A DNA stretch of 64,000 nt from Heterohyrax brucei (lineage: Eukaryota; Chordata; Mammalia; Hyracoidea; Procaviidae). The translations under genes were made by a program, and so were the position numbers. Location of the stretch: positions 1,116,001 to 1,180,000 of the forward strand of contig CM053141.1 in NCBI GenBank assembly GCA_028571685.1, written 5' to 3'. A model generated the notes under the pieces. It did no database searches, was not told where the DNA came from, and was given only the letters and a program-made list of their open reading frames with translations. Below are positions 1-64,000 of the stretch, one piece after another; the first letter of the stretch is position 1; each line of letters opens with the position of its first letter.

Positions 1-113
1 GAGCCGCAGATTCAGGAGAGACTTCAGTGGACTGCTGTCGCTGGTGGGATGCTGTCTGGGCCTCTGCACAGGGCTGCTCTGGACGTGGCAGTGGACTTTC
101 CTCAGAGCGAGCT

Positions 114-316
114 GTCGGAGAGGGGAAGAGACAGGCAGACAGCGAGAGAGAAGGAGGGAGAGAGAGATGATGAGAGAGACAGAGAGAGGCAGCAACACAG
201 AGAGTGAGAGAGACAGAGACACAGGGTGACAGAGGCCAAGGCCTAGAGACACGTCATTTACTGAGAGACAGACACAGAGGCACAGAGAGAGACCGAGAGA
301 GGTAGAGAGCCTGAGA
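114..316. repeat. purine-rich (GA)n-like simple repeat
   Basis: About 200 bp of imperfect gagaga/gacaga repeats, almost pure purine on the plus strand. Short open frames across it (for example 44-229) have low-complexity R/E translations and are not genes. Confidence 0.85.
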
Positions 317-669
317 CGGAAGCTGTGGCCTCTCGTAGCCTGACGACCCATCACTAGCAATGACACACCACCCCGCCTTCCGCTGCTGTGTGGCAGACTC
401 AGGGACCCTGGTACAATGTGGGGGGAGGGGGAGCACAGGGAAGTGCAAAGGCCCAGCGGCAGCGAGTGTCCTGGACTGTCTCGGAGTGTGGCCACCAGGA
501 AATGACTTAGAGGTGAGCCGCCCTGTCCGTAAGATGGTATACACACCTCAGCAAAACATCAACTAGCACACGATGAAGCAAGTTGGGCAAACGAGCGACA
601 GTAATTACTGGTGGCCCCTGGGGACCTGGGAGGCTGCTGTCCTTTCCCACTTTTCTCTGCAAAGTCTGC

Positions 670-1480
670 TAATGTTGTTAGTTGGTTCCTACTCCTAGCG
701 ACCCTGTGCACAAAACACTGCCCAGTCCTGCACTGCGCCTGTAACTGCCCTCACGCTTATGCCCGTTGTGGCCAGTGCGTCAGTCCATCTCATCGAGGGT
801 CTTCCTCTTTCACTGGCCCTCCACCCTACCAAGCATGATGTCCTTCTTCAGGGACTGACGCCTCCGACAACGTCGCAGTTTGTAGGACTTGGTCTTGCCA
901 TCTTTGCTTCCAGGGAGCACTCTGGTTGGACTGCTTCCAGAACAGATCTGTTGGTTCTTCTGTAAGTCCACGGCATAGTCAGTATTCTTTTTCAACACAA
1001 TTCAAAGGTGCCAACTCTTCTTCTGTCTTCTTTATTCATTGTCCAGCTTTTGCATGCAACGGTGTGATTGAAAACACCATGGGTTGGGTCAGGTGCACCT
1101 TAGTCTGCAAGGTGACATCTTTTCAACACTTTCAAGAGGTCTTTTACAGCAGATTGGTGCAATGCACTACGTTTGATTTCTTAACTGCCGCTGCCATGGG
1201 CATTGATTGTGGACCCAATTACACTGAAATCCTCGACAACTTCCATCTTTTCTCCATTTATTGGCCCAGTTGTGAGGGTTTGGTTTTCTTGAAGTTGAGG
1301 TGCAATTCATATTGAAGGTTGTGGTCTTTGACCTTCATCAGTAAGTAAAGAATTCCCATTCTTTGCAATGTTATCCATGGTTTGTTATGTTCCACGCAGT
1401 CGAATTTTGATCATAGAGAGTGAAAAAGTAAGCTCTGCAAGCAATGGCAAAGCAGCTGACTGGCCCAAGAACCTTCTGGA
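670..1480 (-). mobile_element. RTE-type LINE fragment
   Basis: This block shares long stretches with other blocks here (7640-8190, 14000-14600, 15725-16215): 'gttggttcctactcctagcgacc', 'tcatcgagggtcttcct', 'attcaaaggtgccaa', 'gggttgggtcaggtgcacctta', 'ttcatcagtaagt'. Four-fold recurrence in one window shows an interspersed repeat. From memory it resembles the RTE LINE of elephants and relatives; the family name and strand are inference. No intact reverse transcriptase frame is present. Confidence 0.6.
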
Positions 1481-1721
1481 AGCCTTCTTTTTTCTTGTCT
1501 CCCCCGTCTTGTGAACTCCCAGTCACTGAGTCAGCACCCTCTCTGCTCAGTGCGTCCATGGGATGTGGTTGTGAGACGTTTGCAATTCTCCAGCACATTG
1601 TCCTGTCATGTCTCAAGGTTTTCCTCGGAGGAGCAGTTCCCAAGGCTGTCCTGGCTGTGCAGTGTGTCTCCAGGTGCTCTATCTCCCGGCCTCTTTTTCC
1701 CTAGTGTTTTCTTTGTTCTTG

Positions 1722-1980
1722 GTTTTCATCTGTTCCAGATGAGTTGGGACCATTTGGTGTACTGCCGATGGCAGCGTGCTAGCTTTTAAGACCCCAAATG
1801 CCACTCACTAATATGGGGTGCAGAGGACTCTCTTAGCAAAAGACTAGTGACACCAAATGGCCTTGGTGTCCCCTGAAAACCTAGTCCCCAACCCCTTGTC
1901 CCTACTACTCTATCCTTCGAAATACTGGGTTGAGTTTAGAGAACCTTTCAGTTTATGGTGTAGTCCAGTTAGGTTAGTCT
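1722..1980. repeat. interspersed repeat, copy A of a paralogous pair
   Basis: About 255 bp that matches 2709-2970 in order. Shared blocks include 'gctagctttaagac', 'gccactcac', 'gtcccctgaaaacc', 'ccctactactctatccttcgaa' and 'tttagtccagtt' with substitutions. The two copies lie in the same orientation about 990 bp apart. The family is not identified with certainty; an afrotherian LINE or LTR piece is likely. Confidence 0.6.
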
Positions 1981-2708
1981 GCTCTCGACTGCGTGCTGTC
2001 ACTGCTGAAAGGCTGTAAGTCTGAAGAACGTTCTGTAGGAAACGTCTGAACTTAGACACAGAAACGTGGAAGCTTGTGAAGTATGGAAGGAATGTAAGCC
2101 ACCAAAGTTCCCTTTGACTTGGCAATGCTGTTACACTGGAAAACACATCATCCATCTCTTTTCTTTCTCTTTTTGGTATTTGACTGTGCTTTACGTGAAA
2201 GTGTAGATCCCAAGTCAACTTGTCATCCCCAAACTTGCACACACTGCTGTGTAGCTCGAGCTTCTCTCCCCACCCTGTGGCAGCCCGCTTCTCCTTTCCA
2301 CCCTGTATTTCTCGTGTCTGTTCACCCAGCTTCTGTCCCCCTTCACCCCTTCACCTCTCCTCCGGTCAGGAGTCCCTGAGACAGCCTCATGTGTCTGCGT
2401 AAGCCAAGAAGCACACTCTTCACCGCTGTCATTTTGTCTTGTACTCTGCTCTGGGCTAACAGTCTTGGGGCTGTGTCTTCCAGGGACCCTCCAGTCTGTC
2501 AGACCACCACGTTTGGTCTTTCAATAGAGTTCTAGTTCTGCACCCCAATTTTCTCCTGCTGTATGAAGGACTCTGTGTTGTATTCCTTAGGAAGGCAGTC
2601 ACTGGTCGTAACTGGGTACCATCTAGTTCTTCTGGTTCCATGCTGATGCAATCCCTGGTTTACGTGGCCCTTTTGTCTCTTGGGCTCGTATTTTCCTTAT
2701 GTGTTCGA

Positions 2709-2970
2709 TGTCTTTCATTCTCCTCTGCTCTAGGTGGGTTGGGACTAAATGATGCTACTTAGATGGGTGCTTGCTAGCTCTTAAGACCCAGACACCACTC
2801 ACCAAAGTGAGATGCAGAACGTTTTCTTAATAAACTTTGTCTTGTGAGTTGACCTGAATGTCCCCTAAAACTGTGGTCCTCAGACCCCTGCCCCTGCTAC
2901 TTTGTCCTTTGAAGCCTTGGGTTATATTTAGGAAACTTCTTAGCTTTTGATTTAGTCCAGTAACACAACA
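2709..2970. repeat. interspersed repeat, copy B of a paralogous pair
   Basis: Second copy of the block at 1722-1980, same orientation, roughly three quarters identical by eye. It could come from two separate insertions of one family or from an old local duplication. Confidence 0.6.
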
Positions 2971-3331
2971 TAAGTTTAAACAACTTCCCTACTCTCTAAC
3001 CTTGACCCATCTGGCCTTTCTCCAACCACAAACAAAAGACATAACATATTGGCCTTAGACGCCACACTGGCCCTTGTCACATGGAGCCAAGGTGACAAAT
3101 TTCTACATAAACCCTGAATGTCTGCCCACTGGCTGACAGAAGAGAAAAATGGGACTGAGAGTCTGCCCAGTGCCACCACCAACCTTGCGTCCTGGTGGTC
3201 AGGGACCTTGCTGAGTTTGAGTCACAGTCAAGCTCTCCTCCTGAGACCTCGAGGTAAGTATCACACCTGCTGTCTAGGAATGTGTGCTCTGAGCATCACA
3301 CTGACACCTCGATTGCGACTGTCAGTGGTTT

Positions 3332-3496
3332 GGGAAGCCTTGGTGGTGCAGTGGTTAGGAGCTACAGCTACTCACCAAAAGGTCAGCGGTTCAGATCTGC
3401 CAGGCGCTCCATGGACACCCTGTGGGGCAGCTCTGCTCCATCCTAAAAGGTCACTGTGAGCTGGAATTCGCTTGATGGCGGAGAGTGGGTTTTTAG
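3332..3496 (+). mobile_element. afrotherian tRNA-derived SINE (AfroSINE-like)
   Basis: Full-length copy. The head reads 'ccttggtggtgcagtggtta', then 'ggtcagcggttcagatctgcc' (the A/B-box-like tRNA part), then 'gtggggcagctctgctc', and a tail 'gcttgatggcgg...gtgggttttt'. These blocks recur in order in many places in the window. Confidence 0.8.
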
Positions 3497-4044
3497 ACGA
3501 GTTTATGTGTGACAAGCCAATTCCACAGGACATTCATCTTGCCTTTGAGGTCCGTGTCCATCCTAGGCACTCAGCAGCCCTGGCAACTTCGGCCTCCAGC
3601 CCAGTCGTGAGTCCAGCTTGTGCTCGTGGAGTTCCTTCTTTTGTAATGGAAACAGTGGAAAAGGGACCCGCAGGTACCACTGAGTCACATGTGTTCTCCA
3701 AGAGTGCCACCGAGCCCACCTGCTCTCACACTGGGTTCCTGTAAGTATGCAGCTTTTTTAATAAATTAAAGGGCCAGGACTAAGTATCTGCTACTGTGCG
3801 GAAGACGCCAGGGAAGTCTGGAACTGAAACCGATGAAGGTGAATAACTGTTTAGGGTGTTGTGTGGCGCTTTTGTATTTTAGGATGGGGACAAGAGTGTA
3901 TGCTTAGGGCCAGTCCTCAGTGTCTTCTGGGTCATAACAGTGTGGTGACACATAATCGTTGACAACATCTCTAAAACTGCAAGGCCACGTATTACTTTGG
4001 TGATAACTTTGGGATGACTTTGGTCATAGGTAGGCTTTTAGAAC

Positions 4045-4330
4045 TAATCCGGTGTTATAGATTAAATTGTGTCTCCCCAAAACAATGCTGACGTCCTAAC
4101 TGCTGGGCCTATGAGTGTGACCTTGCTTGGGGTGCAGTGGGGTTTCCTTCGGTTACCTCTTGGATCACACAAGGTCACACCACAGCGGGGGCAGGGGGGC
4201 TCCTGGTTCTAATCCATCCTGAGTAGTGTTTTATAAAAAGGGAGACAGATGGGAAGACAGCCTGTGAGAACCTGTCCCCACATCAAAAGCTGAAAGGGGT
4301 GGTTCCTCCCCTCAGACTACAGAGAGCACC
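4045..4330 (+). repeat. ancient mammalian interspersed repeat
   Basis: Begins 'gattaaattgtgtctcccc' and continues 'ctgacgtcctaac...gtgaccttgct...ttataaaaaggga'. Similar openings occur at 6040 and 62330, so this is a dispersed old mammalian repeat. I cannot name the family from sequence alone. Confidence 0.45.
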
Positions 4331-4893
4331 CCGCCTGCTGATGCTGTGAACTCAGGACTGTGAACGAGTCCGTTTCTGCACCCCAAAGCCACATCTTTGT
4401 GGTGTTCTGTTTTGTGTGCTCCGGAAAATGCCTTCCCCAGGCAGTAAGGCCACTCCATTGCAGACACTCAGGCGCGGCACAACGGGCTCTGCTGGATGGC
4501 AGCTCGGGCCTCGGACCGATGCCCCCCCTGCACGGGCCCCAGGTGGCGGCTCTGTGATGGGCATCCTGGCCAGGCTGAGCTTGGCTTCCCAGCATCCCCT
4601 CTTCTGCCCTTTTGTTCAGAGCGGGTTGCAGAGACACTCTCTGAGAGCTGGCAGAGTGTAGTGGTGTCCCTAGTGGGATATGGGGGGTGAGACTGTCACG
4701 GGGGTGACATCAAAATGACTGTGTATGTAATCTCTATGCAGTGTTCCAACAGAAATTAATCTTTTTAATAAAAGGGTCTCTGTAGTTAGTTATAACAGCA
4801 GAAACACTTTCTGCAAGTCCACCTCACACGTGTTGGTGTACCTACAGGGCTAAAACTCAATGCTGTTTTCATTTCTGAACCTTCAGATGTGTT

Positions 4894-4975
4894 CCCTGGA
4901 AACTCTACGAGGCAGTCCTACTCTGTCCTGTGGGGTCACTATGAGTCAAAATCAGTAACGCGTTTGCTTTTTGGG
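4894..4975 (+). mobile_element. AfroSINE-like, 3' half only
   Basis: Contains 'ctggaaactctacgaggcag', 'ctactctgtcctgtggggtc' and 'actatgagtcaaaatc', which are the second half of the SINE. The tRNA-like head is missing. Confidence 0.65.
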
Positions 4976-4989
4976 ACGTGTCCCAGACA

Positions 4990-6990
4990 GAGCAGCCCTT
5001 ACGACCCTGTTTCACATGGTCTCCACCGCACTGCATACAGGCCCACACTGCCGTTTCTGCTGGTGTTCTTATAGTACATGCATTTGTCCAGTTATCTGGG
5101 GTTTTAGCTACAGAAGTGTGGTAGGTGGTATCTGTGAACCTGGTACAGGAGGTCCCCAAGGGAGGGCACCGGGTGGCACCAGTACTACAGACACCCTGAG
5201 GGGAGGCCTTTTCTCTCACCAGCCGGCTCCCACTGCTGGCACAGAGTCCCAGTGGGCAGGGCTCCACCTCCCCTACCCTCCTTCAGCTCTGTGCCTCCCT
5301 GGTCTCTGAGGTCTGAGGCACCAGAAGGGACACGTTCCAGTGTCAGGCTTGGTCCACCCTAGGAGTCCCCTGGAAGCTTCTGAAATATGCAGATTCTCAG
5401 GTTACCCAGAAGGCTGGGTCCAGGAAATCTGAATTTTCAAAATTGCCCAGGTGGTTCTGGGACCGGCCAGGTAGATTTGCAAAGACTGGCTCTAGTCCCC
5501 TGGTTTTCTAAGAGTGGTCCCCCAGCCACCTGGAGGCTCGAGAAATGTGTCCATTTTCAGGTCCCCTGTGGGTCCCTTGGATCAGAGGTCCTGTGGCTTG
5601 GCCCAGCTCTCTGCTGAACAAGGCCTCAGGAAACTGTAAACACACACAGAACCTGGGCAATCAAATCCACAGTCACCGCTCTAAGGAAGGTGAATCAGAA
5701 GGCAGGGACCGGCTGGCTTCACCAGAGGGGGCTGGCCTAGGAGGCCTGCTGGCCCACCCACGGTGCTGGGGGCCTTCAGGGAAGGACACGGACAGCCGGT
5801 CTGGGAGCCTGCAGTGGGCACCTGCAGAAAGGACGCTTTGACCCCTGGAGGGCAAGGCCTGGCTGGGTGCCAACAGACAGGGGCCAGCCGCCATGCTTTG
5901 ACTCTTGGAGACCACGTGGGCCGCCCCATGGGCCTGCTGGGACGGTGCCTCCCGGTTCTCAGTGGCTGAGGTTCAGAAGTTCATTGCTGGGCCTTCTGAG
6001 TTGCCTCTGTGTGGACTTGGAACTTGCCTCCTGTTGTGGATTGAATTGTGTTCCCCCAAATCTGCAGCAACTTGGCTGGGCCCCGGTTCCTGGTGGTGTG
6101 GGATGCTCCTCCACTTTGGACTTCCTGCCTCTGTGATGTTTACGAGGATGGGTCGGTGCTCTTGTGTCGGTGGCGCAGGACTGTGAAACCCTGTGCCTCC
6201 AGGGCCTCATGAGATACAAAAGGAAGAATGCAGCGGAGAGATTGGGGACCTCAGCCATCAGGGAAGAAAGCCTTGCCGGGAGCTGAGCGCAGCCTCTGGA
6301 AAGGACCAGGGTCCCTGTGCTTTCAGAAGCTTCCAGTCCAGGAGAAGACTGATGACAAGGACCTTCCTCCAGAGCCAACAGGGAAAGCATTCTTCTAGAG
6401 CTGACATCCAGAGTTTGGACTTTTAGCTTACTGGAGTGTGACAGATAAAACTTCTCCCTTTAAACCCTTACACCTGTGTTAGAGCAGCACCTGGTGACTG
6501 AGATGCCACCTTTCCACTGGCACCTGAGAGTGTTAATTGCCCTGTGTCTGTGTCTCAAATGCCAGCCAAGTGAGACCCTGCAGGGGCACAGCTCCACCCA
6601 GGCACACAGGGTGTTGCCCTGGGTCCCAGCCCACATGATGCCACCTAATAAAAAACATGGATGTCCTTTCCAGGTGGACAGTGCTTCAGAGAGACTGGAG
6701 GGTCCAGAAAACGTCTTTGGAAAAGCGGTATGTTGGTTAGAGGACCCCTCTTCCCCCCCGACCATGCAGACTGCCTGAGCCAGGGCTTCCTAACAGAAGA
6801 TCCTTCTTTCCCACCCCAGGGAAAAGCCAGTGGGCCTCTTTCCCACATTCCCTCGCTCCAAACAGTCCTTTTAAACTCTTCCTTTGAAGGGGCTATATCA
6901 TCTGCTGCCATCCTCATTGGTCAGTGAGCAGAATAAAATCTGTGTGGGAGGCCGGATTTTACCTTTTGTGAAAATTATGTTTTAACAGCC
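4990..6990. other. gene-less intergenic stretch
   Basis: About 2 kb upstream of the CMBL promoter. Apart from a trace of an old repeat near 6040-6200, I see no gene, RNA or tandem structure. Open frames here are short, overlap on both strands and lack splice or family support. Confidence 0.5.
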
Positions 6991-6999
6991 TGTGTTGAG

Positions 7000-7110
7000 T
7001 CTGTTGTTAGGTGGCATCTAGTCAATTTGACTCACAGCAACCTGACCTACCACAGAAGGAAGCTCTGTCCATCCTGCGCCACCTACAATCGTTGGTGTGA
7101 CCCCAGCACC
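7000..7110 (-). mobile_element. RTE LINE fragment, part 1 (split by a minisatellite)
   Basis: Opens with 'tctgttgttaggtggcatct' and 'ctcacagcaacctgac', the degraded start of the block seen at 670. It is cut off from its continuation at 7630 by the array at 7115-7615. Confidence 0.5.
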
Positions 7111-7114
7111 GCAG

Positions 7115-7615
7115 ATACCGTGCCCATCCATCTCCCAGGGGGGCCCATCCATCTCCTGGGGGGCCCATCTGTCTCCTGGGGGGCCTATCCATCTCCTGGA
7201 GGGTCCATCCATCACCTCCTGGGGGGTCCATCCATGCCCTGGAGGGTCCATCCATCTCCTGGGGGGGCCCATCCATCATTTCCAGAAGGGTCTATCCATC
7301 ACCTCCTGGGGGGCCCATCCGTCCCCGGGGAGTTCATCCGTCCCCTGGAGGGTTCATCCGTCTCCTGGGGGGCCCATCCGTCCCCTGGGGGGCCCATCTG
7401 TCTCCTGGGGGGGCCTATCCATGTCCAGGAGAGTCTATCCATCACCTCCTGGGGGGCCCATCCGTCCCCGGGGGGTTCATCCGTCCCCTGGAGGGTCCAT
7501 CCGTGCCTTGGAGGGTCCATCCGTCTCCTGGAGGGTCCATCCATCATCTCCAGGAGAGTCCATCCATCACCTCCTGGGGGGCCCATCCGTCCCCTGGGGG
7601 GCCCTCCTCTTTGGG
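7115..7615. repeat. degenerate minisatellite inside an RTE LINE
   Basis: Some two dozen imperfect units of roughly 18-21 bp, of the type 'ccatctcctggggggccca' with variants ending ggagggt. The array is nearly stop-free, so long Pro/Gly/Ser/His open frames cross it on both strands (for example 7027-7899 +). These are compositional artefacts. The LINE part that should lie here contains 'tccatctcatcgagggt' at 785, so the unit may be an amplified piece of the LINE. Confidence 0.85.
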
Positions 7616-7629
7616 GCTGCTGTCCTTTA

Positions 7630-8190
7630 CTGACAACAGGTCCCAGGCACGTGACTCGCACGCCGTCACGTCTAAGGAGCCTTCTGGCCGTACTTCCCAC
7701 CGTCTGTTCACTCTTCTGTCCAGACCAACGCTGGCTGAGCCCTTGCCGTGGGGCTGGTTCCGACTCTGTCCACAGTCCCGTCCAGCTCCTTCACTGCCAC
7801 CACTCACGGGGTCAGCTCTTCTCTGCTCTGCCGCCTCACTGTCCAGCTCCTGCATGCGAGGTGACAGAAAATATCATGGCCGGGTCTGGCGCACTTTAGT
7901 CCTTGAAGTGGTATCTCTGCTTTTCACACTAAAAAAGGAAGTTCTGCAACAGATCTGCCCAGTGCACTGCATCTTTTGATGTGAGGGCTGTTTTCCTGGG
8001 CTAGACTGCAAACTGAAACCCTTGACAAAGACAGCCTTTTCTGTTTGTCATGTTGCTATTGGTCCGGTAGTGAGGTTTTTGTCTTCTTGGCGCCGAGGTG
8101 GAATCTGCACTGAGGGGGGCGGTCTTTGATCTTCCTCAGTAAGTGCTGGGAGTCTTCAAGTCGCTTTCAGCAAGCAGGGTGGCCTCGCTT
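7630..8190 (-). mobile_element. RTE LINE fragment, part 2
   Basis: Resumes the family seen at 670-1480: 'tgtccagctcctgcatgcga', 'gaaaatatcatggcc', 'ggtctggcgcactttagtcc', 'gttgctattggtccggtag', 'cttcctcagtaagtgctggg'. No coding capacity remains. Confidence 0.6.
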
Positions 8191-8539
8191 GTGTAACACA
8201 GGTCCTTAGGGGCCTCCCTCCCATCCTCAGGCTGCGTTTTTCTTCTCAAGTGTCGCCAGCCACATCCCAGGAATGTGCGGCCTCTCTGGAGAAAGATCCC
8301 AGGATAAAGCGAAATTCCTCAGGGTGAAAGCCTGGGAACAGGGGCTTTGCAGCCCGGCAGAAGGCCCCGGTCCCTTTGCTGCCCTTCCTTTCCCCCCGCC
8401 CGCCGCAGTGCTTCTCCTGGCCTGCTGCAGGGGGCTCAGGGCCGCGGTCAGCGACCCCACCAACCCCAAACCGGGAAGGGCCCAAGTGTGGGACATGTAC
8501 GTAAGCCTTTATTTGAAAAGGAGCCTCCCCGGATCTACT

Positions 8540-9135
8540 CGGAGCGGTTGCAGCCTTCAGGGCTGGCCTCCGCGGCCCCTGCGCCTCGGCGCCCTAGCGC
8601 CCCGTCAAAGCCTCCCCTCTGGGCCCTCCACATGCTCCCACCCCGTCGGGGCGCCGCCCCTCTGCCCCTCTCCTTCGGGGTCCCTGCCTCTCTCTTCTCC
8701 CCGCTGCCCTCCCCCTCCGGGCACCCTCCCTCCTTCCTCCCACCCCTCCTCTTCCGGGCGCCTCCCCCTCCCCCCAGACACTCCCCCTCCCGCCCGCTCT
8801 CCCTCCTCTCCCCGCCCCTCTGCCTCCCTCCCCCGCTCCTTCGCCCTGCCCACCCCACCCCCGCGCCCCCGGGAGGCGGACCCGTCCCCCTCCCCCGACA
8901 GGCCCCGCCTTCCCGGGTCACCGCGTCCACTTCCCGTCCCGGACAGGCGCCGCCCCCGGGGCCCGCCCGCGGCCAGTCCCGGCCCCGCCCCGCCCGGTGT
9001 CGCCCCCGCGCGGGCGGGAAGCAGTTTTGAGGACGACGTGGGGGCGCTGGCGGGGCGGCTCCGCGGGGTCTCGAGTGCGCGCGTTGGTTTGTACACGAGC
9101 ACGTGCGGCCTCCGCCGCGGGCGGTGAGTAACCTC
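8540..9135 (+). promoter_or_regulatory. CMBL: CpG island, probable CMBL promoter
   Basis: A stretch of about 600 bp with very high C+G and many CpG dinucleotides, becoming densest at 8860-9125. It has several GC boxes (for example 'ggccccgccccgcccgg' near 8981) and an E-box CACGTG at 9100-9105. It lies about 10.5 kb upstream of the CMBL start codon on the same strand and ends at a strong splice donor. Assignment to CMBL rests on position and on the absence of another gene between them. Confidence 0.6.
9060..9123 (+). other. CMBL: probable 5' non-coding exon 1 of CMBL (start uncertain)
   Basis: The sequence 'cgggcg|gtgagtaac' at 9118-9132 is a near-perfect 5' splice site at the downstream edge of the CpG island. 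The acceptor that precedes the CMBL start codon (exon from 19606) would be its partner. The transcription start is not determinable here; the left coordinate is a guess within the island. Confidence 0.4.
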
Positions 9136-9474
9136 GGCGTCGCCTGCAGACCCTCCCGCCAGGTCGGTGCGGGAGCCCCCAGGCCGTCGGGGCGGCAGCC
9201 CCTTCTGCCGATGCACCGAGTGCCGGCGTCCAGCCAGACACGCTGCCAACTGGCGTGTCGTTCTAACGGGTCCTCCTGTGCCGTTCAATGCTGTTGGTAA
9301 CTTGGGATTGCAGAGTTTGAGTAACATGCAAGTGTGCACAGACGGGGCTTGTTGGCATCAAGGTCACTGCCTGCGTTTGGCGGTGTTGCTGACATGGGTG
9401 ACGCGAAGAGGCCTGGCGGGGAGTCTGCCGTCCGTTGAAGGCTGTGGGCACCTGCCGGGGCTGTGCAGGTCGCC

Positions 9475-9552
9475 CGCGCCCAGCCTTGCGCCCAGCCTTG
9501 CGCCCAGCCTTGCGCCCAGCCTTGCGCCCAGCCTTGCGCCCAGCCTTGCGCA
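9475..9552. repeat. 12 bp tandem repeat, about 6 copies
   Basis: Six head-to-tail copies of 'cagccttgcgcc', the last incomplete, with essentially no variation. The unit is a multiple of three, so it gives a LAPS-type (Leu-Ala-Pro-Ser) repeat in one plus frame and GRKA-type on the minus strand. Neither is a real protein. Confidence 0.95.
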
Positions 9553-10319
9553 GCGTCAGGGAAGCCATCAGCGCCCCTTGGCCTTGCTCACGCTGGCTCC
9601 GCGGTTTATGTTTAGTTCAGAAAGGATGACCAAAGGCCACCTTGTGTAGGTCAGCAGGCGGCCCTAGGGTATGGCAAAGGGCACCCTGACCCAGGAGCGA
9701 GCCCACACAAAGGCAGAGAGCGGTGAGGCTGGGTGGTGTGTCAAAAGCATCTGGGTCGCCTCCTGTCCACCCTGCGGTCTAATCTTTGTGTGAAGCCAGT
9801 GGCTAGGAACTGGGTTGCTGAGGGGCAGGCTAGAGGGTCGGGTCCACCCAGAGCTACCTGGGAAGAAAGGCTTGGCTGTCTGTTTTCAGAGTAACAGCCG
9901 TCAGAAACCCTGCAGGGCCCTGCTGCTCTGGCGCCCAGGGGTTGCTGTGAGGCGGCGTCCACTGCGTGGCAGCCAGCTTGGTTTTGGGGAGATCAAACTC
10001 CCTACAGAACTGTTTTAGTGTGGGGGAGTCATACACCCTGCAGAACTGGTTTGGCTTGGGTTTTGGCTACACCCTACAGAAAATACACATGTGCTTCCTG
10101 GAGAGTAGGTATCCGGGGAGCCTGCAGCCTCCCTGCCTGCAGAACTGAAGACAAGCACTCAGCAAGTTCCTGCCAGGTTAAATCCGGTGGAGGGCACGTG
10201 CTGAGTCACCGTCCCCAGCCGCTGCACACGGCCCTCCTGTCTGGCCACCCCGCAGCGTCACCTGGGGCCAGAGCCCCTGTCATGCTCGCAGGTGGTTCCT
10301 GCCTCCCCGTTGCTGAGCT

Positions 10320-10440
10320 CCCAGGGGGCCCTGTGGTGCAGTGGTTAGGAGCTCGGTGTCCACCAGCTGCGCCCTGGGAGCCCTACGGGTCAGCCCCACT
10401 CTGTGCTTGGGGTCTCTGAGCATTGGAGCGGACCCTGCAG
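10320..10440 (+). mobile_element. AfroSINE-like fragment
   Basis: Contains 'ggccctgtggtgcagtggtt' and 'ggagctcggtgtccacc', the tRNA-like head, then a diverged 'gccctacgggtcagcccc'. It sits in CMBL intron 1. Confidence 0.6.
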
Positions 10441-10734
10441 CAGGGAGCTTGGTTCTGCCTCTAAGCTCCCAGCATTTATTCCTGCCCTTCTTAGCTTGGG
10501 ACCGTCCTGTGTGGGCCCTTCGTGGCCTGCGCGCGTCAAAATCTGTTTTCCCTGTTTCTGCTGGAGGACTTGGTGGCTTTGGGAAGCCTGACCACTGAGT
10601 TTTCCAAATCCTGGAGGTGAGAGGGTGGGACAGTACCGTTCCACCTGTTTAGCATCCTTCTGATGTCCTGTGGGAAAGTGGGGATGTTGTGCGATCATAC
10701 TATTAAACCAAAAAACCCAAACCTATAGCCATTG

Positions 10735-10920
10735 GCTCAGTCTGGACTCGGGCAACGTACTGGACAGAACAGAACTGCCCCACAGTTTCCAAGGAGCGCC
10801 AGGGGGTGGGGTTAGGACTGCTGACTTGTGCTTTGGGGCCAAAGCGCCGAGCCGCCACGCCACCAGGGTCCCTGGCGGCCCAGCGGTGAGCCGCCGCACC
10901 ACCAGGGTTTCTGATCACAC
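10735..10920 (-). mobile_element. AfroSINE-like copy, antisense
   Basis: Antisense order: 'ggacagaacagaactgcccc', 'acagtttccaaggagcgcc', 'gttaggactgctgac', then 'gccaccagggtccctggc'. The final head block appears twice ('accaccagggt'), suggesting a small duplication or a nested second copy. Confidence 0.65.
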
Positions 10921-11316
10921 TGCTGGAGGACCGTTTTCAGGCAGAGGTCAGACTATGGGGCTTGTGCAGACACAAATATGAGCACAGTAAGGTTTCATTT
11001 TCCTCCTGGGGGGACCAGGCTGATGTTAGAGGCCACTCCAGAAGAAGTCAGGAAGCAGAGGTCTGTGGTGGAAAGGCCCGAACCCCAGGAAGGCCCACCC
11101 GAGGAGAGGCGGTAGCCAGAGGTCGGAACTCAGAAAGCCACCCACACTGTGGTCCCTGCGGGTCCCTGCCTGTCATCAAGACGTCCATGCTGTTATGTGT
11201 GGGCTGAGGCTGGGGCTATAGGGTACCGGGGGGGCTGGTGAGCCCAGTGGTGGAGGTGGACCACGCCAGACCATGAGAGTCACCAGCTGGCAAGACACCT
11301 GACTGGGCTGTACCCA

Positions 11317-12204
11317 GGACTGTGCCAGCCCCTTGTCCTCTGCACGGCGTGCCCTGTCTGTCCATGGAGTCCACGCCCACCTGCCCTGCAGGACTGTGCC
11401 AGCCCCGTGTCCCATGCACGGCGTGCCCTGTCTGTCCATGGAGTCCACGCCCACCTGCCCTGCAGGACCGTGGCAGCTCTGTGTCCCCTGCACGGCGTGC
11501 CCTGTCTGTCCATGGAGTCCACGCCCACCTGCCCTGCAGGACTGTGGCAGCTCTGTGTCCCCTGCACGGCGTGCCCTGTCTGTCCATGGAGTCCACGCCC
11601 ACCTGCCCTGCAGGACCGTGGCAGCTCTGTGTCCCCTGCACAGCGTGCCCTGTCTGTCCATGGAGTCCACGCCCACCTGCCCTGCAGGACCGTGGCAGCT
11701 CTGTGTCCCCTGCACGGCGTGCCCTGTCTGTCCATGGAGTCCACGCCCACCTGCCCTGCAGGACTGTGGCAGCTCTGTGTCCCCTGCACGGCGTGCCCTG
11801 TCTGTCCATGGAGTCCACGCCCACCTGCCCTGCAGGACTGTGGCAGCTCTGTGTCCCCTGCACGGCGTGCCCTGTCTGTCCATGGAGTCCACGCCCACCT
11901 GCCCTGCAGGACTGTGGCAGCTCTGTGTCCCCTGCACGGCGTGCCCTGTCTGTCCATGGAGTCCACGCCCACCTGCCCTGCAGGACTGTGCCAGCCCCTT
12001 GTCCTCTGCATGGCGTGCCCTGTCTGTCCATGGAGTCCACGCCCACCTGCCCTGCAGGACTGTGGCAGCTCTGTGTCCCCTGCACGGCGTGCCCTGTCTG
12101 TCCATGGAGTCCACGCCCACCTGCCCTGCAGGACTGTGCCAGCCCCGTGTCCGCTGCACGGCATGCCCTGTCTGTCCATGGAGTCCACGCCCACCTGCCC
12201 TGAA
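11317..12204. repeat. 74 bp minisatellite, exactly 12 units
   Basis: Twelve head-to-tail units of 74 bp (888 bp total). Each runs from 'ggactgtg' or 'ggaccgtg' to 'cacctgccctgca'. The 3' two thirds ('gcgtgccctgtctgtccatg' onward) is almost invariant. The 5' third alternates between a 'ccagcccc' type and a 'ggcagctct' type. Because 74 is not a multiple of three and the unit has no stop in most frames, long open frames of 290-390 codons appear on both strands. They are artefacts. The array lies in CMBL intron 1. Confidence 0.97.
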
Positions 12205-12549
12205 GGACCAAGTAGAACCACCCTGCAGGGTTTCGGGGTGGTCACTGTCACAGGTGCGGACGGCTGCACCTCTGTCCCTTGGAGCTGCTGGTGAGTCTGA
12301 AGCCCTGAGTTCTGGGTTGGAAGTGGAGCGCTTCAACCTCTACACCACAGGGCTCCTGGGCTTAGGAAGGAAGGGGCTGGGTCTGGGGGCTGGGGGGCGC
12401 TGCAGGAGGCAGGACTCGGTGTAACACCCGGACGTGCCTCGGGTCGGACGAAAGGGGCTTTCTTCTGTACCCGGACCAAGCCCACTGCCTGGGAGTGAGT
12501 TCTGACCCGCAGGGGCCCTCCAGACGGCAGATCTGCCCCACGGGGTCTC

Positions 12550-12635
12550 CAGGGGGCGGCTGGTGGGATCCACCGCTGACCTTCTTGTCGGCAGCTGAGC
12601 TCTTAACCACTATGCCACCGGGTTTCCAGAACCAG
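12550..12635 (-). mobile_element. AfroSINE-like, antisense head
   Basis: Contains 'tgggatccaccgctgacctt' and 'cttaaccactatgccaccgg', the antisense tRNA-like head. The tail half is missing. Confidence 0.6.
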
Positions 12636-12781
12636 AATGGAAGTGGGTAAACTTCTGCCTTAAGGCCGGGATGTCCCCAGGAGGGAGGCCCTTCAGGGGG
12701 CGGTGCCGGCTCAGGCGAGGGCCAAGGTTCAGGGACTCAGGGAGGAGGAGCGCGTGTTGACTTTGGTCAACAGGCACTTTG

Positions 12782-12799
12782 CCCCCCCCCCCCCCCCCC
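12782..12799. repeat. C18 homopolymer
   Basis: Eighteen consecutive C residues. Such a tract can fold as an i-motif, with a G-quadruplex on the other strand. The exact length is unreliable in any assembly. Confidence 0.9.
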
Positions 12800-13680
12800 G
12801 TGATCAGTGGGACAGGCTTGGGACAGGCGGCTCAGTTAACCATTCACGAAGCACTGAGAGCTCAGAGGGTCTGTGTGTGGCCTTGTCCTGGGTACCCCAG
12901 GAGTACCCTGAGTCTTGGTGGGTCATATGGGAAGGGGGGCTCTGTGCAGTACTCCATCTTCCAGGACCTCTTAACTGGTGCTATGTCCCAGGATCTCAGG
13001 GCTCAGATAAGGCACAGCCTTGTCAGAGCCACGAGGAGCACCCCGACTTCCCTGGACTGTGTCTATGGAGACCAGAGTTCGGGCCTGGGTCGAGGCACAT
13101 TGGCCACAGCCGGGAAGTGCCTTCTGGAAACGCAGCCTCGGAGAGCCGCACGGCTAGGTCACTCGGCGCGCTGCCCCACCCCCCACAGCCACTGCAGTCA
13201 CTGCAGACCCTGTGTGTTTCCATGGCAACGCAGGCACCGGCTGCCGACGTCCCCGGGCACCGAGTGTGGACTGGCTCTTTGTCTCTTGTCGGGAGCTGGC
13301 GATCTGCACGTTCTGTGCAGGAGCGAGGGGCTTCCTCCCCTCCGTGGGCGGGTTGTTTCTGCCACGGTTGCAGCTTGTTCCCTGAGCTGGGCGTTGGCTC
13401 CGTGGCTGTCTGCTGGCCCCCAACTGCGGCAGCCCGGGGAAGGCGACGCTGCCATCCTGCTCCCTCCCTGGGGTCCATTTCAGATCAGATGCCGTGACCC
13501 GTAGGGTCTTCTTCTATGACTGATTTTGGACACAGTGTCCAGGACTTGAGTCTGAAAGGTCTGCTGAAGGCTGCTCAGCATCACAGCCACAGGCAGGCCT
13601 CTGACAGATGGCGGGTGACTGCAGGGTAGGCCTTGCCCTGGGGAGCAGTCCAGATCTCCCACGTGGGAGGAAAGGGCCTG

Positions 13681-13990
13681 TCCACTGAACCCCCCCGCCC
13701 AATGCTCTCTGTCGTCGGGTTAGTGCTGACCACTGAACCCCAGCACCCGGTGCTCTCTGTCGTTGGGTAGGTGATGTCCACTGAACCCCACCGCCCAGTG
13801 CTCTCTGTCCTTGGGTTAGTGCTGTCCACTGAACCCGACTGCCCAGTGCTGTCTGTCGTTGGGTTAGTGCTGACCACTGAACCCCACCACCCAGTGCTGT
13901 CTGTTGTGGGGTAGATGATGTCCATTGAACTGCACTGCCCAGTGCTCTCTGTCATCGGGTAGGTGCTGTCCACTGCACCCCACTGCCCAC
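13681..13990. repeat. 48 bp minisatellite, about 6.4 copies
   Basis: Units start 'ccactgaacccc' and contain 'gcccagtgctctctgtcg' and 'gggttagtgctg'. Unit starts at 13682, 13730 and 13778 give a period of 48. The last unit runs directly into an RTE LINE fragment that begins near 13994 ('ttgttgttggggaggtgccg'). Because 48 is a multiple of three, the minus-strand frame gives a repeated Thr/Ser-rich peptide; it has no family support. Confidence 0.93.
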
Positions 13991-13993
13991 TTC

Positions 13994-14620
13994 TCCTTTG
14001 TTGTTGGGGAGGTGCCGTGCAGTTGTGTCTGACTTGGAACAACTCCTTGTACAGCAGAAGGAAACACTGCCCCGTTCTGCGCCACGCCGGCAGTCCTCAG
14101 GCCTGAGCTTGTCGCTGCAGCTGCTGTGTCAGCCTGTCTCGTTGAGGGTCTCCCTCTTTTTCACTGCCCGTCTGCCAAGCGTGATGTCCTCCTCCAGGGA
14201 CTGGTCCCTCCTGACCACATGTCCCAAGTGTGCGAGATGGAGTCCTGCCATGCCCGCCTCCGCGGAGCACTCTCGGTGTCCTAGGACGGATGTGTCTGTT
14301 CTGCCCACAGTCCAGGGTGCAGTCCGTAGTTCAGAGGTCTTTGGGGTTCACGCGAGGTGATGTACAGTGCCGTGGCTTTGGTCAGGCACACCTTAGTCCT
14401 CAAAGTGCCGGTTTTTTTTTTTTTTGAAACACGTTAAAGATGTCTCTTAGAGCAGATTGGCCCAGTGTGGTAGGGGTTTGGTTTCTCGATGCTGTTGCTG
14501 TGGGCACTGACGGTGGATTCAAGTAACCAGGAATTCTTGACGACAGTGACACTGCTCCGTTGATTGTGATCGTGCTCAGTGGTCCTTTTCTTCCTGGAAG
14601 CTTGTCCCCTTTGACTTTTC
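13994..14620 (-). mobile_element. RTE LINE fragment
   Basis: Same family as at 670: 'gtctgacttggaacaactcc', 'ctcgttgagggtctccctct', 'gccaagcgtgatgtcctcc', 'tccctcctgaccacatgtcc', 'ggtcaggcacaccttagtcc'. It contains a T-run near 14410 and no intact frame. Confidence 0.65.
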
Positions 14621-15724
14621 CAAAATGCCAGTGTTAATATCTGATTGGTTCCTGTCTACTCTGTAAGTAGGAGAAAATCCTGAGCACGTGTTCCTTTGCT
14701 TGTCTGCGTGAGCGCCATGGGTCTGCTCTTTTCGGAAAAATTGTCTTTGAACAAATGTGTCACTTGGGAAAATAGAAAGCCTCGAGTCCTGAGTGTATGT
14801 GTAGAAGACGTAGCTGCTGTTTTCCATCAGGGTGCCCTGCAGGGCCGCACTGTGTGGTCTGAGAGGTGCTGTCCGCCCGGGGGACTTGGCCCAGCAGCCC
14901 TTCCGTCCACGTGAGGGCCTGGGCTCCGCTCCAGCCTCCACCACGCCCTTCTCCGCATACCCACCCAGACCGCCTGGCCGCACCCCTTCCGGGGACTGGA
15001 CAACCTCACAGTGTACCCTTTGGAGTATGCCCTTTGGAGACTGGCTGCCTCCAGGGCGTCCCGTGGCCAGGGCGTCCCGTGGCTCCTGGTCCTTGTGGGA
15101 CCACCAGGAGAGACATCCACCTGGCACTGGCTCCCAGCAGCTGCTGGGCTGGGGCTGCTATGGCCTCTGCACAGTGACCTAGTGGAGCTGACGGAAGTCC
15201 TGGCTGTGCAGGGGTGAGCGCTGGGTGGCACCCTGAGAGTGCAGGCTGGGGCCCCCCAGAGGTGCCTTGGGAGAAAGGCCTGGCGGTTAGCTGCAGTTAG
15301 CCGGCGCAAGCCCGGGAGCGCAGGTCTGTCCCAGGGCACGCGAGAGCCCTGTGAGGTGCTGGCTGCTTGACACAGCGGGTGTTTGACAGTGTGGCTGAGG
15401 AAAAACCTGGAAAGTCAAATTATCTGCCATCTGGTAACTAGCTATTAATTTGTCTTTCCTTACAATTTAATTGTGTTATCTCTAATTATAAAATATTTAG
15501 AATGTTCAGGAAAGTACAGGAAATAATATGACAGCCACCCACACTCCCATCACCCAGATTTAAAAGATGTGAACATTTTGTCTTCTGTGTGTCACATACA
15601 AGATTGAAAGGAAATGAAATGTAAGAAATACAGCCCGAACCGGGACACTCCATCCCTCTCCCCCCTAGCTGTCCTAGTGACGCCGTCTGGGTGTTGGTGT
15701 TTTGTCCCCCTTGTCCCGCTCTTA

Positions 15725-16215
15725 GTGTGACGTGTGGTGTTGTTGAGTGCTGTTGAGTTGGTTCTGACTCATAACGACCTGTGTGTGTGAGACTGAACCA
15801 CTGCCTGGTCCTGTGCCGTCCTCATGGCCCTCCCTCTGTTTCAGCCCGTTGTCGCAGCTGCTGTGACAGTCCACTGCACTGAGGGTCTTTTTGCTGTCAC
15901 ACTGTTTTACTGTGTATGACGTCCTTCTCCAGAGACAGATCCCTCCTGACAACATGTCCAAAGTATGTAAGACGCAGTCTCTCGGTCTTTGCTTCCAGGG
16001 AGCACTCTGGTTGTATTTTTTCCAGAACAGATCTGTTTGTTCTTTTGGCAGTCCATGGTACGTTCAGTATTCTTCTGCAACACCACAATTCAAAGGCGTC
16101 AGTTCTCCCACCCTCCTAACCCATTGTCCACCCTTTGCATGCGTATGACTCGATTGAAAATAGCATGTCTTGGGTCAGGCGCACCTTAGTGTTGACGGTG
16201 ATGTTTTGCTTTTTA
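15725..16215 (-). mobile_element. RTE LINE fragment
   Basis: The best preserved copy in the window: 'gttgagttggttctgactca', 'actgagggtctttttgctgt', 'ctcctgacaacatgtccaaa', 'cattcaaaggcgtcag'-like text, 'cttgggtcaggcgcacctta'. It ends near 16215 in an A/T-rich stretch. Confidence 0.7.
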
Positions 16216-16446
16216 CATACGTGTGCATACATTTAGTGATAAGACATGCATAATTTTTGCTTTTGAGCATCAGCTTAATATTAGAAACACAGTCAGTTTT
16301 TTTACAGCATTGCATTTTGGGGATTTGCCACGTTGGTCAACAATGAGTGTGGTTTGTGTCTTCAACTGTTGCGCACTATTCTTTTCCTGAACGAATCGGA
16401 ATGTGTCCCCTGTTGCCTGATCGTCCTTTAAACCAGAGAAATGCCC

Positions 16447-16572
16447 TGGCGTTGAGTCGGTTCTGACTCACAGTGACTGCCCCATAGTTCCCAAGGAGCG
16501 CCTGGTGGATCTGATCTGTTGACCTTCGGGTGAGCGGCCGTAGCACCTAACTGCCGTGCTGCCAGGGTTGCC
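16447..16572 (-). mobile_element. AfroSINE-like copy, antisense
   Basis: Clear antisense copy: 'gttgagtcggttctgactca', 'ccatagttcccaaggagcgc', 'ctgttgaccttcgggtgagc', 'cgtgctgccagggttgcc'. Confidence 0.8.
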
Positions 16573-17521
16573 CACTTGCTGGTATCATGGTTAGTATCAC
16601 CTGGAACGTTCCCAGACAGCTACCCGGCACAGATAGGAGGGCCACCAGGCACCTTCTTGGACATCGGCCTGGCACAGGTGCCAGTGTCCCTAGGGCTACA
16701 CAAAGTGATGAGGTTTCCGGTGTCTTAGCTTTGTGCAGAGAGCAAGCCAATACGATATATATAGAAAGAGAAGGGGGTTTATTTTAAGGAGTTGAATCAG
16801 GAGGCGGTGGGGACTGGCAAGTCCGAAGTTGGTGGATCGGATGACAGCCTGCAGGTTCCTGCTGCCCTGTGTCTGAGGTGGCCCGAGGGATAGGCACGAC
16901 AGAGTCTCCTGCCTCAGAAAAGTCCGACTGGGCTCTCCCTGAGGCCCTCGCCGACTGGGTGGGCCCACCTGTGGTGTGGAGCTGAGCTGCGGTTCCTGAA
17001 GTCATCTGACTGCAGGTGCAAAACCGGGGCTGTCAGCCTGACTCCAGTGGAGGCTGCCCTGCAGGGCTCCTGGTGACCGAAGGCTCGCAGACGGATCGCC
17101 AGAGGGAGCCCTGGAACCTGCTGCCTTTGGGCTGGTACCTCTCCCTACGTGCCACACTATTTTGATCAGCTTTCTGTGTGTAATGTTTTCGTTGTCATTC
17201 TAAACCTTCTGGGTTTTTATAGTCGTGGCTGCACCGTTGTCACCGTGCAGTCCTCGTGGGAGTGTGCGTGGTGGTTCGTGTGGGCTGCTCTGGTCCCTGC
17301 CTGCACCTCCAGGGAGACACCTGCCTCCTGTTGCCTGGCTCTAGTTCCTCTTCTCCGTTGGAACTCTGATTTATAAAAGATCCTGTTTGAGACTGTCTCC
17401 CTGGAGGATTTCCTGTGAACGTTGGTGTGGATGTGTTTCTGCCACGTTGCAGACTTTGCAGTTTGCTGGTTTGTCTTGTTTCCTGCGTCCTGTCTTGGGG
17501 GTTGCCGGGAGCCAGTCCCAA

Positions 17522-18640
17522 TGCTTTTCGGGGTCCCGCACGGAGGGAGGGAGAGGTGTCGGCGGGAAATGAATAAAGAGAGACAGGAAAGACTTTTCTG
17601 GTTTAAGGCAGCCCGACCGAGAGAGCAAGAGGGCAGGGCTGTCAGGCTTTATTGTTTTTATAACAGGGGTGACGTAGTGTTCACCCTATTTTCTTCATCA
17701 TATAGACTATTGGTTAACAAGAAACTGACCCATCACTGTTGGTTAATAACCACCGACCCCTCGTGGTCTCTTTACGTTAATCACTCGAGTCTTCTGAATA
17801 ATGGCTCGAGACTAGTGTCTCTTTTCACGTTATCTATTAAGATCTTCTAAACAACGGTTAGAGACAGTGGTCTTCTTTTCTTGTTGACTGTTAGGGTCTT
17901 CTCTGTTAGTAAAGAGCAAACACTTTGTCATTCCTTTTTATGTTAACCATTAGGACCCTCTAAAGAATGGTCTGAGACAGGCATATTTGTGATTTCTAAT
18001 TAACGGCTGGAGCAAAACTAATCTTAGACTTCTATTAACTTTACCTAAGCAGGAAGAGAAGACAAACCCGTCTTAAAAGTTACACAGTCTCTATGTGTTC
18101 CTTCTCTGCTCTTCCTTATCTCTTCCTGTAAGGACAATGGGTGTCCACCGTCCCTTATTGTAAGTTTCTCTTAAAGTACTCTAAGAAAGGCATTTCTTTA
18201 GTATTTGTCTGTTTGCCGGTAACCAAATGTAATAAACTTGGGCATCTAGTTATTTTCCTGAAGTAGGATGTTTGCTATCCAAGAGCTGAGAAAGAGAGGA
18301 AGGGGAGTTGTCTCTGGAAAGCCCTTCGGGGCCTTCTTGCAAGCTTGCTTATCTCATGTGAGGGGAGGGGTGAGCAGCTGGGAGAAGTCAGCAGGGGCTG
18401 GGCCGGCCTCGCTGCTCTCAGGCTGGCTGTGTTAGAAATCATTCTTCTGAGCTCTTTTCCCCAGAAATCCCTGTACAGGTTTTCCCAATATTATTTCATA
18501 AACCGAGGGGGTAGTAAAGACCCCTCTCAGAAGGCATCTCCCCTGATCCTTGTGCCAGGAGAGAAGGGAGTATCTTTTTGAAGAGAATTTAATTAGGAAG
18601 CCAAATAATATCAAGGGCAGTAGGCTAGAAAACATGTCAC
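17522..18640 (-). mobile_element. probable antisense retroviral LTR (solo or fragment)
   Basis: A/T-rich block of about 1.1 kb unlike the GC-rich surroundings. Read on the minus strand it has TATAAAAA (17656-17663) followed closely by AATAAA (17648-17653), the compact promoter plus poly(A) arrangement of class II retroviral LTRs. The same layout is found in the LTRs of the provirus at 33.7-41.3 kb. Upstream in that reading are diverged direct repeats of about 58 bp at 17730-17985, as in a U3 enhancer. Exact ends and a target duplication were not found, so the borders are approximate. Confidence 0.45.
17730..17985. repeat. diverged ~58 bp direct repeats in the LTR-like block
   Basis: Four imperfect units share the pattern 'gttaa..att..gtcttct..aataatgg..gagac...tctctttt'. 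They look like U3-type repeats or an old tandem array. Confidence 0.5.
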
Positions 18641-19605
18641 AGGTGAGATGCTTCAGCCCGTCATTTACAGGGGCTCGTGACTTTGTCTACAAGGCTGATG
18701 GCGGACCTCGCAGGGGGTGACACTCTTTCAGGCTCTCTCCTCCATGCACCCCCTCCCTCGCTCAGACGGCCCCTGTGTGTCCTGCCTCCTGATTGTTGGC
18801 TGGTCCCTTCCTGGTGCGTCGTTTCCTGCACCCACCTTCTCTCTGGAGTTGTATGTGGTCACCACCCGTCTTGTGTGAGGCTTGGGTGGGGCTGGGGTGT
18901 CACCTGGGTGTCAGCGGGGCTCCCGGACAGGACAGACCAGGAAGAAAGGCCTGGCAGTCTGCGTCTGAAAACCAGCCAACAGAAACCCCATGGACCACAA
19001 CCGATTGCGGGACGTGTGGGGGTGGGCAGTGCTTTGTCCCCTGTTTGCGGGGTCACCACGAGGCAGGGCCCTGAGCGAGGGGCACTTTGCCCCATTTCCT
19101 CATCCTGGCTGCAGCCGCTCTGGTTATTGTCACTAAGTGTGGACGTTGGGGCCCTGGCATTGCCGGAGGGGTTGTGCAGCCCCAGGTGCAAATCCCAGCC
19201 TCACGGGGGCTGTGTGGCATGGTACCCACCTGCCCCTGTCCGCAGCTCCCGGACGGGAGGGCCCCAGCGCCGCCCGCTGTGTCTTTGTCTCTGGCTCTGG
19301 GCGGCTCCTTTTGTCCTGTGTGGTCCAGTTGTAACTGCTGTTGGTTGGCTGTGTTCAGTGTGGCGTCTCTGGGGGGGCTGGGGTTATGGGGGGCAAGAGC
19401 CTTCTTCTGGGGGGCTTCTGGAGTGACTGGAGCCACTCACCTCTCAGTGAGCAGCCAAGCCTATTAACCATTTGCATGCCCGTGGACTCCTGTTAAATTC
19501 CACGGGTGGCTTTTGAGTGGCTGTCCCCTCTGCTTCTGATTTAGGTCCCTTGAGGTCCTTAGAGTTGCACCCATTGAAATGTCATGTGTGTTGCTGTCTC
19601 TGTAG

Positions 19606-19837
19606 CCTGACTGAGGTCTGCGATGGCCAACGAAGCCAACCCCTGCCCGTGTGACATCGGCCACAAGCTGGACTACGGCGGTCTGGGGCAGGAGGTCCAG
19701 ATCGAGCACATCAGCGCCTATGTCACCAAGCCCCCCATCAACACGGGCAGAGCCGTGATTGTCATCCAGGACATATTCGGCTGGCGGCTGCCGAACACCA
19801 GATACATGGCTGACATGATCGCCGCCAACGGATACAC
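19606..19837 (+). CDS. CMBL: CMBL exon 2, first coding exon
   Basis: Acceptor 'tgtctctgtag' ends at 19605. The start codon is at 19623, with G at -3 and G at +4. Coding part 215 nt, residues 1-71 plus two bases. It ends at the donor 'cac|gtatgt'. Residues 46-53 (VIVIQDIF) are the conserved strand near the N-terminus of the hydrolase fold. An open frame continues into the intron to 19949 but loses all family similarity after the donor. Confidence 0.92.
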
Positions 19838-22800
19838 GTATGTCCCGGCCCTGGCCCGTTGCTTTGGTTCGTGTGCGTCTCTCTGGTCTACTCTGTTTCC
19901 CCAGGGTCTCAGTCAGCTGGTGCTGCTGTGGCAGAAACACCACGAGTGAGTGGATTGAACAGAGAGAAGTTTCCTTTGTCCCAGTTTAGGGGGCTAGAAG
20001 TCTCGATTCATGGTGCAGGGGCGGGGGAAGTCTTCGCTCCATGCTGGCTCACGAGGAAGGTCGTTGTCTCTTCAGCTTGTATGTCCTGGTTTCCTGGCGA
20101 CGTCCATGTGTCTCAGCCCCTCTTTGCCCATCGAAGCTGTGCCCACTGGTTTAATCTCGTGTTTCAGAACAGGCTGACTCAAGATAGCCCCTGCGACCTA
20201 CTTCGTAAACACAGCAGTCGCCACACTCCCACCTGGGCCTGACCACAGGCGTGGGGGTCAGGGTTCACAGCACATACTTTTGGTGGACACAGTTCAGCCC
20301 CTAACATCCCACCCTTGGGCCCCCAGAATTCACGGTCTTCCCTGTGCAGTGCGTGTTCACTCCGTCTCATCATCCCAAAGTCCTAAATCAGCTGCAGGTC
20401 CAAAATTTCATCTTCTGAATCACCTAAGTCACACAAGCGTGAGGCTTTAGGCATAGTCTGTCCTGAGGGAGAATTCCTCTTCATCTGTGAAGCTGTGAAG
20501 TCTGGCTCACAACTTGTGTGTGTGTGTGAGGCACAGCAGGGGTGGGGGTAGGCATGAGGTCCGCAGTTCCTCTACAGATGGAGAAATTGGAGATCAAAAA
20601 GGGATACCCAGCCCCGAGCAGGTCCAAAGCCCAGCAGGAAATTTACAATTGCTCTCAAGCCTTAAAAATAACCCTCTGTTGTCTGAGACCGACTGGGTGT
20701 TGGCCATGCCCTCTGGATTCTGGGTGAGGCCCTCTCTGCCCTGGGCCTCAGTGCTGCCTGCCAGGCCCACTCAGACGGTGACTCTGCTGGCTCTGCCTCG
20801 GGCTGCCCTGTTCTCCTAGTCCCTCAGTGCTGGTGGTCTCTGTTCTTCTGCCCCGTGGGCACGGCAGCCTTCCCCCGTCCCTTTGCGGTGGTGGCCCCCC
20901 TCACCTCAGCAGTGGTCCCAGATTCTGGAATTGAGTTGGCAAAGAGCGGACTCTTTGGAACCCAGAGGGCTGTGGCCCTACCTTTGAGGTCCAAGAGGCC
21001 GTGACCCCACCTTTGAAAGACGCGGGCCTGCTTCCCGTGCCCCTTCTGAGGGTCGCGCCGGTCTCCGGGCTGCTCCAGGGACGGACAAGAGGTGTGGCTC
21101 CTTGGGCCCGGTTCCTCCCGTGGGACCCCGAGAGGAGGGTGGTGTTCCTCCCTGTCACTCTCTGTCCCCTGTAGTCTGGGCTGATGGGTTTTCTGCCACG
21201 GTCATGGGTCAGGTCCGTCCATCACACGTTCCGTCTCTGTAGCCCGAGTGTGTAGCCACGTCGTGGGTGGACCTTCAGGGCCACGTGTCCTCAGCATGTG
21301 CCACGGCAGCTCCCAGTCTCCAGGCTGTGTTCATGGCTCGCAGCTGACGGTGAAGTCCGTCTCTTTCCTTCTCACTTCCACTGTGCACCTCAAGGGGATC
21401 CCACTGAGCCCCTCTGAGATGGTGGGACGCTGGTCAGTCGGGCACCCACGTTCCTCACTCACAAGCTCTGCCTCCTGCCGGCTGTTTGGCACGGCCCGGA
21501 CAAGTCCTGGGCCTCCACTGGAAGCCACACCCGTCCCCTGCTGTGCAGTCCCGTGGGCACCGTCTTCTCTGACGGCGTCCCCAGGAGCACACGGAGCCTC
21601 CACGTTTCTGGGGTCACATGGGCACCACCTTCTCTGACGGCGTCCCCAGGAGCACACGGAGCCTCCACGTTTCTGGGGTCACGTGGGCACCACCTTCTCT
21701 GACGGTGTCCCAGGCGCACATGGAGCCTTCACGTTTCTGGCAGCATTCTGCTGCTGGCATCCTGTGTGTCCCCTGGGATGACGCGCTCCAGGGGGGCACT
21801 CCCCTTTTCTGAGCCCTGTCTAGCTGTCCCTGACACCACCTTTCCAGTGGTCTCTGCAAGCCAGTCTCCGTCTCTGACTTGGGCGCCTTAAACTCTTCAG
21901 CCCCCACCCTTACCCGATGCTGAAGCCGCTTCCACACTGTAGGTGTTTGTTAGAGCAGCACCCTCACTTCCTGGGGTCACAGGGAGTGGTTCCAGCATGG
22001 CCCTGGGCCCCTGGCCTGCAGTGTGGACTTGGGGGTACTGGGTTTCATTTGCCAGGGTGGCCCTGGGCCCCTGGCATGCAGAGTAGATTTGGGGGTACTG
22101 GCTTTCCCATGGTGGCCCTGGGCCCCTGGCCTGTAGTGTACATTTGGGGGTTTCTGTCCTAGTGGGGGCGTCTGTACCCAGGTGCACTCTTCTTGGGTGG
22201 CCCAGTGGTTTTCAGTGGGCCCAGATATGACCTCTGGAGCACTTTGGCCCTGAGTCAAATCTCAGCTTGTAGGGCTGCAGAGCCCAGGTGGTCCAGGTGT
22301 GGGGACATGCAATTCCAGGTGTCCCAGCTCCGCTGGGCTCAGGCCTCAGCTCTGTGAAACTCTCCCCGCCTGGTGCTCGCCCTCAGCGGGGTGCGGCTCC
22401 AGCTGGGGAGACCCTGCCTGTCTGTAGCCAGGCTCCCCAGGGTAGAGGGAAATCTGTGGAGCAGGAGGGGGAATAGGAACCATTTCTGCCTCCAAAGCTC
22501 AGGAGGCCTCCTGTGGTTCTGTGTCTTAGGAAGAGGAGCTGGTGACAGACTTGGCCTACCTGAGCCCTGGGGCCCCGGAGAACAGTGGTGGTCACAGAAC
22601 TCCCCTGACTTTGTGTTCCGCAAGACAGAGTGCCTGCCCTGTGGCTTATCGAGACTCACGGTGCCCCTGGGTACCCAGGACAAGGCCACGACAGGCCCTC
22701 TGGGTTCTTGGTGCCTCGTGAGTGAGCCACTGAGCCGCTCATCCCACTGATCACACAGCGCAAGGTGCCTGTTGGCTGAAGTTGGTGGGGGGTCCCTCCT

Positions 22801-25800
22801 GCCCAGGTCCCTGAGCCCACACAGCCCCCCTGAAGGCCCCTTCCTCCTGGGGAGCAGCCCTCTCGTCAGACCTTCTCTGACCTGCCATCAGGTGGCACCC
22901 CTGTCAGTCCACCTGCCGCGTCTGGCTCTTTCCAGCCATGTTTACTTTCAGACCCGGTGTGCTGAGCTCCTTCCGTTGTTTTGCGCTGTAGGTGAAGGTC
23001 ACAGAACTGAAGAGCCACTCATTAAGCAGTCAGCAGACACAGTTCTGTGACATGGTAACGGACAGTGGGAGGTCAGCACCATCCCTTCTCCCCCTTGGCT
23101 CCCTGTTAGCCAGTCTTCCTGTCCTCTGTGGCCTTCTGGCCCTTCCCCGGGCTGTGGGCCCCTGTTGCCTCCTCCTCTTTTATGGGCCTGTCCAATCTTC
23201 GGCTGAAGGGACCCCTCAGGAGTGGCGTCGTTGCTGAGCCGAGAGGGGGTCCCTCAGGTCTCCGTGAGGCCAGCGAGTCTGGGCTCATTTGTGCGAGCTG
23301 GAGTTCTGTTGTGTGTTGTCTCCAGCTCTGTCCGAGCCCTTCATTGTGACCCCTGTCCCCGGGTCAGGGGTGGTAGCCGGGCACCAGCCAGTTAGGGGGG
23401 ACTCCACGGGAGAGGGGCCCCAGGAGGTGCGGGCCGTGAGGCCTCTTGCCTGCTCCGTCCATTGTCTCTAGTTGTGTCCCTTCTTCTGTGCCCCTGAACG
23501 TATGACATCGGTGGGAGATTCTAGGGGGCCACTCAGGCTTCTAAGATCCTGACGCTGCTCAGCAGAGTAGAGCGTAGAACATTCTCACTGTAAACTGTGT
23601 TAGGCCGATGTGCCCAGTGTTCCTGAGACCGTGGCCCGCCGGCCCGCAGCCTGGCTCTGGGTCCCTCAGGGGCTGTGGATGTGCCCATGGAGCTTGGCAC
23701 AACTCTGAAGACACTTGCTGAGCTTGTGGCCAGCGTCATCTCTGTTGCAGTTGGCCCCTGCCTGTTGTCCTTGGTGAATAAAGCCTTCCTCTGGAGCCGT
23801 GGTGGCATGGTGTTGAGGAGCTCAGCTGCTGAGCTGGGCTGTTCACACCCCCAGCCACTCTAGGAAACTCTGCAGAGCACGCCTTCTCGTGCCCTGAGCT
23901 AGAATCGACTCCACAGCAGTGAGTGGTTGGAGTAGCAGCCTCTGGAATTTTAAGTCTGGTTCTAGAAACCAAAGGCGCGCCTGCTTCGTCTTCCTGTAGA
24001 CAGACCGGAGCAGGGACTGCCTTCGTGACCAGTCTGCACAGACTGAGTCCTGAATGAAAAGGTGCCGTAACTTCCCACCTGTTCAGCCCCCCAGATCGGC
24101 TGCAGGCGAGCCGAGCCCAGGAGCAGGCCCGAGCCCGCCCTGACCTGTGCTTCTGCCTGCACCACGCTCACTGTGCCTCAGGGCTGTCCTGAGTCCCCCC
24201 AGCAACCCCCAGCTGTGCCCCAGTGCAGACAAGGCCTGCGCACAGACAGAGGCTCGCCGGTGCCTGGTGGGTGGGGTGGGCCTCCTCTTTCCCAGTGGTC
24301 CTCGGCCTGCTCTGAAGGGGTCCCTCTGGGTCTCTGCCTTGCAGCACCGTCCTCCCAGACTTCTTTGTTGGGCAGGAGCCCTGGCACCCGTCCAGTGACT
24401 GGTCCACCTTCCCGCAGTGGGTGAAGACAAGAGACGCCCGCAAGGTTGACAGGTAAGACCTCGCTGGTGTGGCCGGCGCAGGGCCAAGAGAGGTGGCGGG
24501 TAGGGTCCTGCATCCCCTCTCAGATCCCTGGGTAAGACTCTGATGGTCACAGCTAGTGGGGTCCCCACGGCACCCCAGGAAGACATCTCAACACTCCCAG
24601 CCAGCGCCTGCCCCGTCTGAGGAGCTGGCTCCGTGATAGGGACTAACAGCAGCACTGAACGTCTGTGGCGGGCCCCTGTCTCCTCCAGCTTCTGTCACCC
24701 CGACTTAGGGATGACAGAATGTCCCATCACAGGGGGTCTGTCTCCCCTGTGGGCCATGGTCTCCTCCAGCTTCTGTCACCCTAACTTGCAGTTCCAGACA
24801 CATCAGCATAGGGCATCTGTCTGCCCCTTGTGACATGGTCTCGTGTTTGTCAGGAGGAACTGGGACCAGGACCCCCTGCCCCGCACGTGACTGAGCTGGG
24901 AACACCGGCGGAGAAGGACCCTGTTTCCAAACCAGGCCACCTGCATGGGCATTGGTGTTAGAACCCCAGTGCCTCTCCTCAGGGACAGGGACGTGCTTCA
25001 GGCTACGGCACCCCGTTCCTTCCCCTCCAGGCTGCAGGTCCAGTTCAGAAAGGCAGAGGAGGAGCAAGAACAGCCCAGCCCTGACTGTTCCACAGGCTGC
25101 AGCAGCAGCTTTAGCTCCCCTCGGCCCAGACACGCCCCGCCATCCCCTCAAGACTGTGGGGGCTTTGGAAGGGGCCTCCCAAGGACTGCGGTCTTGCCAG
25201 GTGTGAGGGGCCCTGGGAGACAAGGGGAGTACCCAGGCTCTAGCCCTCACCTGGATGAGTCCTGAGCCCTCAGCTACCAAGCAGACCCCTCCTGCCCTCC
25301 GAAGGGTGGAGTAAGGAAAGAATGAGGCCTGCGGTCATCCTCCTGTACAGGAAACCTGAATCCAGGAGGAAGGGTGCCCCAGGTGGACCCCTTGCCAGGC
25401 CCCTTGTCCACCTGGTGCCCTCCTGTCCCTCTGCCACATCCTCTCCCCAGGACACTGGGGTCCAGGATGGACTACCCTTGGTCTGGGGTCTGACCCGCTG
25501 CACCCAAGCCCCGGCCCTGAACCGGCGGCTCCTTTCCCCCGACCTCACCCCTGGGCTCCCCCGTGGTCTGCTGGGCAGGTGGTCCCCAGGCCTCGCCTGC
25601 TCGGCTCTGCAAGGCTTCCCACGATGGGAGGGGAGCACGGGGTCCATCTAGGGCCAGGTCTCGGTGCTCCAAGCAAAGCGAGAGAGGGACCCAGAGCCGC
25701 AGAGCCCAGCGCACACAGACAGGTCACTGCCGTCTGTGGGAATGCCAGCTGCTTTCCTCTCCGCTCAGATGAAGCCCACCGTTCTAAGTCAGAGCATTCA

Positions 25801-28800
25801 AGAGAAATGGAAACACCTGAAAGACGGCTGGTTCTGTCTTGTTTGGTAGAAGCCTTTGATTGTAGTTCAGCACGGGGAGAAATACTCCCTGTGGTCACAT
25901 GTGCTCAGATGCACGTGGTGAGTGTCACAGGGACAAGGACCACTGTCCCGTGGTGGTCACGTGTGTGTGTGTGCTCGGACCCGTGTGGTGAGGGTCACAG
26001 GGACAAGGGACCAGTGTCCCATGGCTGCTTATGCTGTCTTTGACTTCAGACACGTGGCGTTTTGTCCCCGTCCCCATGAAAGCAAACATCTTTCAGGATA
26101 CCCTTGGTCTGGGCAGCCCCCCGAGAGTGCATTTCTGTCCCAGTCCACGTGTTGGAAAGTGAACGTGGAAGTTTGGCCAGTCTGCGGGATGAGGCCACGG
26201 TTCCCAGTCCCCTCTCGGCTGGAGCGGTCTCCATGCCCTTCCACACACAGCTCCGCTCTTGGGCGTGGGAAGGGCCGGCCAGCCGCAGCCTGGGGGAGTT
26301 ATGGGACGGGGCCGGCGACGGGGCCCGGTGCGGGGCTGCCCTTGGGGCCTCGTCAGTAGCCTCAGCCTGGGGCTGCAGAGCTGTTTCTGGGCTCTTTGCT
26401 GGCGCCTCATAGGCTCGGGTTCTTGTTCTGGGAAGCACCCTTGTGCAGGCCAGGCAGGTGGCTCTGGGAGACCTGCGGCTGTCCTTGGAGTGCAACCAGC
26501 TTTGAGAATTGCAGGTGTCACCTGCTCTGCAGCCGTCGTCCCCGCAGTGTCTGACTGCAGTGTTCTCTCCAGGTGTCTGCAGAGTGTTAGGGATGGCATT
26601 GTGTCGCCATCCCAACTGCCTTCTCTGTGGGGGCGTCCCTTGTTGGAAATAGGGTTTTTGTTCACAGTGTAGGCTGGGCCCCAAACCTGCTCACAGCTGA
26701 GTTATGAAAAGAACCTTCTACAGGGAGGCGAGCTCTGACGGGGGAAGACAGTGTCACAAGAGGCTCGTCGGCCTAACAAGGCCCATGAGGGCTGCTGACG
26801 AAGAGGGCATGGGGATGAGCCCCTGATGGGGACGCCAGCCTCCAGAACGGTGACAGACCATGTCCGTCCTTTGAGGCGCCTGCTCGTGGCATTTCTGCCA
26901 CGGCAGCGCCAGGGGCTGTGGACAGCTCTTGACTTGTCGTGACGTTTTTCTTGCCCAGAGAGGTGGATGCTGTTCTGAGGTACCTGAAGCTGCAGTGTGG
27001 CGCCCAGAAGTTCGGTGTCGTGGGATTCTGCTGGGGTGGCGTGGCTGTCCACCACCTGATGGCGACGCGCTCGGAGTTCAGGGCCGGGGTGTCCATCTAC
27101 GGTAAGTCAGCCTTGCGAGTCATTGAGGTGACGGCTCGGTGGTCACCACTGGCCTCTCTTCCTGGAGCTCAGGGTCCCAGGTGTGCAGAGACTCCCTGTC
27201 CTGGGAGGTTTGTGTGACATGTGGCAGTAGAGGCAGCCAACACAGGCCACCGGGTACATGGGGACTGGGGCATCCAACAGGGTGCCCTGGGGAAGTCATG
27301 GACCCAAGGTCTCCGTTTCTCCTCTTGGGGTGAAGCGGGTGATTTAACTAGCATTTCCTTCTTTGATGGTTAACATCAATCAGTATTCTTATGAGCAAGA
27401 TGTGTGAACGTATTTTTCTTAATTGTTCTCAACCACACGTGCGTGCACTCACAGACACCTGCACAAGAAAGAAGAAAAAAAGAGAAAAACCCATTCTGAA
27501 ATGTAAGTAGTAACAGACACAATTCACACAAAGCGAACAATAAATATGTATATATAAAGGAAAAAAATTAGTTAACATTTGTGTAAAGCAGAAAGATAAA
27601 TAGCCACATGTAACAAATACATCCTGCTGCCAGAAACCCAGGTGTTGTAGTGGTTAGTGCTACGGCTCTTGAGCGAGAGGTTGGCAGGGTGACTCTGCCC
27701 GGCGCTCCTTGGAAACTCCGTGGGGCAGTTCTTCTCTGTCCTATAGGGTTGCTGTGAGTTGGGATTGACTCGATGGCAGTGGGTTTGCTTTTGGTTTTTC
27801 GCTAAAAAGAAAAGCCCTGCGTATTTGCTCACACAGCAGAAAATAAACTTTGTCAGACCATTTAAAAACAGTAAGATAAAACCTCTTGTATTGAGTCAGT
27901 CCCTGTGCAGAGTGGCCCTGTAGGCCAGAGTGAGACGACCCGTGTAGGGTTCCCAGGAGCGGCTGGTAGCTTCAGATTGCTGACCTTCCGGTTAGCGGCT
28001 GAGTGCTGAACCACTGTGCCACCAGGGCCCCGCTCTCCTGGCGACAGAGAAAAGGTTGGAGGTGGGGAGGAGGGCCATCTTCAGGGCAGTGAAAGGGCGG
28101 CGTGTCCCTGTCACGGTGGACGGGGACGCCTGTGGTGAGGCATTCGTCAGAACCCGCAGGACTGGGTGGACAGTGAGCCCCCGTGTGGACGGAGGACTTG
28201 AGACAACCACTGTCGTCACAGTCTGGCTCTGCGGCTGTGACAAATGCCTGCGGATGCAGCCTGTTACTGGCAGCAGACACCATGTACCAGCAGAAGAGGC
28301 CCTGGAGACTCGGTGCTCTGTGTGCTGTTTCCCAGAAAGCTAAAAGAAGCAGAAAAATGAAATTCCAAGGAGAAGGAAATTAGCTTGACAAGGGGACAGT
28401 CACCCTGCCGCTCCTCTCCAAGGAGAAGGAAATTAGCTTGACAAGGGGACAGTCACCCCGCCGCTCCTCGCAGCGAGCACGGCCCCACATGGTAGCTTGC
28501 TGGTGCCCCCATCTGGCCACTGCGTGCAGGTGCACTAGCAGGTCTGGGGACAAAAGCCCAGCATGGGAGGGACAGTGCCCAGGGGCAGGGCACAGCCCCT
28601 GCTCAGAGCAGACGCAGGTAGGGACTTGAGCCCAGCACAGGAGGGACAGTGCCCAGGGGCAGGGCACAGCCCGCTCAGAGCAGATCCAGGAATGTCAGCC
28701 CAGGACAGGAGGGACAGTGTCTGGGGGCAGGGTGCAGCCTCGCTTACGACAGCAGATCTGGGAACGTCCGCTGAGCCCAGGACAGACAGTGCCTGGGGGC

Positions 28801-30787
28801 AGGACACGGCCGCTCTGGCAGACTGCCAGCCTGTGTGTGCCTGTGCCCAGCAGAGGGGAGGCGCTCGTCAGGTGCTCCATCCCTCCACACCTTCTGATGG
28901 GCTCCCGCAGGACCCATTTTCCCCCGCAGACACAGAGACGGTAGTCTCTCCATCCCTTGGTTCAGAGAGAGCGTGCTTTCTCCAGTTCTGCTGCCTGTTC
29001 TCTGGAATTCTGGGTGAAGGTTGCTTTCCTGGGTGGCCTGGCAGCAGCAGGTGCCTGTCAGCTTCTTGCACTGATGTGAGCACAGATTGGCTTTGCGGGG
29101 AGCTCTCAGCACAGCAGGTCAAGGCCTAGGGAGTTGGTGCCGACACTGAGAAACTTCTAGAAACAGCAGAGGCCAGTCTGTCCTGGTTTGAGATGACCAA
29201 AATCAATAAATCGACCGAATTCATTCCTGTGGAGTCAGTTCTGACGGGGACCCTGCAGAACAGCGTAGGACTGCCTGCAGGGTCTCCAAGGCTGTCATCT
29301 TCACAGAAGCAGGCAGCGTGTCACACCCTTCTCCCGTGGATTGGCCGCCACTCTCTGTTTGCAGCCAAGCACTGAACCACTGCACCCAGAGGGCTCCTGG
29401 GCTTGAGATCATCACCCACTTTACCCGGCACATCGCAGAAGGGGAGTTTCCAGGCTGTTCCATCCTCACTCTCAGCCGTCTGTGGTTCTTCCATCCTGAG
29501 GGTTTCTGGGCTGTTCTGTCCTTATACTCAGCCATTTGTGGTTTGTCCATCACTGAAAGCTCAATTCCATGAGATAACATGTACAGCAGGATGCTCTCGC
29601 CCAGCAAGCTTCTGTTTTAGATGGCATTGAAACGACATGTCTCGAGAAATGCTAATGAGTGAGTGAATGAATCAAAACAAACACCAACAGCATGCATTTT
29701 ACACAGAAAAATCAAGTTCACATTTTCTGTGACGTGTGTCCCTGTCCTTGTTCCTCAGGCATCGTGAAGGACACCGAGGACGTGTACAGTTTAAAGAATC
29801 CCACGCTGTTCATTTTTGCTGAGAACGATGTGGTGATTTCTCTCGAGCAAGTGAGTTGGCGTCTGGAGCCTCCTGATGAATGCATTTATGACACAGTGTG
29901 ACATTTGGGGAAAAAGTCCTAAAGCACTTACTTGTTGCTTCAAATCTTTTCCAACATTAGAATATTAAAGAAGGCTTTTACCAGGGACTTAGAGTGGGAG
30001 CTTATCCCCAAACAGGTAGGACTCACGACACACGCTGATCTAACATCAAAGGAAGGTGCCGCCATGGGCATGCGCCTGGTACGGATACCGCCTCGCCCAC
30101 CATCAGGCCTAGCCACCAGGGCCAGCAAGGGCCTTAGCAGCGACAGCCTTAGTCCTGAGAGATACTGGTCTGCAGCATGCTTTCTGTGTGCTGTCTGTTG
30201 GCCGTGACCTTAACAACACACCTACTGAGTCCAGTAAGTCGACAGGGGAAAAGGCAGAATGCTGTGCTTCAGAAGCTGTCACTTAAAAGTTACTACTTGT
30301 TACTAACAATATATTGGATTCTGTTAAAGCAAATTATTTCAGATCAAGGATGCTGGATCATTAGTGTATCACTAAGAACTCTCACCTTTGCCAGGGGTTA
30401 GAACTCTGTCAATAATAAAATTTAAAAGTAAAGGATTCTTTGTAGCCATAGAACTTGTTTATAATGTAAGGCATTTGATGTTAAATCCTTCCTTTTATTG
30501 TGGTTAAAATGATGTTAAACCTCTTTTATGAGCATATGTTAATGATTTGGAGAATGGACAGAAATTACTAAGGTTAAACTATCAACATGAAGTCTTCTTT
30601 CTCACAGATCTCTTTGCTGACTCAGAGGTTGAAGGAACACTGCAAGGTTGAGTATCAGATTAAAACATTTTCTGGGCAAACTCACGGGTTTGTGCACCGA
30701 AAGAGAGAAGACTTCACGCCTGCCGACAAGCCCTATATCGAGGAGGCCAGGCGGAACCTGCTGGAGTGGCTCACCAAGTACGTCTAG
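19623..30787 (+). CDS. CMBL: carboxymethylenebutenolidase homolog (dienelactone hydrolase family)
   Basis: CMBL is a cytosolic alpha/beta hydrolase; the human enzyme cleaves cyclic ester prodrugs such as olmesartan medoxomil. Five coding exons are seen: 19623-19837, 24345-24452, 26959-27101, 29759-29850 and 30608-30787. All have consensus GT-AG borders and compatible phases. The spliced frame is 738 nt, giving 245 residues, the same length as the human protein. The catalytic triad is complete: Cys132 in GFCWGG, Asp179 in ENDVV and His212 in QTHGF. The start is the first in-frame ATG, in good context, opening MANEA as in other mammals. No stop or frameshift is present, so the gene looks functional. 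The introns total about 10.4 kb and are full of SINEs and tandem repeats. The gene converges on CCT5. Confidence 0.95.
19930..20800. repeat. ancient LTR-retrotransposon-like sequence
   Basis: Phrases such as 'ttagggggctagaagtc', 'catcccacccttgggccccc', 'aaagtcctaaatcagct', 'gtcctgagggagaattcctc' and 'aggtccaaagcccagcagga' match my memory of old mammalian ERVL/MaLR-type sequence. The match is from consensus recall only. It lies in CMBL intron 2. Confidence 0.4.
20511..20530. repeat. short (TG)n microsatellite
   Basis: An uninterrupted tg/gt dinucleotide run of about 18 bp. Confidence 0.8.
21548..21741. repeat. 65 bp tandem repeat, 3 copies
   Basis: The motif 'gtgggcaccrycttctctga' recurs at 21553, 21618 and 21683, a strict 65 bp period. 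Copies 1 and 2 are nearly identical; copy 3 has small deletions. Confidence 0.93.
21995..22150. repeat. ~55-60 bp tandem repeat, 3 copies
   Basis: 'ggccctgggcccctggc' recurs at 21999, 22059 and 22114, each time followed by 'tttgggggta' or a variant. The period is 60 then 55. Confidence 0.85.
22151..23785. other. intronic stretch without recognised features
   Basis: Part of CMBL intron 2. GC-rich, with only short open frames overlapping on both strands. I see no exon-like segment or structured repeat. Confidence 0.5.
23790..23935 (+). mobile_element. AfroSINE-like copy
   Basis: 'gagccgtggtggcatggtgt', 'ccactctaggaaactctgca', 'gagctagaatcgactccaca' and 'gcagtgagtggttgg' follow the SINE order. 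Confidence 0.7.
24345..24452 (+). CDS. CMBL: CMBL exon 3
   Basis: Acceptor 'tgccttgcag', donor 'gacag|gtaaga'. It encodes residues 72-107 ([13 protein letters not shown]... to KVD plus two bases of Arg108). The phase joins both neighbours. It carries the tryptophan-rich loop typical of this family. Confidence 0.93.
26959..27101 (+). CDS. CMBL: CMBL exon 4, nucleophile exon
   Basis: Acceptor 'cttgcccag', donor 'tacg|gtaagt'. It encodes residues 108-155 and the nucleophile elbow GFCWGG with catalytic Cys132. Confidence 0.94.
27630..27805 (+). mobile_element. AfroSINE-like, full length
   Basis: Very well preserved: 'caggtgttgtagtggttagt', 'ctacggctcttgagcgagag', 'cggcgctccttggaaactcc', 'ctgtcctatagggttgctgt', 'gattgactcgatggcagtgg', 'gtttgcttttggttttt'. 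Confidence 0.88.
27890..28035 (-). mobile_element. AfroSINE-like copy, antisense
   Basis: 'ttgagtcagtccctgtgcag', 'gattgctgaccttccggtta', 'ctgaaccactgtgccaccag'. It is inverted relative to the copy 85 bp upstream, so the pair could form a hairpin in RNA. Confidence 0.8.
28365..28470. repeat. 53 bp tandem duplication
   Basis: Two copies, 28365-28417 and 28418-28470, with very few differences ('caccctgccg' versus 'caccccgccg'). A recent local duplication. Confidence 0.95.
28558..28828. repeat. ~70 bp tandem repeat, 4 copies
   Basis: Unit core 'ggagggacagtgcccagggg' followed by 'cagggcacagcc' and 'cagagcaga'. Copies start near 28558, 28632, 28701 and 28778; the last is truncated. Confidence 0.88.
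29228..29400 (-). mobile_element. AfroSINE-like copy, antisense
   Basis: 'gtggagtcagttctgacggg', 'ggtctccaaggctgtcatct', 'gcactgaaccactgcaccca'. It ends about 360 bp before CMBL exon 5. Confidence 0.7.
29759..29850 (+). CDS. CMBL: CMBL exon 5
   Basis: Acceptor 'ccttgttcctcag', donor 'caa|gtgagt'. It encodes residues 156-186 ([19 protein letters not shown]...) including the catalytic Asp179 in AENDVV. Confidence 0.94.
30608..30787 (+). CDS. CMBL: CMBL exon 6, last coding exon
   Basis: Acceptor 'ttctttctcacag'. It encodes residues 187-245, with catalytic His212 in QTHGF, and ends in TAG at 30785-30787. Confidence 0.95.
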
Positions 30788-30972
30788 CCATGACAAGGGG
30801 TCCGTTTCCTCAGCCTCCACCAGCCTGGGAATGTGCCGGAAGATTCGCAGATGGCAGCAACTTCACTCGCCATCACATAGATCGAGAAATCCTACCACTG
30901 TTTCATCTGAAACCTAAATTCAGTTGATTGATATATGAAATCATTTAATTTCATTTTTAACATGTGTATAAC

Positions 30973-30978
30973 AATAAA
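30973..30978 (+). terminator. CMBL: CMBL polyadenylation signal
   Basis: AATAAA 185 bp after the CMBL stop codon, in an A/T-rich 3' end. It is the first canonical signal downstream, so it predicts a short 3' UTR. Confidence 0.7.
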
Positions 30979-31382
30979 AAATTAATGCAACAATCAGTAG
31001 CTGAAGAAGTCTCATGACAAGGTAATAGCCTTGAGTAGAGCCTCGGGGTTCCTGGAGACCAACAACTTGGGAGGCTGTCTAAGCTCCCCAGTGCCACTGT
31101 CCCGAACTACCACAAACGGATGGTGGAATCCAGGGTGCTGGCTAGGGGAAGACTGCCTCCCAGTTGGTTCAAGGGGAAGGTCCTTGACCCCCTCCAGTTT
31201 CTGTTCCTTGGATCCTTGGAGATCTGTCTCCATGTGGCCTGGCATCTCTGTCCCTGAACTCTGCCTACTGATTTGTTTAATCTGTTTTATATCTCAGAAG
31301 ACACCCTCTACACTAATACTGTTTCCTTAAGGTAACAACCCATCCCCAAATAGGATTATAACTATAGGTATAAACTCAACCA

Positions 31383-31540
31383 ACAAATCCCTTGCCATTG
31401 AGTCGATTCCAAGTCATGGCAACCCTACAGGACAGAACAGAACTAACTGCTCCATGGTTTCAAAGGAGCATCTGGTGGATTTGAACTGCTGACCTTTTGG
31501 GTAGCTGCCGTGGCCCTTAACGACTATGCCTGCACAGGTA
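31383..31540 (-). mobile_element. AfroSINE-like copy, antisense
   Basis: 'ccattgagtcgattccaagt', 'accctacaggacagaacaga', 'tggtggatttgaactgctga', 'cccttaacgactatgcc'. Almost complete. Confidence 0.85.
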
Positions 31541-31837
31541 GACCAGGATTGATAACACGTAACTTTGGAGGACGCCGTTCAGTCTGTAACAGGGGCCTTT
31601 CTGGCCTGTGAGTGATGGTGCAAAGCTGAGAAGAACCTGAACTGGCAACCCCAGTACAAACTAACAAGCCTGTCTTAGACATTGTCTTAATGGAGCCAAC
31701 TCAGCTGTGCTCAGAGGTTACACTGTAAAAATAACTGGGGTTAAAATAGGGCCCACTGACCTGGTTATGGCAAGCTGGTACATTTATTTAAAATTTGTGA
31801 GTGTTTGAGTGTATTTTATATGTGTGGTTGCTGTTAG

Positions 31838-31985
31838 TTGTTGTTGAGTCAGTTGTGACTCAGTGACATACAGGAGTGAGTGGAACTGCTCCATGAGATT
31901 TCCAAGGAGCAGCTCGTGAGTCTGAATTGCCAGCGCTGAGGTCAGCAATCGGACTCTTAACCACTTCACCACCAGGGTTCTGGGT
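31838..31985 (-). mobile_element. AfroSINE-like copy, antisense
   Basis: 'gttgttgagtcagttgtgac', 'atgagatttccaaggagcag', 'cttaaccacttcaccaccag'. Confidence 0.8.
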
Positions 31986-31999
31986 CTTAGGAAAACTGT

Positions 32000-33140
32000 G
32001 TTTTTATGCGTTGTAGGCAATCTCTTTGTTTCACTTAATTTTCTGTGTTGAGTTATTTTGTGTGTTTTCATCTGTTTCATTGTTGTTGGCTTGGTGTTTC
32101 CTGAGACTTAATGTTTTGTTTTTCATTTTGCTGTGTAGGTTTTTTGTGTGTGTGGTTACCTTATTATTTACCTGTGTACTAAATTTAAAGCAGTCTTTCT
32201 TTGTATTGTTTTTACTTCCTCTCCACTGAAGGACCTATGATCACATTTTTGTAAATCCGTCTTTTTTGTTATAACTTTACATAATGATGTCTCCGTGTTT
32301 TCAGTATTTTGCCTTTATTTTTGTGATTTCTCTATGTGAGTCGATACCCAGTTGTTCTGTACTGTGTTCTAATCTTGGGTTGTTATCTGATGTCACTGAT
32401 TTTCTAACTAAAAGACTCCCTTTAACATTTCTTGTTTCTGCAAATTCCCTACATTTTTGATGATCTGGAGATGTCCTAATTTTGTCTTCATGTTTAAGAG
32501 ACAATTTTGCTGTATATATAATTCTTGGCTGGCAAGTTTTTTCCTTCACAGCTTTGTGTATGTCATCCCATTGCTTTCTTGCCTGCATAGTTTCTGCTGA
32601 GTAGTCTGAGCTCAGTCTTATTGACTCTCCTTTTTATGTTATTTTTTGTTTACTCGTCAGCAGTTTTAAAATTGTCTCCTTTAGTTTTGGCAAGTTTGAT
32701 TATACAGTGCCTTGGTATCTTTCTTTTGGGATCCACCATGTGTGGAGTTCAGTGAGCAACTTGGATAGGTATCTTCTCATTTTTCTTGGTATCAGGCAAG
32801 TTTGCTGTCAGCAGATCTTTGACAGTTCTCTCTGTATTTTCTGTTAACCCCCATTTTGGTACTCCAGTCACTTGATTATTTCTCTTGATTGAGTCTCATA
32901 ATTCTTAATGTTTCTTGATTTTTTAAAAAAATTCTTTTATCTGATTTTTTCTCAAATATGTGTCAGGTGCTTTATCTTTAGGCTAATTCTGCATTCCACT
33001 GCTTCAGTTCTGCTCCTTTGACATACTATTGAGTTACGTAAGTCTGTAATTTTATTGTTAATATTCTGAATTTTTACTTCGTGTCTCTGCTTGCTTGCAG
33101 CCTGTTGAGTTTCTCTGTGTGGCTTGGCATCTCTTTTCCC
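32000..33140 (-). mobile_element. LINE-1/HAL1-like remnant, antisense
   Basis: T-rich on the plus strand, A-rich on the minus strand. A minus-strand frame at 32301-32588 contains 'QWDDIHKAVKEKTCQPRI' and 'YTAKLSLKHEDKI', close to the C-terminal domain of mammalian L1 ORF1p. A second minus frame at 32952-33164 is Gln/Arg/Lys-rich, like the ORF1 coiled-coil region. Stops and frameshifts break it, and no ORF2 reverse transcriptase follows, which fits a HAL1-type element or a truncated L1. Confidence 0.55.
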
Positions 33141-33164
33141 CATCTGTGAAGAGCATGGAGTCAT

Positions 33165-33747
33165 GCATCATGCAGACTGTTCCCCTTTTACTTCATGGTT
33201 CATATGACTCCACAGATCTTTATTACATGCTGGGTGGGCTTCAACTAGAAACAGGACCCTGCCTTCCAGGGTACACAAGCCATCAGGCAGAAGATGCTTG
33301 GGGGGGGGGGTGTCAGGGAGGGCTTCATGCTGAGGATCAGAAGGGTCATGGGAACAAGCAACTCGGGGCCCCAACCCAGCCCCACAGGTTGAGGAAGGCT
33401 TCCTGAGAGCCTGTGGCTGAGAGCTGGAGGGGAGACTGCTTGAAGCAGCAGATGCCAGCATCACAGAAACCAACAGAAGGAACAGGGGGTACCCACAGAG
33501 GTGGTGGGCAGGCAGAGGTGCTGGGGGAGAAGCCTGGGGGACTAGGGGACAGCAGGCAAGGTGTCAGGGAGGGGGATGGGAAATAGGCAGGCTGGGGAGC
33601 TGGGGGAGGAGAAGGCAGGCCAGGCAGGGCCCAGTGTTTTAGGGAATGGGGGGCAGGGCCTTCCTTGGGGAGCACACGGGTCATCTGTCACCTACTTGGG
33701 AAGCTGGGGCTAAGACTAGGCCATCCAGAAACAGATCGCCAGCCATC
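33165..33747. other. intergenic stretch left of the provirus
   Basis: Contains a G10 run at about 33300 and G/A-rich low-complexity sequence (33480-33650). No gene seen. Confidence 0.5.
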
Positions 33748-33753
33748 AGTGCT
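33748..33753. repeat. target site duplication, left copy
   Basis: AGTGCT immediately outside the left LTR. The identical hexamer lies at 41275-41280. A perfect 6 bp duplication shows one integration event, and 6 bp is the usual size for betaretroviruses. Confidence 0.92.
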
Positions 33754-34139
33754 TGCCCCGGCCCGCGGGACAAATCAACGAAAGGACGAGGGGAAGCCTG
33801 TGAAAGTAAGCAGGAAAGGCGGAAAAAAATGAAGGCAAGACAAAATTCTGATCAAGCCTCAGTTTTATTATTAAAATGAGGTATATTTATAGCAGTAGGA
33901 ATAAAGGGAGGGATCAAGTGACGTAGGGATGGAGTGACATTTGGAATGAGGTAGTTGTCGGCTGGGGATTGGATATACATAGGACTAAGGCAGTGACATC
34001 AGGCAGGAAGTTTTTCGCGCGCGCGGGCCTTTTGAATTTCGCGGGCGCGGGCTTTTTCAAACTTGGCGCGCGCGGGCTTTTTCAGCCCTACAAGCTTCCT
34101 GTATGTCAGGGCCTGGGGGCTCACCCATGGCTCCCAACA
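33754..34139 (-). repeat. provirus 3' LTR
   Basis: 386 bp, TG...CA ends. Read on the minus strand it has TATAAATA at 33882-33892 and AATAAA at 33864-33869. The U3 part carries three units of about 26 bp at 34011-34086 built on CGCGCG tracts and 'gggctttttca'. By eye it differs from the other LTR at three positions only: 34108, 34127 and 34137. At each the base here is the deaminated form of a CpG that the other LTR keeps. Confidence 0.95.
34011..34086 (-). repeat. triple CG-rich repeat in U3
   Basis: Three units of about 26 bp, each with a CGCGCG-type alternating tract then a pyrimidine run ('gggctttttca'). The same block is unchanged at 41146-41221 in the other LTR. Alternating CG tracts can adopt Z-DNA. 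Confidence 0.85.
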
Positions 34140-34154
34140 TCTCCTCCCTTTTTG
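34140..34154 (-). other. polypurine tract (plus-strand primer)
   Basis: On the minus strand, 'aaaaagggaggaga' abuts the 3' LTR. This is where reverse transcription primes plus-strand DNA. It is uninterrupted. Confidence 0.88.
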
Positions 34155-34428
34155 TTTTAATTGATGGGAGGTGGGCTTTAACTGGGCGAGGGGGTATTGA
34201 CCAAGGCTCCTCCGTGTAGAACTTATGGCTCTTGGTATCTTTTGAGGAGGAGAGGCAGAGCCGTTTTGATGTTGAGATAGATACCAACCTCTATGCAAGC
34301 CAGGTGTGCCCCAGGGAAACGCAGAGGAGTTAGTGTTAACTCTCCCTTGCAATGCTTTGCTTCGCACTCACACCAGTACCCATACCTCTCTTGCCGGATT
34401 GGTAAGGAGGTAAGCATGCCTCTACTTT

Positions 34429-35255
34429 TCATGCTGTCCCTGTGGGGAGGAAGCTAGGGTACCCCATTTCAGTGGCATAAGCTTCGTCAACTGCCAGGCG
34501 ATGGTAGTGAACTGGAATAGGTTTAGCTTGTGTAGCATCTAGTTGTTGTTTGATGAAGCTTGTTATTCTTCTGAATGCCCAAGGGCTGAAGGTCAGGAAC
34601 AGTAATATTCCTAAAACAGGGCCAGCAAAACTGAGAAATAGATTAGTAAGCCATGAAGTTCCGGTAAAGTTAAAATCAAGCGGTCCTGAGCTGCTTCCCC
34701 ATTCTCGTTGTCTTTGATTAGATTGCTCTGAGTTTAGTCATAGTGTCCTTAATGACCCCTGAATGATCTGTCTTTGTTACATAGTTTAGAGGAACTAAAT
34801 CTTTTGATTTTATCATAATACTTAGTAAAGGAGAAACTTAAGAGGTCTGAAGAAGGTGTGGACCATTTCCAATTTCCATCACTTGAGGTAACGCAACTCC
34901 ATTTGGCGCAGAAGTAGGAATCGGTTGTCCTACAGTGAGCGCCTTTATTATAGTTGGGGCAAACATAAAGCCCGAAGTTGCACACGTGTTTAGAGGCTTA
35001 TTCTTTTATGCGTGGGATGACATCTTTAAGGCAAAAGGAAAGGTCAGGCCACCAAGTGTTTAAGGGTTTGGTGTCACTAGCATTATAAAGTATGGAATTA
35101 TCATTTAGGTTTATAACAGCCCATTTAAGGCTAAAAGGAACATGGGGGTTGGTAGGGGCAAATCCTTCATATGTAAGAAAAATGATTAACAAGAAGGTTA
35201 AAAAGCTTATCTGTGATGGATTGTTGACTTCCATATCGCAGAGTTTTCTCAGCAT
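34429..35255 (-). pseudogene. env: env remnant, gammaretrovirus-like, internally deleted
   Basis: Envelope glycoprotein gene. The first ATG is at 35255, 40 bp after the pol stop, with a likely splice acceptor (ttttgtag) ending at 35295. The N-terminal part has a hydrophobic signal segment (about residues 22-40) and surface-subunit features such as 'PFSLKWAVINL' and 'YFCAKWSCVTS', which look gammaretroviral. An in-frame TAA at 34998-35000 interrupts it. The surface-unit frame ends at 34749. A different frame, open from 34737 to the stop at 34429, encodes the membrane anchor ('WLTNLFLSF', 'GPVLGILLFLTF') and cytoplasmic tail. The rest of the surface subunit, the cleavage site, fusion peptide and most of the transmembrane ectodomain are missing. 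The family's usual length is 550-650 residues; fewer than 300 remain. Not functional. Confidence 0.85.
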
Positions 35256-35294
35256 TTTACTCCAGCAATGCCGGACACAGGTGGCCTTCACAGC

Positions 35295-37886
35295 CTACAA
35301 AAGAGGAGAAGGCTTCTCAGGGGTATTTTCCCTGGAAATGGGGTTATCATTGATGGGCTTAACAAGACGTTCGGGTAGCCACCGAGGGGCCCCTTCTGCA
35401 GTATCATACACACATGCGTGGCCTCTTCCCCAGATAAGAACTGGATCAGGACCGTGCCATTTGTGGGTTATGGGATTTTTCCACATAACCTTGGCATATT
35501 GATTTTTAGTCTCTTGATGCCAAAGACAATCTGCCGCAGATTTTTCATTAATATCTAGTTGTAGGAAATTAAGGATGAACAATGCATGATTTAGGAGGTT
35601 ACGAGGGGAACCTTTAGTGGAATAAACAGTGTTTGTCTTAAGTTTGGATATGGTATACTTAAGGGTCTGGTGGGCTCGCTCTATTATGCCCTGTCCCTGA
35701 GGATTATAGGGAATGCTAGTTACATGTTTGATCTGGAATTGACTACAGAAATTTTTAAAGGTTTGTGATGTATAGCCTGGTCCATTGTCGGTTTTGATTT
35801 GTTGGGGCTTCCCCATGATGGCAATACATTGGAGAACATGTGCTATAACATTTTTAGAGGCCTCACCACTGTGGAGGGTGGCATGGAGGAACCCACTATA
35901 GGTATCAATGGTCACATGGGCATATTTGAGGTTACCAAACTCAGGAATATGGGTAACATCCATTTGCCAGATTTCATTGGAGAGCAGGCCCCTTGGGTTA
36001 ACTCCTAGGTGGGGGAGAGGCAGAAGAGTTACGCATGCAGGACAGTTTTTAACAATTTGTCTCGCCTGTTCTCTAGTAATCTTAAACATAAGGCGGAGTG
36101 TACGAGCATTGAGGTGGTGAAGAGCATGAGCCTGTTGGGCTTTGGTAATGGGCTCTAGGGTAGCTGAGAAAACCAAGTGTGTTTGTTTATCTGCAAGGTT
36201 GTTGCCTTCGGAGAGGGGTCCTGGAAGGTCAGTATGGGCATGCAAGTGTCCAATAAAAAAGGGGTATTGTCTTTTTAGGATGAGTGCCTGAAGTTGTTGA
36301 AAAAGAAGCACAGCGTTGGAAGATGTTTTGATGTAAGGAACAGTTTCCAACACTGGGACTGAGAGAGCTATGTAAGCACTGTCGGTGTAAAGATTGAAGG
36401 GAACATCATGTAGTATTGTGAAGACCTGTAAGATAGCGAAAAGCTCTACAAGCTGGGCAGACCGGTAAGGAGACTGGACACTGTTTTCCTGTGAGTCTAT
36501 AACCCACGCGGCAATACCAGAGGAAGATCCATCTGAAAAAACCAGGGAGGCTCCTTTCAAGGGCTGAGTAGATGTTATTTTGGGGAAGATGAAGGGGTGC
36601 CTCTGGGCAAACTGGAGGAGTTTGTGTGAAGGATAATGGTTATCTATAGTACCCTGGAATGTGACTAGGGTAATTGCCCAGTCATCATCATTCTGAGAGA
36701 GCCAGTCTGTTTGTTCCTTGGTGTAAGGAAGGATAAGCTGATCAGGGTCCCTGCCGAAATGCTGGCGGCTCTTTTCTCGGCCTAGTCTTATAAGTTTGGC
36801 CACCAGGGAGGGATAGGTGAGGAGAACTTTAGTCGGGGTGGAGGATAGGTGTATCCACAGGAGAGGGCCATTCTGCCACAAAACCCCCATGGGTGTATGT
36901 AGTGTGGCACAGACAATAAGGGCAAAGGGCTGTTCGTAAGTTATGAAGGTAAGCTGTATGGCCTCTTCAACAATGCGAAGGGCCCTTTTTGCCTCTGGAT
37001 TGAGGTAACGGGGAGAGAGGGGGCTGGCATCTCCATGAAGAGTATCAAACAATGGTTTTAATTCCCCAGTTGTAAGTTTGAGGTATGGTCGGAGCCAATT
37101 AATATCTCCCAGGAACTTTTGGAAATCATTAAGTGTGTGTAGATGAGAGGTTTTTAAGTGAAGCTTTTGAGTGGTGATTTGATTATTATTCAATTCGAAA
37201 CCGAGGTAATAATAAGGGTCAGCAAGTTGTATTTTGTTCGGGGCAATTTTAAGTCCAAGGGAAGTTAGTTGGCAAGTTAGGTCCTGACTGCACCTAAGTA
37301 CCTCTAAGCTGGAGGCCCCCGCCAGTAAAATATCATCCATGTAATGAATGATATAAATGGAAGACCACCGACGCCTAAGAGGGTCTACAGCCTGAGCAAC
37401 AAATTTTTGACACAGAGTGGGACTATTGGCCATGCCCTGAGGGAGAACTTTCCACTGATAGCGCTGCATTGGTCCTTTAAAATTAATAACTGGGAGGCTA
37501 AACGCAAAGCGTTCTCTATCAGGTGGGTGAAGAGGGATAGTGAAGAAGCAATCCTTGAGATCAATAATGATTTTAAAGTAATTAGCTGGAATGGCGACGG
37601 GGGAGGGGAGTCCAGGTTGGAGAGCCCCCATTGTAAACATGGTTTTATTAATTTCTCTGAGGTCCTGAAGGAGTCGCCATGACCCATTTTTCTTTTTTAT
37701 CACAAATATAGGAGTATTCCAAGGAGAGGTAGTTGGTTCTAAATGTCCAGCAGCCAGCTGTTCCTGCACTAACTCTGTGGCAGCTGCGAGTTTTTGCTCA
37801 GTCAAGGGCCATTGATCTACCCACACTGGAGACTCAGATCTCCACTTAATTTTATCAGCGTGGGGTGCAGGGGAGTCAATGGCCAC
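35295..37886 (-). CDS. pol: pol: reverse transcriptase, RNase H, integrase (intact frame)
   Basis: 863 codons open without a stop. The entry is by -1 ribosomal frameshifting from pro at 37892-37898, so the coordinate given (a GTG) is only the first codon after the pro stop in this frame, not an initiator. Reverse transcriptase: first catalytic Asp about residue 112 (DLKDCFF), LPQGM at 148-152 and YMDD at 182-185. RNase H: Asp452, Glu481, Asp502 and Asp566. Integrase: zinc site His590/His591 region with Cys615 and Cys618, then Asp643, Asp700 and Glu736, a D,D-35-E core, and a C-terminal domain with WKNP and WLPERLVKP. All expected catalytic residues are present, so enzymes made from this frame could be active. 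Sequence type is betaretroviral. Confidence 0.95.
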   Translation of the reverse strand: MAIDSPAPHADKIKWRSESPVWVDQWPLTEQKLAAATELVQEQLAAGHLEPTTSPWNTPIFVIKKKNGSWRLLQDLREINKTMFTMGALQPGLPSPVAIPANYFKIIIDLKDCFFTIPLHPPDRERFAFSLPVINFKGPMQRYQWKVLPQGMANSPTLCQKFVAQAVDPLRRRWSSIYIIHYMDDILLAGASSLEVLRCSQDLTCQLTSLGLKIAPNKIQLADPYYYLGFELNNNQITTQKLHLKTSHLHTLNDFQKFLGDINWLRPYLKLTTGELKPLFDTLHGDASPLSPRYLNPEAKRALRIVEEAIQLTFITYEQPFALIVCATLHTPMGVLWQNGPLLWIHLSSTPTKVLLTYPSLVAKLIRLGREKSRQHFGRDPDQLILPYTKEQTDWLSQNDDDWAITLVTFQGTIDNHYPSHKLLQFAQRHPFIFPKITSTQPLKGASLVFSDGSSSGIAAWVIDSQENSVQSPYRSAQLVELFAILQVFTILHDVPFNLYTDSAYIALSVPVLETVPYIKTSSNAVLLFQQLQALILKRQYPFFIGHLHAHTDLPGPLSEGNNLADKQTHLVFSATLEPITKAQQAHALHHLNARTLRLMFKITREQARQIVKNCPACVTLLPLPHLGVNPRGLLSNEIWQMDVTHIPEFGNLKYAHVTIDTYSGFLHATLHSGEASKNVIAHVLQCIAIMGKPQQIKTDNGPGYTSQTFKNFCSQFQIKHVTSIPYNPQGQGIIERAHQTLKYTISKLKTNTVYSTKGSPRNLLNHALFILNFLQLDINEKSAADCLWHQETKNQYAKVMWKNPITHKWHGPDPVLIWGRGHACVYDTAEGAPRWLPERLVKPINDNPISRENTPEKPSPLL

Positions 37887-38817
37887 TACGAAAAATTTTC
37901 GCTTCCCAAGCCTGAACGATTATTTTTAGGCGTTATAAGAAGAGGCTGCTTCATGCCTTGATTATTCTTTCCCAATCCCTGTCCCGGTAGGAAGCCCAGA
38001 TTAAGCATCTGTTGGGTAACTATTTCATTTGGGCTACACATGATGACCCCCAGCTGGGATAAGACATCACGACCCCACAGATTAACAGGCAAATCCGGAA
38101 CAATGTAAGGTTGAACTTGTCCTGAGTTACCCTCAGAGTCCTCCAAGTAAGAATTTTTGAGCTTTGCTTAGGATTGACAGACTGACCAATGCCTTCAAGA
38201 TGAGTTATTGAGGTCTCACAGGGCCAGTTGGAAGGCCAATATTTAGCTGAAATTACTGTAGCATCAGCTCCTGTGTCCATTATTCCTTCAAAGGCTTTGC
38301 CATCTAACTGGAGAGTAAGTTTTGGTCTATCGGGTGTGACTGGTTGCATCCAATATGCATCTGAGGACCCGAAGGCGACGTCAGGCCGCCGGGGAACTAA
38401 ATGCCTATGGGGTGTGGGTAATAAAGGGAGCAACAAGATTTGAGCTATTCTTTGACCTACATGTATGGATACCGGCCCTGAGGGGGCAGAAGCTAAAAGA
38501 GATATCTGTCCTGTATAATCATTGTCAATGACTCCTGGGAGGATCTGAAGACCGGCCAGAGAGGAACTGCCACGCCCTATTATCAATCCAAACGTTTCTG
38601 GGGGTAATGGTCCTCGGACCTCTGTAGGAATGACCTGAATGCCCTGTTCAGGGGTTAGTATTGCACTGATGGCAGATCGTACGTCCAACCCTGCACTTCC
38701 AGGGGTGGCGTGACAGAGGGAGCTGAAACCTGTCTCTGTGTCTGCTTTTGGGGAACAAACCTGACTGCCCCTAGGTTCTGTTCCAAGGGTGGGGCCAGGG
38801 GCTGGCCCCGCTGGGAG
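37886..38817 (-). pseudogene. pro: pro: dUTPase, protease and G-patch, one frame break
   Basis: Entered by -1 frameshifting near 38817-38823; the frame is open from there. The N-terminal part is a dUTPase (SAGLDVRSA, then GVIDNDYTGQI and GQRIAQILLLPL). The aspartic protease active site DTGA lies near 38266-38277. A frame change at about 38146-38166, next to an A5 run, separates this from the protease C-terminus (NLWGRDVLSQLGV) and the G-patch (LGFLPGQGLGKNNQG), which lie in the frame ending at 37886. The homopolymer makes an assembly error as likely as a true indel. With the break real, protease would be truncated. The G-patch is a betaretroviral hallmark. Confidence 0.88.
37892..37898 (-). 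promoter_or_regulatory. pro-pol ribosomal frameshift site
   Basis: Minus-strand heptamer A AAT TTT, in the pro frame, two codons before the pro stop TAG (37886-37888). A -1 slip there enters the pol frame exactly. The same heptamer is, to my knowledge, used at the pro-pol junction of type D retroviruses. Confidence 0.85.
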
Positions 38818-40666
38818 TTTCCCTGTTTCGGGGGGAGAGGCTGACCGTTGATGTCAGTTTTGGAATAACAATCTACAGCCCAATGCTTGCCTCTTTTGCA
38901 TCGGGGGCACACTGAGGTGGGAGGCCCACGATTTTGTTTTCCCAGGGAACATTCGCGCACAAAATGGCCAGGCTGCTTGCAATTAAAACATGTTTTTTGT
39001 AATGAGCTGGGGTTCAAGCCCTTAAGCGCTGCTCCTATGGCAACGCCGATAGCATGAGAGGCTCCAATACCCGAACAAAGTCGGACATAATCGGAGAGAT
39101 CTCCTCTGCGATGAGGTCGTAGGGCTTCTTGGCAAGAGGGGTTAGCATTTTCAAAGGCAAGGTGTTTGATAAAGGCACTGCCAGTCTCACCTTCTCCCAC
39201 TAGCCTTTCGGCAGCATCGGTTAATCTGCTGACGAACTCACTATACGGCTCATCGGGTCCCTGGCGGATGTTAGCCAATGAGGTGGTGGCTGTGCCCTTG
39301 GGGGGGAGACGTTTCCAGGCTCTAAGGCCGGCGTTTTGTATTTGTGATAATAAACCAGGGGGAAAATTTGCCTGTTTCTCATTGGTGTCATATGGAGCCC
39401 GCCCCAAGAGTTTATCTCTCGTCCAGGTGCGGGAGGTCCGGCTTTCTCTGTTACGCTGGGCCGTCTCCCGGCACAGTTCAGCAAATTCGGTACGCCAGAG
39501 AACAAAGTCTCCCCCTGATAAACAGGCCCGAGCCAAGAAATGCCAATCATTAGGTGTAAGCCATCGGTCACTAAGGCTCTCAAGCAATGCTATACTGTAA
39601 GGGGCTGTCGGGCCGTAGTTATTGACAGCCGCTTTTAAGTCTTTAACATGTTTCACATTTAAGCGGCGATATTTCTGGGGGCTAAGGCTGTCAGGTTGGA
39701 CAGCATCTATATCAGGATTCTCAGTTTCTTCCTCTTCTATCTCAGGGCTTTCCTGCTCTTCCTCACTCTCTATTTCAGTCTCTATCTGCCCGTGCTGGCT
39801 ACGAGTTACCGGAAAGGTGAGGAGAGTCCTAGGACGGCCTGGGGCACCTTTTGACACATTGTTCCCGGATCGAGTTTTAGGATCCTGGGCTAGGCGGAGT
39901 GAGTTAAGCTCTTGCTCAAGGGCTTGGAGCTCCTTTTGGAGATCTGTCTGTGTCTGCGAGCTACAAGTTTTTCTAGCGTTGATATATCCTGATCGAGGGA
40001 GTTTTCAGTCGATCGGGGAGGACAGCTGGGTTCCAGGCCAAGGGGTGGGGCAGTCAGGTTAGGAGGGCCTGGAGGATGAGGAGGTCTCTGAAAGGCAGGG
40101 GTCGTAAGGGTATAGGGGTAGGCATTCTCATGGTAATGAGCAGCATTTTCTTCAAGAGTGGTCTGACCCTCAGGGGACAATGCGTTAGAATCGGGTTTAT
40201 CAACGAAAGCTCTCAGGGACGGGTAAAGGACCTCGGGGGGATCAGTATGACTCCCTTGCGGGAGTGTGTGTGTTCCAAAGGCTTGAGGTTCTTCTGGAAT
40301 ATCAGGAGAAACTGAGGGGGGACGGGACCGTTCTTTCATAACCTTTTCACCCATCTGGGCGAGATGTTGAACATCAGGAGCATTATGAGAGCTCTGGAGG
40401 ACATCATTTATCAAATTCCAATAAGAAAAACAAGTGACTGGGACCTTCTCGGGTCCGAAAGTTTTATAATAGTCATTCAGACAATCTCCAACCCGTTTCC
40501 AGATTTGCGGGCTGATGGTGCCTTCCTGTGAGAACCACGGACAAATGTCTGATAGGAACATAAAAAACTGAGCTAAGTCTTTCTTTTTCGCCTTAATTTT
40601 CCGCCTATCCAATGATTTTTCAATGCCGGTAAGAAACAAGTCATGCGAACTTAATTCCTGTCCCAT
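38655..40666 (-). pseudogene. gag: gag: matrix, capsid, nucleocapsid, one frame break
   Basis: Structural polyprotein. The start is taken at ATG 40666 because it gives MGQELS, an N-myristoylation signal, with a betaretroviral-type matrix (SQEGTISPQIWKRVGD). The first frame stops at 39890. The second, read from 39857 and open upstream to about 39970, carries capsid (YGPTAPYSIALLESL), the major homology region (IRQGPDEPYSEFVSRL) and two CCHC zinc knuckles (CFNCKQPGHFVREC and CPRCKRGKHWAVDC). The frames differ, so a single indel lies near 39950-39990. A YPSL late-domain-like motif and proline-rich segments lie before it. Capsid and nucleocapsid look complete. An assembly error remains possible. 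Confidence 0.9.
38817..38823 (-). promoter_or_regulatory. gag-pro ribosomal frameshift site
   Basis: Minus-strand heptamer G GGA AAC in the gag frame (codons CAG GGA AAC). After a -1 slip the pro frame is open into the dUTPase. The gag stop lies about 160 bp further on. This is a classical retroviral slippery sequence. Confidence 0.87.
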
Positions 40667-40865
40667 GTCTACCAACCACCACTTACCTCTCAGACCAACT
40701 CGCAGGGCGGCTACTCCCGTGGTGATCAGGACAAGTTTGACTCACGGGCAGCTTTTCCCGTGGAAACTTCAGTCGAGCAAGCTCACACCCGGTGCGGTTG
40801 CTCAGGACGCCTGGCCAGGACTTCCTTCTCCGTGGTGGGTTTCTTTCAGCAGCTCCGTACCTCGG

Positions 40866-40884
40866 GCCCCACGTTGAGGCGCCA
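40866..40884 (-). other. primer binding site, tRNA-Lys type
   Basis: On the minus strand TGGCGCC, then T, then CAACGTGGGGC, four bases after the 5' LTR. It matches the tRNA-Lys1,2 site except for a one-base difference in length in the middle. It is the class typical of type D and other betaretroviruses. Confidence 0.8.
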
Positions 40885-40888
40885 GTTT

Positions 40889-41274
40889 TGCCCCGGCCCG
40901 CGGGACAAATCAACGAAAGGACGAGGGGAAGCCTGTGAAAGTAAGCAGGAAAGGCGGAAAAAAATGAAGGCAAGACAAAATTCTGATCAAGCCTCAGTTT
41001 TATTATTAAAATGAGGTATATTTATAGCAGTAGGAATAAAGGGAGGGATCAAGTGACGTAGGGATGGAGTGACATTTGGAATGAGGTAGTTGTCGGCTGG
41101 GGATTGGATATACATAGGACTAAGGCAGTGACATCAGGCAGGAAGTTTTTCGCGCGCGCGGGCCTTTTGAATTTCGCGGGCGCGGGCTTTTTCAAACTTG
41201 GCGCGCGCGGGCTTTTTCAGCCCTACAAGCTTCCTGTATGTCGGGGCCTGGGGGCTCACCCACGGCTCCCGACA
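40889..41274 (-). repeat. provirus 5' LTR
   Basis: 386 bp with TG...CA ends. TATAAATA at 41017-41027 and AATAAA at 40999-41004 on the minus strand. It keeps the three CpGs lost in the other LTR. It would drive transcription towards CMBL, antisense to that gene. Confidence 0.95.
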
Positions 41275-41280
41275 AGTGCT
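41275..41280. repeat. target site duplication, right copy
   Basis: AGTGCT, identical to 33748-33753. It shows that the two LTRs belong to one insertion and have not recombined with another copy. Confidence 0.92.
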
Positions 41281-41944
41281 CTGGGTTCACTTTTCACCAC
41301 AGGCCTGATTGTCACTTGGCTATGCTAAAGGTGAAGAAGGAAGGTGCCATAGAAGGGAAGTCTGGGTTGGCTTGCTTGGCAAAGTTATGCCCTCCTATGC
41401 CCATGGCACTGATCTGCACAAAGACACACTCAGGCATTCTGGTGCCCCACTACCCTACCCCAGGAGAGGGCACGTCCTTGGAGAAAGTGCTGTGATCGTA
41501 AACGCAGACAGGCCGTCACTTGTCAGGGCTCCGGAGACTTCCTGAAGCCCCCTTCACCAGGGACCAGGGTGTGACCATAGTTTGTGACTGGCACACCAAA
41601 AGGTGAAAGCTAGGCAGGGTCCTCGCACAAGGAGCACGGGCTGTCTACTCCCATGAGGATCACAGGCTGTGGCTTCCGTGACGACCAGGCCTGGCAAACC
41701 TGGTGTGGCACGCTCCTCTGTAACACATGGGCTGCTGTGAGCCAGAACTGATGTCATGGCAACTAGGAAGGAGTCCTGATGCTGGCTGGCTGACCAGTGT
41801 GGCCACCATGACTTTTCTCTGAATTTCTATCCTGGGAGGCAGTGGCTAGGAGGGAGGAGAAGTGAAAAGGAGCTATCGTTTATTTACAAGTTGGACAAAG
41901 AATCAATGAACTCGACAGGACTGTGGAGACTGTGTTACTTACAT

Positions 41945-42135
41945 GGCGGGTCTCAAGATGTCTGGGCCTCAGGACCCCTTTATTGCCTTAAAAACCACTG
42001 AGGACCCCAAGGGGTCTTTGTTTATGAGAGTTACAGTGCCTGACATTTCATGCATTAGAAATTCACACCAAGAGCTTGAAGAAATGTGTTCAGTTAAAAA
42101 TAGTAGAAAGCACATGAAGTTTTAATGTAAATAAC
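41945..42135. repeat. ancient interspersed repeat (DNA-transposon-like)
   Basis: 'ctcaggacccctttattgcc', 'aaaaaccactgaggacccca', 'aggggtctttgtttatgaga' and 'gcattagaaattcacacc' resemble a common old mammalian repeat. The family is not assigned. Confidence 0.4.
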
Positions 42136-42139
42136 CATT

Positions 42140-43780
42140 TTTATGAAAAACATTACTTTACAGCACAGCACGGAAGACTTAGTGGGAGGCACAGCCTTGT
42201 CTTCCGCTCTCAGACCTGTGTCGTGGGCTGGCCTCCCCCCAGGATGGCTCTGCACCACAAGCCCTGCCGCAAGGGTACGGTTCTGGCTCTGGCCGCACGG
42301 AGTCTGCAGCTGGAAAGGTGGTGGGGGGCTGTCCGCAGAGCAGGGTGTGCCGACTGCCAATGCCCCTCAGGACTTCCCTCCTGCCCCTGCTCTTGTGTCT
42401 GCCCTGACATCATGGAGACGCTGGGTGACACAGTCCTGCAGAGCTCCCACTGGTGACAGGTTGCAGAATCTGGAGTCAAATTCATTCTGTAAATGACCAC
42501 CGATCTCAGCAGGAAAGTTCTGGGAAGCTGCCAAAGTCATGGTGGTGAGCCCAAGTTTCCAGAAATTCAAATTTTACCTTGAAAACACCAATTTTGCTGT
42601 TGCGAACACTACCAGCAGTTCTGAGGACACCGGCTGTGTGCATTGCTCAGGCTCTGTGTCTGCGTGTCACCAGCCTCTCTGCTGGGAACACTGGGGCCGT
42701 GTGGGCTCACAGAGGGGTGGGGCCTGTGTGTCACCTATCTTCTGCCACACAGGATGCTACCTGTGGGTGGGGACTGCTGGAGCTAGTCACCCCGCTGCGA
42801 CACAAGACTCAGTGAAATGGTTGTTTTGTCGTTGCGACACTGCTACCGAGTCCCCAGGACCCCCAGTTGCACCTGGAAAGCACTGGTCACAGATCCTACG
42901 TGGCACCAGCACACTGTCAACGTGGCTGTCTCTGCTGCCATCGTCCTGTGCACCTGCCCTTCTTACAGCTGAAGGATGAACGTCATGTACTGTAAGCAGC
43001 CGCCTGTCTCTGGTCTCTTGCCGGGTGCTTTTGAGGCCATCCTCTGCCAGGACACCTGCAAGCAACCTCTAACCGCTGACGCTTCTCCACGTGGTGGGTG
43101 AAGCACCCTCTGCCCCAGCCCCCCTCTCCTTCATGAGAGCTGCTGCACCAGGGCTGGGAGGAGGTGCATGGGAACGGACGCCACGGGGCTGATGGGTGCT
43201 TCTGTCCGAGGCCTTCAGGAGGCTTTCAGGGGGGCTGTCAACAGAACTGGACACATCCCAGCCATCAGGAGGGTGGCACAGGCCCCAGTGGTGTTTCCCC
43301 ACCATACCCGAGGCTTTCCTCCGTGGGGTCAGCCTTGCATGTTTACACGAGGGACGGGGAACCCAGAGGTGAGTCCTGCCCAGGAACCTGTCCTGGCATC
43401 AGTGCCACATACAGGGTGGGGGAGTTTCCTGAAATTAAGGGGTATTCCACTTGGCCAGTGGTGGATGACTTGAGGACGTGCCTTTGGAGACCCACAGTGG
43501 ACGCTTTCAGCGGGTGCTGTGTGCTGGTTGATGAGTCCTGTTGACCTCAGGACACCAAGTTATCTGTGGCGTTCCCTTCAGAAGGTGGACATGAGCTGGG
43601 AGGCTTTCCTGACACAATCCTAGCTCCCCCAGCCGGGATCCTGGCTCAGCAAGCTGGGTGTGCAGTCATGGGCTAGAATCAGCCCCCGAAAGCGAGCTCA
43701 CCCCAATGGGGGTCTGCCGTGGGTCTCGATCCCAGCCATCTACAGCAGTTCTGACCCTGTGCTCAATGCAGGACCGGTCA
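42140..43780. other. intergenic stretch without recognised features
   Basis: Between the provirus and the CCT5 3' end. Several open frames of 80-150 codons overlap on both strands; none shows a protein family or splice structure I recognise. Confidence 0.5.
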
Positions 43781-43789
43781 CGAGCGCGA

Positions 43790-44060
43790 CATCAGTCCAC
43801 ACCTGCACAGGTCACAGGAATGTGACTGGTGGACAGTGTCAGCACAGATCATGGGAACGTGGCTCCCAGTCTATGTCAGGACAGGTCATGGGAAGTGACC
43901 TCATGGTCCACAGAGCTTGCTCATAGTCTAGGCCAGCAAGGGACATGGGACGGTGACTTCATGGTCCCTGCCAGCACAGGTCACAGGAGGGCGACCTCAT
44001 GGTCCACGCCAACATAGCTCACAGAAGGGTGAGCTCGTGGTCCACTGCATCACGACTCCC
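43790..44060. repeat. degenerate ~40 bp tandem repeat
   Basis: Recurrent 'cagcacaggtcacaggag', 'gtgacctcatggtccac' and 'aggtcatgggaa' phrases, about six diverged units. Confidence 0.65.
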
Positions 44061-45038
44061 AGTCCATGTCAATGTGGGTTGTGGCCCGTGGTATGACACC
44101 CACCGGCACATGCTCACATCACACCTCCAACATTCAGCTGCCCAGCTGTGTGAGTACACACTGGCCACGAGTATGCCACCAACCCTCCACTCAGGGAGAG
44201 TGACCTGCTTGAGCAGAGCAGCCAGTGAGCTGCAAGGCACCAGGACCTCACTGTCAACACCACCCCTGCTGGGGTTCCCCCTCTGAGGATGCCTACTGGT
44301 CCGGACGGCACACTCACACCCTGGTCACAGCAGCGAACCTTCTCATCTACTTTCAGAACCCTATTCTGCTGGAAAACCCAAAGCCACAAACGGGAGCCCG
44401 CAGAGGGCAGGTGGCGGCCCCGGAGCCTTAATCGCCTCAGCCTGGTCTCTCTGCATGCATTCCCCCATCTCCCCCATCGCCCCTAAGCTCTGCGGTCACC
44501 AGTTGTCTGGTGAGAAACAGTGACGTGTGCTCTGAGTCACCGAGAGCCTGCAGGTGGAGGGGTCTCTGCCCACTGATGCCTACCCCCTGGCCGAGCAGCG
44601 GGTGTTTCGGGGGGAGCCCTGGCTGAGCCAAGCCACCAGATGTAAAGGTTAGACCCGACTGGTGGCTGCGCTTGCATGGCACACAGGGTCGAGGCTGTGC
44701 TGGCGCATGCCCTATCTGGGGAGTGGGCACCTGTCTGCGAGGGTCCTGCTTCAGAGGACCAGCCGTGACACTGCAGAGCCTGGGCCACGCCCCTCGGTGC
44801 TACTGCCACCCAGGAAAATGTGGCAGGGAGTCTGGTCGCATGGCCCTGCAGTGCGTTTCAGAAACAGCCGCCCAACTCCTCCTGAGGCAGCAGGACAGTG
44901 ACTGCAGCGCCGCACCCCTGGGGAGCAGAGAACACGGGATGTCTACAGACCTGTAAATGGAGCGAACAGAAAGCCCAAGACAGTGTCCCTAAATTACACA
45001 TGTCCAAAACAGTGACACCACAGTTACCAAACCCTTGT

Positions 45039-45044
45039 TTTATT
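45039..45044 (-). terminator. CCT5: CCT5 polyadenylation signal
   Basis: AATAAA on the minus strand, about 120 bp beyond the CCT5 stop codon. This predicts a short 3' UTR. Confidence 0.75.
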
Positions 45045-45162
45045 ACAGCGTCTATGGCTTCGGGAGAGAAGAAACAGCACAGAGCTGCCCGTGCGCCCCG
45101 GCCCGTGGTCCCACCCACCGGTCACAGCAGCTACTCGCACAACATGGTGTCCCCACGCGCCC

Positions 45163-57863
<12,701 letters not shown>

Positions 57864-57927
57864 GATGCAGCAGCAGAATCCACTTCCCAGCAACCGGCAG
57901 AGCCCGCTGAAGAACCACCGGGCCAAC

Positions 57928-57939
57928 CTCTCGCGAGAG
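57928..57939. promoter_or_regulatory. TCTCGCGAGA element
   Basis: Perfect 12 bp palindrome around TCTCGCGAGA, a motif known from CpG-island promoters and bound by BANP when unmethylated. It lies 65 bp upstream of the CCT5 start codon. Confidence 0.8.
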
Positions 57940-58256
57940 GCCTCAACATCTCGCGCATGCGCAGTAGGTAACACGGGAGTTATTTCTCACCCGATACTAA
58001 TTTAATGCTGCGCAGTACTTTCTGGAACCGGCGGACTTGGGAAGCCGCCATCTGTAGGAAACGGTAGGGGGAAGCTCGAAGACAGACAGGAACTTTTAGA
58101 ACCTCCGGTCCAAGACGTGACAGAACTTAGTAACTGATTAAAACTAAGAAATTGAGTATTTCTGGATAGTAGACCCCAGAGAGAAGTTCATTTACGTAAG
58201 GAATTGTTTCCGTCTCGCTCCATTCCTGGAAGATGGTAGGAGCAACTTCCGGTCTA

Positions 58257-58271
58257 AAAAAAAAAAAAAAG
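58257..58271. repeat. A-run upstream of the ATPSCKMT start
   Basis: Fifteen A residues 16 bp before the start codon. Confidence 0.8.
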
Positions 58272-58287
58272 TCCCGGAAATCTCGCG

Positions 58288-58300
58288 ATGGAGCGCGGAG
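58288..58300 (+). CDS. ATPSCKMT: ATPSCKMT exon 1 coding part
   Basis: Thirteen coding nucleotides (MERG plus one base) before the donor 'ggag|gtgagg'. The human exon is similarly short. The start codon overlaps a TCTCGCGA element (58281-58288). Confidence 0.8.
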
Positions 58301-61300
58301 GTGAGGCGGGCGATGGGGAAGCTCCGAGCGCTGGCCGGGGGACGGAGGGCGGGCCCTGGGCTGGGGGTGCCGGCTCGCGGGGCGGGGTGGTCGAGCCCGG
58401 TATTTTACCTGCGGTGCCCCTCGCTCCTCGCCGTGGCGTGTGCCCAGTGCGAGGCCGCCCGGCGCGGGCTTGGCCGACAGCCCACCTGACTGTCGCCGAG
58501 ATCCCGCGGTGGCGGTGCGGAGCCACAGCCTTGTCGCTCACCAGCTGTGCGTCTTCGGACAAGTTAATTAACGTCTCTGTGCCTCCTCGCCTGCAAAAAT
58601 AGAAGAGACGAGACTGTCTAAAAACCGGCCAGTCCGTGGGTGGCCGACTCGTGGCGACCCCACGGATGTCAGCTTGGGGCCGCGCTGCACGGTTTTCAGC
58701 GGCGGGTGTTTTGTGAGTAGGCGGGCGGGCTCACTGTCGGGGAGCTGCCTGACTTGGCCCTCGGTGAGCGGTTTGCAGCACCCAGAGGCCTCCCGGCCGT
58801 GTCGGGCGGCTGGGAGCGTCCGGGGAGCTCGGTGGCCCGCCTGGTCCTTCGCGCACACGGAGTGTTTGTCAGATGAGCCCGCGTTGGGCCGAAACGGTGT
58901 AGCCACTTTCCCCAAGACGCGCGGCTAGTGAGAGGCGAAGCCTCGGCTCCGGTGCCGGGCTCGCAGCTGTCCGCCTGCGCGGGGCGCGGGTGCCGTCTGC
59001 CGCGGACCCCGCCGGCTGTGCCCCCGGGCACTGGGCGCGGGCTGCACTGCGCAGGCCGGGGGCCAGGGCTTTGCTGCTGTTCCCCCTAGTGCAGTGAGGG
59101 GGTCCTGGCCCTTTCCCCTTGGGTCCTCAGTGCCTGTTGCAGGAACGCCTGTGGCCAAGCATCCGACCTGGCCTGACATCAGGAACTGGCTTGTCGTTGA
59201 TGGGTGGTCACTTGGCCTCTCCCGGAACTCCGGTTCGCCAGCCGCTCCTTGGAAAGCCGGCTCCGACTTGTAGGCTCGCGGTGCGTCGGCTCGAGCGCCC
59301 GGTGATGGGTCTCGGGTCACCGTGGCGCTGCAGAGCCGGAGCCGCCTCGTCCGTCCGATGCCTTCTGCCCGCCACCCGACTGGCTGTAGGGTAGCCAGGG
59401 GGGCAGTCTTCGGGGCAGCAGACTGCGGTGTCTCCCCCGGAGCCGCTGAGGGGCTCACGCTGCTGACCTTTCGGTTCACAGCTGAGTCTGTAGCCGCTCT
59501 GCAGCGTGGCCCCTTCTCCTACCAGCAGATGATAAATGTCCAGAGCACGTAGGTGGAGTTAGGCCAGTGGAGAAAGACTGAGGCGTGGAAAGGACGTTCT
59601 GAGGTGGCTGTCCTGTACTTTTCAACCGGTGTGCACGGGCAAACGTACAAGGTGCTTAGCCTTGCCGTGTGGTGTGTGATCACGTGATTAGTTGGGACAT
59701 TCCAGGGTCAGGCACGCCTACTTGTTTAGATGGTGACTTGCAGCCGGTGCGCTCCCAGACAGCTGTCTTCTTTCTTCCTGGCTTTCTCCCTTTGGAGTGT
59801 GGATGAGAACCTGTGTGCTGTTTGGGCTCCTCAGTCGCTGCTAGTGGCTCTGGCTGTCCCGGGTCCCTGATGGCTGAAGTTTTAAACCACTGTCAGAAGG
59901 CAGTAACTAGCAGAGTTGGGGACAGAGGAGACGTTACCTGTGCCCCGTGGTTTACTTTCCGGGATTCACGCTTCTCAGCGGTCAGCAAGAATAGCCCAGA
60001 GCCGCCACGCGCTTTGTTTTGAGGTTGCAAACAGCGTATCAGACAGAAATCTTGGGCCACGTAGAGCAAAGAGTTCTGTGAATCTGAACGAGTTCCGTTA
60101 AAAAGGGCTGTGGCAGAGTCAGAGTCTGGATCTTAGTTTTGAATTTTCAGGGACAAATACACTTTTTATTAAATGGGGGTGGTGATAGAGTTACTGGATT
60201 CATGGAGTAACTTCTGGAAAAGCTCAGGCAGTGGGCATGGTCCTTGTTTGGAAATCTGTGTGAAGTTGAGCGACTGGGAGGCATAAAAGTACAGAAAATT
60301 GAGTAGTTTTGTCAGGGTGTACACTGCTGCTGCTGCTACATTTCTTAAAAGAATAAAGAGGGATTTTTGCTCAAAAAGTTTTGCCCCAGTGTGCACCGAG
60401 TGAAGCATACACAGTCTGGTGGCCAAGGCCCCATGCCGGCCAAGGCCCTGCTCAGCTAAGGTCTCTGGGTGGTGCTGACAGTGGGCACTTGACCACTAAC
60501 CTGAAGTTGGGTGGTGACAGCCACCCCACAGTGCTGCGGAAGAGAGGCCTGGCGATCCGCTTCCATGAAGATTACAGCTGAGGAGACCCCAAGGAGCAGT
60601 TTATTCTGGAGCAAGACTCCCTGGCTGTGGTCAACATGCGCCGGCTGCCTGCTGGTCCTGTTGCTGGAATCAGTCTTCCCTCCTCTCACCCTGTTTATTG
60701 CACTGCTGCTGGGCGTTGTGCACGCATTACAGCACTTCTCAGCACCCGCCGTGTCTGCCTCCACCTGGCCCCTCTAATTACACAGGCTGGGAGGCCTTCG
60801 ATGCCAGGAGCTCAGTGCTGTGTTCTTACGGCAGAAGTGCAGTGCACCCGTCTGCACCACAGGTGAGATAGGATTTGGATTGTCTGGCTCCTGAGTTTGT
60901 CCGTCAGCTGACTGGAGGACAAGTGCTGACTTAGAGAACAGGGTTAGGGCACTGTGCCCAGGCCGTGTGGCTGTGTGTCCCAGCGTCCCTGTGCTGCTGC
61001 AACAAGACGCATCGCAGGCAGGCGCCCGAGGGAACCGACCTTTCCTTCCTCAGGTTCTGGAGGTGGGGAGTTGGGGGTCAGTGTGTCCAACTGCCTCAAG
61101 TCCTTCTGAGAAAGGTGCTGTGCCAGGCCTCTGTCCTAGCATCTGGGGACAGTCAGCAGTCCTTGGCATTTCTTGTCCTTCCTGGGAATCTCTTTTCCCC
61201 CGTGGCTCTGGGTCTGTTCTGCTCTTTTTATAACTCAGAAAGATTAGGTTTGGGATCCACCACGCTGTGGTGTGGGGACTCTGGTGGTGTAGTGGTTAGC

Positions 61301-63400
61301 TCTGCGTCTGCTAACCGGACGGTCAGCAGTTCAGATCCACCAGGCATTCCTTGGAAACTATAGAGCAGTTCTACTCTGTCCTGTTGGTGTTGCTGAGTTA
61401 TAAAGACTGGATGGAAGTGGATTTGGCTTTTGGTTTTGTGCGACTGTGGTGCGATTTTATTAATGTAAGAAAACCGCTGTCTCTAAACAAGATCACCTTG
61501 CAGGTTCAGAGTTAGGGCCTGAGCATTTCTCTTTGAGGAAACACCTCAATCTGTGACAGTCTTGGTTAGGAGCAGCCACTGACTGGTAAATGTTCTCCAG
61601 GCATGTGGCCGTGAGTCCCCGGGACCTTTCTTGCTGCCGTCGTCAGCTGTGTTGGGTCCCGGTGACTCCATGGCGTAGTAGAAGGAAACACTGTGCAGTC
61701 TTGTATAATCCTCACGTGTCCTGTGGGTCAGAGTGCGTGATTCCCAGGGTTTTCACAGGCTGCTTTTCAGAGCCGACCTCCAGGCCTCTCTTCCTGGTCC
61801 GTCTTGGATAGCAGGCTCTGCTGAGACCCGCCCAGAGTCCCAGCCACACACGCCCACACACGCCCGTCCGCTGGCCGGCGGTGGTGGCTGCCCAGAGCTG
61901 CACAGCCCTAGAACATGTGATTCTTCCGCTGAGCCCCTCGTCCTTCCTGCCCCCCGCAGTGTCAGCTTTGCTGTTCTTCCTGCTCGTCTGTGCTGTCTTT
62001 ACCGCCCGTGATACTTTGTTTACCTACTGCCGCTGTCCTGCGTGGCTCTAGGGCTCGCAGACACGGTGCTGTGCAGGTGGCTCCGTCTGGAGAGCATCAC
62101 ACGAGGCGTGGCCCACAACCTTCTTAGAGCCACCTAAGTGGGTCTGCCACTGCACCGAGTCCCTCTGCGCTGATGAGCCCTCACTGGAACTTGCCTTAGG
62201 GGTGGGCGAGGTCAGGGCTGCCCTGCTGCAGCAGTCACTCAGGCCGTGTGCCAGTTTTTGGGGTCTCCCACGTTCCGCTTTGCACCTCACAAAGTTGTAA
62301 CTGATGCTCTCACTTCATGGAAGTGGTTGGCCGAATCATGCCCCCCAAAGGTGTCCCTGTTTTCATCTCCAGGACCTGTGACTGTATCACCTCAGGCAGT
62401 AGGAGCGTCTTTGACTAGTTATTCATCAAGTTCAAGAGTTTCTTAAGATATGAGATTCCACTGGACTCTGTTCGGAGGGGTCAGACTCAGGATGTGGGTG
62501 TTTGCGGTACCGCCTGTTTCCCTGTGATGGGCGAGGGGTCTGGTGGTGTCAGTCAGCCCTGGGGTGATTGGAGCGATTTTTTATTTTTTTGTTTCTTTTT
62601 TTGGATTGGCCATAGAAATGTCTTTGTCATCATTTAAGATTTTTGACCAAACCTGAGTTCTGTCTGTTCTGTTAATTCATGATATTTTTTTGCATCTGGG
62701 GGGTGGGTGCCAGATCAATTTTGATGTCAAATCCTTCTGTCCTTTTTGAAATTGGGAAATAACAAGACATTTCCAGGTTTAGTGGAGTATGAGGCTTTGT
62801 TGTGAAGTGTAAAACATGGTGATTGCATTTATGACTCCTATTCCTGGATGCTGAGTTCATGAATTACCAAATAAGTCTGAAGGCCTTGGTATCCAAGGAT
62901 GGTCCCAGGGACAAAGAAAATCCGAAGCCAGAAAGAAAAGGTTGTAGGCTTCCGTTGGTGTGGAGTCACTTTCTGCCAAACGTCTTCTCGTCAGTGGAGT
63001 CTGCGCTCTGCCTGGGCCCTGACGTGTAGTCTGGATGGCAGTCGGTGGGCTTACCGTCCCAGATTTCGCAGCCAGCACCATTCATGTCGGTCCTGTTGTC
63101 CTTGTCCCAGGTGTACCCCGGCTAGCCCTGCAAGAAGGACCTCCATCCCAGTGCGTCCCTCCCACAAGCTTGGAAGCTGACCGCTTGAAGACCAGACCCT
63201 GGGGTCTCTTCCTGACCGGCGTGGTTGGTGGGGCGCTCGTGGCCGTGTACGCGGTGGCCACGCCGTTCGTGATGCCAGCCCTGCGCAGAGTCTGCCTGCC
63301 TTTCGTCCCTGCAACCCCACGGCAGGTGGCCAACGTGGTGAGGCTGCTGCACTGCAGGCACGGGCCGCTGGTGGACCTGGGCAGCGGCGACGGACGCCTG
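58288..63400 (+). CDS. ATPSCKMT: ATP synthase c subunit lysine N-methyltransferase, 5' part (runs off the window)
   Basis: Mitochondrial membrane-anchored methyltransferase (formerly FAM173B) that trimethylates Lys43 of the ATP synthase c subunit. Two coding exons are here: 58288-58300 and 63111-63400, together 101 codons ending in phase 0 at a good donor. Residues 36-60 (GLFLTGVVGGALVAVYAV...) form the membrane segment. Residues 92-100 (VDLGSGDGR) are methyltransferase motif I, which binds S-adenosylmethionine. The segment from about residue 46 on is close to human; residues 6-33 are poorly conserved. Human reaches the same point at residue 102. The remaining exons, with the rest of the catalytic domain, lie beyond 64000. 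The start is fixed by context (G at -3 and +4), the 13 nt first exon and conserved phase. Confidence 0.9.
58625..58720 (-). mobile_element. AfroSINE-like fragment, antisense
   Basis: 'ggccgactcgtggcgacccc' and 'gcacggttttcagcggc' resemble the antisense SINE tail, in GC-rich DNA downstream of ATPSCKMT exon 1. Confidence 0.4.
60975..61210. repeat. old interspersed repeat
   Basis: 'ctgctgcaacaagacgcat' and 'ctcaggttctggaggtgggg' resemble an ancient mammalian repeat. Only a weak match. Confidence 0.3.
61273..61440 (+). mobile_element. AfroSINE-like, full length
   Basis: 'ggggactctggtggtgtagt', 'ctgctaaccggacggtcagc', 'agttcagatccaccaggcat', 'agcagttctactctgtcctg', 'ggatttggcttttggttttg'. In ATPSCKMT intron 1. 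Confidence 0.85.
62330..62480 (+). repeat. ancient mammalian interspersed repeat
   Basis: 'cgaatcatgccccccaaagg' and 'ctccaggacctgtgac' share the layout of the repeat at 4045. Diverged. Confidence 0.35.
63111..63400 (+). CDS. ATPSCKMT: ATPSCKMT exon 2
   Basis: Acceptor 'cttgtcccag', donor 'cctg|gtgagt'. It completes Gly5 and encodes residues 6-101, covering the membrane segment and SAM-binding motif I. Confidence 0.93.
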
Positions 63401-63754
63401 GTGAGTGGTGCAGGTGGCGTCACGGCCAGGAGCTGGGATTGCTTCCCAAGTGTCTTCCTTGGGTTTCTCGTGAGGTTCTGGGCCGACGGGCTGTGACGGA
63501 CTCTACAGAGTAGTCGTTTAGCTTTGCCTGACAAACGCTGGTGAGATTAGGGTTGGTTTTTCTCAGATTTAATTTGTCAAGGGAGAAAGCGCTCTAGATG
63601 TGACAGGTGAAGAGGAGGCGTTGTTAATTACCATGTTTTTGGTTAGAAATAGTGGAGCCAGCAGACCCTTTTTAGATGGGCACGTTTCCCTGTTCTGTGT
63701 TTCTGCCCCTTAGATGCATGTGCCTCCAGTTAGCTGCCTTTATACTGGGTGACA

Positions 63755-63987
63755 TTTTGCTGTGTTCATACGAGGTCTCTGGGCCAGAGCTGACTCGGTG
63801 GCACCTGGTCACAGTGCGTGTGTGCAGGGGTCTTTGCTGTGTTCACATGAGGTCACTGGGCCAGAGCTGACTCGGTGGCACCTGTTCACAGTGCCCGTGG
63901 ACAGGGGTCTTTGCTGTGTTCACATGAGGTCTCTGAACTGGAGCTGACTCGATGGCATCTGGTGACAGTGCCCGTGGACAGGGCCTG
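63755..63987. repeat. 77 bp tandem repeat, 3 copies
   Basis: 'tttgctgtgttca' recurs at 63756, 63833 and 63910, a strict 77 bp period. The unit contains 'gagctgactcggtggcacct', which resembles the tail of the AfroSINE. It may continue past the window edge. Confidence 0.92.
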
Positions 63988-64000
63988 TGAGTGGTGCCGA

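Follow-up and report, generated by a model that had tools for sequence, protein, structure and literature searches.

When did the retrovirus at this locus enter its host genome, to which group does it belong, and can the copy still make viral proteins? In the window, by which we mean the whole stretch of 64,000 nucleotides analysed, a provirus with a 386-bp LTR at each end occupies positions 33754-41274 (Table 1). It lies on the minus strand; the preliminary description had given no strand. The window contains 13 copies of one SINE, namely 12 and the seed, itself taken from the window, and ten plain shuffles contained none. This SINE is probably AfroSINE; a SINE tail used as a strict pattern gave no match. 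The 13 copies are consistent with the earlier claim of an afrotherian-type genome. In a search for host genes, ten long ORFs of the flanks, out of 151 with a length of 110 aa or more, had no Pfam match at E 0.01.

Table 1. Features of the provirus, in window coordinates
Feature	Positions	Strand	Basis
Target site duplication, AGTGCT, flank of 3' LTR	33748..33753		BLAST/LTR alignment
3' LTR, 386 bp	33754..34139	-	LTR alignment
Polypurine tract adjoining 3' LTR	34140..34153	-	By eye
env remnant, gamma-type TM membrane-spanning part and tail	34429..34737	-	PF00429 profile 501-560, 35.4 bits, cutoff 22.5
env remnant, gamma-type SU piece	34749..34997	-	PF00429 profile 89-162, 18.5 bits, under cutoff 22.5
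env start, hydrophobic signal-peptide-like stretch (by eye), in-frame stop at end	34998..35294	-	No Pfam match
pol, open, 874 codons: RT, thumb, RNase H, integrase	35295..37919	-	Pfam, motifs
Protease C-terminal part and G-patch, frame unlike protease start	37886..38167	-	G-patch 40.3 bits; RVP profile 67-98, 29.9 bits
pro-pol frameshift heptamer AAATTTT	37892..37898	-	Motif scan
dUTPase and N-terminal protease with DTGA active site, cut by frameshift	38020..38853	-	Pfam
gag capsid and nucleocapsid	38655..40004	-	Pfam
gag-pro site GGGAAAC and stem-loop like RF01097	38779..38823	-	26.5 bits, E 0.071, gathering 43
gag matrix, ATG at 40666, one frameshift off capsid frame	39890..40741	-	Pfam, ORF reading
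Leader resembling RF00459, MPMV packaging signal	40537..40884	-	27.3 bits, E 0.0012, gathering 54
PBS, Lys1,2-like, one extra base	40866..40884	-	RF00459 alignment, inspection
5' LTR, 386 bp, with TATAAA and AATAAA	40889..41274	-	LTR alignment, motif scan
Target site duplication, AGTGCT, flank of 5' LTR	41275..41280		BLAST/LTR alignment

LTRs, target site and regulatory signals

The two LTRs, described earlier as 386 bp each with three differences, indeed aligned with 3 mismatches in 386 bp and no gaps. BLAST gave 384 of 387 identical columns (E 0.0), one of the 387 columns lying outside the LTRs. The perfect AGTGCT duplication was likewise found, with 6/6 matching bases on both sides as read on the window's plus strand; the probability of such a match by chance is 0.00024 at equal base frequencies. 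Ordinary retroviral integration with a 6-bp duplication would account for this arrangement.

All three LTR mismatches are CpG changes, in which a CpG of the 5' LTR corresponds to TpG or CpA in the 3' LTR. They are confined to the first 32 nt, at one edge of the LTR, where they span 29 nt (P 0.0005 for the clustering among CpGs; P 0.014 for the span with random sites), and 21 further LTR CpGs are unchanged. Such clustering at the edge is not what plain decay predicts. We rejected APOBEC editing of one LTR because both C to T and G to A changes occur, each of them in a CpG.

The primer site, polypurine tract and both frameshift heptamers of the preliminary description are all present. The PBS agrees with the start of RF00459 apart from one extra base, in a comparison with the Rfam model. 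A splice-donor-like AG/GTAAGT was seen by eye in the leader near 40686, and the GGGAAAC heptamer is at 38823. Another AAATTTT, at 39369, is unrelated to the pro-pol site. The RF00459 and RF01097 matches are both under their curated cut-offs, and at curated thresholds Rfam gave no match in the whole window. Two further matches, one to mir-4743 in env (24.4 bits, gathering 72) and one to HgcC, were taken as chance. Between env and the 3' LTR lies a stretch of 296 nt whose fold has a z score of -2.0 (6 of 200 shuffles were as good); an Rfam search for a CTE at E up to 1 returned only a chance-level miRNA match, and Rfam may hold no CTE family.

Coding regions and their damage

Pfam recognised Gag_p10, Gag_p24, zinc knuckles, dUTPase (PF00692, 82 bits, in pro), RVP, RVT_1, thumb, RNase H and integrase domains across the provirus; an NCBIfam search of five pieces contributed nothing beyond dUTPase/dCTP-deaminase models, all below their cut-offs. 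The pol frame was said to be open over 863 codons with all catalytic residues. It is open, and the motifs are there (YMDD, LPQG, two RNase H motifs and the integrase H/H, C/C, D, D and E, the remaining RNase H residues being read by eye); its length was found to be 874 codons from stop to stop, or 867 from the pro-pol heptamer. The description "nearly complete" holds for length and signals and fails for coding: gag and pro are each interrupted by one frameshift, and env is broken by a stop and has lost a large internal part. The env start and SU pieces share one frame, split by the in-frame stop, and about 340 profile positions are missing, including the core with the diagnostic CX6CC. These lesions and a 3-residue gap in pol had escaped the preliminary description. 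Among gag, pro, pol and env, all of which are open in an intact replication-competent provirus, pol alone is open here. As read from its frames, the locus in its present state cannot yield an intact Gag, protease or Env, and so would most likely be a relic that is inert or, at most, transcribed.

We consider it unlikely that some frameshift or deletion is an error of assembly or sequencing. The sequence comes from a single locus without reads, which leaves room for such errors; against this, three separate genes are affected and the env gap is large. A second explanation is that the copy was already defective in gag, pro and env at insertion and depended on proteins of sibling copies for its movement; it would then mark a germline element in the course of spreading, not a direct infection. 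Three broken genes beside an open pol and an env without its middle part would fit this, and spreading IAP copies with degraded env are described in PMC3758190. On the other side, the breaks expected since insertion at assumed rates are about 1.5-2.2 for gag and pro together, 1.4-2.0 for pol and 0.5-0.7 for what is left of env. These numbers suffice to explain both frameshifts and the stop without an origin before insertion. We give this variant, which overlaps with our preferred reading, appreciable but minority weight. In the preferred reading, that of a recent insertion, pol would have stayed functional in the replicating virus or its mobile descendants until just before the copy inserted. 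Both frameshifts, the stop and possibly the loss within env would have arisen at or after insertion, or been carried in by a trans-helped copy.

Age of the insertion

An age test free of the LTRs used the pol columns without variation in the 15 full-length relatives found among the top 18 matches. The provirus deviates at 0 of 115 RT columns and 1 of 86 integrase columns (1/201 in total). The number expected is 1.8 at the divergence derived from the LTRs and, at 2.2e-9 per site per year, about 10 after 10 My and 20 after 20 My. At this rate the age bound is near 5 My. The date hangs on the assumed rate, and if the rate is as slow as 1e-9 the age is bounded only at 10.4 My. Counting with 14 relatives, without P0012, hardly changed the result. 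A low count is not peculiar to this provirus: among the 14 relatives, four have no deviation in RT and six have none in integrase, and others reach 10 and 9, respectively. The CpG observed/expected ratio of the provirus body (0.45) is the same as that of the flanks (mean 0.44), and therefore CpG content is uninformative on age.

These data also bear on gene conversion, which the preliminary description had itself named as a threat to its recent date. Conversion between the LTRs of an old insertion could leave the patchiness seen here, with all differences at one edge and the other CpGs unchanged, and broken gag, pro and env would suit great age. Pol, however, is untouched by LTR conversion and has about one-tenth of the deviations expected at 10 My, and the perfect target site duplication also fits youth. 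We regard conversion of an old insertion as very improbable. The recent insertion stands on two measures, LTR divergence and the lack of decay in pol.

Probable classification as a type-D betaretrovirus

In a quick RT tree without bootstrap, built from 102 of 120 listed matches, the provirus falls in a 10-row set with nine contigs (SH-aLRT 100), within a 37-row set containing SRV-1, SRV-4, SRV-5 and PSRV1 (SH-aLRT 99). The LTR length is inside the short type-D span (300-500 nt), and pro combines dUTPase, protease and G-patch. The RNA elements of MPMV type resembled by the leader and the gag-pro site, though scoring under the curated cut-offs, also speak for this group. The provirus is best placed, on this sequence evidence, with the MPMV/SRV-like type-D betaretroviruses ("group VIII"), which bears out and narrows the earlier label "betaretrovirus-like". 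The env remnant looks gamma-type, an assignment that rests on its two end pieces and on a relative because the CX6CC core is deleted. This relative, bat protein P0165, matches the TM piece at 68% identity over 34 aa; its gag part, which matches that of the provirus at 79% identity over 179 aa, is joined to a gamma-type env with CX6CC. The env remnant does not support an HERV-K/HML type: its two matching pieces found PF00429 and no other family at E up to 1, with no sign of a beta-type env. The RT tree was built without HERV-K Pol. Taken together, it is highly probable that the locus is a germline, minus-strand provirus of an MPMV/SRV-like type-D betaretrovirus from the group with gamma-type env, inserted within roughly the last few million years.

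Among named capsids, those of gundi and bats are nearest. The capsid is 81-84% identical over 139-201 aa to ERV Gags of gundi and vespertilionid bats (P0121, P0122, P0128, P0159, P0165), whose hosts belong to other mammal orders and which were compared as proteins alone. A Manis Gag (P0130), which may be that of ERV-Beta-Mpen, is 72% identical in capsid, and the gundi/bat/pangolin set in the capsid tree has a support of only 90. If the host is afrotherian, a capsid identity reaching 84% to gundi and bat elements is far too high for co-divergence of hosts separated for about 90-100 million years and therefore suggests another cross-order transmission; the lineage would have come into the host line from other mammals. 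We propose, tentatively, that an afrotherian acquired, in the past few million years, the group VIII lineage also found in gundis, vespertilionid bats and pangolins, and that sibling proviruses in this host may still be polymorphic or expressed. If true, this is a recent cross-superorder retroviral invasion absent from the literature searched, and the recent spread of MPMV-like betaretroviruses with gamma-type env would then include an apparent afrotherian. Searches combining betaretrovirus with Afrotheria, elephant and afrotherian names returned no description of such an element among the matches listed (titles and abstract starts, few subscription journals). Scans of viral contigs with the env TM and RT pieces gave 15 and 9 pattern matches, none a confirmed relative, in a set from which near-genome records may have been excluded.

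Comparison with known betaretroviruses

What is new here is an ordinary additional member of a known mammalian virus group. Group VIII includes the bat elements PvERV-betaJ, PvERV-betaK and PaERV-betaA together with MPMV/SRV, and its env clusters with gammaretroviruses, according to PMC3621094. The provirus shares with this group a type-D gag-pol with dUTPase in pro, the bat elements being compared by their published description. PvERV-betaJ and K use a Lys1,2 primer and have LTRs of about 425 nt (PMC3621094), compared with a Lys1,2-like site and 386 bp here. Unlike the group VIII bat ERVs, the provirus has lost most of env and has frameshifts in gag and pro, and its open frame after env lacks an ATG.

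ERV-Beta-Mpen of the Chinese pangolin, according to PMC12584738, joins a betaretroviral gag-pol to a gamma-type env, as the provirus seems to do. Its LTR measures 387 nt against 386, its insertions are young (0-14.29 My), and it is placed near vampire-bat DrERV and SMRV. It has the CX6CC and ISD, both of which are deleted in the provirus. In the passages of PMC7997422 considered, PSRV1 (Prosimian retrovirus 1) of the sifaka is a close relative of SRV with the gamma-type character and an age of a few My from its LTRs; it has a Lys1,2 primer, to which our Lys1,2-like site compares, and a stop in env as the one defect reported there; its RT is only 67% identical to that of the provirus. In the nine-banded armadillo, an unfixed chimeric betaretrovirus has been reported (Malicorne 2016, cited in PMC10536682). 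Three armadillo Gags, of four listed, form a group apart from the provirus Gag in the capsid tree, and the likeness would lie in a chimeric betaretrovirus in a mammal outside Boreoeutheria.

Structure of the provirus

Nearly every detail in the preliminary description holds. The provirus is bounded by two LTRs that differ at three positions in a gapless alignment, and AGTGCT stands at both of its ends as a target-site duplication, as the preliminary description had reported. It had also claimed a primer binding site; a Lys1,2-like site is present, although it carries one extra base internally. From the primer site onwards, the leader matches the MPMV packaging-signal family, with 27.3 bits at E 0.0012 falling short of that family's gathering score (54), and a splice-donor-like AG/GTAAGT was seen by eye upstream of the gag ATG. 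U3 contains a CpG-rich array with the E2F-like TTTCGCGC, identical in both LTRs.

Features of the provirus and repeats in the window
Feature	Position	Strand	Remarks
5' LTR	40889-41274	minus	386 bp, TG...CA
3' LTR	33754-34139	minus	386 bp, TG...CA
U3 array	34013-34084 and 41148-41219		threefold, 25 bp
Primer binding site	40866-40884	minus	Lys1,2-like
gag matrix	39890-40741	minus	own frame
gag capsid and nucleocapsid	38655-40004	minus	frame other than matrix
gag-pro heptamer	38823		GGGAAAC
dUTPase and protease front	38020-38853	minus	pro, first frame
Protease remainder and G-patch	37886-38167	minus	pro, different frame
Heptamer upstream of pol	37898		AAATTTT
Post-env open frame	33999-34367	minus	122 codons, no ATG
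SINE	27641-27813		173 bp
Minisatellite	11315-12208		unit 74 bp, 12 copies, 96% match

Gag has one frameshift, because its matrix and capsid/nucleocapsid parts lie in different frames, and pro has one inside the protease. Both frameshift heptamers claimed earlier were found, and downstream of that of gag-pro lies an RF01097-like stem-loop (26.5 bits at E 0.071, with a gathering score of 43). Pol is indeed open, over 874 codons (867 counted from the heptamer) rather than 863, and retains the RT, RNase H and integrase catalytic motifs, as had been stated; in an alignment with four relatives, three residues are missing from its connection region. What is left of env is its start, an SU piece past an in-frame stop, and a membrane-spanning tail in another frame. 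Judged from the profile, env should lack its cleavage site, its fusion peptide and the CX6CC region, because the PF00429 matches end at profile position 162 and restart at 501. With frameshifts in gag and pro, and a stop and a missing middle in env, "nearly complete" was too generous. Downstream of env, an open frame runs into the 3' LTR; the accessible part of PMC3621094 describes a post-env open frame reaching into the LTR in bat elements of group VIII (MPMV/SRV-like betaretroviruses with a gamma-type env).

Under assumed indel and nonsense fractions, the breaks expected since insertion number 1.5-2.2 for gag and pro together; for pol the figure is 1.4-2.0, with a chance of 0.15-0.27 that it stays open, and for the env remnant it is 0.5-0.7. 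Decay in place would fit the two frameshifts, the open pol and the one env stop. Dating the env deletion is harder, and a copy already defective may have been mobilised in trans.

Elsewhere in the window there is a minisatellite, and the SINE, which is probably an AfroSINE, has 12 further diverged copies, compared with none in ten plain shuffles. An afrotherian host is therefore probable.

Age of the insertion

At assumed substitution rates per site per year, the LTR distance (3/386 = 0.0078) corresponds to 1.8 My (2.2e-9), 0.9 My (4.5e-9) or 3.9 My (1e-9); the Poisson range for three events at 2.2e-9 is 0.36-5.2 My. At all three differences the 5' LTR has CpG where the 3' LTR reads TpG or CpA. 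They are confined to the first 32 nt; the 21 other CpGs, 13 of them inside the array, are unaltered. This clustering might reflect regional methylation or a conversion patch. In the accessible text of PMC7997422, PSRV1 (prosimian retrovirus 1 of sifaka) was dated with rates of 2.8e-9 and 4.5e-9, and in that of PMC3621094 a divergence of 0.008 was dated to 4.2 My in Myotis and one of 0.006 to 7.5 My in Pteropus. The slower clocks of PMC3621094 would give an older date for the provirus.

The age was also estimated from pol, independently of the LTRs, at positions invariant in the 15 full-length relatives among the top 18 RT matches. None of the 115 such columns in RT and one of the 86 in integrase deviates in the query (0/115 and 1/87 with 14 relatives). 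The codon-based expectation is 454.8 departures per unit neutral divergence, that is, 1.8 at the LTR-derived divergence and 5 at 5 My, and the one-sided 95% age bound is 4.7 My (2.2e-9) or 10.4 My (1e-9). A low count is not peculiar to the query: the 14 relatives themselves show 0-10 deviations in RT and 0-9 in integrase, with zero in 4 and 6 of them, respectively. The gene-conversion alternative raised earlier, an old insertion whose LTRs were homogenised, is unlikely because pol shows so few departures, one in 201 columns, where an age of 10 My predicts 10 and one of 20 My predicts 20. LTR distance and pol count thus bear out the youth first proposed.

Relationship to other retroviruses

An RT search with query residues 20-320 matched 554 proteins. 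Among the best 120 of these, the nearest contigs are 84% identical, and named matches include rabbit ERV Pol (73%), SRV-4 (70%), SRV-1 (69%) and PSRV1 (67%). A quick RT tree of 103 rows (the query and 102 of the 120 listed matches, omitting P0054, a match that was too short, and 17 of the final 18 rows, three of them bird-named) gave SH-aLRT values of 95, 100 and 99 for 3-row, 10-row and 37-row sets holding the query. The 37-row set contains SRV and PSRV1. The betaretrovirus-like assignment was right. PDB matches agree with this placement; several of these entries are presumably MPMV, MMTV or HERV-K.

The Gag search gave 125 matches among 7985 candidates scored. Among the best 120 of 125, gundi has the closest named capsid (84%), followed by Cnephaeus and Myotis (82% each) and Pipistrellus (79%). 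The capsid tree has 49 rows, made up of the query and 48 of the 120 listed matches, for whose choice name or rank, and length, were used; in it the query branches off first inside a 19-row set with gundi, bats, pangolin and other rows (support 90, below the 95 mark). No afrotherian names occur among the matches listed for RT (best 120 of 554) and Gag (best 120 of 125). P0165, a Myotis daubentonii protein, has a gag piece 79% identical to the provirus gag joined to a gamma-type env with CX6CC. This public gene model, named "syncytin-B-like", has a retroviral capsid at its start and the env at its end, and is probably an ERV under a wrong name.

The provirus is an additional member of a group already described, as defined in the accessible part of PMC3621094. 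Chinese pangolin elements, as far as the accessible text of PMC12584738 describes them, have a similar build, with an LTR of 387 nt versus 386 bp here.
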